64,000 nt of DNA from Utricularia gibba (taxonomy: Eukaryota; Streptophyta; Magnoliopsida; Lamiales; Lentibulariaceae), in the NCBI GenBank assembly GCA_002189035.1, contig NEEC01000009.1, positions 2,108,001 to 2,172,000 on the forward strand, in the 5' to 3' direction. The position numbers were made by a program, and so were the translations under genes. Positions 1-64,000 of the stretch are shown piece by piece. Within the stretch, counting starts at the first letter, position 1. Every line of letters begins with the position of its first letter. The notes under the pieces are model-generated. The model saw nothing but the letters and a program-made list of their open reading frames with translations. It did not search any database and was not told where the DNA came from.

Positions 1-926
1 TATTATGTGATAATAATATTATTTTGTTAATATAAAAAAGGAGTAATCGTGGATCACCAAAATATTGATGGAAAGAATAGAAAAATAATAAAAGATAGTA
101 AATGGGGGGATACAGCTGGAGCTCGCTCAACTATAATTGATGGATGAATGGCAGTGCAGGGCTGGGCGTGTGCAGGGCTAGTAGAGAACATAATGGGAGC
201 TACCACTCCCGCCAGCTGGAACCCAGAAATTAATTATTAATAATCCATTTTCATTATTATTATTATTATTATTATTAGTAAGAGAAGAATAAGAATTAGG
301 GTATCTTTGATATTAATTCAAAAAATAACTTCAAATAATTGATTTTAGAAACGTTTCAGTTTTTTTTAGAGCATGAATACCTCAGTTTCTAAAAAAATCG
401 AAACATTTCATTATTTTAATTTTAACTCCATGTAAAACAGAATCAATTCTAGAAATAATTCTACTAAAGCAGAAACTATACACGAAACAGACTCTTAATA
501 TATTTTTTTCCAGTAGCATTAGCAATTGAGGGGCATGCATGCAGTTGAGCCAAGGGATCAAGGTGTCACGTCAGATGTCAAACCGGATTAAGTCCTTACC
601 TAACTACGCTTCATGTCGCTGTCTACCGACTCCACCCCCATTCCTTTTATTTATTTATTAATTTATTATTAGTAGTAGTATTATTATTGTTTTGTTTTAA
701 TTTTAGACGCAAATATAACTGGATAAAGTTTGGGAGATTGTAGTGAAGTAATTAAAGTGCGAGATTAATTAAAACTGGTCAGAATTTCCAAATCAGTTGC
801 GTACGATTTCTGTGACGTGGTGAAAGAAACAAAGAGAATAACGATTTGATTTTTCTTTATTTCTTTTTTATTTTGTGTAGACGATTTCAGAATATCATCA
901 TCGGCGCTACGAATTCCATAATAGTA
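1..926. other. AT-rich intergenic spacer
   Basis: No gene is visible here. The stretch is AT-rich, with an (ATT)n microsatellite near 253-278 and several A/T runs. It lies downstream of the PADRE-type gene on the minus strand, so its right end probably includes that gene's 3' untranslated region. Confidence 0.6.
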
Positions 927-1463
927 TTAACAGAGTAGTATTTTTTTTAAATAAAGAATGTTTTCCAAAAAATAACCTACTCCGGAATCATGGTGAGATT
1001 GGGGCGATCTTCCCCGTCGGGAGGAGGAGCCGCTGGTGCGCCGACGTCCGGATCTACTGGCGGCGCTCACGATTCTCGCATTCCTGGAGGATGCTGCGTC
1101 GAGGGGGAACACGAGGTCCTTGCGGCGACATCCGCATTTATCGCTGCGGTTAGCTAGGGCGGCGCTGGCTTTGACGGCCAATGCGGCCATCTCCCCGGCG
1201 TCGAGGCGGTGGCGCAGCCGATTGAGAGGCAGCTCGAAGTAAAGCTGCCCAGGCTGTAACTCCTCGTCGTCGCGGACGGCGGAAATCACGTCGTCGAAAT
1301 CCATTTCGTCGGAATTGCAGATGAAGCACCCGGGATTCTTCTGCACCACGTAGGATGCCCGTACAGGGCACGAAAACTCCAGCAATCTCCCGTCGTGGAG
1401 TATCAGTTTCGCGGTGGTGGCCACCGCCGCCGCATCGGCGTCGCATGAGCTACAGTTTCCCAT
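927..1463 (-). CDS. PADRE/DUF4228 domain protein
   Basis: A single-exon reading frame of 178 residues. It starts MGNCSSCDADAAAVA, a possible N-myristoylation signal (Met-Gly-Asn-Cys) typical of this plant-only family. The next part, with the elements AKLILHDGRLLEF, PGCFICNSDEMDFDD and LQPGQLYFELPLNRL, matches the DUF4228/PADRE core, including the conserved PGQLYFxLP segment. The C-terminal third is basic and serine-rich (RSGRRRTSGSSSRRGRSP) and is probably disordered. Members are small proteins often induced by pathogen or abiotic stress; their biochemical role is unknown. The start ATG is the one that places the MGNC motif at the N-terminus. The last 20 residues do not resemble the family, so the extreme C-terminus could be altered by a frameshift, but this is not provable here. 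Confidence 0.85.
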   Translation of the reverse strand: MGNCSSCDADAAAVATTAKLILHDGRLLEFSCPVRASYVVQKNPGCFICNSDEMDFDDVISAVRDDEELQPGQLYFELPLNRLRHRLDAGEMAALAVKASAALANRSDKCGCRRKDLVFPLDAASSRNARIVSAASRSGRRRTSGSSSRRGRSPQSHHDSGVGYFLENILYLKKILLC

Positions 1464-3689
1464 CGCAAAATCAAGAAAAGATCGATCAGTGCGCCCCTAG
1501 CTCCACTCTCCCCCCGTATGCGTGTTGCAGTACGCGTTTTCCGGATCGAAGAGAGTGACACGTCAGCAGGCGGGGGTGAAAACCGAAAGGTGAAAGAAAG
1601 GCTGGAAGCAACGCATATCGTTTGGGCGGTATTTATGTACTCCGGGGAGGCTGCGGGTTGCCAGCCTGTAAGGTCCGGATGACAGCCTGGCTTTTGAGAG
1701 ACGGAATTACCCATATCGACCACTCCTCTTCCTCCTAATCTCACCCATCCCATCACTATCTCCTTTACAAAAAAAAAAAAGATTTCTAAAACGTCTTTGT
1801 ATATATAATTCTGAAAAAAAATGAAGTGGGGAGTTTTTCAATTATTTCTAAATTTGATAACAAAATTATTTATAGATTATGATTCAGTATGCGCTCATTT
1901 ACAATGCCAGTGAATTAGATTATAGATTTTGAAAATATCACAACATTTATAATATTTTTTTTATAAAAAAACTATCATTAAAATGATCAATTTTTCGATT
2001 ATTGTGTGCATGGAGGGGACCATGTTGGTGACTTGAGTTCAGGGGCTATTCATTAGTGTCAGCTACTAAGATTAGTAGCTTATTTTCAACATTTTTGTGC
2101 AATAACCTAATCAAACATCACATCACAATAAATCTCCACCCCCCTTCAAGACAGAGGACAGGCAGCACCACTCAAAACAAAATTACAAAAAAACACAAAA
2201 ATTTGATATGTGTTCAAAAATGATCATCCTATATGTATTTTTTTCATCTAAATAACCCAAAATTTGTGGGCTTTCTCTCTCTTATATATGAGATCAATAA
2301 TTTTATATTAATGATGATGAAGATAAGCCATTTACCAAGATCCGAGTCGGACACGTGGTGATTGGGATGAGGGAGGTGATGGTGAAGTAAATGCAGGAAT
2401 TGAATTGGGGTTTGAGAAAGAGGGGAGAAGGGGGCTGGGATTAAGCTTAAACTAATCATCTCACTTTACTCAATTAACCGCGTGTGTGCTGGGGAGGCAT
2501 CGCGGTAGGGGCCCCCCGCCCCCCCATTTACCTTTCTATAATAAAATCACACGTAGCCTCTATTCCTTAACACATCATATGTTATACGTGTCTATTGATA
2601 CGTGTTTTGAGTGTTTTGGTATAATGATCCATTGTCACATGTGTGAAATTAATCTTATATAAGAGATTACATAATTCATGTTTTATTTCGTAGAACATGA
2701 TTTCATTTCAAGAAAAAGTTACAAAAATATTGAACTTGGAAATCAATGGAGGGAGGTTGACGTGGAGCGACTGGAGTGGTTGGAGGTTCAGAGTCAGGGT
2801 TGGGTACGGTGGTGTCTCCGTCAGACCAGAAACAGAATGAGTCATCCATCGCTCCACGCCCCATGCCTGCTGTCCAAACCAACACGAGAACAGGGAAATG
2901 GGGAAAAAAGCGTGAGGTGGCATGGGTGAATTAGAAATCTGGGTATAAAAAAATTAATATAAATTTTTTAATTTAGTATATGATATAAAGTATAGAAGTG
3001 ACTATTTTTATAAATGACTAGAGGTGGCATAAGAGGCATCCTTCCTTGCACGTGGCGCATTATCCAAGGAATTTCGGACACCCAAAAAAATATGCATTTA
3101 TTTCTTGAATTATTTAATAATTGGTATGGTCCGAACACATACATGTTAATAAATGAGCGGTGGATGACGCGTCCCCATGGGATGGATGTATGTGTTCAAG
3201 TTATGCAACCTCCGCGACAAAATTGTTCCTACTCTAGAAAAGGGTAAATCTGTCCAATGCGGGGGTTTAGATGAGGTTCCCCTTTCTACTAACATATGAA
3301 TCAAACTTGGATTTAAGTGGTTTGCCCAGATTGGACACAGTTTCATCCCCATACGCAATTCTGTGGGGGGGGGGGGTGGGATTTGAGTGATTTGGTCACA
3401 GAAAAATGGGTGATTTTGGAGCTTCGTGGAAGCTTCTTCCATGGCCTCCACCCCACATGGTGGCCCTCTGAGAGAAGGAAGCGCCACCTGTCCGGTTGGA
3501 TCCGCCACTTGCAATGGGTCTGCTCGTGCGGGGCTGTCTGTCTGCTGCTGCTAAGAGGCCTGCACCAATTGGGATATCATCAAGATGACATGTCATTCAT
3601 TGGGTGGACTGGAGGAAGACAACAAATAGGATCTCTAGGGATTGAGTTCTGGATGTTCTCTTCGTTTCTGTACAATGACATGGGCTGGG
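1464..3689. other. intergenic spacer
   Basis: About 2.2 kb without a gene I can support. The part next to 1463 should hold the promoter of the PADRE-type gene. The rest is AT-rich sequence with GC-richer islands near 2490-2530 and 3350-3560. A 12-base G run occurs at 3365-3376. Short open frames on both strands show no family resemblance. Confidence 0.55.
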
Positions 3690-4928
3690 CTACGCCGCTA
3701 TGAAGGTCCAGAGGTTGAAGAGAGCCGAGGCGAAGGATAAGAGCCAGGACATGAACGCCATTGCTGCAGAGAGTTGGAACCTCGCGCACAGTTTCGGGTG
3801 GCAGAGTGCTCTGGAGTCGACGAGGAGGCTCGACACGCCGGCGCTCGAGCTCGATGCGGCCAGCGAGAGGAGCGCTAGGACCCAGTCTCCGACCACAACC
3901 ATCAGAAGCATTCCCGGTTTGGCGTTCGCAGGGCGCCTGATGAAGATAGAGGCCACGTCGAAGGCTCCCAGTGTGAAGCTCCATGGGACAATCAACCCCA
4001 TGATGGTTACCAGGAAACTGAAAGACATGAAAGAATCAACAGATGAAAAGGAGTTCAGATTTACTTATACACACAAAACCCAGTTCGATCCTGAGTTTAC
4101 AGTGAAAGTGGTATCACATTACCAACAAGACAAGAATGTAAATCCTAGTAACGCAATCAATCATATACCAAGTAGGAAAACTTGATCTGGAGTATGATAA
4201 CAAGAGCTTTCTGATCCAACAGACTATCACTGTTTGTCATCTACATAGTGAATGCATGCTTGAATGGACTAAACAGATAGAGTTCAAATCCAATACATTG
4301 AAGTATTGTCAACAGACAAGTATGAAGATCCTAAACACTTGTTCATCATCAGAATTCAAACCCCACTTGTGCTGTTACCCAGCACAAGCATTTCTGAGGT
4401 TTTTTTTGTGAACTAAATCATCAGTTACACCAATATAAATCTCCAATGACATAAACAGCAAGCGAACCAAAAGTACCCAAATACAGAACATCAGTTGGGA
4501 TGCAACTTAGTTAACGCTGATCCATCATCACTATAAACGACAGCAGATGCTATGAGTTGCATCAAAAAGTAACCAAAAATCCCTTTACCCCTTGTCATAT
4601 TTCTTCACTAGAATGGACTTGGACCCCATGAAAATATGACCATCAACCAACTTTATGGTGAAATGGCAAGATAAAGGTTTTAACCATGAAAAACACATGA
4701 AACTCAATTGAAAAGTAAGCAACCGCATCTGCAGTAAACGGCAGCACCATTCCGAATCTTAAATTTCTCCAAATAAAGAAAAGTAAATTACCAGAAGGAA
4801 GTATAGTTGTAGAACTCAACGGTCAAACACATGAACAGCAGTGACGCAACAGCAGCTCCAGCCTGAAGAACTCTCAAACACAAGCTTGCGCTTGTTCCCA
4901 TGGACGCTGAGAATTCATCCATCATCAT
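3690..4928 (-). CDS. CASP-like membrane protein (CASPL5 type)
   Basis: Two exons on the minus strand: 4792-4928 and 3690-4017, encoding 154 residues. The donor CTTCTG|GTAATT and acceptor TTTCAG|TTTCC join the frame as TSFCFLVTIMGL, which matches the FCxLV..MGL segment of the CASP-like/DUF588 family. Four hydrophobic segments are visible: around AGAAVASLLFMCLTVEF, FLVTIMGLIVPWSFTLGAF, MLLMVVVGDWVLALLSLAAS and AFMSWLLSFASALFNLWTF. The VVGDWVLALLSLAASSSSAG segment is the family's TM3 signature. CASP-like proteins are four-pass plasma-membrane proteins related to those that build the Casparian strip domain; CASPL5 members have no established function. The start was taken at the first of three consecutive ATGs (MMMDEFSAS). 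Confidence 0.88.
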
Positions 4929-5741
4929 CCTCCGATCTTTTTATTCACCGAATATATTCAACGAACGAGGCTCTTGGGTTTCCGTAGTTGTGATCATCGC
5001 AAGACTGATTCTCAACAAAGCATAAACATCAGGGAAAATGAAAAAGCAGCGAGAGAGGAATTTCCTCTCTGGGTAGGCGATAAAAATTCTGAAGTTCAGG
5101 TTTCTCGAGAAGAAAATCGATGATGGTGGAGTAGGTGGTTATGACGGAAACGGGGGTCTGCTGAGTCAAGAGTCATATTCAAGAAACTTCAAATCCTATT
5201 TTTTAATACACATTCAGAAACAGCTAACCATCTACCCCGCTTTCCGACGGAGCTGTCACTCATAAACACGAAGGTCACCTGATCCCTGGACGGTGCGATT
5301 ACGATCATGGTTTTGCGGATGGCTTTGCGGACTGTAAATTCCTGCGATCGCGGCGTTGCGGTCTCTATCCCTGCCTGATACAAGAAAGTGGTACGCCAAC
5401 TGTTCGATACAATGTCCAGTCGAGGCTTTTTGCATGTTTCCAATTTTGAATATCGTGAAAACTGGTACTTGTAAGAGGTCTATGGACTTGACGGTAGAAA
5501 TGGGTTGGTATCAGGAATAGTGGATTTACTCCTTTTCATTTGGATCGTTATCAAGGGATTTATTGGGGGTATTCACAATTTCGCTCAAGGTTCATGTTCC
5601 GGGGAGATCAAATCTAGTCGGATTGAGAAGGATGAACACCTTGATCCTCATAAGAAAGTAGTAGTATGTGGAACAATTACATCATCATAGGCAGAAAGTG
5701 CTCTGGTTCAATTACCCCATACTCAAAACAAGTATTGCAGA
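4929..5741. other. intergenic spacer between CASPL and PsbO genes
   Basis: The left part is the upstream region of the CASP-like gene and the right part lies beyond the PsbO stop. Short open frames here, such as one at 5189-5443 on the minus strand, resemble no family I know. Confidence 0.5.
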
Positions 5742-6898
<1,157 letters not shown>

Positions 6899-7713
6899 TG
6901 TGATTCGTTCGGGAATGGATCGAAGAGGATGAAGAAATAATGGCGACGGTTTTTGGACGCGGGAAGGGATAAGGTCAGTGGGATAAGCTGGATTTTGATT
7001 GGTCCCTGTGGCTTCTATTACACGTGGCAATAATCTTATCTCCCGCAGATTTTGAAGAAATAATTATCGATCACCCCAAGCATTTCATAAATACTCACTT
7101 TCGTCCCTAAAGGTTTTGAAACACCAAAATCAACCCCGAAAGTTTTAGAAAATTGGTTTTTGAGGGATTTCAAAATAAGCGGTCCAAAAGCTTGACCGAG
7201 TCACGGAAGATCAAATGTGGAAAGACTATGTTACCCCTGTGGCGTCCGGGACAGGAAGCGTCACGTGACCTTTGCATGTCAGGGAATTTCGTTTTCTTTA
7301 AAAGAAAATATTAATTTTAATATAAGATAAAAAAAAGGGGAAATGCGAAAAACGAGATGTCCAACACTACGCCGCACTGAAAACTTCATCGTCTTCCTTC
7401 ACTTTTCCTTTTGCCTCCCACGCGAACTCGTTTCTCTGCTTTGGGTTTCGTCCATACGCTTCCTTCTCTCTTCCCCTGTCCTTCAAATTCTTCCGTATCT
7501 TCGAAATACGTTGCCTGGCTGAAGTTTTGCCGGAGCTTTTGGGAGAATCGACCTCTTTCCGTGTACCTGATGGCTACGTTTGGTTACCTGCGAATCATGC
7601 TTCTTCTTGCCTGCCGCTGCGCTCAGTTTGCTGACTTTCCATGTTTTAGGTGAATGCGAAGTGGGTTTTGAAATTTGAAGGGTTTCTTTTTTGCTTTTTA
7701 TTTGGGAACGGAG
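6899..7713. promoter_or_regulatory. shared upstream region of PsbO (-) and XLG1 (+)
   Basis: The two genes are divergent and their ATGs are 815 bp apart. Two perfect G-boxes (CACGTG) are present, at 7021-7026 and 7262-7267. G-boxes bind bZIP and bHLH factors, including light-signalling ones, which fits a photosynthesis gene. The G-box at 7021 lies about 120 bp upstream of the PsbO start codon. The region just before 7714 is probably transcribed 5' leader of the G-protein gene. Function of the motifs is inferred, not shown. Confidence 0.5.
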
Positions 7714-10700
7714 ATGGGGTTGGAGTTCGCTGCTCTTGTGGAAGATGGGGTCGAGTATTCGTTCGCAGTGGAATATGATGGGCCACCCATTACACAGGAG
7801 CTGCCGCGGGCGGTGCCTATTGATGTGAATCGGATTCCTGTGGCGTCTATTGTTTCTCCGATTCATACTTCGGGGAAACTCTCTCTCCCTGTTGTGCAAC
7901 CGATTGCTGCTTCTGATATACGGGGCAAGAAGTTGGCTAGAGATTTGAGGTTAAGCTCCTCTTCGGTTGAGTTATTGACGGTATCCCCAACTTCTGTAAT
8001 TCCATTTGAGACGCGGAACAATGAGGTGAGCGAGGGGTCTTATAGCAAGGAACTTGGTTTAGGAACTGAACCAAGTGTTTCCCCTAACTCTCTTTCTAAT
8101 ACCGGAGAGAGGGAGCCGGAAAATAGTGTTGGTAATGAGGTTTGTGGTTTGCCATCTGATTTAAGTAGTGATTTTGAGCACTGCAGTGGTACTGGTGACT
8201 GCGTAAATAAGAAAAGAAGTTGTTTTGTGAGTCAAGATCGCTCATGTGAACTTGTGGGTGCCATTGGAAGTTCTGATGCTCTTGGATCTTCTGATAGCTT
8301 TGACAAATCAAGGGAATGTTCAGGAAGTTTGCATAAGTCAAGGACTTCGAGTGACTTGAAAGACAGAGTGGATTTTAGTGAATCCAATCGGACTGACTGG
8401 AGTGCAGGTTACCTTTCCTCTACAGTTTCTTATCGTCATTTTGTAGATGGGCACTTTGATTCTAGTCGTGAGGTCAAGCGCGGAACTTCTGTAAAATTTT
8501 GTGATATTCAATCAGATGATGAATACAATGTAGAGGAGTTTGGTAGATCAGAATCTGCGGTTGTTAGAGCTAAGAAACCATCTGCTGTTAAAGTCAAGAA
8601 GGGAGCATGTTACCGGTGTTTTAAAGGAAACAGATTATCTGAAAAGGAGGTGTGCTTGGTTTGTGATGCTAAATACTGCTCTACTTGTGTTCTCAGAGCG
8701 ATGGGGTCTATGCCAGAGGGTAGAAAGTGTGTGACTTGTATTGGACATCCCATTAATGAGTCAAAGCGAGGCGATCTAGGAAAATGCTCGCGAATGCTAA
8801 GGAGATTGCTAAATGACCTCGAGGTTCAACAAATTATGAAGGCCGAGAAAATGTGTGATGTGAACCAATTGCCTCCTGAGTGCATTTGTATTAATGGTAG
8901 GACTCTACTCCATGAAGAGTTGATCATACTGCAGAGCTGCCCCAATCCACCAAAAAAGTTGAAACCAGGAAATTATTGGTATGACAAAGTATCAGGTCTT
9001 TGGGGAAAGGTAGGTTTTGATTTTTTAGTCACTATGAATCAGTTATAGTATGCCCTTTATGCTGTGAGTGATTTTTAAATTAACTATAGGAAGGACAGAA
9101 GCCCTCTCAACTTATAACACCCCACTTGAACGTCGGTGGTCCTATTAAATCTGATGCCAGCAACGGAAATGCTGAAGTCTATATCAATGGTCGCGAGATC
9201 ACAAAAGTGGAGCTCCGCATGTTAAAGGTTTATTCCTGGTTGGAAAATGCTTGTGGTTGAAGAATTTATTTTATTGCATTTGTATGTTACAGCTCTTTTC
9301 TTTTTAATGTACAGCTAGCTGGTGTTGAGTGTGCTGGAAAACCACATTTTTGGGTTAATGACGATGGTTCATACCAAGAAGAGGGACAGAAAACTACGAA
9401 AGGATATCTCTGGGGCAAGGTTTGGCTTCTGAAACTTTTGATCATGATCTTCTGCCAAAATATTTTTTCTTGAATATATATGGATTTTGGCATATCTCAT
9501 ACCACTATGTTGATGTGTTACTGTTCAGGCTGGGACAAAGCTGCTTTGTGCTATACTTTCTCTGCCAATACCTTCCAGATCACCCCATTCTGGTGAAGAA
9601 CATGTGTGTAGCATAACTAGTCGAAGTTTACGAGATTATATTGAATTCAAATCCATTCAGAAAATTCTGTTGATGGGTTCGAGTGGATCTGGAACGAGTG
9701 CCATTTTCAAGCAGGTTACCTTGAAAGCCAGACTCATTGTGTGTATGCACTGTATCTTATTTATTAGATGACCCTTTTCATCTCTCTCTCTCTCTCTTTT
9801 TTTGTTTTATTAGGCTAAAATTCTTTACAAAGAGATACCTTTCCCTGATGATGAGCTTGAGCAACTCAAGTTACTGATCCAGAGCCATGTTTATAGCTAC
9901 ATTGCACTACTTCTAGAGGGCCGTGAGCTTTTTGAAGAAGAACATTTGAAGCATTTGGAGCAAAACAAATTGACTGATGGCTCAGTTTCTGAAGGTGTGA
10001 ATTTGTTTTCCTTTCCAAACTGTATGGATAAACGTATATTTAGTACGTCATTGTATAAATCTCTCAGGGGTTCTCAAGTTCTTTTGCAATAATGGATTCT
10101 AATCGTGAATAATCTGAGTTTGTTTTCATATTGGTGTTCACAGGTCAGCTTGAAGGCGATGTCGAAGGGACACCCTATGCATTGAGTCCACGTTTGAAGG
10201 CATTCTCAGACTGGCTCCTTAAAACCATGGCATCTGGTACTCTGGAGGCTATCTTCCCTGCTGCTAGTCGAGAATATGCTCCATTAGTTGAGGTATTATG
10301 GAGTGATGCTGGATTCCAGGCAACCTACATGCGGAGAAATGAATTGAGTCACCTCCCAAGTACTGCAAGTTACTTTCTGGAGCGGGTAATGAGGCTGCGA
10401 CCATTTTTTTTCATGATACTTTTATTTAGCTCGAGAAGTAAATTTGAAAACTGTTTTTCTCTTTCAGGCGGTCGAGATATTGAAACCAGATTATATTCCA
10501 TCGGATATGGACATCCTCCTTGCCGAGCATGTTACCCCATTTAATGGGCTCTCATGCATGGACTTTTCATTTCCTCAATATGATGATGATATTGATAGCC
10601 AGGATCTTCATGATGCCCAGCAAAGGTAGGTTTCTACCATAAGTTTTGAGAAATTTCTTTTGCGAATTAAGATCATCTTCTCTTCAACATTTTCCCCAAC

Positions 10701-11291
10701 AACTGCAGATTTCAACTGATTCTATTACAAGCAAACGGCTCTGGAGAAAACTGCAAGTGGCTTCAAATGTTTGAAGATGTTCGATTGGTTATTTTCTGCA
10801 TTTCCTTGGATGACTACCACCAGCCTGTTGTGGATGGTGATGGGAAGGTTGTCAACAAGATGCTGCTGAGCAAAAAGCTTTTCGAGAACCTGGTCACTCA
10901 CCCCACATTCGAGCATATGGACTTTCTTCTACTGTTGAGCAAATATGACTTGTTCGAGAAGACGATCGAGCAAATTCCCTTGAGTTGTTGCAGTTGGTTT
11001 GATGATTTTCAGCCTGTGATGAGCCTTAACCGATCCTCCAGCTCCAATTCTGCAGTCCCAACTTTAGGAGAATTGGGTCTTCATTACATTGGTAAGAAGT
11101 TCAAACGGCTTTACTCAGCTCTTTCGGATCGAAAGCTGTACATATCGCCTGTAAAGGGCTTGGAGCGGAACAGCGTAGACAATGCAATGAGGTATGCACG
11201 GGACATTCTTAGTTGGGATGAAGATAAGCCTAACTTTGGTTTGGGTGATTACTCTGTTTACAGTGCTGAGGCAAGTTCATTTTCACACTGA
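7714..11291 (+). CDS. XLG1: extra-large guanine nucleotide-binding protein, XLG1 type
   Basis: Eight exons: 7714-9009, 9090-9227, 9315-9419, 9529-9714, 9814-9994, 10144-10385, 10468-10625, 10709-11291. All joins keep the frame and give 962 residues. The N-terminus ([34 protein letters not shown]) matches XLG1 best. A low-complexity stretch follows, then a cysteine-rich finger region ([26 protein letters not shown]) at about residues 295-345 and the linker [18 protein letters not shown]-like block. The C-terminal half is a G-alpha domain: degenerate P-loop [39 protein letters not shown] and a degenerate SKYD base-recognition motif. XLGs act with G-beta/gamma at the plasma membrane and nucleus in immunity, root growth and hormone responses. 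The missing classical P-loop lysine is a family feature, not damage. Confidence 0.93.
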
Positions 11292-11728
11292 ATATGTACA
11301 GATGTTGTATGTGAATGAATAGACACGATCCAGTGATGATTGTAAGCCTGTGAGATGCAGTTGTGCAGTTACATTAAGAGTTACATTGACAGGTTCCATT
11401 GTCATCTGTTTGGAGATGTTTACAACAAAGCTTCTAGATCTGCACTTTCTCCTCGCAAACAACTTGTTAGCACATCAAAAAAGCAATGAGTTTTCAAATT
11501 CCAGGGTTGAAGAGTTTTTTTCATAAGAGTGCAACATAACAAGGACGACTTTAACTGAAGAAAAACCAGTAACTGAACTATAAAATAAAAAGGCAGATTC
11601 GGCTGCATGTCTTCGTTGTCATCTTGAACTTTAACTCCTTTATCTTCCTTGTGATTCTCTTCAGCTAGTAGCGTGAGACTCGTTTGGTTTTTCATCTCGC
11701 TTTCTTTCACCATTCCTTCTCGGTTTTT
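11292..11728. other. 3' ends of convergent genes
   Basis: This holds the 3' untranslated regions of the XLG1-type gene (+) and the B3-domain gene (-), which point at each other. No other gene is visible. Confidence 0.5.
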
Positions 11729-12387
11729 TCAGACAAAACCATTTTTGGCTAATGATTTAGCCCTGTTTTTGCCTCCTGGAAACCGGTGTGCATAACTACG
11801 AAAGCTTTCATCAGAAGTAGAAGCAATGGATGTTTCAACGGAATATTCATCATCATCAACACCCACAACCTTGGTCGTAGCTAAATTATCTCCCAAGTAT
11901 ACAACAGAATCATCATTCTTCTCTGATTTCACCGAACTCCAATCACTACCATCACTCTGGTAGTGATAGTCAACTTCTGTTGCCGAGGGGTCACAAATAT
12001 GAACTCGGAAAACGAAGTCTCCCTCGTAAACGAAAATCAGAAAATTCATATAACCAATAGAGTACCTATCAGTGAAATCCACCCACCCTTTGTCCAACCA
12101 GTGTTCTCCATTAGAGAAGGATACTGCCACCTTAAATGATGATGGTCCACTAGGTACCTTGAGTAACACCATTTCCCCCAAAACCAGTTTATTTCTTCGT
12201 ATGAACTCTTTCGGGATTCCCTGCAAACACAAAAGGCATGATTTTAACATCAGAAATACCCCAAGCAATGAAAAACATAATCTGTACTCGTTAAGGATCA
12301 GAGGCCTACGAGTTTATTTGATCCGGGTTCATAGATGATCTTGAAGAAGTTGGGATTTAAATCCACCCTACTGCTACAAGGAGGCAT
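11729..12387 (-). CDS. small single B3-domain protein (REM-like)
   Basis: Two exons: 12310-12387 and 11729-12220, giving 189 residues. Exon 1 encodes MPPCSSRVDLNPNFFKIIYE, where NFFKIIYEPGSNKL is the first strand of a plant B3 DNA-binding domain. Exon 2 continues GIPKEFIRRNK, then the domain core with WLDKGWVDFTDRYSIGYMNFLIF and FVYEGDFVFRVHICD, the classical GW..F..xYSIGxxxFLxFxYEG pattern. The remaining 90 residues are acidic and serine-rich with a basic end (GGKNRAKSLAKNG). Proteins of this type are nuclear DNA-binding factors of the REM group, many expressed in reproductive tissue. The donor CTC|GTAGGC and acceptor TTGCAG|GGAATC keep the phase. An additional upstream exon with a second B3 domain cannot be excluded. 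Confidence 0.82.
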
Positions 12388-13586
12388 TTGAGTGAAAGAA
12401 ACCAAATCAACGTGTTGAAGAAACACTCCTTTTCTCTTTACTATGGAAGTGCTCCATACCAACAGATTCGTACTTCACAAAAATGGTTATGGCTAGCTTA
12501 ACTTTACACAATAAGTGTGATGAAAGCCTCTGAATAGATAGAGACAAATGTAACATGATTACATACTACATCCTCATGTAAGGCCTCATGCAATCTTGGT
12601 GATATACAAGAAGACTGGCAATTTCAGTTACAGAAACTTCTTTTTGGGTAGAAAAAAAGAAACTCTATTCTAAGAAACCAAATTTACGACTAAAATCCTC
12701 AAGATGATGCAATAGGCGATGAAGTACGATCCATGCTGGTATGCGAACCAATTTAAAAAATATTCTTCGTGCTATTGCTAATAGAAAGTCCATGATGATA
12801 ATTCCTTTGCTTTTGCTCACACCATCACTCTTCAAACCTGTTACGGATAAACCTTTCCCACGAATGCGATCACTACGGTGGCCAAAAGTGAAACGGCGAT
12901 CGCGAGTATTTCCAGTCGTCGGACTTCGGCGGCATAACAACGATTTCCCAGATTCTGAAGAAACAAACAAAAAGAAAAATTTCAGCCCATGGGCCTATTT
13001 GTTGATTCAGAAATCTAGACCATGTGAGGTGGTCCTCATGGGCCCACTAGTGGGCCATCTTGAAATGAAGCCCAGTTCTTCTCGAGGAGAAAGAAATTTG
13101 AAGCCTAATTTAGTCCATGATCGGAGCTGAAGAGCTTCACCGATGGCGGCTTCCGGCGAATATGGTGGGATTCCAGGTAATGGCTGCTTCGATTCGTTAC
13201 GCGATGGAGGTTTTGAGAAAAAAGAGTCTTGTGACCCACAAATCATTGCTTCGAATAGGTGTGTAAAGCCCAATGCATGTTTTCCTTCTTTTCAGTTCTG
13301 AGATCTTTACCTAGAAACTGTCGTCTCCTTTGTTCTGTACTCGCTTTAAAATTATGTCCATTGCCCATACCCTGCTGACCTTCTCCAGAATTTCGGTTTT
13401 CTTCCGTTGGTGCAGTTTCGTGTTGGTTTGTGTTGTGGGTTTGCTTTGGACAGGAGACATTTCGATCTGGAGCCAGTTTTTAGATGGGAAACAGAAGTGG
13501 ATACATCACAGAGAAGCAAAAAAAATACAGTGAAACTTGATCTCTGAAGATGTAGCCAAAACTGTGATAGTATTGCATTTCAGGGA
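12388..13586. other. intergenic stretch with unsupported short frames
   Basis: About 1.2 kb. A minus-strand frame at 12665-12970 ends in a hydrophobic and basic segment (MDFLLAIARRIFFKLV), and a plus-strand frame beginning at about 13142 (MAASGEYGGIPG) runs to a possible donor near 13258. I recognise neither. Either could be an exon of a small uncharacterised gene; no complete model can be built from what is visible. Confidence 0.35.
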
Positions 13587-14213
13587 CTAAGCAAGGTAGA
13601 AGATATCATCAGTCATCAGAAGAATGTACTGCAAGATCCTCAGAGGCATGTCCTTGAAAACCAGGGGAGGAAACTTAAGCTCTCTAACCCTAGTTGAAGC
13701 CTCTCTTGACATTTTGCTCACACCCACCTTCCTGTACAAATAGACATCTCTCTTTGACATCCTTTTACAGCCACTGTAAGTTGTGAAAAGAGTCCATCCC
13801 CTTCCAAGCATAGCCTTAGAAAACCCATCCATTGACTCAATTCTTTCACCAGTGTGGGTAGCAAAGAGTGAGAGTGAAGTGCAGTACCAGTTATTATTCC
13901 TCAATGTCTCATTTTTCTCAACTGGGCTGCGGTTTTTCCTCAAGAAAGCCAGCTTGAAGTACCCCCTTGACAGATTGACGAACAGTCGGAGGTGGGAAAG
14001 TGAAGCCGTGGCGAAAGAAGGAAACGGGAGTGGAACGGCGTCGCTTGGCAAGGACCAAGTACACAGAGATGAAGTAGAGAAAGAAAACGTTGGGAGCTGT
14101 GAAGAAGAAGAAGCAGAAGATTCACATAAGAAGAGTGAAGATGAGGAGGATGAAGTCGAGTTTGGCCACGAAAATACGATGTGCGATAAAGATGGGTTGG
14201 GTTGGAGGTCCAT
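13587..14213 (-). CDS. unrecognised 208-residue protein
   Basis: A single-exon frame starting MDLQPNPSLSHIVFSWPN and ending in LRILQYILLMTDDIFYLA. The N-terminal third is very rich in serine, with a leucine/serine run, and resembles a transit peptide or disordered region. The centre contains paired aromatic/basic blocks (WYCTSLSLFATHTGERIESM, GWTLFTTYSGCKRMSKRDVY). The C-terminus is hydrophobic and looks like a conserved plant motif I have seen in unnamed proteins but cannot assign to a family. No enzyme motif is evident. The start chosen is the Met that begins MDLQPNPS; an in-frame ATG 25 codons upstream exists. I treat this as real because the frame is long and coding-like while the antisense frame is mostly acidic low complexity. 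Confidence 0.55.
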   Translation of the reverse strand: MDLQPNPSLSHIVFSWPNSTSSSSSSLFLCESSASSSSQLPTFSFSTSSLCTWSLPSDAVPLPFPSFATASLSHLRLFVNLSRGYFKLAFLRKNRSPVEKNETLRNNNWYCTSLSLFATHTGERIESMDGFSKAMLGRGWTLFTTYSGCKRMSKRDVYLYRKVGVSKMSREASTRVRELKFPPLVFKDMPLRILQYILLMTDDIFYLA

Positions 14214-15676
14214 CCCGAGGTCTCTGGAAATGGAAGCGAGCCGATACGTGTCTCGAACGAACTCCAGCGTCGGAGTGAAGATTATCAAGGGAACTCTGGT
14301 TCTGGAACCAGTGATTCCGATGGGGTTTGGTCATCTTCGTCGAGATCATCGCGGTGGATGTGGAAGGAAAAGGGGTTCGTGGAAACCCGGCTACCGGAAA
14401 CCAAAGAGCGAACCAGTTTCAGAGGAAACATCCCGGCAACCTGTTACAGTGGGGGAGGGAGAAAGAAAGACAGCAGCCGCAGGCGCTTTGCAGTGTTGCC
14501 TTCTTCGCATTTGCATATTCTATTTTCCAAACTATACATATGAAGCCTAGAAATCATCTGAAATAATATTTTGCTATGCATGCAGGTGCAAGACATTACA
14601 GAGGAAGAGTACGGAAACCGGGATGGATTATCAGACCATTGAAATGAAAACCAAAGATAGGAAGAGTGGGGTGAGGAAAGTCATTCTTACCCTCCGTCTT
14701 CACATGGCAGAGACCAGCGATCCATGACGTGCACAAAAGCCGGACCAGATTCCGTGGGCTTTTGTCCCGACGTGACCTCTGGAATCGTCTCGGGTTCTTG
14801 ACACCAGGGCCGCCCTTGGCATCATGACTAGCTTGACACGTGGCCAGGCCAATCAGTATCACCTTTCTGCATCTGTTTCTTTAACATAATTAACTGGGCT
14901 CTCTCTACGGATGTGTGTGTGAACCAGGCTGGGGGGGCACCCCGCGGCGATTATTGACGTGCGCCTATTTTTTTTTGAATTGGTCTCCTGGAATGGCTGC
15001 GGCTGCTCCTCTCACGTTATGGGTACAGGGAACTGTTGCGAGACTGCGTAAAGTTATGATCTTTGTGTGCTCATCACATATGTGTGCCTGCTTGTACCAT
15101 CCTTCAACAAGGGATGCTCAGGATTGTGCTGAATTGGGAGATGTGGGATGCCATTGCGTTCTGGTCGAAGCACGGAATCCTATCCCGTTAGAGGAGCAGG
15201 TACAGCAGCCTTCCTTCTTACTTTGGGAATGGCGATAGTTAGTTTTATCATTGTCCTGTGTGTGGTATGCAGGGGTGTGAAAAGTTTCGATAGTACTCAT
15301 TCATATTCTCTTGTTCTGTGTGACAAAAGAACTAATAAATCTTACATAGTGTGATGTTACAAAGTGCAAGGCCTTATGCTTCAATCTTATAGGGTCAGAG
15401 ACATGGTCACAGCGGCGGCGCCTGAGTCTGACCACAAGATATCATGAACAAGTAAGGCGAACCTATCAAGCCCGACGTTTTTGACTAAAACTCATCATTC
15501 TAGAACTAGCATTAACTGATTCCTAGGTGCAAAACTGAAAGATCTGAGCATCATCGCTGATGTTTATTCTCCGGGGCTTCATGATGATTCATTGATTGGT
15601 GAACCAAGAATCCACTTCTCTGCAACTTAGAGCCAAGCGGAGTTTGATTCCATCCCACTCCCAATCCCATGTTTGA
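14214..15676. other. intergenic spacer
   Basis: About 1.5 kb between the unrecognised protein and the NAC gene. A plus-strand frame at 14915-15238 and a minus-strand frame at 14596-14862 show no family resemblance. The right end is the 3' untranslated region of the NAC gene. Confidence 0.5.
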
Positions 15677-16862
15677 TTAGAAAGGCTTCTGCATATAAGC
15701 AAACATGTCTTGGAAAAGAGGGAGCTGATCATTGTACGACATCTGCGATCCAAAAATTTCATCTTGAAATCCATCCAGGTAATTGACCTGCAAATCTAGA
15801 GTACTCTCAAATTCAGACCACTTTGGCTCACTTTGTACCTCCTTGAACTCTGCGGATGGTGCATGCTCGGAGCTACTGGAGTATGTGTTCAGTTTGGGCA
15901 GAGAATCCGACGTTTCAAAATGAAAGGACTCGTTCTTGGGTCGGGTTAAAAGTGTTTGAGGAGCCTGAAGCAGGGGTGATGGATTTATGACTCCATTATT
16001 ATACTGGTGGTACAACTCCATGTTTGGCTTCTGCTCTTCACTATCAGAAAGCTGCAGCTCTCTCTGATTGACGCTGCTGCTGTTTTGATTGTTGTAAATC
16101 TCTAGAGTTCCTTTCTTATTGTATATTCGGCATAGAACCCAGTCATCAAGCTGCCATATTTAGTACAAACATCAGCAACAATCCCAGATTGAAATCAAAG
16201 AACGACTGAATAAGAGTAGAGTTGGTACGTACTCTCAAATTGGTTCTCTTCCCAGCAGATCTATCCACGTTAGCCAAACGGTATTCGTGCATAATCCAAT
16301 TGGTTTTGAAGCCTTTGGGAGCTTTTCCGGCGTAAAAAACAAGCGCCTTTTTTATTCCCAGAGTCTTTGGTTTCCCAACCGGCTTATCAGCTCCGGTGGC
16401 TTTCCAATATCCAGTTCCGGCCGCCCTGTTCGGTCGTGAACCATTCGGATACTTCCGGTCTCTGGGTGAGAAGAAATACCACTCCTTTTCACCGTAAAGC
16501 GCAAACCCTGCAACAGAATCGAAAGGTCAAACCAAAACTCCCACAAAAACAAATTCATCCTCCCAATAACAGAAAAGATTGTTCCAATTACCAGGAAGCT
16601 CCCAGGGATCAAATCTATAGAGATCAATTTCCGCAATTACGGGCGCCTCAATCTTCTGCCCGGCGCACTTCCGGCAAAGGTAATGCTCCACTAGCTCTTC
16701 ATCCGTGGGATGAAACCTGAACCCCGCCGGCAAATTCAACTGCTGCGACTGCGATACCCCTTCATTTTTTTTCTTTTTTCCCGTCTCCCAACCAAAGAAA
16801 CCCTTACTACCCCTTCTTCTTCTTCTTCTTCTTCTTCTTCTTCTTTCACTGCACGCGTGCAA
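15677..16862 (-). CDS. NAC transcription factor, ATAF subfamily
   Basis: Three exons: 16592-16862, 16233-16507 and 15677-16150. The NAC domain is complete: [20 protein letters not shown] (A), [20 protein letters not shown] (B), [20 protein letters not shown] (C), [13 protein letters not shown] and [16 protein letters not shown] (D), and [14 protein letters not shown] (E). This pattern is that of ATAF1/ATAF2-type factors, nuclear regulators of ABA, drought and wound responses. The C-terminal half is the variable activation region. As read, the protein begins [12 protein letters not shown], an arginine run translated from a (GAA)n repeat, which is foreign to the family. A better start is the ATG at 16763-16765 (MKG...), one base out of frame because of a likely missing G in the run 16757-16760. 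A TATA box at 16897-16903 leaves almost no leader for the upstream ATG, which supports the downstream one. Both introns and all joins keep the phase. Confidence 0.93.
16814..16843 (+). repeat. (TTC)10 microsatellite
   Basis: A perfect trinucleotide run of ten units. Read on the minus strand as GAA it is probably in the 5' leader of the NAC gene rather than in its coding part. Confidence 0.9.
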
Positions 16863-16896
16863 CCAGAACGAAGATTTTTCAGGGGCGGGGAGTCCG

Positions 16897-16903
16897 TTTT
16901 ATA
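16897..16903 (-). promoter_or_regulatory. TATA box of the NAC gene
   Basis: TATAAAA on the minus strand in a GC-rich context. Transcription would be expected to start about 30 nt further on, near 16868-16873. That is only a few bases before the poly-arginine ATG at 16862 and about 105 nt before the ATG at 16765. Confidence 0.6.
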
Positions 16904-16934
16904 GCCCAAGCCTGTGGATGCGGACAAATTACAA

Positions 16935-16940
16935 CACGTG
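16935..16940. promoter_or_regulatory. ABRE/G-box upstream of the NAC gene
   Basis: CACGTG in the context ACACGTGGGTC, about 35 bp upstream of the TATA box. Such elements bind ABF/AREB bZIP factors and fit ABA or drought induction, common for ATAF-type NAC genes. A second CACGTG lies at 17448-17453. Confidence 0.5.
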
Positions 16941-19836
16941 GGTCATTGCATTTTCTGCTACTAAACGTGTTGCCTCTGTGTGGACCCCAGTCAAAATGTC
17001 ATTTGATTATTCAACGCTTATCTTAACTTTTAATTACAGATTTTACCCCTTTACATTTATTTCCATTAGACCAAACGCTTGAATTCCTCCCCATCTCTAC
17101 GACCGACATATGTGTTGCCATTGCTGGGCACCAAATCCCTAGGCCCTTCTTCTTCAACCTTCCTACACTATTAAAAATTCCTCAGGAAAAAAAACCCTAA
17201 AATCCTCACTCCAGAAGCATGCTTTGATCCAAGTGAAAAAACGAGGTGGGATTTAACTATTTTACAAATAAATACTTTTTTCTTTGAAAATTTTTTTGTA
17301 TCTATGCAAAAAGCGGTTACTTTTAGTCTTTTTTTTTTTATTATTGTTTAAATAGATTATGTGAATTTTTATTTGATAGGGGGAAATTGGGAGTAGGGGG
17401 GGCTAGGGTGGGGAGGGTATCAAGTGGGGGCGACGTCAATCGCGCGCCACGTGGACGGTAGGAAAGAGGGGAACTAAAAAAAAAACGTCAGTGCTTACGC
17501 CAAAGTCGGGCGTCGGCTTGTGAGTCAAAGCGGGTTGAGGGCGAGAATCGTGTGCGCGCCGGCCCAGGGTATGCCAAGGACATCATCCTCAGCCAATCCC
17601 CATCATCCGCGTCGGATTTCCAGCTTTCCACACAGAGCTGGGCCGGGGGCTACTCCTCTATTCCCAACCCAATCTCCGCCATCGGATCCGGAGTCACGCC
17701 GCGATTCGATTCGATTCGATCGGTATCCATAAATTCATTTTAAATGGATTTATCAATTCAAGATATTCACTTTCTTCCCGCCTCCGCAGACGCGAACCAG
17801 AAGCAAAAAACGGGGCCGGGGCTAACCCGACTGCGCAGTTAGGGTTGGGGATGGTGGGTCGGGCCGGGTCGGATGGATGGGACCAAGTGAAGGCCCGTTT
17901 AAATACACCCTTCTTCCTCTCTCTATCCCTCTCCCCGCGGCCCGGGTGCATGCTTGTGCTTCAATTCAATGCGTGGGCTGCAAGCTAATATCCCCATATT
18001 ATTTTATTCCGTTTTTTTGGAAAATTATATGAATGTTCAAGCAACAGCAAAACATGTCTTCACCCTTATTTTCAATCCTTGAAAAATCTGTGAATTGTTT
18101 GCACAAGCGATTCGTGTTTTGAAATATTTAATCGTGATTAAATCGTTTATTTTTTTAAAAAATTGGTCATATGATATAAATAAAAATACTTAACCACTTG
18201 TGGATTGAAACCCTTTTTTTTGTTGCGCTTTTGTTTTTCACCTCACGTTTCGTTTTCCTCCCTATCTTTTGTGTATGGGTTTCAATCACCAAGAAAAAGC
18301 ATGGTTTTTTTTTTGTCTTAAAATATTAAATAGTACGAAAATATTTGATAAATTGACGGAGTAAAATTGTTAAATTAAACATGTATTTGAAATCAAAAGC
18401 TTTAAATGACACACAAGCGGCTCAACTCCTCATTTTTATTTATTTTATAAATATTTCATTTCATTAATTGCGACTGATGCTTCTGGTTTCCTACCTCAGG
18501 TTCCATTACAGCGATCTTTTTATATTATTTTATTATTTTGATTTTAAATGTTGTGGATCCACAAATTGTATCATATTGTTGTTATTATTTTAAATAATAA
18601 CATATTTTCCAGGCTGTAAATCGTAGGAGTAAGTGATGGGGTCTCTTTCTGGTGCATTTAAAATACTCGTAGTTTGATGTTGCTGGGTGAAGGCGAACCC
18701 TTGATCTCATCTAACGGCTGCGATTCTCCGGATTTGATCACCATAATCTAACCGTACATCCCGCCGATGCCGTACACGGAGATGGATTCTCCTCACATTA
18801 TTTACTATACTGACAATTTTTCTACTCACATTTTTTACCACATGTAATCTATATATTAATGATAAATTTAATATATTGCACTAAGACAGGCGTATGCATA
18901 GTACAGCTTTGTCGGCACTCAGCGTGGTGGCCCCCCACTCGGATTACTATCTCAACGGCGTCGTTTACTTCTTCTTTTATTACCCTTTTCTTTTCTTTTT
19001 TTTATTTTTCAAGATAACGTCATATATGAAGCCACTATCCACTTAAAAGTTACAAAGCATTAGAATCCGAATAATAATAATAATAATAATAATAATTCAA
19101 TAACGTGAAGCATGGCGTTTCCGTTCTATAAATAGCACGAGTTCTTTTGTGTTTTTTGTTTACTATTTTAGTATGTACTCTCCCGCCACGTCCAATTAAC
19201 CAGTCTTTTTCTCTCCCCCCTCGTTCTAATTGTGGGGTGGTGGTCCCGATCTCGATCATTTATTTTTAATATAAATATTACATAAAATGAAATTTAGATT
19301 CATAAAAAATCCTTGGATTTGAACAAGTCCCGTGATGGTACAACAGGGCTTAGTGTACGGTTTTCTTATTTTAATATAATACTGAAAATAAATTTAATAG
19401 TAGCTTGCCCCTAGGGAATGCGGACAAATTAATGAGATGGATTGAACTTGGACAGAAAAACGTACTTGTCTGTAGGTGGACATGTGGTCCCCTTCCTAGA
19501 AACTTCCGCGTTCTTATCCTAAAATGCACATATAATTCACATTCTAACATTAAAATATATTGTAATTTGACGCCAGTGTATCCTTATCAGCATATCCTGA
19601 AGATTTTTGTGTGGGTCCCCAGGAGTTTCAAATATTTGGGCGAGAAGAACAATTTAAAAATATATATTTACTTTTATTTTTTTGTATTTTAATCAGGTAT
19701 TTATGAGATTGTAAGTCAAGGCCTATTAGAGAAGCCCAACAGTAAAAGCCCAGAAACTGCCGGACCGTACGGGGGGGGGGGGGTAAATACAGTATTATTT
19801 CTTTTTGTTTTTTTTTTTTTTCCTAAACCCGCTGCG

Positions 19837-20810
19837 ATGGCTTTCACTGCTTTGCGTGTCCTCGTTTTCCAAAATCGCTCTCTGGTCCTCTCGTCACCTT
19901 GTCGGATCTCGCCAAGGCATCAACTGCATTCTCCTCCCCGTGCGGCTTCCTCGATTTCCTTCGGCTTGCTCCGATCAAAGGCGTCGCCGCCGATTAGTGG
20001 TTTGGAAAGAAGGGGTTTCAATATTTCGTTACTCGGGTTAATTCTATCCGTTGCCGGTCCATTGTTTTTCTCCCGAGCTGTGGCTTCGCAGCTTGAGGAA
20101 CTCGATCGATACAGTGATGCTAAACAGGGGTTCACCCTCCTTGTACCCTCTTCTTGGAATAAGGTTTAAGCCGTATCCCTACCGTATAAATGTGAAGCGT
20201 GATATCGTCTTTATGGTTTTATTCCAGCTGTAATTTCTTCAGGTGGATAAGGCAGGGGCTACTGTTTTGTTCGAGGATTCAAACAAGAAAGCCAACAATA
20301 TTGGTGTAGTTGTAAATCCAGCTCGGATTTCTAGTCTTGGAGAATTTGGAAATCCTCAGTTTGTTGCTGACAAGCTTATCGAAGCAGAGAGGCGAAAGGT
20401 CTGAGTCCTACTCTGTTTCATCTTTTATGTGAGTGTCTGCTGTTGATTGAGTCTTCTGATACTGAGGGGAAAGTTAATGTGCCCTGAAAGCAGATATCGC
20501 AAGACTGAATTGATCATGGTGGGGTTAAAGTTCAAGCATCTTGTGTGATTTGCAGGATGGAACAAAAGAAGCAGAGGTGATCTCGGTTTCTGAGAGGAGG
20601 AGCGACAATGGCGTGCAAGTATACGAGTTTGAGTACACTGTGGACAGCACGAGAGGAGGATTGAAGAGGGTCTTCTCTGCTGCGTTTGCACAGTCAATGA
20701 AGCTCTACCTCTTGAACATTTCTTATTCCGATAGCCCTGAGAATCCTCTGGATGTTACAAAGAGAGGAATGCTCCTACAGGTGATGCATTCATTTGACGC
20801 TGCTTCATGA
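19837..20810 (+). CDS. PPD2: PsbP domain-containing thylakoid lumen protein, PPD2 type
   Basis: Three exons: 19837-20163, 20243-20398 and 20556-20810, giving 245 residues with all joins in phase. The first 85 residues form a plastid transit peptide plus a hydrophobic lumen signal (ISLLGLILSVAGPLFFSRAV, then AVAS). The PsbP fold follows: RYSDAKQGFTLLVPSSWNKV, ATVLFEDSNKKANNIGVVVN, FGNPQFVADKLIEAERRK, YEFEYTVDSTRGG and KRVFSAAFAQSMKLYLLNIS. This resembles Arabidopsis PPD2 more than the oxygen-evolving PsbP itself. PPD proteins act in the lumen, mostly in photosystem assembly or regulation; PPD2 has no settled role. The assignment within the PPD family is by recollection of motifs and could be one paralogue off. 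Confidence 0.85.
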
Positions 20811-21096
20811 ACGAGGGGCCTTATCCACCCTTCTTTCCTCGTACCATTCTTTGATTCAGAGACATGGAAATACCAAAAGCAAACTGAATACTCAGCTATT
20901 TATTTCCAGCAAATGTCTTCGGGAAACAAGAGGCATAGAACGATTGATTGATGAACCATGAAACCGTTCTGGAAACATAAACCCTATTACATTTGTCTCT
21001 ATATCTCAGAGGACATCAATCAGCAACTAGTATGAGATGCTGAATGAAGCAGCAAAAGCACTGATCTTCAGTGGCAGTTCAGAGTTCAGAGGTGTA

Positions 21097-23711
21097 TCAA
21101 ATCTTCATTCTCTTAGTGTCACCACTCTCAGGGACATTAAGATCATTCCCATTTTCTCCGTATTCTGCTGGAACAGGGTGTGGATGCCGATGCCGCTGTG
21201 AGGGGGAAAAAAGGGAGAAGAAACCATTCAGTTCACAGGATTGGTACAGTGTCGTAATACATGGTGCTGGAGGTAAATCTTACATTCTCATTGGGCACAA
21301 CTGCGTATCTCTCAGTCGGGCAGATCCCTGATTTTTCTGGCATTATGAACACGCATTTAGTGAGCATGACAAGAATACTAAAGCAGTGAAACCGCACTTC
21401 AAACCTGAAGATATCTCAGCTCGCGAGGCATCTATGTACTGTCCGCTTGATCCATCCAAGCTCAAAGCTTCTATGATCTTCGGAAGATTTCTGCCAAGCA
21501 GCACGAGTTTTACGCATTTTGGTTCCATTGTATCAGTCCCTCTTGTGAATTGAGGATATAGAACTCACCGGTCGACGCAGTCACCGTGACCGAGCTGACC
21601 ATTTGTGCCCCTTCCCCATGAAAACACATTTTGCCTTTCAGTGACAGCAAGTGTGTGCCTCCAACCACATGCGATGTTTACTACTCTCTGATCTCATTTA
21701 AGATTTTTATCAGTTGAAATCCATGAAGGCAACTCTTTCTAAGGGAAAGTGAGAAGTTACAGCACCTGATCAAATGGGAACTTAACCTGCTGTGGTGAGC
21801 AATGATCTACATTGTCACCAACTCCGACTTGTCCAAACTTCATTCAAAACAAGTGTGGTTTTACCATTCCCCTCAAAAAAAGGTAAAATGAGAATGTGTG
21901 AACAAAAATTAACCACTAACCTTGTTCCAGCCCCAACCAAAAAGTTTACCATCCGCTGTCACTGCCATTGTGTGTCTCCAGCCTCCTGAAATCTGGAAAA
22001 CAAAAAATTGTTCGTTGAAGAATCAGATAATGAGCTAGCATTCGCATGTTCAAAGCATCAAACACACTGTTAATGTACTTGAGAAATCTCATGTCCCTGC
22101 AAAGACTCGAGCTTGTGTGGTATTAGATGATCTTCAAAATCCCCATGTCCCAGCTGACCATACTTGCTCCACCCGTAGGTAAACACACTACCAGATGCTG
22201 AGACTGAAATTGTATGCCGCCAACCGCATGCTACCAGAACCATCTTTTCTCCCTGCATCAAGCATTATCACGATGCTGTGGTGCAGAAAAAGACTATTCG
22301 TGGAGTATCATAGATCTAGTTGCCAAACACAGTCATAGGCAACCTTCGAGATGAGAGTATTAACAAACCTGAACAGATGTAACTTTTTCAGGAACCAAGC
22401 GATCAGCTCTGTCGCCTACTCCCAGGTTACCATATCTACCCCACCCCCATCCATAAAGCTCACCGTCTTCTGTTACAGCAGCTGTATGTTCTGCACCGGC
22501 AGCCACCATCTTCACTGCAATACCCTACATGCAACCGAAATGTCCATCCAACTCTCTATGTAATGATCATTGTTATCACCACTCAAACACTCCTTCTCTT
22601 CATGGTACAGATTGAGTGAAGCAAAGGCACCTAAAACTTTGGAATTCAAGAACTGTAAATACCTCGAAAGATTCAATCTTCCTAGGCACTAGAGAATCCT
22701 CTGTACTCCCAAGTCCTAGTTGACCATTTTGGTTCCTCCCCCAACTGCATTGCAGCAAAGGAAAATAGGATCACATGTTTTCAATACCAAGATGTAAATC
22801 AGAAGTTTGTAACATCTTACCTTCGAACTTCACCATCCATTGTCACTGCCAAACAATGGCAATCCCCACATGCGATTTGCTTTATCTTCAGGCCCTGTAA
22901 CGCCTTAATTGGTTGAGGGGAAAACAAGTCACTTGAATTTCCATGCCCTAGCCTCCCAAAATCACCCCTGCAGAATCTTGGAAATGAGAAATAATCTACA
23001 CATAATTAACGAACATGAGGCAATCAATGCATTGCATTAAGCGAAATTACCAGCCCCAGCTATAAACTTGCAGTTGTGATTCTGAAAAAGCGGTTGTATG
23101 ATCAGCTCCGCAAATGACGGCAACGATTTCTTGTCCATCAAGTGCAGTTAACTGAGTCGGGGAAAGCAGATCCTCAGCATCTCCATGCCCCAATTGACCA
23201 TCCTCTCCCCTCCCCCAAGAGCAAACCACGTTACCAGCTGCATTACATTATGTGATCCATCTAAGATCCGTCTTACCTCTCACACACTTTTCAAAAACAA
23301 TGCTGATTTTGAAGGGAATTTGATGCAAGACACTACATGGATCATGTGAAACAATTGACGAAATAACCTGAGATCGCGGGATACTCCTGAATCCCCGTAA
23401 AGGAAAGAGTGAGAAAAGGAAACGTGGAACACTCTCGTCTAATGACAAAAAAATAAAAAAAAAATGCAAAAAGAAACTTCAGCTAGATTTACCATGAGAA
23501 CAAAATCCCAAATGATAAAGCAGCAGATCAAGAAGTTTCAGAGGCACTTTGTCGAACATGTAGGAGACCGAATGAAGAAAAACAACTACTTACAAAGAAG
23601 CGCAACGGAATGACTTGCACCGGCTGAGATGAGTAGCACACGGCGTATGGGACCAGTAACTGCTTCGCTTCCACTACTGCTGCCAGCCTGCGTCACCTCC
23701 ACTCCCGCCAT
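21097..23711 (-). CDS. UVR8: UV-B photoreceptor UVR8
   Basis: A multi-exon gene of roughly 440 residues. Exon 1 is 23594-23711 ([15 protein letters not shown]), exon 2 is 23051-23237, exon 3 is 22821-22967; the last three coding exons end at 21405, 21284-21336 and 21097-21195. It encodes seven RCC1-like beta-propeller blades (for example [48 protein letters not shown]). The tryptophans used to sense UV-B are present in the three GWRHT motifs: [19 protein letters not shown] and [10 protein letters not shown], equivalent to W233, W285 and W337. The C-terminal VP motif that binds COP1 is present as ERYAVVPNE, and the end reads [13 protein letters not shown]. The protein is a cytosolic dimer that becomes monomeric on UV-B and acts with COP1 in the nucleus. 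No damage was seen in the parts checked. A Mutator-like element sits about 0.7 kb upstream of its start. Confidence 0.95.
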
Positions 23712-24395
23712 CTATGTACGTACCCTGAGCTCACTCACAACAGAGGAAAAAAGAAAAGCAGGAGAGTGGAGAAAGATGGGATTTTTATTTTGTGGGTAGA
23801 TGGGTGGATAGATGAGTGGAAAATGAAAGAGATCTGTCCTCCGATTGCATCCAATGAATACACACACACACACACAAACTCTACCGGCGCGCAAAAAAGC
23901 GCAGAGGATATCCTCTGTCACAGTGAACCTACAATAATTGTTAATTTGTCCGTCCCGTTGATCTGCGTTGGTTGCGTTGCCTTCCTCCCAGCTAGCCAGA
24001 GCTAGACTAGCCACGCCAGACCAGGCCATAAAAGCTTCTAGAAATCGGGTAAATTCCAATGGCAGATATGCAAAACCCGGATTACCCAGTGGCGTTTTAG
24101 GCAATGCATCCTTCAGATTTTGAATGAATGTGCCCTGACCTCCTGACCTGCCCCCCTGGCTGTCCGGGAACTGAACCTGAAATTGCCCTGCACCGACCGA
24201 CCTCCCCTCACACCCACTTTTCCGGCCGGTCATTCTATCCTGACACACACAGCTTCAACTTGCATCGATTGTCCTTCACCTGCCTGCGGACTGACTCATT
24301 TTGGTTCCACAATTTTCTCTTACAAGAGGTGTTGGACGCAATTCACTAGATAATAACTTGAAACAAGGTCAGTTCTTTCTGATGCTTCGTGTAGA
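23712..24395. promoter_or_regulatory. UVR8 upstream region
   Basis: About 685 bp between the UVR8 start codon and the inserted transposon. It contains a (CA)n microsatellite at about 23860-23876. No core promoter element was assigned with confidence. Confidence 0.4.
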
Positions 24396-24404
24396 CAAGA
24401 GCAC
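24396..24404 (+). repeat. 9-bp target-site duplication, left copy
   Basis: CAAGAGCAC, identical to 29631-29639 on the other side of the Mutator-like element. A 9-bp duplication is the usual length for this superfamily. Confidence 0.8.
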
Positions 24405-24495
24405 CTCTAAATTTGTGTTAGAGCACTGACATCATTTTTTATTTGTCAGACAACACTTTTTTAGAAAGTGTTGGTGCAGGGCACCTGTTTCATTT
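24405..24495 (+). repeat. left terminal inverted repeat of the MULE
   Basis: Pairs with 29537-29630 in inverted orientation. The inner 24 bases are almost identical; the outer part is diverged and contains small internal palindromes (AACACTTT...AAAGTGTT). Confidence 0.8.
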
Positions 24496-25147
24496 CTCAA
24501 AATTATATTAATACTGAAATTTAGTTTTAATAATTTATTATAAGTATTATAAATAATTCAAATTTTATAAAACTAAAAATACAAAAAATAGGTATTATTT
24601 GTGAGCATTTTTAATTAATTTTATTATAAATTTGTTGTCTAAGTTTTCAAAAATTGGAAAAATTATTAATAGAGAAATTGTTTTGAAGATCTAATTTCAA
24701 AAGAAATTACAATATATCTAATTTGTACAATTTAATAAAATAATATTACAATAAAAAATAAAATAAGAATTTCATATTCAAATAACCAAATACCTATCTA
24801 AAAGTATTCATATCTATCTATAAGTTTAATTCAAATTGCATTATAGGAATTAGAAAAAAAAAGATTCTTTTGAATCATTATTATTATTCAATATTAATTC
24901 AATTAATAAAAAATTGATGAAAAATATTGTTTAACAAAAGTTTGATTTGTTTTAATTTAACATGAGTACATAGGAATTTTAAAATTAAATTAAATTAATT
25001 TTTTAATTTAAAATTTTTATTTAATCATTTTAAATTAAAAAAAATAAAATAAATCTAAAGGTGTCAATAAGCAGTAAAGAATAATGCTCATTCAATTAAA
25101 TATAATGGTTTACTTAAATAAACAATAAAGAACAATACTTATTTAAT

Positions 25148-25269
25148 AATAAAGGGTAAAGAATAACATCTATTAAATAATAAATATTAAAGAATAATAT
25201 TTACTCAATAATAAAGGATAAAGAATAACTCTTATTCAAAAATAAAGGGTAAATAATAATACTCATTTT
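25148..25269 (+). repeat. 31-bp tandem repeat, four copies
   Basis: Units at 25148-25178, 25179-25209, 25210-25240 and 25241 to about 25269, each beginning AATAAA and containing TAAA(G/T)AATAA. A shorter degenerate unit lies at about 25121-25147. It lies in the non-coding left part of the MULE. Subterminal repeats can bind transposase in some elements, but nothing here proves that. Confidence 0.75.
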
Positions 25270-25626
25270 AATCTAACAGTTATTCAAACAATCAAATTAA
25301 ATATTCATGTGACTTATATATATAAACCATGATTAATGTTATACAAAATTTATTTACATTCAACACTTGATAGATAAAAAAAAATACATATCTTCTTTTC
25401 AAGTTGTTTTATATTTTTTTTATAAAAGTTTTTAAGAAAAAAACAAACTATTCATAGTTTTTTTTGTGGCTTTTATGTTGCCATATCCCAAGGTCCCTTT
25501 AAGGGCTTACCTACGCCTTTTATGTGCAAATTCTTGTTGAACACATGAAAATAAAAGGCCATGCAACGAAATGGTTCCGTAGCCTACCCACTGAATCCTT
25601 TTTTTTTTCTTTGGAACAGCCTGGTT

Positions 25627-25795
25627 ATGCATGGACCTGGAATGACTATGCATAGATCAACCCTATTTGTTTGATCCGTTCTAGTGACAGCATTCCCATT
25701 TTTATTATCACTTCCGGTACTAGTAGGGGCAATTACCATGTTATTAACTGATCGAAACTTTAATACAACTTTTTTTGATCCTACTAAAGGGGTTA
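25627..25795 (+). pseudogene. cox1: mitochondrial cox1 fragment (numt-like) inside the MULE
   Basis: Translation on the plus strand gives GPGMTMHRSTLFV, a stop (TGA at 25672-25674), then [18 protein letters not shown] and [16 protein letters not shown]. These are the signature residues of plant cytochrome c oxidase subunit 1 around helices VI-VII. The homology stops abruptly after FFDP, where the following codons do not match cox1. Only about 55 codons are present and one expected Trp codon is TGA, so it cannot be functional. It is in the nuclear genome within the boundaries of the transposon. Whether it was captured by the element or inserted into it cannot be told from this copy alone. Confidence 0.85.
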
Positions 25796-25921
25796 ATGGC
25801 TCAATTTATTATGAAATATTTGGTATTTATTCCAAATAATACATTGATATTGCTTCAATGTTTCATTTATTTTAAACAGTACAATTTATACAACAATATG
25901 AAAATAAATATGATAAATGTT

Positions 25922-28900
25922 TCATTTTCTGAAGTTACGAAATCCACCGAAAAATCTATCCAATATGGAAACAGCTTCTTTTGAAGTAGGTTTATTGCTA
26001 GACCTTGTTCTAGTTGAAGGTTGAGAGAACTCTTGTGGATACGAAATAGAATGTCTCGCGGGAATTCGTCCTCTATAGTTATTAGGCTCTCCTCCAAAGT
26101 AATTTGAATTTTTTCCATAAAAACTTGATTGTCTATAAGTACTTGGATTTCCTTCTTCAAGATTTGATGGCATCAATATCATATCACGACTTTGAGGTGA
26201 TGAACGCTCTTCTAAACCATGATGAACATACTCTTGTTCAGCAGGAGTCTCTGTAGTTGTTTTACGTGGTTTTTGTACTCCAACAGAATGACATCCTTTA
26301 CGATTTTGAAAATCAACAGCACCCTGATAATGTGATGTCTTCTTATGGCCAACCCTTGTACTTTCATATTCAAGATCAACATGAAGTGTAAAACCAGCAG
26401 ATGGCCAATATGACTTATCTCGACAAGGGTGAACCTCATATGCATAAGTTTTCTCCATAAAACAAGTATGATAAAACTGACTTGCCCTTGTTCTTGGATT
26501 TATATTAAATTCATGACAAGCCTACAATAAGATATTGTGTTAGATATAAAAAATAAAATATAGATTAATATAAAACATACACTTTGTGCATAAAGGCATG
26601 TAAGAGATTCTGTTTGCCAAAATCCACAGTCACATGTTCCATTTCGTATGTTTACTCTAAAAGTAGTAGAATTATGAATTCCCATCTCAGTAACATTGCA
26701 CTCCATGTTTCGATCATTATATCTTTTGCAAAGAAGGTTTTGAACTTGTTCCTTGTGATGCTTGTAAACTTGTTGAATTTTTTCTGCAAAATATTTTCTT
26801 TGTGCATGATACTTAGTAGCTCTCTCTTTGCCTTTCTCAAAATAATAAAGCTCTTTTTCAAATGTGACCTGCATAATCATTTAGTTATTTATATTTAATC
26901 TCATAATGATGGTTGAAATAAGAAAATAAACCTTTGCAATAGCAGTAGGAGGAAGGTGTCGAGTTCCTTTGAGTACACCATTTAATGCCTCCACATGATT
27001 TGTCGTCATGATGGTTTTTCTTCACAAACATAAATATGTTAGGAAATTAATTTAGAATTTTAAAATGTATTAAAAATTACATACCTGTCTCCATTATCGT
27101 AAACTAATGTCCACAATTCAACGGGTATATCCATCATATATTTATATGCTCCGGGACATGAATCATAAACCGCTTGCATTCTTTCTAAGAATTCTTTTTC
27201 TGTTCATGCGACAATAGCAGACCATATGAGATCCTTAATCCGCGATGTAGACTTCTTTTTGTTGTATTTCAAGCAATTACTCCTTAAATGATATAGGCAC
27301 CATTTATGATTCCCAAGAGGAGGACTAAACTTTGGAATTTTCCCATAAGCAACTACTAAACCTGAGCCTCGGTCACTTATGATACATACTTGACGTTCAC
27401 GAACAACATGAATATCAAGATTCTTTAAAAACCATTTCCAAGATGAACCTGATTCTGAAGGCACACACCCATATACCACAGGTAATATATGCTTATTTGC
27501 ATCAATAGCTATTGCAGCCAATAATACATACTTATAACCACCGTAGAGATGCGTTGCGTCAACACAAAGCACTGGTCTGCAATATTTAAAAGCTTCTATA
27601 GCAAATCCAAAAGCCCAGAAAACATATTTTAGGAGTTGTCTCCCTTTAGCATCTATATTATTCTCAAAATTCACAATAGTACCCGGATTTTGCCGTTTCA
27701 CCTCTTCAAGATAATTTGGTAACTCTGCACATGAATCATCCCATGAACCATATTGCAACTCATATGACTTAGTCAAAGCCATCCATGCTTGCCAATAAGA
27801 AATTGTAAACTTATACTCTCTTTTGATATAAGCTTGAATTGCTCTAGCTGTTATCTTCGCATTTGTATCCAATATAAGATGGATGATGATTCGAGGAGCA
27901 ATGAAATCAGATGTCAAGTTAACATGCTTTTTAGCCAAAGAGTTTCTTATCTCACATGTATGTGGCCCATTGTATGAAGAAATCTTCCATGTGCATGTTC
28001 ATTTTTGTAGCCCTGTATTCAAAGACCAAGAACAATTTGGTTGCAGACATTTAACAGCATAAAGTGAATTATTTCCTCTTCGTAATATATACTCCCTTTT
28101 GACGTTGATATTGTATAATTTCACAGCATCCTTCAAAACTTGCTTGTCTTTAAAATGCATGTCAATTGATAGCTCTTTTGAATCTTCATTATAGTAATTC
28201 ATTGAATAGTCACTTTGCATAGCTGCATCCTGCCACATTTCTGGTGGTGAGGATGGTTCATCTTCTTGTGATTCATATTCAGGAATCTCTTCTTCAACAT
28301 CTGCTAATATATTAGAGGCACTATCTGCATGCATTTCATCTGAGTAATCATGATCAGTTGGTATATATGTCGGGTCATCTTCATCAGTGTTAACCTCATC
28401 ATAATGTTTGAAAGCTGATAAAAAAAACATGGAATATTTATTAAATACTGAAAAAAATATTTTAACCTTATAAAAATGCAAATCTAATCATTTTCTAGTG
28501 TTGGTTGTTGATAAGCCGTTGAAAAACCAAAATTAGGATCAAATGGATCAAAGTTGTCATTATAGTTGATATCTCTATTTGTGTTTTGATTCTCGAAATA
28601 TGGAGTATTCAAATTATATTCATCACTTGAAATTTTGAAATTGTAAATGTTGACAAATTATATGTAAAAAAAATAAATTTGAAATAATTAAATAATTACC
28701 ATGCTAATTAGAAGAAGAAGGAAAACCCGAACTTTCCGTATCAATATAAAGTTCAATACTCGAATCCTTGTTATGTGACATTAACAACAAATCCGTATTT
28801 GTAAGCGAAACATAGCTAATATTACTTGTATTTGCGTCGAAGAATTTGGCGGTGATCCGAATTGAATATAAATTAGGATTTATATTCAATTCTCTATAAA

Positions 28901-28946
28901 TATTCCTGAGCAATTCTCTACAATAATAATGCTTATCGAATTTCAA
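25922..28946 (-). pseudogene. MuDR-type transposase, disrupted
   Basis: Pieces of a MULE transposase in order on the minus strand. An N-terminal MuDR-like domain is at 28704-28946 (LYSIRITAKFF...LLLMS). An acidic linker and MuDR zinc-binding-like block (LKDAVKLYNINVKREYILRR, CSWSLNTG) lie at 27999-28481. The catalytic DDE domain is at about 27204-27998: VLCVDATHLYGGYKYVLLAA has the first Asp, CIISDRGSGLV the second, and NHKWCLYHLRSN follows. A SWIM-like finger at about 26590-26650 (NGTCDCGFWQTESLTCLYAQ) has Tyr where the last ligand is normally His. A Gln/Pro/Ser-rich tail ends at 25922. In-frame TGA codons at 27999-28001 and 27204-27206 interrupt it. Both could be former CGA arginine codons, but this is inference. 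The element needs a transposase supplied elsewhere to move. Confidence 0.85.
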
Positions 28947-29536
28947 TCATATTGCATGTACCCGGTATGAAGATCATTGATAAAAGAACCTCCAAAGAAC
29001 AACTTCAGAGTAACTTAGCCATTAATTGAGCAACTAAAATAATGAATGATTTATCAATGAACGCCTTCAAGGCTTTTATAGACAAAATATAGAATAACTT
29101 TGAAAATAGGAAATGTATTTTCATGATACCAAGCAAAGTAAAGAATATTTGTATTGAAATGTTATGTTTATTTTTTGGAAAAATGTCATACAAGCCGTTA
29201 AACATGAGAATTGTTTTCATTTTTGCCATCAAATTTGTTTTGTTTCACTAATATCATTAAATATATAAAAACTTCATTATTAATTGTAATAAAAAATGGT
29301 TTATTTGATTTGTCCAAACGGTTTGTAACTAAGTCTTATTTTTTACCATTTATTATTTAATAACTAAGTTGCTATTCAAATATTAAATTTTTTTTATTGT
29401 TATTTAAAACTTTGACATTAAATTTATATACAAATTACTTAAAAAACGTTATAGCAATAAATCTTTACAAATAAGACTTTTATTGATTATGTAAAATGTT
29501 AATAATTATTTTTTTTAAAACACATTAAAAAAATAT

Positions 29537-29630
29537 AAATGAAAACAGGTGCCCTGCACCAAATACTTTTCCAAGTATTGCTATGTGATAAAGAGAAAGA
29601 GGTGTGAGGTGCCTAATCCCAAATTCAGCC
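29537..29630 (-). repeat. right terminal inverted repeat of the MULE
   Basis: Inverted copy of 24405-24495. Its core reads GAAAACAGGTGCCCTGCACC on the plus strand. Confidence 0.8.
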
Positions 29631-29639
29631 CAAGAGCAC
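29631..29639 (+). repeat. 9-bp target-site duplication, right copy
   Basis: CAAGAGCAC, identical to 24396-24404. Confidence 0.8.
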
Positions 29640-30312
29640 TGCTTTTGTAAGCTTCATTCACACCTAACAACAATTGCTTCTCTTGGTAAATGGGAATCCC
29701 CACCACTTGCTCTCTCTTCACCAATTTGTGTGTGGCGTGGCTGGCGCACATATTCGGGAAAAAAGGCAGCCCCCACTTGCAGGAAGGAGGGACACGTCAG
29801 GGCAAAGCATTCATGGGGTGTAGGGCACCCACTTCATCCTCGGCAGCGCTGACCCCACCGCATCCCATCCTGCCCTAAATAATATTACTTATAATTTCCT
29901 TATTTTAAATAAAGAATCAAATTTCCCAGGAAAAAAAAACAAATATTGTATAATTAAATAATATATCTTTGTTTTTAATTGTTAATAATCTCAACCACTT
30001 TCTTACACGTGTTAGAAATTAGGTACAATGCTAATCCAATGATTCAAGCACGTGATTTATGAGACCATGGTTCCAGAACTCTCCAGAGTCATCGCGTAAG
30101 ATTTCGTCAGCAAAGACCAACCCCATATTCTACTTTCATTTTTTGAGACGAAACCCATAAGCCAAAATGAGTCCATGGATTCATGCATTGCACTGAAGCA
30201 AGACAATCTTCCATTCAAGCTACATTTCATTTCATTGCATCTCATGGAGGAGGTGGATTTGGGTTTGTGGGCAAGCAAAATCTGGGTAAAACACACAAGG
30301 AACTTCCTGGGT
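29640..30312. other. spacer between MULE and glucosidase II gene
   Basis: No gene seen. The right end should include the 3' untranslated region of the glucosidase II gene. Confidence 0.5.
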
Positions 30313-33300
30313 TTAGGAAATCTTGATCCGCCAGTTGTTTGAAATTTGGAGGCCAGGCTTGCGGATGGTGGGAGCGGTTGAGCTTGAGCTTCCCAGGAAT
30401 GTAACAGGCCCCGTCACGATGTTCACCTTCCGATTATCAGGCTCCACAACCGCTGTTTTTGGTTTACTGGACAATCCAAGAAGAATGATTCTGTCGATGC
30501 TGCAGGGGGAGGTGAATCTCCCAAGGCCGGTGTTGGAGGAAGACAGCACTCCGTTGGCGAATGTGAAATGGAGATGGAGATAGGCACCCTTTTGGAATTC
30601 GAAGCTCTTCCCATCGTCGATGTAGAGCTCGCCTTCTGCTGCATTCGAGCTGTTGAGCGCTACCACCTGAAAAAATGCATTCCGGCGTACAAATTTAACT
30701 GCCCTGATTCTCCGGGATATGGAAGTTTTGAGGCTTACCAGTGTGTAGGGATCATTTTCCATTTGTGTGGAGCTTCGTCTGAACCGATCCTTGCGAGGTA
30801 TGATGGTACCTGCACGTTGGAAGCTTGGTATCCTGTCTTGTAAAGCTTCCAGAGTATGAGTTGCTCCTCCCTTATACGTAGTTCCAGTCCTCAGGTCGTA
30901 CCAAGGCTCGATACCAGGAAGATAGACCGAGACATGCTTCGCTCGCTGGGTTATCATTGAGCATAAAAAGAAGAGAAATCAATCTACTTGAGGAAGACGA
31001 GCATCAGTGCAAGAATAAAGAATGCAAGGCTTGGTAAAGGGAGGAGCACCTCGGTGTATATCCCCTGAACCAGAAGACTGTTTCCGACCATAAATGCCTC
31101 ATCGTTGCTGAATGTTTTTTCATCCAACGGAAATTCCATCCAAAGAGGGCGAGCCACTGGAATCCCAGTAGCATTTGCCTCTCTGAATAATGTATAAAAA
31201 TAGGGTACCAACATATATCTTACATGTATAGCATCGCGGATAAGTACTGTGTTCTCTTCCCTGCAACCAAAGTATCATGTCAAAGTCCAAAAAAAAAAGC
31301 AGCAAAATGGCCTTAAGGTTCATGGCAACTCGAGATGAATAGTGTTTTTATGTCAAAACACATGGCTGTGATTTATGTTCAGTAAACATTCAACTTTCCA
31401 TGCTCAAAAGTGATGGAAACATGAATTGTATGGTACCCGAATAACCAAGGTTCTCGCCGTTTTGTGTCATGATGAGCATGTGCTCTAAAGAAGGGATAGT
31501 AGGCTCCCAGCTGATACCAACGAATCAGCAACTCAGTGTTAGGATTACCAAAAAACCCACCAACATCAGCACCTGTGAAGGATAAATAAAAATGGGTGCG
31601 TCTATTGGAACACGTGAACGAGATGATACGACGATAGAAAATTTACTGACCAGAGAATGACAACCCAGTGAGGCCAAGAGATAAAATCATAGGAACAGAA
31701 ACTCTCAAGTGTTCCCACTCTGCAGTGTTATCTCCAGTCCAAACTGCTCCATATCGTTGGGTTCCAGGGAAAAATGCTCTGGATAGGACAAAGGGTCGAT
31801 CCCTTCCCTCCCCCCGCTTAAGAAGTCCATCAGCCGTAGCCATGTGGAAGTAGTAGCCATAGGCATTGTGAAGCTCCCGATGCTCAGCATCTCCATAGTG
31901 TAAAGCATCTCTTGGCATTGACACCTGAATGATGGTAAAATGTTTTTGTCAGAGAAGCGTCAAATCACATAATTTTGAAGAAGGCTCATTGCTCAAAAGC
32001 TCTTATGAATGCTTGCATCACCAAATAATTACTGTTGTTATACAGGTGAAGGAAAAAAGTTAATAACTTTCAATATCCAAATATATAGGTGCAGATCATC
32101 TATTAACACATCAATGTTGGCAAAGGAAACAAATTGTAAACTTAATTTAACTTTAAGGGTATTCCTGTGAATTTATCTAATTGCACAAATTCAGGCTCTC
32201 TACAGACGTCAAATGATAGCCAGATTGATCGCAAGTGCCATAAGGGTAAAAAAAAAAAAACACGAGGAAGTTCCGTCTGTGATTTCACGCCAGCCTCAGA
32301 AAAGTTATGCACCCAAAAAAAGATAGAAAACCAACAATAAAAATACAATAACCATGCATTAAGATTGTTACACAGTTAAAAAAAAAAAAAACTGACATTA
32401 GTTTCCATAGCATGCACTATCTATACAATCTGCATCATCCATGACACAGTCCGCCAAAAATTAATTCTCCCAGAAACAAAACGCCAGAAACTATGGAACA
32501 AAAAAAACGTTATTATTTACCTCTGGACCATTGAACACTGAAGGTTCATTCATATCATTCCAGATGTACAAGGACGATGTGGAACCAACATAATTCTTAT
32601 ATGAGAATTTCTCTGCCCACCAAGACCTAATTTCTGGATTGACAACGTCCAAGTAAGATGAGGAGCCAGGCCAGCACCACCCATCAAAGTCATTGCCACT
32701 TGAGTCCTTTACATAGAATCGTTTTTCTGTAGCCTCCTTATGTATGAAATATGAATCATCTCGCTTAATGTGAGGATCCACGATTGTCACCATATGCCTA
32801 CCTTTGTCAGCCAACTTCCTCTGCATCTCTTCTGGGTTTGGGAATAAAAGCTTGTCCCAGGTAAAATACCTTTTCCCATCAGTATGATCAATATCAAGCC
32901 ACAGGACATCATAGGGAATGTTGTACTCATCGAATTTGGCATCAACATTACTGACATCCTCCTCATCCCTATAATTCCACCTGCACTGATGGTAGGCAGT
33001 GGCAAACAACTGAGGCATGGCTGGTGCTCCTGTCACAGTAGTATACTGCCTAACTACATCTTTTGGTCCAGGACCAACAAAAAAGAAGGCATCCACCACA
33101 CCAGCCTCACTCATCCACAAGGTGTCAATCCTTTTCTGACTAGAAGGCAACTTTAAAACTGATTCGGATTCATTATCCCAACCTGAACCTAAAACATCTA
33201 TCTGCATTTCAGCTGCATTCAACCAGAAAAACCCTGAACTACCTCGGGACTTACCATGAGATAACATAAATGGAATACTCCCATAAAGACCAAAAGGCGA

Positions 33301-34098
33301 GTCATGTATGTATTCAAAAACATCAAGATTAAAAAGCCTGTAAGGTTCTGAATGCTCAAGCTCAGGTCCCCTGGTTGGCTTTAGCGCCAGGCTACTTGCA
33401 TGTTCCGGGATACCATAAACAAAATCAGCATCATAAAATGAGACATCAAAGCTAATACTCTGTGGTCCGTATGGCCTTTTATCAGTATGACTCCTAAATC
33501 TCTCCTCCCAATCTTCATCTTCCTTTTTCTCCCTTAAATGTTCGAAATCAAACAAACCATTTGAATTCAAAGACAACACCTTTTTGCCATTTCTACCTCT
33601 CTCCCTAACAAAAACCTCGAAAGGATTATGCCTAATCGCACCCTCATACCCATCAGAAAGATAAAACGTCGACAAGGTACCGGATCCATCCTCATTGGTC
33701 TCTTCTTCCAATCTCTGAAGCCACAGCTTTGTACCCAGAAACTCAGGTACAATGACATCAGGCACCTCAAATCTTTTCTTGTGTGGCCCTAAACTTTGGT
33801 CCTCATCTATTCTCAGTCTCATCACCCCATCCTGGTAAGCCGATAGACTGAGAACTAAAGGCTTCGCAGGAATCTCCTCGCTCTCCAAATTTTCCCGATT
33901 GCTCTCTAGCTTTGCCACAAGATCGCCATCGGCGATGGCGACATGGGTGACCACCAATGGGCAGGAACCGGGCTTCCGCGAACGGGCACGCTTGCAAAAT
34001 GGGGTTTGATTGCAGTTCCTGAACTCGTCTTTTTTCCAAGAGAAACCGTAGTCAACGAACAAACAGAGAATCAAAAAGAGGTAGAGAGCCTTTCCCAT
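30313..34098 (-). CDS. ER glucosidase II alpha subunit (GH31)
   Basis: Six exons: 32521-34098, 31651-31924, 31437-31572, 31050-31260, 30739-30945 and 30313-30666, giving 919 residues, the usual family length. A signal peptide is evident ([20 protein letters not shown]). The GH31 catalytic barrel holds the nucleophile Asp in [16 protein letters not shown] and the acid/base Asp in [16 protein letters not shown]. Other family blocks are [30 protein letters not shown] and [10 protein letters not shown]. The enzyme removes the inner two glucose residues from N-glycans in the endoplasmic reticulum with its beta subunit and is part of glycoprotein quality control (Arabidopsis RSW3/PSL5). It has no KDEL signal, as expected because retention is through the beta subunit. 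The last intron is only 72 nt, a multiple of three, and free of stops. Confidence 0.95.
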
Positions 34099-34374
34099 GA
34101 CGTTTGCTGCCCGATCGCTATAGAGATCTCAGCATCGAATCATACATTGTAGCAGCAGCGGCCAAGAAATGCTGTTCCCATTGGCGGATGTGGGAAGAGA
34201 GGCTCGAAGTGTGAATTGAAGGTTCAACTGCGAACTTATTTAACAAAAATGGCGAGACTTAAAAATGATTTTGAGGAAAAGGGTTTCCACTTTCCAATAT
34301 ATCCGACAGTTTGGGGGTGAAATATCTGAGTGTTGATTAGCTGAGTGATCGTACTCCTCCCGAGATTACGGCGA
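34099..34374. promoter_or_regulatory. 276-bp head-to-head spacer (glucosidase II / DUF3727-like)
   Basis: The start codons of the two divergent genes are 276 bp apart, so the core promoters must be compact or overlapping. No clear TATA element or other motif was assigned. Confidence 0.45.
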
Positions 34375-36800
34375 ATGGCCGTTTCAGTGTCTGGATTCTC
34401 TGCCTTCGCAGCGCTTTCACCGTTCTTGTTCAAGAAGTCGAGTCTTCTTATGCCGTACGTCGAATTTCCTCTGCACCCGACATCATTGAAAGGAGGTTGT
34501 GGATGCACTTCCTTATCTTGCTATGCGGCGGCAAAGCAGCAGAAGAGTAGCGCGCCGCCGGCGACGAATAAGAAGCGGAGACCCAGTGGCAGAAATAGTA
34601 ACAAAGGTGTGGTTCAGGATTTTGAGAGAGAAAGGCGCCGTAGGGTCGATGATAGTTTGGAAGTGTTGGAATCGCCATCGCAATCGTCTCGTTCGTCGTA
34701 CACGCCACTGCCTCTGCCGAAACCCCCGGCTGGGTTCTTGTTAGATGAACAAGGGAAAGTTATTAAGGTTTCGGACAGGCGCATTGCAATGATTGTGAGT
34801 CCACCTTTATCTAGCGAAAGACGCAACTTTTATCTAGGGCATGAGTAGAGCTTGTTGAACATCAAAGTTCTTGTTTCTGGCTAAGTGTTTTTTGGGAGTA
34901 TTCCCATTTTTTACCCACAAAGGACATACTTTTCATTTAGTTTGGAGGCAGTAATATTGAATTTCGAATGTTGACTCGAGTGTTATTTCACTTATTGGCA
35001 TGCGGTCTTTAATATATTTGCCTGTGTAGTCCCATTATGTTTTCTGATAGATCAGTTTTAGGTTGATTCTACAAATAACTCCCCACTGGAGTGCGTCATC
35101 AGGCGAGTTTTTACAAATTCACATGGGGATGAATGCTTGCTACTTTGCCCAGTTGATACGTAAGTTGTATTTTGTTGATGCCATCTTTATATGTTTGCAT
35201 TCTGGTTACTAATTGTAAAGGGATGTAACTATTTTCAGGCCTGTTCAGATTCTAAAGAGTGTCAACGTTGAAGGATGGTCCGCGGTAAGTAATCACTCAT
35301 CTTGCTAAGGTCTTTATATGGAACCTTCGAATAATATCTGTATAGACTTGAGTGCTTGGAGAATCATTCACATCAATTACTGAGAGATACAATATTTAAC
35401 ATATTGGTCTGTATAGGGAATGTAACACAGACCCAATACAATTTGTTTTGGATCGGATACACCCTTGCTAAATGATAGAATTTGTACAAGAGAAGTAGGT
35501 GATAAGAGATGAACGAACAAGAACATTGTAGAATACATCTTTCGTATGTACTATCTGTCTGATGACTGGAATATAATTAGAATACTTGTATGGGGCTACA
35601 TAGAACTAGTGTATTTTATGATGGTTCAATTCTTGCATTTGTAAGTAGAACCCTCTACTGTCGCACATAAGTTGAAATTCTTTGAAGTTTTTTTTTTTTT
35701 TTCCTACTTTTTAGATCAGTGATGAAGAAGTTGAGGCCATCCTTCCGTCTGCGGCATATGCATTAGCCAAAATACATATGCATCTCATATGCAGTGGGTA
35801 AGGCATGTGTAAGGCATTTCTATCAAATACTCATGCTATCAAGTATTTCTTTCATGTAATAATGTGCTATGGGATGTTCTCTGCTTCAGGTTTTGTTATA
35901 CAGCTCGAGGAGGTTTTTGCTACTCCGAGGATGATGTATTCGAATTTCATATTGGTACAACTTTTCTTCACTTTTTTATGATCATGCAACAGTGCCACTT
36001 CAGGTTGATGACTGTGTTTAGTACCCAATTCACTTTGTGCAGATAGCGGCGAAGATGTTGATGGCTTGCCAACAGAAGTGATCGAAATCACATGCTTTCA
36101 TATGGTACGACACTAGAATTTTAATGCTGAACTTAATTCCACTGCATGTTTGAAGACTACTTTGGAAAGAAACGCTTGTTTTCTGTTTGCTTGTGTTTGT
36201 TTTATGTTGCCTTCATTTAAAGATGCTTCTGTTCCCTGGAGCATTCTGTCTCTGAGCAAACATCAAATTACTTGCAAGCGCTGGCATATGACATGCCAAC
36301 CAGAAGGAATGTATGCCCTTTTTTTTTTTTTTTTATCTGATCTCCTTACTGTCCTGCAGGATGGTTCTCACTACATGATTTATACACCTTCTGATCCTCT
36401 TCTCTTTGTCGCAATTCGGGTGAAAGATTCTGAACCATGTGGTTGTTTTCATCTCACATGTTTTTTAGGTTGCTTATTTACATCATTTTCACTCTGATAT
36501 TACAGGATAAATCTGGCGCATTACAGATAGCAGACGATGTAAGTAAAACTCAAAAACTTGCTTGACTTAAGATTTCAAGTAGATTATTTAGGCGAAGCAT
36601 CAATTAACAGGAACTATTGGAAGACCCTGCTGTAATCAGTGCCATAGACGAGGAGACAGAATTCAATGCACTAGTGGTTCGTTCTGTCATCTATGTTTGG
36701 TCTACCGCTTATGGCTAAGCAACACATTTTTTATTGGTGATTCTCTGGTAAGCAGGAAGAAGAGGCTGTTCTCCTGGATTCATTAATGGGAAAAAGGTGA
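34375..36800 (+). CDS. plastid-targeted DUF3727-like protein
   Basis: Ten exons: 34375-34794, 35062-35159, 35239-35284, 35715-35797, 35890-35954, 36043-36104, 36360-36419, 36506-36538, 36611-36676 and 36756-36800. Joins were checked by phase. The first 60 residues look like a plastid transit peptide (MAVSVSGFSAFAALSPFLFK, Ser/Ala-rich, few acids). A basic, low-complexity linker follows. The conserved part begins PKPPAGFLLDEQGKVI and includes CVIRRVFTNSHGDECLLLCP and SDEEVEAILPSAAYALAKIH. The C-terminal EVIEITCFHMDGSHYMIYTP with DPLLFVAIR and DELLEDPAV is the pattern of the DUF3727/DUF1292-like fold shared with cyanobacteria. No biochemical function is known to me. The start is the first ATG in the frame; a GTG ten codons upstream is not a likely start in a plant. 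Confidence 0.75.
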
Positions 36801-37006
36801 TCACATTCACAACGTTGCACTTTCCATATCTAGAGGCCGCGTGTGTGTTTATAGTTAAATGGCTCGCTGTTGATTCTCTGCTTTTGTATCTATCTCCTTG
36901 TTGCTAGATTCCGTTGACAGATAGAAGATGTTTTGTCATATGGATTTCCTATCGCAGATTTGTGGAAATTTTCTCATGCAAGTAGAATTGAATGATTCTT
37001 AGTGCT

Positions 37007-38717
37007 TTACAAATGCACAAGGTTTTCCTTCAGTAAGGCTCGAGTTTTTTGATCTGGACTGAGGCCACTTTCACACATCCTAGTGTACAGTTTTCTTGCT
37101 GAATTCATCTCCTTCTTCAAGCACAAACCTTGAATTGCGACATTGTAAAGCAGTTCATTGGACGTTGGCTGCAACAAGGAAAATGGCAGAAAATGTTAGT
37201 GAGGGAAGGAAAAAAACATTATTAAAGCAAACACAGCTGATTACATCAAGGATGCTCTCCAGTTCACTCCACAGGGAACCCCAGATGCACATTCTTATTA
37301 GAGGCAACAAAGTAAATGAATCTGGGGTGTGTTTCTGTTGAAGCATGTGATAGTAAACTTGCAATGCTGCCATTGGTTCCTTGGCGACCTCACATGCTCC
37401 GATGGCGAGGTTATAAGATGTAACCGTAGCACAGATTCCGGATGTTTCCATTTCCCACAACAGTTGCACTGCTCTCTCCCATAGCCCCAACCTCTGGCAT
37501 GAAACCAGACATGTATTGTACACATGCAGATTCAAGACATTTTTTTGCTGCTTGCTGATGCTGTCGAAGATTTGAAGTGCATCAGAACAGCGATCAACGC
37601 GGTTCAATGCAACAAGGAGTGCATTCCAAGAGTATGCATCTGGGGTATGACCAAATGACCTGATCAGATCATAGGCCTCAAATGTTTTATCTAATTGATC
37701 TGTTTTCCCAAGCATGCTGATCAAGGCATTGCAGGTTGTAAGGGAGGGCTTCATTCTTCTATCCAGAAAGGCTTGAAGAACACCTAGTGCCATATCACAC
37801 TTTCCTTCCCTAGAGCATGCTCCAATTACAGCTTGCATAACATCAGCACAAGGGTTTACTCCATTTCGAACCATCTCACTATACGCATCCAGCGCAAGTT
37901 CGTTCTGATCACAGCGCACAAAGATGCAGACCAGAAGCCGGTATGTTATAGCACTTCCCACAATGCTTTTCTCTTGCATTGTTCTCCATATTCTTTCAGC
38001 ATGAGACCAGTTATTGACTTTCCCAAATACCCCTATCATTGTGTTAAAAACAACCAAATCCATGTGTTTCTTGGTTTTGCTGTTTCTTTCTGCTTCTTCA
38101 AACATACTTAGTGCAGATTGGCATCCCTGAGAATGGGCCACTGCTTTCAAAATCAGGCTGTAACTATGCCCTGTGATGATGTCTCTTGACTTCATGAACT
38201 GGAATACAGTCAAAGCATCATCTACTCTTTTATTCCTTATGAGGCAAGCGAGAAGGGAATTGCAAGCATGCGAATCAGGCTGCAGGCCTGAAAACATCAT
38301 CGATCTATGCAACGCCAATGCACTTCTAACTTTGTTACATCTGCTGAGCTCCAAGATCCTTCTTGATAACACCTTTTCATCCCTTTCTTCTAAGCAAAAT
38401 ATCTCATTTTCATTCCACGCCCTTGAATCCTGTACTTCTTCTGTGGATGATTTGGACTCAAAGCTTTGATTTCCATGGTTAGACTTACATGGTGAAAAGG
38501 TTTCTGGGATTCTTATTTTCGAAGCTGCTGATGAATTCCTCAACCCCTCTGACAACGCCGCAGGTACATAGCCATGAGTTTTGTGAATGCGACGAATGGA
38601 AGTTGCTGAGCAACTAAGGTACTGGATATGGGTTCTGTAAAAAAATGGATTTTGATGGGTGCTCGTGCTTATGGAACCAGAGAAACATGGTTGGCTGCCG
38701 AGCATCTCCAGCATCAT
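37007..38717 (-). CDS. pentatricopeptide repeat protein, EMB2076/At3g29290-like
   Basis: Two exons: 37245-38717 and 37007-37168, giving 544 residues. Exon 1 carries a probable organelle-targeting N-terminus and then P-class PPR units, for example EEVLSRRILELSRCNKVRSA, HACNSLLACLIRNKRVDDAL, GHSYSLILKAVAHSQGC, TYRLLVCIFVRCDQNELALD, TPDAYSWNALLVALNRVDR and TSYNLAIGACEVAKEPMAAL. Exon 2 ends the last unit (NELLYNVAIQGLCL, SGLSPDQKTRALL). The order and spacing match the Arabidopsis protein At3g29290 (EMB2076), needed in embryo development. PPR proteins bind organellar RNA; the RNA target is not deducible here. The 3' end faces the DUF3727-like gene, about 200 bp away. If the intron is retained, translation stops at 37155. 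Confidence 0.9.
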
Positions 38718-38944
38718 CTCATCTCCCCAAGAAGAGTCCCCAGATGATTCAACACTGACTCTGAAAAAAAAGAATTTGAAACTTTTTTACCTTCGAGAAA
38801 TGGGTTTAAGTAATTTAATGGATGCCGGAGATCCAAAAAGCCGAAGCCAAGATCTTTTACCCCGAACGGTGTCGTTCTGATGAGTCGACCTAAAATTCAC
38901 AAAAACCCAGAGGAGGTTCAAGCGAGTTGAAGAAGAAGAAGAAG
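38718..38944. promoter_or_regulatory. 227-bp head-to-head spacer (PPR / small conserved protein)
   Basis: The PPR gene starts leftwards at 38717 and the next gene rightwards at 38945. A GAA run precedes the right-hand ATG. The two genes probably share a bidirectional promoter. Confidence 0.45.
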
Positions 38945-39842
38945 ATGAAAGTAGTTCGGGAGGGCGTGGCGTCGATAGCCCTTTTACCTAATGGATCAAT
39001 TTCAGGTCATTTTATACAGCTTCCGGAGTCGATATGCTTCGGCCTACATGGCTCTGGTATTTCATCCTTCAACTTTTCACATACATCTGGGGTTTTGTTA
39101 ATATGATCCTACGAAGAAACACAGCCACGTTTTTTGGTCAGCAAATCTTTAAACCTGCTCCCCGTTCCTTGTGTTTTTAAGAGCTGTATTGCGAACGAGA
39201 ATGCAGTAGAGGGGAAGACTACCGGTTGATCAAGCTGACGGTAACAGATTATAATGTTAGTACTCAGTGTTGCTCTTGGTTAGCTTACACTCGCATTTAC
39301 CATTTACTAAAAGCATAGTTTTACAGAGCAAGAAGGAGAAAGAAGTAGTGGTAGAATGCAGAGGCCATGATGCTGCCAAATTCTGCAGCCCAGACCATGC
39401 TCATGGGTAAGTAACGAAAGTCCTTTATTACCAACTGGTTACAGGATAAGTCTTACTTCCTAATCCCACGTGGGAAGATGAACAGAGGAGGAAGAAGAAG
39501 ACATGAGAACATTTTGACCCTATATATGTGTTGTATTTTTGAATCCAACAAGCAGTTGGGAGAAGGAAGTTGTGAGTATGGTGGAGAAGCATCAAGAGGG
39601 GGATGTGTCGGTTTCTTTTCAGTGTGACACTCTGAAGGCTGATCAAGTAGCTGAGGAACATCTCAAGAAATTCATGCCCAAATTAGTTGGGATGGATGCT
39701 GTAGGTAATTTCGAATGTTTCATTTGAACAATGGAAAATCATATAATTCACATCAACTGGTGATCATTCTACTGATTTTGTCTTCACAGTTAACATTGGC
39801 CCTATGAAGATCATTGGATTGGATTTCGATGCAGAAATCTGA
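38945..39842 (+). CDS. small conserved plant protein of unknown function
   Basis: Five exons: 38945-39056, 39182-39255, 39327-39406, 39556-39704 and 39790-39842, giving 155 residues with all phases agreeing. It starts MKVVREGVASIALLPNGSIS and contains GHFIQLPESICFGLHG, ECSRGEDYRLIKLTVTDYN and VVECRGHDAAKFCSPDHAHG; it ends KLVGMDAVVNIGPMKIIGLD. I have the impression of a plant-wide, single-copy protein, but cannot name the family. There is no signal peptide, membrane segment or enzyme motif. The evenly mixed composition suggests one small globular domain. The reading of the second donor (AAT|GTTAGT rather than ACG|GTAACA) keeps the frame and the conserved TDYN. Confidence 0.75.
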
Positions 39843-39996
39843 TAAGGAGAAGCACAGGCGCTGAGTGAATGACCTGTTTTAACTTCATATGTAAGCCACC
39901 ATACTCGAGCTTTTCCATAAGATTATGTCCAGACTGCGTGCATCTTCAACTCTTTGAACAAAAGAATGACTAGATTTCAAAGCACCGGTGGTGGAG

Positions 39997-40019
39997 TTTT
40001 TTTTTTTTTTTTTTTTTTT
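39997..40019 (+). repeat. T23 homopolymer
   Basis: An uninterrupted run of 23 T in the 3' flank of the preceding gene; its real length is likely uncertain. Confidence 0.8.
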
Positions 40020-40107
40020 CTCATGCATGTATGTCATCCATGGCTTCATCAGATAAGCTGGTTCTAGGAAAGAAATCTATATTGTATATTCAGAGTTTTG
40101 GCAAGCA

Positions 40108-41434
40108 CTACACCGACTTCCGGTGGAAAAAATTAGTGGCGATGTTCACAGCATTCTTGTTATGGCGGAGATAGAACTCTGCAAGGAGGATTTGCCTCTG
40201 TTGCGGTGTTAGATCACCATGTGTACCCTACATCACAAAACCAGAAATAGGATCAACAAAATGCATTGGAATCCAGATACCGATGTTAAGGTCAGGTGAG
40301 CGAGCAACTACCATGCGCAGGGTTCTGTCATAGACGGCATGGTGCATGAGAAGCCCCGCAGCTACAGAAACATTGAAAGAGTCGACCATCCCTCGCATGG
40401 GGATACTGCATCGCAAATCTGATAACTCCAGAGCATCTTTGCTTATGCCCCTGATAGTTAATGCCATTCAAGAACAGGCTCATGGTAATAATGCATGGTT
40501 GCTGCTGTTTAACTCTACATTAATTGGAACTAAGGACAGACCTGTGTTCATTGCCGACAACTATAGCTGTGGGACAACACCAGTTGATGTCATATGCTGA
40601 AACCTGGTGAAAGAGTACCAGAAACTTGTAGGAGATCTAACTACTCTGTTATATGAAGCAGGGTTAGTGGAAGCTTATGTATACCGCATCACCACCGAGA
40701 CTAGCCACAACGATTCTGTATCCCCGTGCTTTGAGAACATCATAGCATTCTTGGACAGAATTCCATAGTTCTATATCCAACCATTTCTCAGCGCCCATGC
40801 TCACATGACGATTATCTCTGTATCTGCGGTCACAGCACTGTTTTGCTTCAGTTTTAAGCATGACATAGCTTAAGAGTGTTATGTTTCTGTTTGAGTTCAC
40901 CTCAAAAAATCTAAAAACAAACCTTCTGGAGCCGTTGTAGGATACAACATGGACAGATTGAATCCCAAGCGCATCAGCAGACCTGAAAGCAGCTGAAATG
41001 TTCCCAAAGTCACTCAATCCTTCAACCACCAAGCACACCGAGTAGCTACGATTGTTCACCGCATTCCTGAGCCTGTCTCTACGTGAATCCATTAAATAAG
41101 AGCCCATGGCTTCCAGTATGTCACCACTGTTCAAACTCACATTCTCCCCTTTCCATCTATCCAGGTAAGGGAACCAAGGATGAACATCACCATCCCTGTC
41201 ACATGGCAACTCACGCCGCTCCATTTTCATTAATCTTGAAATGTCATCCTTGTTTTTGTCAAGTAATCCTTCTACCGTGTCATTGCAGCAATCAGAGTCA
41301 CTCTCATCGTCATGAGCCACCGTACAATCCAACATATCTGGCGAAACAGCAGTAGCTCGCTGACCCCCGAATCTCCTTGTTGCAGGAAAGAGGAGCTGGT
41401 AGGGCTTGATCCTCATAACTATATTGTCAACCAA
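40108..41434 (-). CDS. SpoU/TrmH-family RNA 2'-O-methyltransferase
   Basis: Five exons: 40923-41434, 40685-40823, 40542-40603, 40312-40450 and 40108-40227, giving 323 residues from the ATG chosen. All three SpoU motifs are present: motif 1 NISAAFRSADALGIQSVHVV, motif 2 TAIVVGNEHRGIS and motif 3 CSIPMRGMVDSFNVSVAAGL, with the catalytic Arg and the trefoil-knot SAM site they form. An N-terminal acidic region (DDESDSDCCND) precedes the domain. The enzyme should methylate ribose 2'-OH in tRNA or rRNA; which one, and in which compartment, cannot be told. The true start is uncertain. A good donor (TTCAG|GTAAGT) upstream at about 41485 would add a leading exon with a weak targeting peptide (MSRAPSS), but the only phase-correct acceptor makes an intron of about 50 nt. 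Confidence 0.87.
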
Positions 41435-43000
41435 ATGACTTCATAACCAAGAACATTGAAGATATAGTGAAATTCACATCTCACTTACCTGAATGAGATG
41501 TCGAAGTGTATGAGAGACGACATAGAGAAGGTGAGCTGCAAATCGGAGCTCGGAGCTCTAGACATGATAGTAAAGACACATGAAATAGGGCTTTCCCCAC
41601 CCTCATCTGCATTGAAGAGTTCAGTACGTGTCACAAACCAAAACAAGCTAGAAATCAGGGAATGTGATATCGAGCTTCCAGACACATATGCCAATCCATT
41701 GAAACATCTGACCTTTAATTCGCAATTGCTATACTTCAATGATGTTTAAACAATATTTCGATCTCTAATTCTTGCAGAAACACAAAATGATCACAAAAGA
41801 AACACAATGGTATACAACATCATAACCAAATATTCTTTTAGTGCCCGACCAAATGTGTTTCCTGAAGTTTTCTTATACCTCACCATTTATACTCCTGCAT
41901 AAATTTCATTTCCGAGCGCCTCCTAAGAACCTATTTCAAGCCTTCTAAGCAAACCAAATAAGCCAGCATTTATTTAAAAGCTAATAGGTGATACGGAAAT
42001 TTATGAAAACCTTACTCAATATTGAAATTCATCAACTAGACATGACAAATGGCTGAAACTAGACAAGGGTCTTTCAACCCCAAAAGGAAAAACTGGTCAA
42101 ACACAGCAAAAATCGAAATTTACGTAACAGCAGCAGACAACCATTTTTGCAGTAAAACTCTGGTATGCTTCGGTACATTCACCCCCTTTACCCGGCTCTT
42201 CTAAATTCTCCTTGATTAGTCTAGTGTTAAGCAATCCCTTAATTATGTTGTCCAGTCAAGAAGGCAACAAAAATCCTCGACTGCTGGACAATGAAAGTGT
42301 GGTAAAATTAAACTACACCATGATGTTGTTCAGCTATCTACCACAGCCCGTTCTCCTGGTAGAATCATAATTGGAGTTCCGAATCTGAAGCCCAAAAACT
42401 TTTAATCTACATCCTAAAATCATGGCTAAGTAATTCCGCAAAATAGATGAAAGAACACCTATTTTTTACTCACCTCCTTAGTTTCTTCCAAGCACTCATA
42501 TCTTATTTCTTTCTCCTGTCTTCGTCACCGTTCGCTTTCTTCGTTGACGTCAAGTCTTCCTTGAGTACGGCCGCGCAGGGTGGACTCAACTCACGGAATC
42601 GGATAAGCTCATGTTTTCAATCTCCGTTGAACCCCGCCGGACGACCCGTGACCCCGGGAATGCTTCCGGGTTTAAAGACGCCGGGTCAATGTTTGTTTTT
42701 TCGCAAGCCCAAATTAGAATTAGGGCAAACTAGAAACGAATTTGGATGTTTGATTTGTGGTTGTCCCACGGTGGCTCTAATTTGGGGATAAAATTAGGTT
42801 TTATTTCGTAAAAGCTTCCGTCACCAAGCAAACTCACTCATGTTCTTCAAGAACTACAGTGAGAACATCTGAAGACAAGCAAGCGTTCAGGTAAACTTGG
42901 AATCTGGCTCAGGACATCACCTATGCTGAGTTGAACACTAATTTACATCAATTCAAGAATGCAGATTTCATGGGTTGGTTTCAGCTGCTCACCAATTGTT
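41435..43000. other. spacer between SpoU and DUF863 genes
   Basis: The left end may hold a leading exon of the SpoU gene (see that entry). The rest has no gene I recognise; the right end is the 3' untranslated region of the DUF863 gene. Confidence 0.5.
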
Positions 43001-45232
43001 TCAGCATTTTATGGGAAATGCAGCATAACCATTAAGGCATCTTTGTCTTGGCAGCCGCCTTGTCCTCTTTCCCCACCCTGTTAAACTCCTTTCCTGGGGT
43101 TGCCAAAGGGGCTGCTGTGGTGCACGGGATGACCCAATGAGCTTTCTTTTTGATGGTGTTTCTGGAGTGATCATCCGTTTTCTTCCTCGGCCATTCTTTG
43201 CTGTCCCCCGTTGTGATAAACTCGACTGCCAAGCTTTTCCTTGAGCTTTCATAAGCTCATCAAAGGATTGAAGATCCTCTGCTACTTGAACACGGGATAA
43301 TGTAACCATGCCAGGGAGTATGTCTCTCTGGAAGTCTTTTCTTGGCTTCCCTCTCCTTGACTGCCTTCCTGTTCTAGTTGAGATGTTGTCACTGCCCTTG
43401 TCATCATCGAAGATAACCGGCTGATAATCGTAGTTCTTTCCTTTGCAGTCTTCAAGCTTCAGTGTCATGAACTCGAAATGATCCATCCCTTCAGGGATCG
43501 ATTCTTTGCCAACTTGAGTTGATCCCGTTTCGCTGAACTCGGAAAAAATGAGTTCAGCAAACCATTTGAGATCGTGGCTCGATTCATCTTCTGGAAGAGA
43601 ACTGGCTTTATCATGCACTAACCCTTGTCCTTGGTGCAGTGAGAAGGCAATTAACGCTTCAGCTGCACGTCTGTCGAACTCTTCCTCACACATTTCTGCT
43701 TCTTTGGGAGACACATCTGCATCAAATTCATGAACCACAGGAGCCTCCAAATCTATCTCTGTGGTTGCGATTTTGACTATGGTTGTAATACAGTTTTGCA
43801 CCGGAGAATGTTCCTCATCCAATGACAAGTTCAAATCAATCTGATGCCTCATATCACGTGTACAAGTATTCGACAGTTGAGCATCTTCACAGGCAAAAGC
43901 AGATATGCAGCCGTTGGTTGGCTCTTTCTCGGAGTGTTTATTTGCTTGTGTTTCAATCCTATCAGAAATCGAGGCATTTTCAGTCGCCATCATCAAGTCA
44001 TGATGCTTCTCAAGACCAACCTCAGTGCTTGGAGCAGCATTTTGAGCTGGGATTCCATTGTGGAGATCCATGTTCTCCGGCTCAGTTTTCTTGAAAAAAC
44101 TATGTTTACAGTGCTGTAAAGATTCCAGGTTCATGAAGTAAGAGCTCTCCATTCCTTTTGTCACATCATCACGTTCATTCAACTTTCTGAGGAACCAAGG
44201 CAAGTTTTCAGCAGGCTTTGACTTGAAGTGATATGAATTCTCATCATAGTTTTTTCGACCATGTTCCTTGTGATGCGCAATGCTGAACAAGTTTGATCCA
44301 TCTGAAGAATTAAAAGACCGTGAGGCAAGACAGTGATTTCCTTGATTATTTCCATCCTTCGTGTTGTTCATCAGCATACCAGGCACAACATTCTTAGACA
44401 CTTCATGATGTTCAGAAATTTCAACTCCAAATAATTTCCTTTTCTGGATTGACACAGGTTGGCCTTCCCCCGCTAGTCTAGGTTCAGCATTTTGAGATCG
44501 ATGAGACGCAGATGACCTGCCAGGAAAGAACTCTCCTACACGTCTTTGATCCATCCATGTATTTTTCTCTGAATGTAAGCAATGAGACTGAAGTGAGCAC
44601 AAACAGCACATCAGAGTAACAGAAAGCTATTTAAATGCACTCATGATTAGCCTGCAGATACATGAAACAACCAACGACACAACACAAAGTCACATGCTAA
44701 CCAGAAACGTTGCAGGGCAGATGCACTTGAGTACGTTCTTTACCCTGCATGGTGAAGCTTGCTGAATTCTCCCAATTCGTTACCGCCATAGGATTCTGTG
44801 AAAAACCTTTTGAAACTAGATCAAGAGTCAGAGCCTTCGCATAACATGGTGATCTACGAATCGTATGAAGAGACAATTCAATGTCTCCATCGTAAGAGGC
44901 CTGAGGCACTGCTGGGAATTTTTCATGGACCAGATGTCTATCACTTCCTCTCCTTACCTCATCCATCAATTCTTTCTGTCTTTCATAAAGACGGTGAAGC
45001 TCCAGAAGCTGAACAGAGCAAGAAGCATGGCATGATGAGCATCGAAAGACGAAAACTGGGTAAAGAAATCAAAGCTTCACATTACCTGATTTCTAAATAC
45101 CATTTCATGATCAAGAATTTTCTCCCTTATCTTCAAGCAATCATGCCCTGAAAAGCCTCTTCTGAAAACCCACGATGAGAATGAACCAATATTCTGGCCA
45201 TTCATCGCCTGATTCTCGTGATAGAAGGCCAT
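43001..45232 (-). CDS. DUF863 family protein
   Basis: Three coding exons: 45086-45232, 44702-45008 and 43001-44568, giving 673 residues. It begins MAFYHENQAMNGQNIGSFSS. The N-terminal block LKIREKILDHEMVFRNQ, LELHRLYERQKELMDEV is the hallmark of this plant family (ExIFRxQVxELHRLYxxQxxLM). The middle is disordered and has the short motif HQIDLNLSLDEE. The C-terminal RRGKPRKDFQRDILPGMVTL SRVQVAEDLQSF pattern is the second conserved block of DUF863. Members are nuclear or uncharacterised plant-only proteins, and no function is settled. LNLSL resembles an EAR repression motif, which would fit a nuclear co-regulator, but that is inference. A non-coding first exon further upstream is likely. Confidence 0.88.
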
Positions 45233-47168
45233 TATACCATTATCCTTGATTCCTCAAGATTAATCAACAGCAGGAAGATTGTATTGTCTTGTAGTTTAGT
45301 TCCTATAGATTGGCTGAACCAACAAGGAGAACAAAAATCATGCCCGAAATTCTACTGAACTTACATCAGAGAAAGATACGTGTAACTAACAATTTTTGTG
45401 CATGAAAATTACAGGAAAAATGAAAGAAAAATCTTCAGTTTCTACAGGGACTTGCCAAGTTGACTCAAAGTCATTGATACGTAGAGTTCATCTTCCATAA
45501 CCAGATACGAATCCAAGCATACCCATTTCCCAAATCACACAAGTAATATACTTGTCAGAGTAGAAAATCACATGACGAAGAAGAAGAAGAAGAAGGTTGT
45601 TTCTCAGTAGAATGATCTAATGTAAACTCATGAAGAACCAAGAAATGGCGAAAACTGAATAAAGTTAGACCCAGTTCCAGCTCCAGCAAAACAGAGTGAA
45701 AAAGGAAGAGAAAATCGCCGGCGGTATAAAGAACACCCAGAATTCGGCTCAGGCTAAAGAAAATAAATAAATAAATAAATAAAGCGCCAAAAGCTTACCC
45801 AGAAAAGGAGAATCCATTTCTGGATCAAACTAGACGTTTAGAGTGGAAAGAGATCCAGGGCAAGAAGGATCTCTCTCTCTCCCCCTCTCTCGCTCCTTGT
45901 ACACAAAAAACATGAAGAAGGAGAAGAAGGGCTTGGATATTTTGTCCGCATGTGCGTGGGCTCACCATATCTTCTTCCTCCACATTCTCGGAATCAAAAA
46001 TCATATCTTTCCCATAACAAGGTTGGGCTTCACAGTATTTCAGGAAAAACCAACCAACAGCAACAGCAATAATAGATATACATAAAAAATCTACGGTAAG
46101 AAAGTAGATCACAGATGAAGATTTTCTTGGCTTTTAGTGAGTGAAGAAGGCAGCGGCATTGATGGCACCTCACCCTTCCTCCTCAATCCCTTTCCGGCTC
46201 CCCATATTATTACAGGTACTATCCCCATCCCAGAATCCGATATCAACTTCCATCAGAAATGAGAATCAGCAATACAAGTGCATGATTTAACACAAGAATT
46301 CCGATCTTCGTCCCTCCTCAATATTGGATTACTCTGTTTTGGACCCCAAAATGGCTTCTTCTGTACGGTCGTGTCAGTCAACTCGTGTAAATTATTCAAT
46401 TATTAAAAATGAATAATAAATAAATGCACGTCGCTTACGCGGTTCGATTTCGTCGTACAATCAGACCCCATCTATTAAAAAAGCATTAACTCCACAAAAA
46501 AAAAGAAAAAATCAGTATAGTATACGATATGGGGTGTAATATAATTTTGATCATATTATATAATAGAGAAAGATAACTTTTATAAATGATCAAATAAAAT
46601 ATGAATAGAAATTAAATTTTTAAAAACCATAGAATAATTAATTAATTTTATAATGCAGAAGAGATTCAGATTGCACACTAAACACTACAGCATTGTCTGT
46701 CGCATCAGGCTTCTTGCTCCCACAAATAATGTACAGAAGAGAGACCAGCAACAAATCATGCCAAGAATCAACAACCAGGATGGAGATGGAGAGACGAAAA
46801 TGACATCAATAGGCAAACCTGAAAAATCCCCAAGTTGCTTTCTTAAGATTCGAGACAGTTTGGAAAAACTCATGCACACTTCTGGTGTGGTTAGAGGAAT
46901 GGAGAAGTTTGTTCTTACATGGGAGTCTGGATGCGCAATCACCATTCATGTTGTCAACAAGTTTTTTAACAAGCAGGCCGGCCATCCATCCTCTGTACAG
47001 CTTCATCACTGATGCCTGAATGCAGAATTAGATCATAGGATCAAGAGGAGCGGTAAAGTAAACGAGAAAAGAAACAGAATGTGCACAAAACTGTACCCCA
47101 TGCAGCGAAATCTGCTGTACTGTTCATTGAAAATGCAGTAAAACCAAAAATAGCAGTTCATTTGTACC
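45233..47168. other. spacer between DUF863 and callose synthase genes
   Basis: The left part includes the DUF863 upstream region, probably with a leader exon. An (AAAT)n repeat is at about 45759-45783 and a CT-rich tract at about 45870-45900, typical of plant 5' leaders. The right end is the 3' flank of the callose synthase. No gene was found in the middle. Confidence 0.5.
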
Positions 47169-50100
47169 TCATATATCTGCCTTTTGTTTTTTGCCAGCAA
47201 CAATCTGGGATATGTGTAGGCCTCTGCTAAACGCTTGGTTAAAGAGAATCCGAGTCTGCATGTTTTGGAAGCCAGGAAGCCATGACAGAACGGCCACAGG
47301 AGCCATAACAATGACTCCAAACATAATTTCATACAGTCGAGCAACAGAGATAACAGTATCCCAAAGCCTTGTTCTTTGCAGCAGGGGTCGAAGGACTTGT
47401 GCTACCGATATTAGCCCCAGCCAGTGGGGACAAAGGCCAACAAGCTGGTAAATATATCCAGAAACTGAAACGAAGTGAATTCAAGCAGGGCAACTATGAC
47501 AATAATTGCCAGAATAACAAAAAGGAACTGAACCAAGCGATAGTAAATGTGCTCCTTGGCTGCATACTTTTCACGAGCATATGCTATTATGAGAAAAAGG
47601 ACAAGAACCACAACCACATAGATCCATGAAAACAAGTAAACAGCAATGCTCCTGCTTCCAGATGCAATCCCAATTGATATACAACTCCATATTGAAAGAA
47701 GAAGAAACGGAGGACCAAAATGATTTCTAAAAGTTTCCCCCAAAGGCCAGTGTTCCTCAGATGGTCCTGTTCCTCATACCACCACTTTTCCCAGCTTTGT
47801 TCTGCTTTCACAAAGACGCCACCTTTATACCATATCCAGTTCATGAATTCCTCGAAATCATAAACAGTTTTCAGCCAGTCAAACCCCAAAGGATTGAAGA
47901 CAAATGGTCCCAAAATCCAGGAGACCACCAAAAACCAACTGGAAATTGTCAACGCAATGTAAACAAATGTTCCTCTAGCCACTGGACTGTAAGAAGCATA
48001 AACAGTGAGTATCAACCCCAGCTCAATCGCCTTAACAAAATGACTTCGGGCATACAGCCTATAGTTCTCAGAAAAGCTTTTGTGTTGCACCACAAAACCT
48101 CGGCCAGTTGCACGGTACTTAGCACCACCGTGCAAAATAGTTCTACCAAAATAATGACCACGAGTCCCCATGGAGAATGTATAAAACACAGACGATAGCT
48201 GAAGTTGCATTGTGATAAAGTCCCAGATAGCATTCATGAATCCATGCTCAAGAGAGTTTTCAACGACCATTGGCAAAGCAGTAAAGAAACCAAGCTGGAT
48301 GATGAACTGCTGATTCAAGATAGCACCAAGCGCCCTGTTATTATTGACATTGGCCATAGCAGAGCCCTCAACGCCACTCAATGCCAGATATAGTCGTCCC
48401 CAAAGAAATGCATAAACGGTGATGACGATCATCATTGTATTGAAGAAAAACCCCACCGTAGTGTAAAAGAAAGATAGCATTCGAAAAAAGTCAAGCCTAT
48501 GACCCAACCTATACACATCACGGCTGAGCACTTGCTCGCCATTCCCACTTGCAACTTTTGCTTCAAACATAGATATTTGGTTCAAGCCAACATCTCTTCC
48601 CTTTCCAACTTGGATGTACTCATGATGTGTCACATTCCCCCTCTTAATGTGCAATTAAATCCAGCAAAAATGTCCTCACTTATATTAATAACTCTGGAAG
48701 CTTTGCTCAAACCTCCACGAGTCAAAAACCAAAACCTGTCAAACACATCTGGGTGTCCATAGTGCATTCGAATTTTCAATGGATTGGCCAAAACACGTTG
48801 GCCCAAGGTCACAAAGCTTGTTTCCTGTGCAGACATGAACCAAGCAAGTGACGATACAGAACCTGTAAAAATGTTCTCCCTAACTCCCAAAATAGTAGGT
48901 TTCCTGATACCATAGGGAACCTTAAATTCCTCTAAAAGATTCCGCATTTTCAGAGCCTCCTCAAAGTAGTTGTCTTGGTTCATATCAATGGTTTGCACAG
49001 CATCTCCCTTGTGAAAATAATGGCATGGTTCTGGTTCTCAGGTTTTCCCTCTCCAAGCTTCAAAGGGCCAGGTAATTTGACCCGGTATATCTCGACCTCC
49101 CTCTCCAGCTTCTGATCATATTTCACAAGAACAGAATAATACTCTTTCTCATCCCTTCTGGATGTCACTTCATCAACATAGGCAACACGAAGGGCTTCAT
49201 TATTTTTCATCAATTGGAGAATCTCTTCTGCACGAGGATCCTTTTTGGCCTTTTGCGAACCATAGATCTGGCATGCAACCACATAAGTAAACTTCATCAA
49301 AGCTGTTCCACGCTCATGACCTTTGAAAAAGACACTGACTGAACTACTTGCTCTACTCAATGCTCTTGAAGGTAATCTATCTGAGCTGGTGCCATCCATG
49401 TTTTCCCCATGCCTAATGAAACCCATTTGCTGAAATTCTTCCCTCAAGTCCATCTCTGAAGCAGAATCCAGGAATGCCAGCATCTCAAGCGCACGATAAT
49501 AGTACATCATGCCCCTTACTGTGCGAGCAAGAGTTTGACCTCGGTATGAAGCCCACAGCCTTAGATCTCTCAGCCTATCTGACCAGAGTTCCCGCTCACT
49601 CTTCACCCCTTCTCGGCGCATTCTTTCTAAGAAGTTTCTCCAGTCACTAGCATAGATGGTTTGCAGGTAGTACAAAATTGAAATTCCGTCTTCATTTTCT
49701 GTTCTGAGTTGCTCTTTACTGTACAAGACATCTTCACTGTAGTAGGGTGTCAAGACACTGAACGCCAGCATCTTCTCAACTTGTGGTGCATGAGGCATAT
49801 TCATGAACAAAGAATTGCTGAAGAATGCAATTCTACGTCTTGCCTCGAGATTTTCTGGAACCTCCTGCATTGAATCTCGAGAGGTAAGAATGGTATGTAA
49901 GCGCCTCACCTGGCGATAAAAAACCTCATTACTTGCAGGGGGTAAGTCAAAAGCATTCAAAAACAGCAGGTTTTCACCGGAAACGGCCTGCTGAGGAACC
50001 AGGCCATCCTCTTTCAACTGGTTGTTGTCTCTATGATCCCCAAGGAAATCCCGAATAGCAACCTCATACAGGGCCTGAAGTGCATTCACAACCTTGTTAG

Positions 50101-52488
50101 CATCCTTTTCAGGCTTGAGAACAGCATTAAGAAGGTGAACCAACTTTTCATGAATCTTTGGGAGAGCAGTCAATTTGTAGTTTCTGGTGAACTTCTCCAT
50201 CTGTATCCATTGCTCAATTTCTTGGAAAAACTTTCTGATTATGGAGCGCTCCTCTGAGTCATATTTCACAATTGCCAGTAAAAAGTGTTTCAAACTGTCA
50301 TATGCTTCAATGATAGCACATCGTCTGTACTCAGACTTGGAGATCTTATACCAGAGCCACTTGTCAGGAGCATCAACCAACTCTTTAGCCTGGCTGAGAG
50401 CAAGCAAAAGCTCATTACAGAGAAGCAAGCATGGCCACTGAATCACTCTAATCTCCCAGTCACTTTTGGGATCTTTCTTATCACTTTGAGGCAACTCTAA
50501 AAGCTCAACCTCGCGATCAGAGACGATGTCTTCCTCCCTAAAGTTATATATTACCTCGTTCCATATCAATGCAAATTTATGAGCCTCCACCTGGTTGGAT
50601 TCAAGCTTTTTGAATGGTCGCCCCAGTCCATATCTGATCTTCATTCGATTCAATGCATCCCTGATCCTGTTCTTAAGGGTTCCCCTGGCATTCAGTGACT
50701 GCTCCTCAGGCATAAGATTAAACTGAATAGCACTTGCAAAAAATTGAAATCTCAACCTCAAATGATGTATGTTCCGGATTTCACCCAAGTGCTGAAACAA
50801 ACCAACTGTGGCACCAACAAAAGAGGAGTAAATAGAATACCATATCTGGATATCCATCAGGTATATCAGCACCACAGGGAGCCACAGGAGGCCAACTGCA
50901 AACCGATTGCTATTACGAAAGAACTCAAACCACTCATAATTCACATTTCGGAGATTGAGTAAAGCCCTTGTGGGGCCTATCAGAGGCCTAATCTGCATGA
51001 AGTAACTAAAAGAAAACTTTGTTGCAAGCACCAGTATCCAGAAAAGAGAATACTTCACATTGTCGATGAGACCTTCCCTTAGCCCTCGACCCACATAAAT
51101 CCTACTTTGGAACCACCAAGACAGCATGTAGAATATCTTCCAGTTTGTGTTCTCTAAGAAGTTTCGAATCCATGGCAGAATAAATAGTGCCAACGCCAAA
51201 AGTTCGGGAGCTATAAACACCAACCCCACCACAAGAAAATTTACCAGTCTCGCATTCGCAGCTCGTGACCATCCCCTGTCACTATTTCTCTGATTCCATA
51301 TTCTACTATAAAACACGCTAAACACCACAATCCACCCTGCTGCAACCACAGACTTTAAAATCATCCTCAACCCCTGCATCTTAGTCTCTCTTGAAACCAA
51401 ACTGTACTGTGTTCCAACATCCAATATTGACTGCAAGAATCTCAATGCGCTCCATGTGAAAAACACGGTCAAGCATCTAACCTGAACATCCCTATTGCCC
51501 AAAGCTTGCCAGGGATACGCAGTACCCTCCCATGCCACGATGAATGCCAACTGGAGAAACAAAATCAACATGATCCACAACTTATCGAAACTCCGGTATA
51601 GATTCCAAAATGACCTTTGCTCCACATACCCAGTCTTGCCCACCTTCTTTCCCTTACTCCCAGTCACAAAGAAGTTGCTCCCGGTATCAATAGGCCAGTT
51701 CAACTTCTCAAAACATCTCTTAGTCCAAAAGTACTCGTTTATGTCATCATAATTCCGCCAGGCAGAATGCGGGGCTGTCCCATTTTTACTGTTATCAACC
51801 TCAGCCTTAATAATGTCATATATTGGCTTCACAATCTGGTTCAAGAAAGCATTCTCCCCGGAGATAGAAGGCAAAAACGGCCTTCCTGTGTTCTCATCCA
51901 TATAGTCCTCCAAAATCTTATTCATTTCCATAGCCATATTATGAAAAATATAGCAAATGCATTCAGGGACAAACCTCAGATTAGCAGCCTCCCCCAAATA
52001 AGCAAGTAGAGTGACACGTACAGGAGCTCACGCCGGTGATCTGACGGGGAATTCCGTGAATGAGAGTTCGAAAGCCAAATATTCGACCTAAGATTCAAGT
52101 AGGAGCACCAATTGGAATAATTCTTCAACAGCTTCTTACGGAAGCGGCGGAGAACTGAAGGTTCAAGAGTGTCGATGTTTTCAGGCGGCGGAGAAAGCCG
52201 CATCTGAGCGTTGGCCAGGTGGAGCACGATGTGCTCCCTCTGGTTACTCACATTAGAATCTTGGAACCCGAAGAACAAGGCCAGCCAGTCAAGCAGATCA
52301 TAGTGGGGCCTCCACGGCGCAAAAGGGGGTCGCCGGAGGTCACCAACCGAGCGGAGTGCGGCAGCGGCGGCCCTCACCTCGGGAAAACGGAGAGAAGGGT
52401 GGTCGGCGACGAGGTCATGGACGGGTATAATGTTATAGACTTCATTCCCGTCGTCAACTCGCGGCGGAATAGGGCGGCGCAGATCCAT
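47169..52488 (-). CDS. callose synthase, CalS12/GSL5 (PMR4) type, with five single-base gaps in the frame
   Basis: One uninterrupted exon. Counting five missing bases it gives 1775 codons, which is the usual size. It begins MDLRRPIPPRVDDGNEVYNI. The N-terminal cytosolic part (HPSLRFPEVRAAAAALRSVG, EHIVLHLANAQMRLSPPPEN) is followed by a first group of membrane helices, then the large GT48 glucan synthase loop (ENEDGISILYYLQTIY, WASYRGQTLARTVRGMMYYY, HYGHPDVFDRFWFL, INISEDIFAGFN, HHEYIQVGKGRDVGLNQIS). The C-terminal helices end FSRGLHISQIVAGKKQKADI. It makes beta-1,3-glucan at the plasma membrane; CalS12 acts in wound and pathogen callose and in pollen. Frame breaks occur at G runs (C on the plus strand) 51991-51995, 49006-49008, 48637-48641, 47669-47671 and 47415-47418. 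Each is fixed by one extra G, and no other damage is seen. Confidence 0.93.
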
Positions 52489-54464
52489 TCCAGCATTAAA
52501 GAAAATCCAAGGATTCCCAGATCTACGAATTTCCTGAAGAAAATCCCCGAAGCAGCACGCGGTAACGAAGTTTCGGCGACGGGCTTCCTTCCACTGTTCA
52601 GATTTTCAAACGGCTATGGCGGATTCGGACTGGAAACTCCAGATAACAAAAAAAAAAAAAAAGTAAAAATACAGCTTACACCTCGAGTGGGACCTACTAA
52701 ATTAAAATAATGTTCAATTAATTACTAAAAAAACTTAAGCTTTTAAATCTAGACAAATAATAGTAACATGCATTGAGAGGAGGATGAGCAGCCGGGCGCC
52801 CAAAGTCAAAGTCGTTCCCATATGAGATATCTAATATTTATAATTTTACATTTTTTTTTATTTCTGATCTATCTTTTTAAAACATCATTTATTCTTAAAT
52901 TATTACATAACAAGAATATTTAATTTTAAAATTATTATATTCTTTCGATAATGAATATTTATCTAACATATTTAGGGTTTGTTTGTTTAATGATTTAGAT
53001 TTTCATGAATTTAAATTATTTGAGTTTAGATAAATCCAAATATGTAAATATAAAAATATTCATATACTGCTTACTTAAATACATATACTTATGTATAAGG
53101 ATAATATATGAATATAATTATATCAAATAATCATTCTACCTATTTAATTGGTATAATTATACATACGAACCAAACAATACAATTTTATTAACTTCATTAT
53201 AAACCAATCTTATATTTTCATATGAAACAAGGCTTTACACTTTTCCTTTTCCTTGTATGGGAAGTCACACAAGTGTGTGGGGTTTGGGGGGGCATGGCAG
53301 GATGGCAACATGCGTTGAATGGGTCGCTTAACCACCCCCAACTGTCTCTTGTCTCATCTTTAGATTTTGAAACCCTCTCCACCTCCATGACGCCTTCGCT
53401 TATTTAAATCAACAACACAACACATGAAAATAATAGACCAATCAAGTTTTGTCGTGGAAACATCTGCATCCATGAATAACGATGGCATCAGATTCTGATA
53501 GAGAGAGAGGGTTGCTAACCAACCCCTAACCCTCCTCCCTTCCCTTCCATCCCGTATTTAAAAACCATAAATTCCACAATTGGGATTAAAAAGAATGATG
53601 ACGTAAGTCTTATACTAGAGCTTGGGAATAAAACGCGAGTTACCGGAGCGCGTGGGTTGAAACGGTCCACGTGAAGGTACGACGTCGTTTGGTCCAGCTG
53701 GCACCCACACGCAGACGCCGCACACGAGTCGCGTGTCCGATTTCACGAAATCTGCTGCCCGCGCAGAATCCTCCCGGCGCCGTACCCGGGATCCTCACGG
53801 TTGAGATTTTGCAGACCAAACGTTATTATTTTCTTAAATCAAATAAAATAACCTTTTTTCTTTGATTATATCCTCCATTCCGAAATGAATTTTGTACATG
53901 AATAAATTATATCAGAAATAATAAATGGTATATAAAAAAGTACTATATGACAGTATAATTTTATTCTATCACTTCTCTTTTCATTATTTTATTCTATATG
54001 TATGATAATTTATCTTGATTATAATTTATCTTATATATCAAACATTCTATTTTTTTCTCATTTAATTATTTTCATTTATTTTCTCTACCAAACACACTCT
54101 AAGAATAAGATTGTTGTTGGGCTTAATTTCAGATAATTATTTTTAAAAAATAAAATTCACTTATATAATAATAAAATTGCAATTTTCAAGAATGGAGGTG
54201 GAAACACCAGCTGTGTCCAGCGCATACCCTTAACACATATACTAATAACTATTTGTAGAAAATAAACGAAGAAACGAAACAGCGTTGACCTAATTAATTA
54301 TATGCGGCAAAAGTATTTTCATTTTTATATTCTTCGTAATTCTGCCAAGTAAACTCTCGATCATGTTATATACACCAAATAAATCAATTTCATTTCATTT
54401 GATTTAGCCTTTATTTTATTTATAAGGAGCAGCAGCAGGGGAAGCCCTCCTTCCCCACGAGAGA
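52489..54464. other. AT-rich spacer
   Basis: Almost 2 kb with no gene. It contains the upstream region of the callose synthase and, on the right, that of the VQ gene. A CACGTG G-box is at 53668-53673. The AT-rich blocks 52840-53210 and 53830-54180 have a transposon-like composition, but no clear terminal repeats were established. Confidence 0.5.
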
Positions 54465-54845
54465 ATGGAGCTGCTTACTTCATCCCGCTCCCGCTGCTTT
54501 CGCGCACACAGACATGGAGCCAAGACCAAGCCCAAAATCCGGATCATACACATCTTCGCCCCGGAGATCATCAAGACCGACGCCGCCAACTTCCGGGAGC
54601 TCGTCCAGCGCCTCACCGGGAAACCAGCGGCGGAGGATATGATCGCCACCAAGCGGAGGGAGCCGCCTACCCGGGTCCTGCGTGCAACCAAGAGGACGAG
54701 GGGCGCTGCCGTGCCGGAGAGAGTCAAGGAGGAGATGTGGGCGGAGAGCTGCTTCCTTGCCAGCTTCCCAGACGGGTTCATGGAGAACCTGGACGGGTTC
54801 CCTTTCGTAGAAGGTAGTGTTCATGTGCCTACCGGAGGCTTCTAA
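54465..54845 (+). CDS. VQ-motif protein
   Basis: A single exon of 126 residues, typical of the family. The segment KPKIRIIHIFAPEIIKTDAA is followed by the VQ signature FRELVQRLTG (FxxxVQxLTG) at about residues 49-58. The upstream KIRIIHIFAPEIIKTD element is that of the VQ group including Arabidopsis VQ17, VQ18 and VQ25. VQ proteins are small nuclear cofactors that bind WRKY factors and act in defence and ABA signalling. The C-terminus holds an aromatic/acidic stretch (FPDGFMENLDGFPF). The ATG used is the first in the frame after an upstream stop. Confidence 0.93.
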   Translation: MELLTSSRSRCFRAHRHGAKTKPKIRIIHIFAPEIIKTDAANFRELVQRLTGKPAAEDMIATKRREPPTRVLRATKRTRGAAVPERVKEEMWAESCFLASFPDGFMENLDGFPFVEGSVHVPTGGF

Positions 54846-55415
54846 ACCCCTCCCTCACCTTCGGGTTGACGATAAGCTTTTCTTGATTTTGCTCATGGTG
54901 AACTGTGATGTGAAGGGAAGTTTCACCCGTACATTATTGTAAAAGTAAATTTAATTTTCACAATCATATGATATGATATTATATCTTTTGTCGATATCGA
55001 CCGCCTGTACTAAATCCCATTTATTCACTTTGTGAGAATTTTTTACCATCGGAAAACGGATGAAACCGTATTTGAAACGCGATCCCCGATCAGCAGAAGG
55101 CGGGGGAGCGACGGAGTTCGGGAACGCAATCGTCACGATCCCCCCCTAGCGGCGGGGCCGGAAACGGAACGAAAGGAAAAACAGTACTTCGGATAGATAT
55201 AGATATATTGAAAATCTCATTTTAGTTCATGTTCGGTTTCCACGCCACAGTTTTCTGTCAACATTTCAAGTCTCCAAAGTCTTTTTGAGTATGACCCTTT
55301 CAAGGGCAGAATCCAAGGTGAATAAATGGTGTTCGAGATGACAGTAACTAACCATGGGTTCATGCCAACAGGTTTCGGAGATGATACATGAGCTCGTGCA
55401 TCGCTGGATCAAGCT
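54846..55415. other. 3' flanks of VQ and Aha1 genes
   Basis: Convergent gene ends. Nothing coding is recognised. Confidence 0.5.
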
Positions 55416-57129
55416 TCAAAGACCAAATCCAAAAACAGCCCGGATCCTGTGGAAGATATGGTCTCTCCATCCCCTTTCAGTGTTCTCAACAACAGAAGCA
55501 TTACCATACCTGAGGCAATTTTCACATTATCATCATTTTTCCCAATTGCTCACCCTTCGTCTCAAAAAAACCAAGTTAACAATGAGCAACAAGTCTACTA
55601 ACCTGTCTTCCTCTGGAATATCGGTGTGCGTGAGCTTGATGTGTGTGATGCCAGATTCAGGCTCCTCGAAAACAAGGCGGACCTGCATGATCAATCACAT
55701 ATATGGGAATGATCAACCTACAGGCTCTAGCATAGCTACCACCCCATCCATGGTGGTGGTTGCATCTATACCTGTGTAAACTCACCAACTGTATGCAACC
55801 GAAAGAGCGAAAAAAATAGAAGACCATATTGAGAAACTACATTAAACCACTTACTAAGTTCACCATTTGTATTTCAGCAAACCAAAATGACACTCACTAA
55901 TCCTCTGACACTGAAGATTTATTTATTTTTTTTTTGTCAATGGGATTAGATCATATGCTCCACTTCCACGTGGAATGTGTACCAACTCAAGAGTGCATTG
56001 AGGCTGCTCTTTTCTTAACCCCGTTAAGAAAGCCTCAATACCAATTCTGACTTCGTTGATCATTTAAACAAGCCCACAGAAGCCAACCTCCCACGCAGTT
56101 CAGTGACAAAAAATCATGAAAAACTGTGTAACAACTGAATGTAGAACGAAAAATTGAATTCCAGCACATGACAAGGAGGTCAATGTTATTCACAGTCATG
56201 GCTAAACAGCAATATGGTAAGAAATAAAAACAATAAAAGCTAGAGAATGCATATACCTTTGAAACAATGCCATCAGGCCAGCTCCCGAATCTCCATTGCT
56301 GAACAATCAATTTTCCTTCTTCCAGCTCCAAATTTTTCCCCGTGACAGACCCATCAAAAATGCTAAAGTCTCCTCCAACCTCCTTACTAATCTTCGCGTT
56401 GCTTTGAGTAAACCCCTTCCACCTGTTTTCATCCAGAAGAATCTCATACAGATCCCTCGCTCTGCAACTGAACTTTTCACTCAGTGTTATACTCTTAAAT
56501 CCCTCTTTTTTCTTATCTTCCTTCTTCTTCACCTCCTTCGACCCTGCATTGTTACTCGAAGCAACAGACCCAGAAACCGATTTCTTCTCCGTTACCTTCT
56601 TCACTTGCAAATCGTCCTTTGCAGGACCTCCTTCCGCCATTGCAGATACATACTGCCTGATTTTCTCAAACACAAACGGCTTCCCTTTAGCAACAAACGC
56701 TTCCTTCAATCGTCTCCCAACAGGCCCATCATCATTTATAGTAACCCTCATTTCAGGATCCTCCCCTGCATTCTCAACAGAGATATACGGTACTTCAACC
56801 GAGCCCTCGGTGGCCAGTATCACCCCGCCACCCTCGGAATCCGTGGTCTTCGCCTCGTACGATAAAATCAAATTCAGCTCATACCCAGGAATTATCTTCC
56901 CTTTACGAATATTAACATAGGCCTCGCCCTCCAACTTTTCTACATTCTTAATCTTAATGTAGAGATTACCTTCGCCGGAAAGAATGGGCTTTTCGGCGAG
57001 CAGATTGCTCAGGAACTTCCGCGACCAGTCGAGGCAATCGGTCTCCGCCCAGTGCCAATTGTGCACATTGATGCCGTCAGGGCGTTCCTCCACGATCCAT
57101 CGCTTGTCGCCTTCTCCCATCTTCGCCAT
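55416..57129 (-). CDS. activator of HSP90 ATPase (Aha1 family)
   Basis: Three exons: 56257-57129, 55603-55682 and 55416-55509, giving 348 residues. It begins MAKMGEGDKRWIVEERPDGI and has the Aha1 N-terminal motif NVHNWHW (family NxNNWHW) at about residues 21-27. The N-domain (SRKFLSNLLAEKPI, GEAYVNIRKGKIIPGYELN) is followed by a lysine-rich linker (KEVKKKEDKKKEGFKS). The C-terminal AHSA1/START-like domain (ITLSEKFSCRARDLYEILLD, WRFGSWPDGIVSK, ITHIKLTHTDIPEED, GWRDHIFHRIRAVFGFGL) is complete. Aha1 binds HSP90 and stimulates its ATPase in the cytosol. Two upstream in-frame ATG codons exist (MLK at 57138; MAK is used here, by comparison with the plant family). Confidence 0.94.
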
Positions 57130-57972
57130 CTTTAACACTAGTCGTCAAAGGATGAAGCTTCTCAGAGGTAAACCAGCGAAAAATTGCCCAAGGGCGTTCT
57201 TCAGCAAAACAACAGGGTTTCGAATCTTCTGGGTTCCGAAGTCTCTAGAATCTTCACTTCCCTGCGGGAGCTTCAGTTTATTATTATGACCATTATTGTA
57301 AAACACAAAGTTATATATTTTAAAATGTTTTATCAATGTCTTAATAATCTGAAATAGCTTAACGCACCTCATACCTACAAGGCTACAACCAGAAGTGTTT
57401 GATCTAATGAACTACTCAGTTCAAAAGAGAAAAAAGAAATTATTTATGCAATAAGCAGTAGAACACTTCTCAGAATCACACATCAAAATTCTGGGGAGAT
57501 GAAGAAACAGCAGTAGTTTTGAAACCGCAATCAATCTCTACAACATCAATAGCACAAAGTCAAGTCCAAGGTCCTAAGTTCACTAAGACCAGACAGAAGG
57601 CTTCTGCAAGATAGTGTTGATCTAAACGAGCCAACTTTACATTCTGGAGCAGGAAACCATCAGACTGTGCTTCAGATACGATGGGGAGGAACTTCAAAGA
57701 AGACTGGAGAGGGTAAAAGAAACTCACATTGCAGAGTTGAGGGCGCCCATCCTTTATTCTTTCAGCTTCAAGGAACACTAACTAATTCAACTTCAGTATG
57801 ACAAAGATGGTTTTATGATCCAAGGGCTCTCGCAGGGAAGGTACGTACACCTGGAAAAATAAAATAAACGGGTGGAATGATCTATAATCATTACATTTAC
57901 TGGTATAGTTTTTCACTATACCAGTAAAGAGCCTGATGGGTGGGAGAGAAATTCAGCACACACCTATCCTGG
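57130..57972. other. spacer between Aha1 and the CCR4 pseudogene
   Basis: It includes the Aha1 upstream region. A perfect 12-bp hairpin stem is at 57897-57927. No gene is recognised. Confidence 0.45.
57897..57927. repeat. perfect 12-bp inverted repeat with 7-nt loop
   Basis: TTACTGGTATAG (57897-57908), a 7-nt loop TTTTTCA, then CTATACCAGTAA (57916-57927). It lies just past the end of the CCR4 pseudogene and has no A-run typical of a terminator. Confidence 0.7.
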
Positions 57973-58809
57973 TTACCGTCTATTCTTTGGTTTGCAGCGA
58001 AATTGAGCTAAAAGGGGTAGATGATCTGATGACCATTCAGGAGATGGAAGAGCAGTGTATTTTCGCAACCGATCTTCATCCAAGATCTCTAAAAGAGACT
58101 CCACGGTTAAGATATCAGCTGCTAAAAAAAGAAGTGGATTCAGAATCTCAATAGTAAAATCCAGAAAAATATGTACGGGTAATAAGACCATCAATTTGTA
58201 CCTGAGTAAAATATGTAATCAGAAGTACCGATGAAATCTCTTGTGCAATTTGTAAAACGAGGTTCATTAGTAGTAGGATCGGTTTTCTTTCTTTGCTCTA
58301 AGGCAAGAAGGCTACCAGCTCTGGCAAAGGACGAGTAGGCACTAATCTGGAATTCAGAACCTCTTGGACAAACAATGTCAGTTTGGTATCTCACTATTTC
58401 TCCTAAAAGATTTTGCTTGCGATACGTCCAAGAAAGAGCCCAAGATGCGCAATAGCTATATTGTTCACCTGTAGCATAGATATCAAATAGGATGTTGTAG
58501 GACAGGACAGTAAACGTCCCTCCAGAAGAGACATGAGTATCCAACCAGAAATTGAAGATTTCACCATAAAACCAGAAAATATGACTTTGACGTAGAGTAA
58601 AGAACAAGCCATCAGGGCGCTTCACTACATGCTGAGAAACACAAGACACAAATCACTTATATCTCAGGAAATATCCACCAACAGGATTCAACTCAGAAAT
58701 ATCGCCGCTGATAACAGAGCCATCAGGCCGCTTCACTAGAACATACGGCGTTAACTCACCCCACAATTGGTATCTCGGACGGCAGGTACACCCGATGCAC
58801 GCTCAGCAT
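57973..58809 (-). pseudogene. CCR4-type deadenylase, truncated and frameshifted
   Basis: Homology to plant CCR4 carbon catabolite repressor proteins. It starts MLSVHRVYLPSEIPIVG (58809) and continues ELTPYVLVKRPDG after a frame break, then a stop at KYK-TGA. The segment GTFTVLSYNILFDIYATGEQ, SYCASWALSWTYRKQNLLGE follows. The reading then jumps from DIVC straight to SAYSSFARAG, leaving out the central part of the endonuclease/exonuclease/phosphatase domain, where most catalytic residues lie. It resumes RFTNCTRDFIGTSDYIFYS, then, after what looks like a retained intron (58120-58200), ADILTVESLLEILDED and LPSPEWSSDHLPLLAQFRCK. With one intron kept, this is a degraded genomic copy, not a processed retrocopy. 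CCR4 shortens mRNA poly(A) tails; this copy cannot. A functional parent elsewhere in the genome is expected. Confidence 0.88.
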
Positions 58810-60021
58810 TTCTCTCTCACCCGTTCCAATCGTATTCCCGCCCGCTCCTTTCCTCCAATTTGTCAATGAACACCCACGATTCAAGAATCATCTGTCATGG
58901 AAACGCGCCGTATCCGCCAACACCAGCGCACAGTGCTCCTTCCAGAATCCTTCCCCGCTCCAAATATTGAAAACAAAAAGCCCGGTTTTGAACAAGAAGA
59001 TTCCCCGCAAATCAAAATGGAATGGCGAACCAGCTCCGCCGGAAGACCAATTCGACAACTAACTAAAAAAGCCGTTGCTGTTCGGGATCAACAGCCCGAG
59101 TTTACTTACGCTAAGATTAATTAATTTAAGAAATAAAAAGCACAAATTAACCATTTAAATAAATTAAACGCCTTAGTTACTGAATTTCAATAATTAATCA
59201 TAAATATCTGAATAAAATAACCATATATATATATATGTCTAATCATAATTTAAGCAGTCAACGAGAGTCAACTGGGCCAAGAACAGAACTTGGGCCCATG
59301 AAGTGGCTTGTAGTGAGGCCCAACTCTCCCCCACATTTTACATTTTACTTACAAAAATATATTTTTAAACCAGGTGGAGTTCAAATTTGTCTTTTCCTCT
59401 TTCAATTAATAAAATTATTTTTATTCCTCGTACGTTGATGTCTTGAAAAATTTCTTCAAGTTCTTTAATTATTTCAAAATATTAGTATTTTGCATTGTGC
59501 AAAATGGGAATTAAAAAGTATTTTTGTTCTTACATTATTTTTTAAAATGTTATTTTGAATAAATACAAGCGATGATATTCAATCAGTTTCAGTCATTTGA
59601 TTCCAAGTGTTAGAACTATCTTGTGTGTTTCCCGGTGCTTCTCTTAAGGCGAGATATGTTAACATACAAATACAAACCAGACATATCAAAGAAGACGATA
59701 GATGCATCCAAATCCAACTTCTGCTTTGGACTCATCCATCCACAGGGGCCGGCCCCTGAGCTCAGACACAACAATGCAATTGAAAGAGAAGTACCCATAG
59801 AGCAAGTGGCCTCAGCACAAATGTGCAACTGGAAACATCCCCCCCAGATGCTGAAATCCCATCAACATTGCCTAACACACAGTCGCCAAAATCGTTCGGA
59901 AGTAGTCGTCTAGTCGAGTTCATCGCCACGTGAAATACGCCTCTAGGGCATACAACCCCGACCCTTATCAGGGATAGCTTTTTTTTGCATGGTATGAAAT
60001 GAATCTGTAGAAAAATGGACA
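58810..60021. other. intergenic spacer
   Basis: No gene I can support. A TA-repeat is near 59221-59236. The right end is the 3' flank of the zinc-finger gene. Confidence 0.5.
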
Positions 60022-60743
60022 TCAAAGATGGAGGTCGAGGCTCAAGTGATCTTGATTGGTGGGCTTGGATTTGTAGCCAAACTGGATCTGGGAAGCGGCT
60101 CCCATTGCTGATTTGAGCTGATCATCTCTTGGTGTGACTACGGGAGAAGCATGGGGAGCTTGGATTTGCCACATGGCTAGTGGGCTGCCGTTGATTGGTT
60201 GCCTCTGGCTGTAAGGATTGTAGAACCAAGCATTGGAGCCATAGGTGTTGGTGGTGGTGCTACTGTTCCATGGATGATGATGATGATAAGCCATGGGGAA
60301 ATTGGGGGTTGCTCCAATTCTTCCATAGTTGTTCATCATGCTGCAGAAGCCTGCAGCCTCAGACATCATGGCTGATTGGAGGTGGGCTCGCTTCGCGTGC
60401 TGGCGCTCGCGTTTGTGTGCGTTTTGATGTCCTCCAAGAGCTTGAGAAGTAGGGAAGTTTCTGCAGCAGTAGTGGCACTCAAACTTCCTGCTGCTGCTGT
60501 CTTCATTGACACCTCCTGCTTTAGTATTGTTGCTCCCTTCACCATCTTGAACATTGCTGCTGTTTTCAGTCGACTGATCGGAAAGATCATTGGACATAAC
60601 AGCGGCGGCGCCGCCTCCAAATTCCTTCCCAAACAGACGGATGGCTCCAGCCTTGTCCTTGGCGGGGAGGGACGGATGAAGGGTAGTTGAGAGAAGGAGC
60701 TTACATTCATGAAGTCATGAGTTTCTCTATCTGCTTTTTCCAT
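60022..60743 (-). CDS. C2H2 zinc-finger repressor, GIS/ZFP5-8 type
   Basis: A single-exon gene of 240 residues if one missing base is allowed for. It begins MEKADRETHDFMNVSSFSQL PFIRP, the N-terminus of the GIS/ZFP group. After the break it continues GAIRLFGKEFGGG, also a mark of this group. The single zinc finger is FECHYCCRNFPTSQALGGHQ NAHKRERQHAKR, with the plant QALGGH motif. The end is DHLSLDLHL, an EAR motif (LxLxL) for repression. Proteins of this type act in gibberellin and cytokinin control of trichome and root-hair development. A frame break lies in the g run at about 60664-60667 (or the neighbouring 60669-60671). Without it, translation would begin at the inner ATG 60597 and lose the conserved N-terminus. 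The finger itself is intact. Confidence 0.88.
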
Positions 60744-63700
60744 AGAAGAGAGGAAGAGGGGGCTTTGGCTTTAGTCTAGTGGTTTTCTGTTTATCCTGAA
60801 AGAGAGTGAGGAAGAGGGAAGTTGCAGTTGGAAGTGGGAAAAGAGAGGGGAGATTTGGGAATATTAAAGTATGAGGAAGAGATCTGTCATCGGTATGAGT
60901 TGTGTTGTGGGTCCTAGAAATGGAGTGTTTGAGAGATAGATCCATGGATCAACATTCAAAACCAACACCCATAGTATAGATCAGCCAACAAAAGGAGTCA
61001 CTTTCTTCTTTATAATGTTCATGCTCAATTCTACTTCTTCACAAAACATCTCTTCCAACTTGCTCTAATTCTTAATTAAGAGCAGCATCAAGGTGGAGTG
61101 TGTTGAAATACAAAATTCGATGGATCTAGTATACGTGAATTCTAAATACACAATAAACATAAATCATTATAATGATACATAATATCTTATATATTTAATT
61201 ATTTTACTTTTATTTACAAATTAAATTACTTGTTCTAATAGAATGAATTGAAAAAGGTAGGCATCAGCCCTTGTCAGGTTGAAGAATGAATTAGGAATCC
61301 CACATGGCCCTTGTCATGTGGAGGGTTGCATTTCATGATCCTTTTCTGCCCATTGGATCTCCTCCTTGCTCTCCCTACCCCTTGAAGAGTTAGGACCAGG
61401 AGCAAGTACTCATTTGCCACTTACTAAAACAACAACAGCATGGCGTTGGCATCTGCATAAGTTCCCATTGTGAAGTGGTCCTCCAGCTGCCGGCTCCACC
61501 AAAACCTAAAATCACACTACTTAAGAAGTACTTACTACACCTTACTGTGTTGTCTGATTTCCAAATCTGTGTATTCTGTGACCTCTTGGTGGCATTCTCC
61601 AAGGCAAAAGAAACAGAACTTAGTAGTCAAACCTGAAACTGAATGCCTGAAACCCTCCTTCTCATTTACTAATACATATGAGGAGCATTAAATTTCCCTT
61701 AATGAAGAGGTGTAATCATCTTGTACTACATTTCACTTTGTCTCCCTCCTTTCTCTCTATTCCCAACCCATTCTTTCTTCTTGCCCCTTCTCTGCTCCCA
61801 CTGTCGCTCATGTTCCTTGGATGTGTCACGGTATCAAAAAGCAAAAGATCAGCTTTTTAACACACCAGATCCCAATACTTAGGCTAGCGTTTTGGCTTCT
61901 TCTAGCGCAATATTCTTGACATGAAATGGGCTGGAATCAGGGTTTTGCTAATTCAGAATCCGATCACGTTTGGGGGAGGTTAAAAGGCAGCAGACGGAAG
62001 TTGCTAAAAATACACGTCTTTCGTCTCCGACTCAGAAACAATGAAGCATATTCCAGGTTGGGTTAGAGGTGGCCGCTGGGGATCCACCGGTGCTGAATCT
62101 CTGCATTTACTGGTGGTCGGAGGGAGTAGAGTAAATGTGCGTATGGTGATAGTCATGGGTGCTGCGCTTTGACCGATCTTTTCTGCGTTGTATTTTTGCG
62201 GTAAATCGAGGAGCAATGTCTCTTTCGAGGTTTTGTTCATCAAATTCACTTGGTTCTGAGTGGAGGGGGAGACCCAGTTTTCTGATGAAACCGCTACCAC
62301 CACCATCTTCTTCCTTTTCCGCCATTAACAGCTCGATGCGTCGACATCATCAGATGCTGGCAGTAGGGGACCGAGAAATAAAAACCCGCCTTCAATTTCT
62401 ACCTGAATTATTCCATCATTTATTATTATTACATGAATATTTTCCAATCAAACAATCCAAACCCAGGCCTAGTTGCTCCATTTTTCAGCTTACTACTCAT
62501 CCCACATCGAATGTTAAACAAAATAATCTTTGCTCATGCCGTTATAAATACCCCGCGATTTCAATTTCTGCTTGACATCTGGATTTCCTTTTCCTTTCTT
62601 GTATTGTAGTAGAAGCGGTAAATGGAGGAAACAGAGTCGCTATTGGGATGGCTATGATGGGTGAGTAAGAGGAGTGGGTGGCAGGGTCATTCTCGTCACA
62701 AAATTGTTCCCCTTACTTCCTTTTCAGACAAGGTGGACTGAATACGATACTGCGTGTTCGTAAGCGTGCATCGTATATCAACACCCCCCCTTCGCTATTC
62801 CACAATTTCACTTTCACCCCCATCCCCTGCTCTACTATTACTACTGCTACAAATAAGACATGATATGATTTAATTGATATCCATAAATGAGATGTGGTTT
62901 AAATTTACAATAAACAACATTCTTCAAATCTCAAATAAGGTCTCATGATGAGATGTTTAAATTTATTCTATATTAAATACGAGTAAAATTAATTTACATA
63001 AAAAATAGATAATTTAGAAAACATGAGGGTATTTTGTAGAGAATCTTATTAAAGAAATGGTAATTTATCACGTGTTTGATATAAAATGAGCGTATTTTGA
63101 TAGATTGATAAATGAAATATTCTTGACTCTGATAGAATGTGAAAGATTGGTTTATGCTAAATAACACATGTGAATCTCATATTTAATATTATGGATTAAA
63201 TATCAAATAATACAAATTCATGTATGGTATGGGTTTAATTAATCTTATGATAAAAAAAATCTGTATATTCAATTATCTTTAAAATTAAATTATAGAATTT
63301 ATTTTAGACAGTAACATATAAAAATAAATAATATTCTTTAGATTGAAAAAAGGGGTAGTAATGAGGTATATCACATACTTGCAGATTTGGATGAATATTT
63401 TTGTGACCAAGTGTTTGTGAAGATGGTGAGCCCCGCCATGTCTCTCTACCACCTTCTCTGGGCGATGGTCTTCCCATCAACACTTAGACAAAAGATGAGT
63501 GTCTTAGAGAATCATTCAACGTTAATTTCAGGTCCACTTGGACCCCAACATGCTCAATTACTACAATCACTTCACTTAATACCAATTCCAGGTTGACTCA
63601 TGCATTTTTGAACATGCATGTGAGAAAATTATTCATCTTTAATATTAATTTTTTTATTTAATCTATGTAAGAAAGAAATTGAGAAATTTTAGTAGTGGTA

Positions 63701-64000
63701 AGGGTGCACCAGATAGTGTTACACCCTATGGGAGAACTGTTTATAATTTGTGATATATGTGCCTATTTAGTTCTTAAATGTTCCAGAAAATTGTATACAA
63801 TACATATTATTTAAACTTTATGGTATATCGTTATTTTATATTTGAAAATAAACAAATATTTATAATAAAAAATTATAATTTGTGTGAGTGGGAAAAGAAT
63901 GGGGGGAAAAATGAATAAAAAAAGAGCAGGAAAGGGTAAATGTGTCAGTACCTCAAAAACAACCCTTTTAGGACCACAAAAAGTCACTGGTCCATCAGCA
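60744..64000. other. right-hand spacer, no supported gene
   Basis: About 3.2 kb. The left part is the upstream region of the zinc-finger gene. A minus-strand frame at 62107-62325 (MAEKEEDGGGSGFIRKLGLP, 72 residues) is hydrophilic and could be the first exon of a gene, but I do not recognise it and no continuation is evident. Beyond 62860 the sequence is very AT-rich and unremarkable. Confidence 0.4.

Follow-up and report, generated by a model that had tools for sequence, protein, structure and literature searches.

A probable complex numt spread by a Mutator-like element in the nuclear genome of Utricularia gibba

Two kinds of nuclear sequence come closest to the locus that we describe here. 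The first is organelle DNA in the nucleus. Complex numts and their formation by end joining are well described (PMC6215612); the joints have short overlap or filler and no target duplication (PMC6215612, PMC7037861), and nuclear organelle DNA is known for a bias toward C-to-T change that is ascribed to methylation (PMC7037861). The proliferation of NUPTs in papaya has been ascribed to neighbouring retrotransposons (as reviewed in PMC7037861). The second is host DNA captured by transposons. A review from 2026 on how plant transposons capture genes (PMC13317346) does not mention mitochondria or plastids, and a Mutator-like element (MULE) with mitochondrial DNA was reported nowhere in the open-access literature that we searched, which is weak evidence of novelty as most subscription papers lie outside that search.

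We analyze a stretch of 64,000 nucleotides of U. gibba (hereafter, the window; positions 2108001-2172000 of contig C505 of assembly G000), where a preliminary description had placed a mitochondrial cox1 fragment inside a 5.2-kb MULE, next to a MuDR transposase on the other strand. Searches covered the genome assembly of 100.1 Mb in 516 contigs. The species has a nuclear genome of 101 Mb and a mitochondrial genome of about 270 kb, with a LAGLIDADG group I intron in cox1 (PMC5516982). Contig C515 (267.5 kb) is mitochondrial, as it bears the full cox1 along with a cox3 that turned up nowhere else in the genome; its cox1 is a 562-aa open frame that extends into a LAGLIDADG-type intron frame, with exon 2 after it. 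Our analysis of these sequences favors, with a probability of roughly 0.8, the reading that one complex numt was joined into a mudrA-type MULE, probably by end joining, and has since been carried as a passenger.

Both the position of the fragment inside the element and the transposase on the minus strand are borne out (Table 1). The element has the features of a mudrA-type MULE, namely the transposase domain, a 9-bp target-site duplication and terminal inverted repeats. These repeats are imperfect and about 86-88 bp long, and the ends of the copy on C409 align at 77% over 93 bp. The 20-bp core contains GGTGCAGGGCACC, and a short palindrome lies beside it at each end (24440-24490 and 29543-29580; aacactt...aaagtgtt and aatactt...aagtatt). 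That the subterminal array of 31-bp repeats binds the transposase would be a guess. The transposase also matches PF00872 (E 3.2e-5). It is broken in the window by in-frame stops at 27999-28001 and 27204-27206; the C409 copy has an uninterrupted frame of 547 aa over window positions 26888-28532. The insert lies in noncoding DNA between the left terminal repeat and the transposase gene, past the 3' end of the gene.

Table 1. Features of the element and its mitochondrial insert, in window coordinates
Feature	Position	Strand	Evidence or remark
Left target-site duplication, CAAGAGCAC	24396-24404		9/9 identical to 29631-29639
Complete Mutator-like element, 5,226 bp	24405-29630		Alignment with four other complete copies stops on both sides; flanks unrelated
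Left terminal inverted repeat	24405-24490	+	20-bp core (24471-24490) 100% identical to right repeat
Subterminal array, about six degenerate 31-bp direct repeats (families D1-D3)	25066-25271	+	Left subterminal part
Whole insert, limits from empty site in C304	25463-25795		C304 aligns to 25317-25462, with alignment resuming at about 25795
Mitochondrial piece C, 39 bp	25468-25506	+	C515:99709-99747 (minus strand); 95%, E 1.6e-8 in genome search, 1.2e-13 against fetched stretch
Mitochondrial piece A	25511-25633	+	C515:188549-188669 (plus strand); 93%, E 1.6e-45; from within a mitochondrial frame
Mitochondrial piece B, cox1 exon 1 fragment	25627-25792	+	C515:185212-185377 (minus strand); 94% identity, 166 bp, E 6.6e-67
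Transposase gene, C-terminal part, 199-aa frame	25922-26521	-	No Pfam match; frame also in C244, C409, C321, shorter in C510
Transposase part, weak SWIM zinc finger	26500-26880	-	PF04434 E 0.044, below cut-off
MULE transposase domain	27204-27998	-	PF10551 E 8.2e-14
MuDR-type DNA-binding domain of transposase	27999-28487	-	PF03108 E 2.5e-5, just under curated cut-off
Right terminal inverted repeat	29543-29630	-	Inverted repeat and copy alignment
Right target-site duplication, CAAGAGCAC	29631-29639		9/9 against left

The plus-strand translation of 25627-25795 (MHGPGMTMHRSTLFV*SVLVTAF...) reads as cox1, as had been proposed, except that a TGA in frame replaces one TGG of the mitochondrial gene. 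The COX1 profile of Pfam matches the frame at 25675-25839 with E 2.9e-5, which for a piece of this length falls short of the curated cut-off, and the DNA match to the host mitochondrial contig is far beyond chance. The start of the fragment stands as first given; its end shifts from 25795 to about 25792 when aligned to the host mitochondrial DNA. The cox1 area also matches 20 bp near C515:99.9 kb, which we took as chance. Mitochondrial cox1 encodes a Ser and a Pro here; mung-bean COX1 (7jro) and bacterial COX1 have Leu in place of the Pro, and this Pro codon is likely a C-to-U editing site. The MULE copies retain the unedited C there, and the transfer from mitochondrion to nucleus therefore probably went as DNA, not RNA.

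The cox1 fragment is one of three joined mitochondrial pieces, the other two of which (25468-25506 and 25511-25633) the preliminary description had missed. Together they form an insert of ~325 bp (25468-25792) built of non-adjacent pieces of 39, 121 and 166 bp, mitochondrial-derived DNA on nuclear contigs and hence a numt. Pieces A and B come from opposite strands of C515. The joint between them has an imperfect overlap of about 7 bp, and at most 4 bp of filler lies between pieces C and A. The genome search found no nuclear copies of the three pieces outside the MULE copies: the mitochondrial frame of piece A has relatives only in those copies and nothing else nuclear, and the mitochondrial frame around piece C has no nuclear relative. 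We rejected piece A as a remnant of a nuclear Ty3 gag, given no Pfam match and genome relatives that are only mitochondrial or in MULE copies; a gag origin would be a guess. Separately, frames near cox1 on the mitochondrial contig (C515:188361-189417) have a motif like retrotransposon gag (CEYHQSVTHSTEEC), with no Pfam match, and may be what is left of an old retroelement in the mitochondrial DNA. The stretch C515:99200-100300 has ~300 bases of N at one end, possibly a gap.

Besides the window, the insert occurs with the same limits and joints on C244 (98%), C213 (97%), C1 (94%, element truncated on the right), C409 (94%) and C321 (91%). A seventh copy, at C510:51633-58283, breaks off at its left end within the cox1 piece, where it abuts unrelated DNA; later insertions have probably divided this copy in three. 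The contigs with the six copies are 1.7-8.5 Mb long, and C510 is 0.38 Mb. The search that had been proposed, for members with the same ends and cox1 at the same place, thus returned six copies and one cut inside the insert. Each of the five complete copies has its own perfect target duplication: CAAGAGCAC (C505), CCCTGCCCT (C244; register ambiguous, several being possible in a repetitive site), AATGTCGCC (C213), GTTTAAAAA (C409) and GCCCCTGGC (C321). No similarity was found between their flanks, compared over up to 1.2 kb. Because the complete copies have different perfect 9-bp duplications and unrelated flanks, they show that the insert was multiplied by transposition, in at least five events with the insert on board; the expectation that several copies would mean acquisition and then transposition was correct. 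An assembly artefact is ruled out by the six independent nuclear loci.

A relative on C304, with about 82% identity, can be aligned up to the insert and beyond it, the two parts being separated there by only 3 bases, and so presents the empty site; at 18% divergence, the insert edges drawn from it are uncertain by a few bases. Compared with this empty site, equally subject to the 18% divergence, the insert is not flanked by a target duplication. The six copies have in common base changes from the mitochondrial source at 25503 in piece C and at 25674, 25783 and 25787 in cox1, these four being counted outside the ambiguous A/B overlap, and the change of cox1 TGG to TGA is common to all six. No cox1 match was found in more distant members (C3, C2, a second one on C244, and C4). 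Because the six copies share joints and base changes and C304 has the empty site, the insert is, by sequence comparison, a single acquisition ancestral to all copies. The element tree, rooted on C304, pairs C505 with C244 and C409 with C321 (support 100 each); the weakly supported remainder of the branching order (33-57%) enters no conclusion here. We consider it quite probable that the subfamily members found all come from one element that took in the mitochondrial mosaic, a “mobile numt” in the sense that the numt was multiplied by DNA transposition.

Under the reading that we prefer, mitochondrial DNA fragments would have been ligated by end joining at a double-strand break in the element. 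As it sits in noncoding DNA, past the transposase 3' end and on the inner side of the terminal repeat, the insert would have left the transposition functions uninterrupted. The MULE would have acquired the ~325-bp three-piece numt once; it then transposed at least five times with the numt aboard, as the different target duplications show, and the insert has since decayed mostly by C-to-T change. The joints and the empty site, with short overlap, little filler and no target duplication, look like end joining, but the C304 relative that provides the empty site is 18% diverged. End joining, template switching and gap repair by the element are indistinguishable here.

The strongest alternative, which we regard as unlikely, is a Pack-MULE-like capture from a numt already in the nucleus, by template switching, by gap repair or by tandem insertion and re-mobilisation, followed by transposition. 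Capture of host DNA is classic behavior for Mutator-like elements, also for those that keep a transposase, such as the Kaonashi/KIU elements (PMC13317346), and a three-piece patchwork also fits template switching. However, no nuclear donor with these pieces was found outside the MULE copies, and such a donor would itself need to be mosaic, or the switching repeated. Of the two origins offered in the preliminary description, capture by the element or landing of mitochondrial DNA in it, what holds is an acquisition followed by transposition, and transposase-driven capture appears less likely than the joining of a numt. The mosaic could instead have formed by recombination in an ancestral mitochondrial genome and reached the element in a single transfer. 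Plant mitochondrial genomes are frequently rearranged. Those of U. gibba and U. reniformis are essentially without synteny (PMC5516982), and pieces A and B lie 3.2 kb apart on C515. We hold this for less likely still, since the joined form is absent from the present mitochondrial contig and piece C lies about 85 kb from B.

Between copies, the insert is more variable than the rest of the element. Between the window copy and C244 it differs by 3.1%, versus 0.9% for the left noncoding part and 2.0% for the transposase part; between the window copy and C321 the values are 10.5% versus 4.6% and 5.2%. Its G+C content is 39% versus 29% in the rest of the element. Counting both strands, 35 of its 130 C positions read T in one or more copies, whereas 13 of 188 A/T positions show a change of any kind. 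Split by sequence context, the C-to-T changes affect 13/24 CHG, 4/12 CG and 18/94 CHH sites, which are small counts. In every copy the cox1 frame is broken by stops. Because the insert varies more than the surrounding element, mostly by C-to-T, we see no sign of function and regard it as a probable decaying passenger, changing mostly by C-to-T/G-to-A. Retention for a function, for instance as regulatory sequence or in a chimeric element transcript, is very improbable: the insert is in every subfamily member examined, but one ancestral acquisition suffices to explain that, and its variability, its stops and the mostly C-to-T changes speak against a function. The transposase part differs by 2.0-5.8% between complete copies which, with the Arabidopsis rate of 7e-9 per site per year, suggests an age of very roughly 1.5 to 4 million years; this may be less because Lentibulariaceae evolve fast. 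Finally, a single numt insertion without transposition, which presence in one copy was to have supported, or copying by segmental duplication, is refuted by the six nuclear copies with the same insert boundaries and one truncated inside, on different target duplications and in unrelated flanks.

Both component processes are known, but the open papers searched contained no description of numt proliferation by DNA transposition. Numts and nupts are often present in the nucleus in more than one copy, and their proliferation has so far been put to neighbouring retrotransposons mostly by association; here the multiplication of a numt by a DNA transposon is shown directly by target duplications, shared joints and an empty site. 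Such families mislead counts of organelle-to-nucleus transfer, in which one transfer would appear as six or seven. The insert also serves as a marker for the history of its element in a very small plant genome.

The element resembles Pack-MULEs and Pack-TYPE elements in that host-derived DNA lies between its terminal repeats and was multiplied by transposition (transduplication). Pack-TYPE elements are non-autonomous (PMC8903248), whereas the element here has a transposase gene and its cargo is mitochondrial; the comparison with Pack-MULEs is therefore right as to captured DNA moving with the element and fails on the retained transposase gene. Closer in that respect are the Ulp1-bearing Kaonashi/KIU MULEs (PMC13317346), which likewise combine a transposase with captured host sequence. 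They are described as non-TIR MULEs whose captured coding domain is conserved, in contrast to the TIR ends and decaying organelle cargo described here. The insert itself is like complex numts (PMC6215612, PMC7037861) in its non-adjacent pieces, mixed orientation and C-to-T biased decay. Ordinary numts are immobile, whereas this one is borne by a transposon and was multiplied by it.
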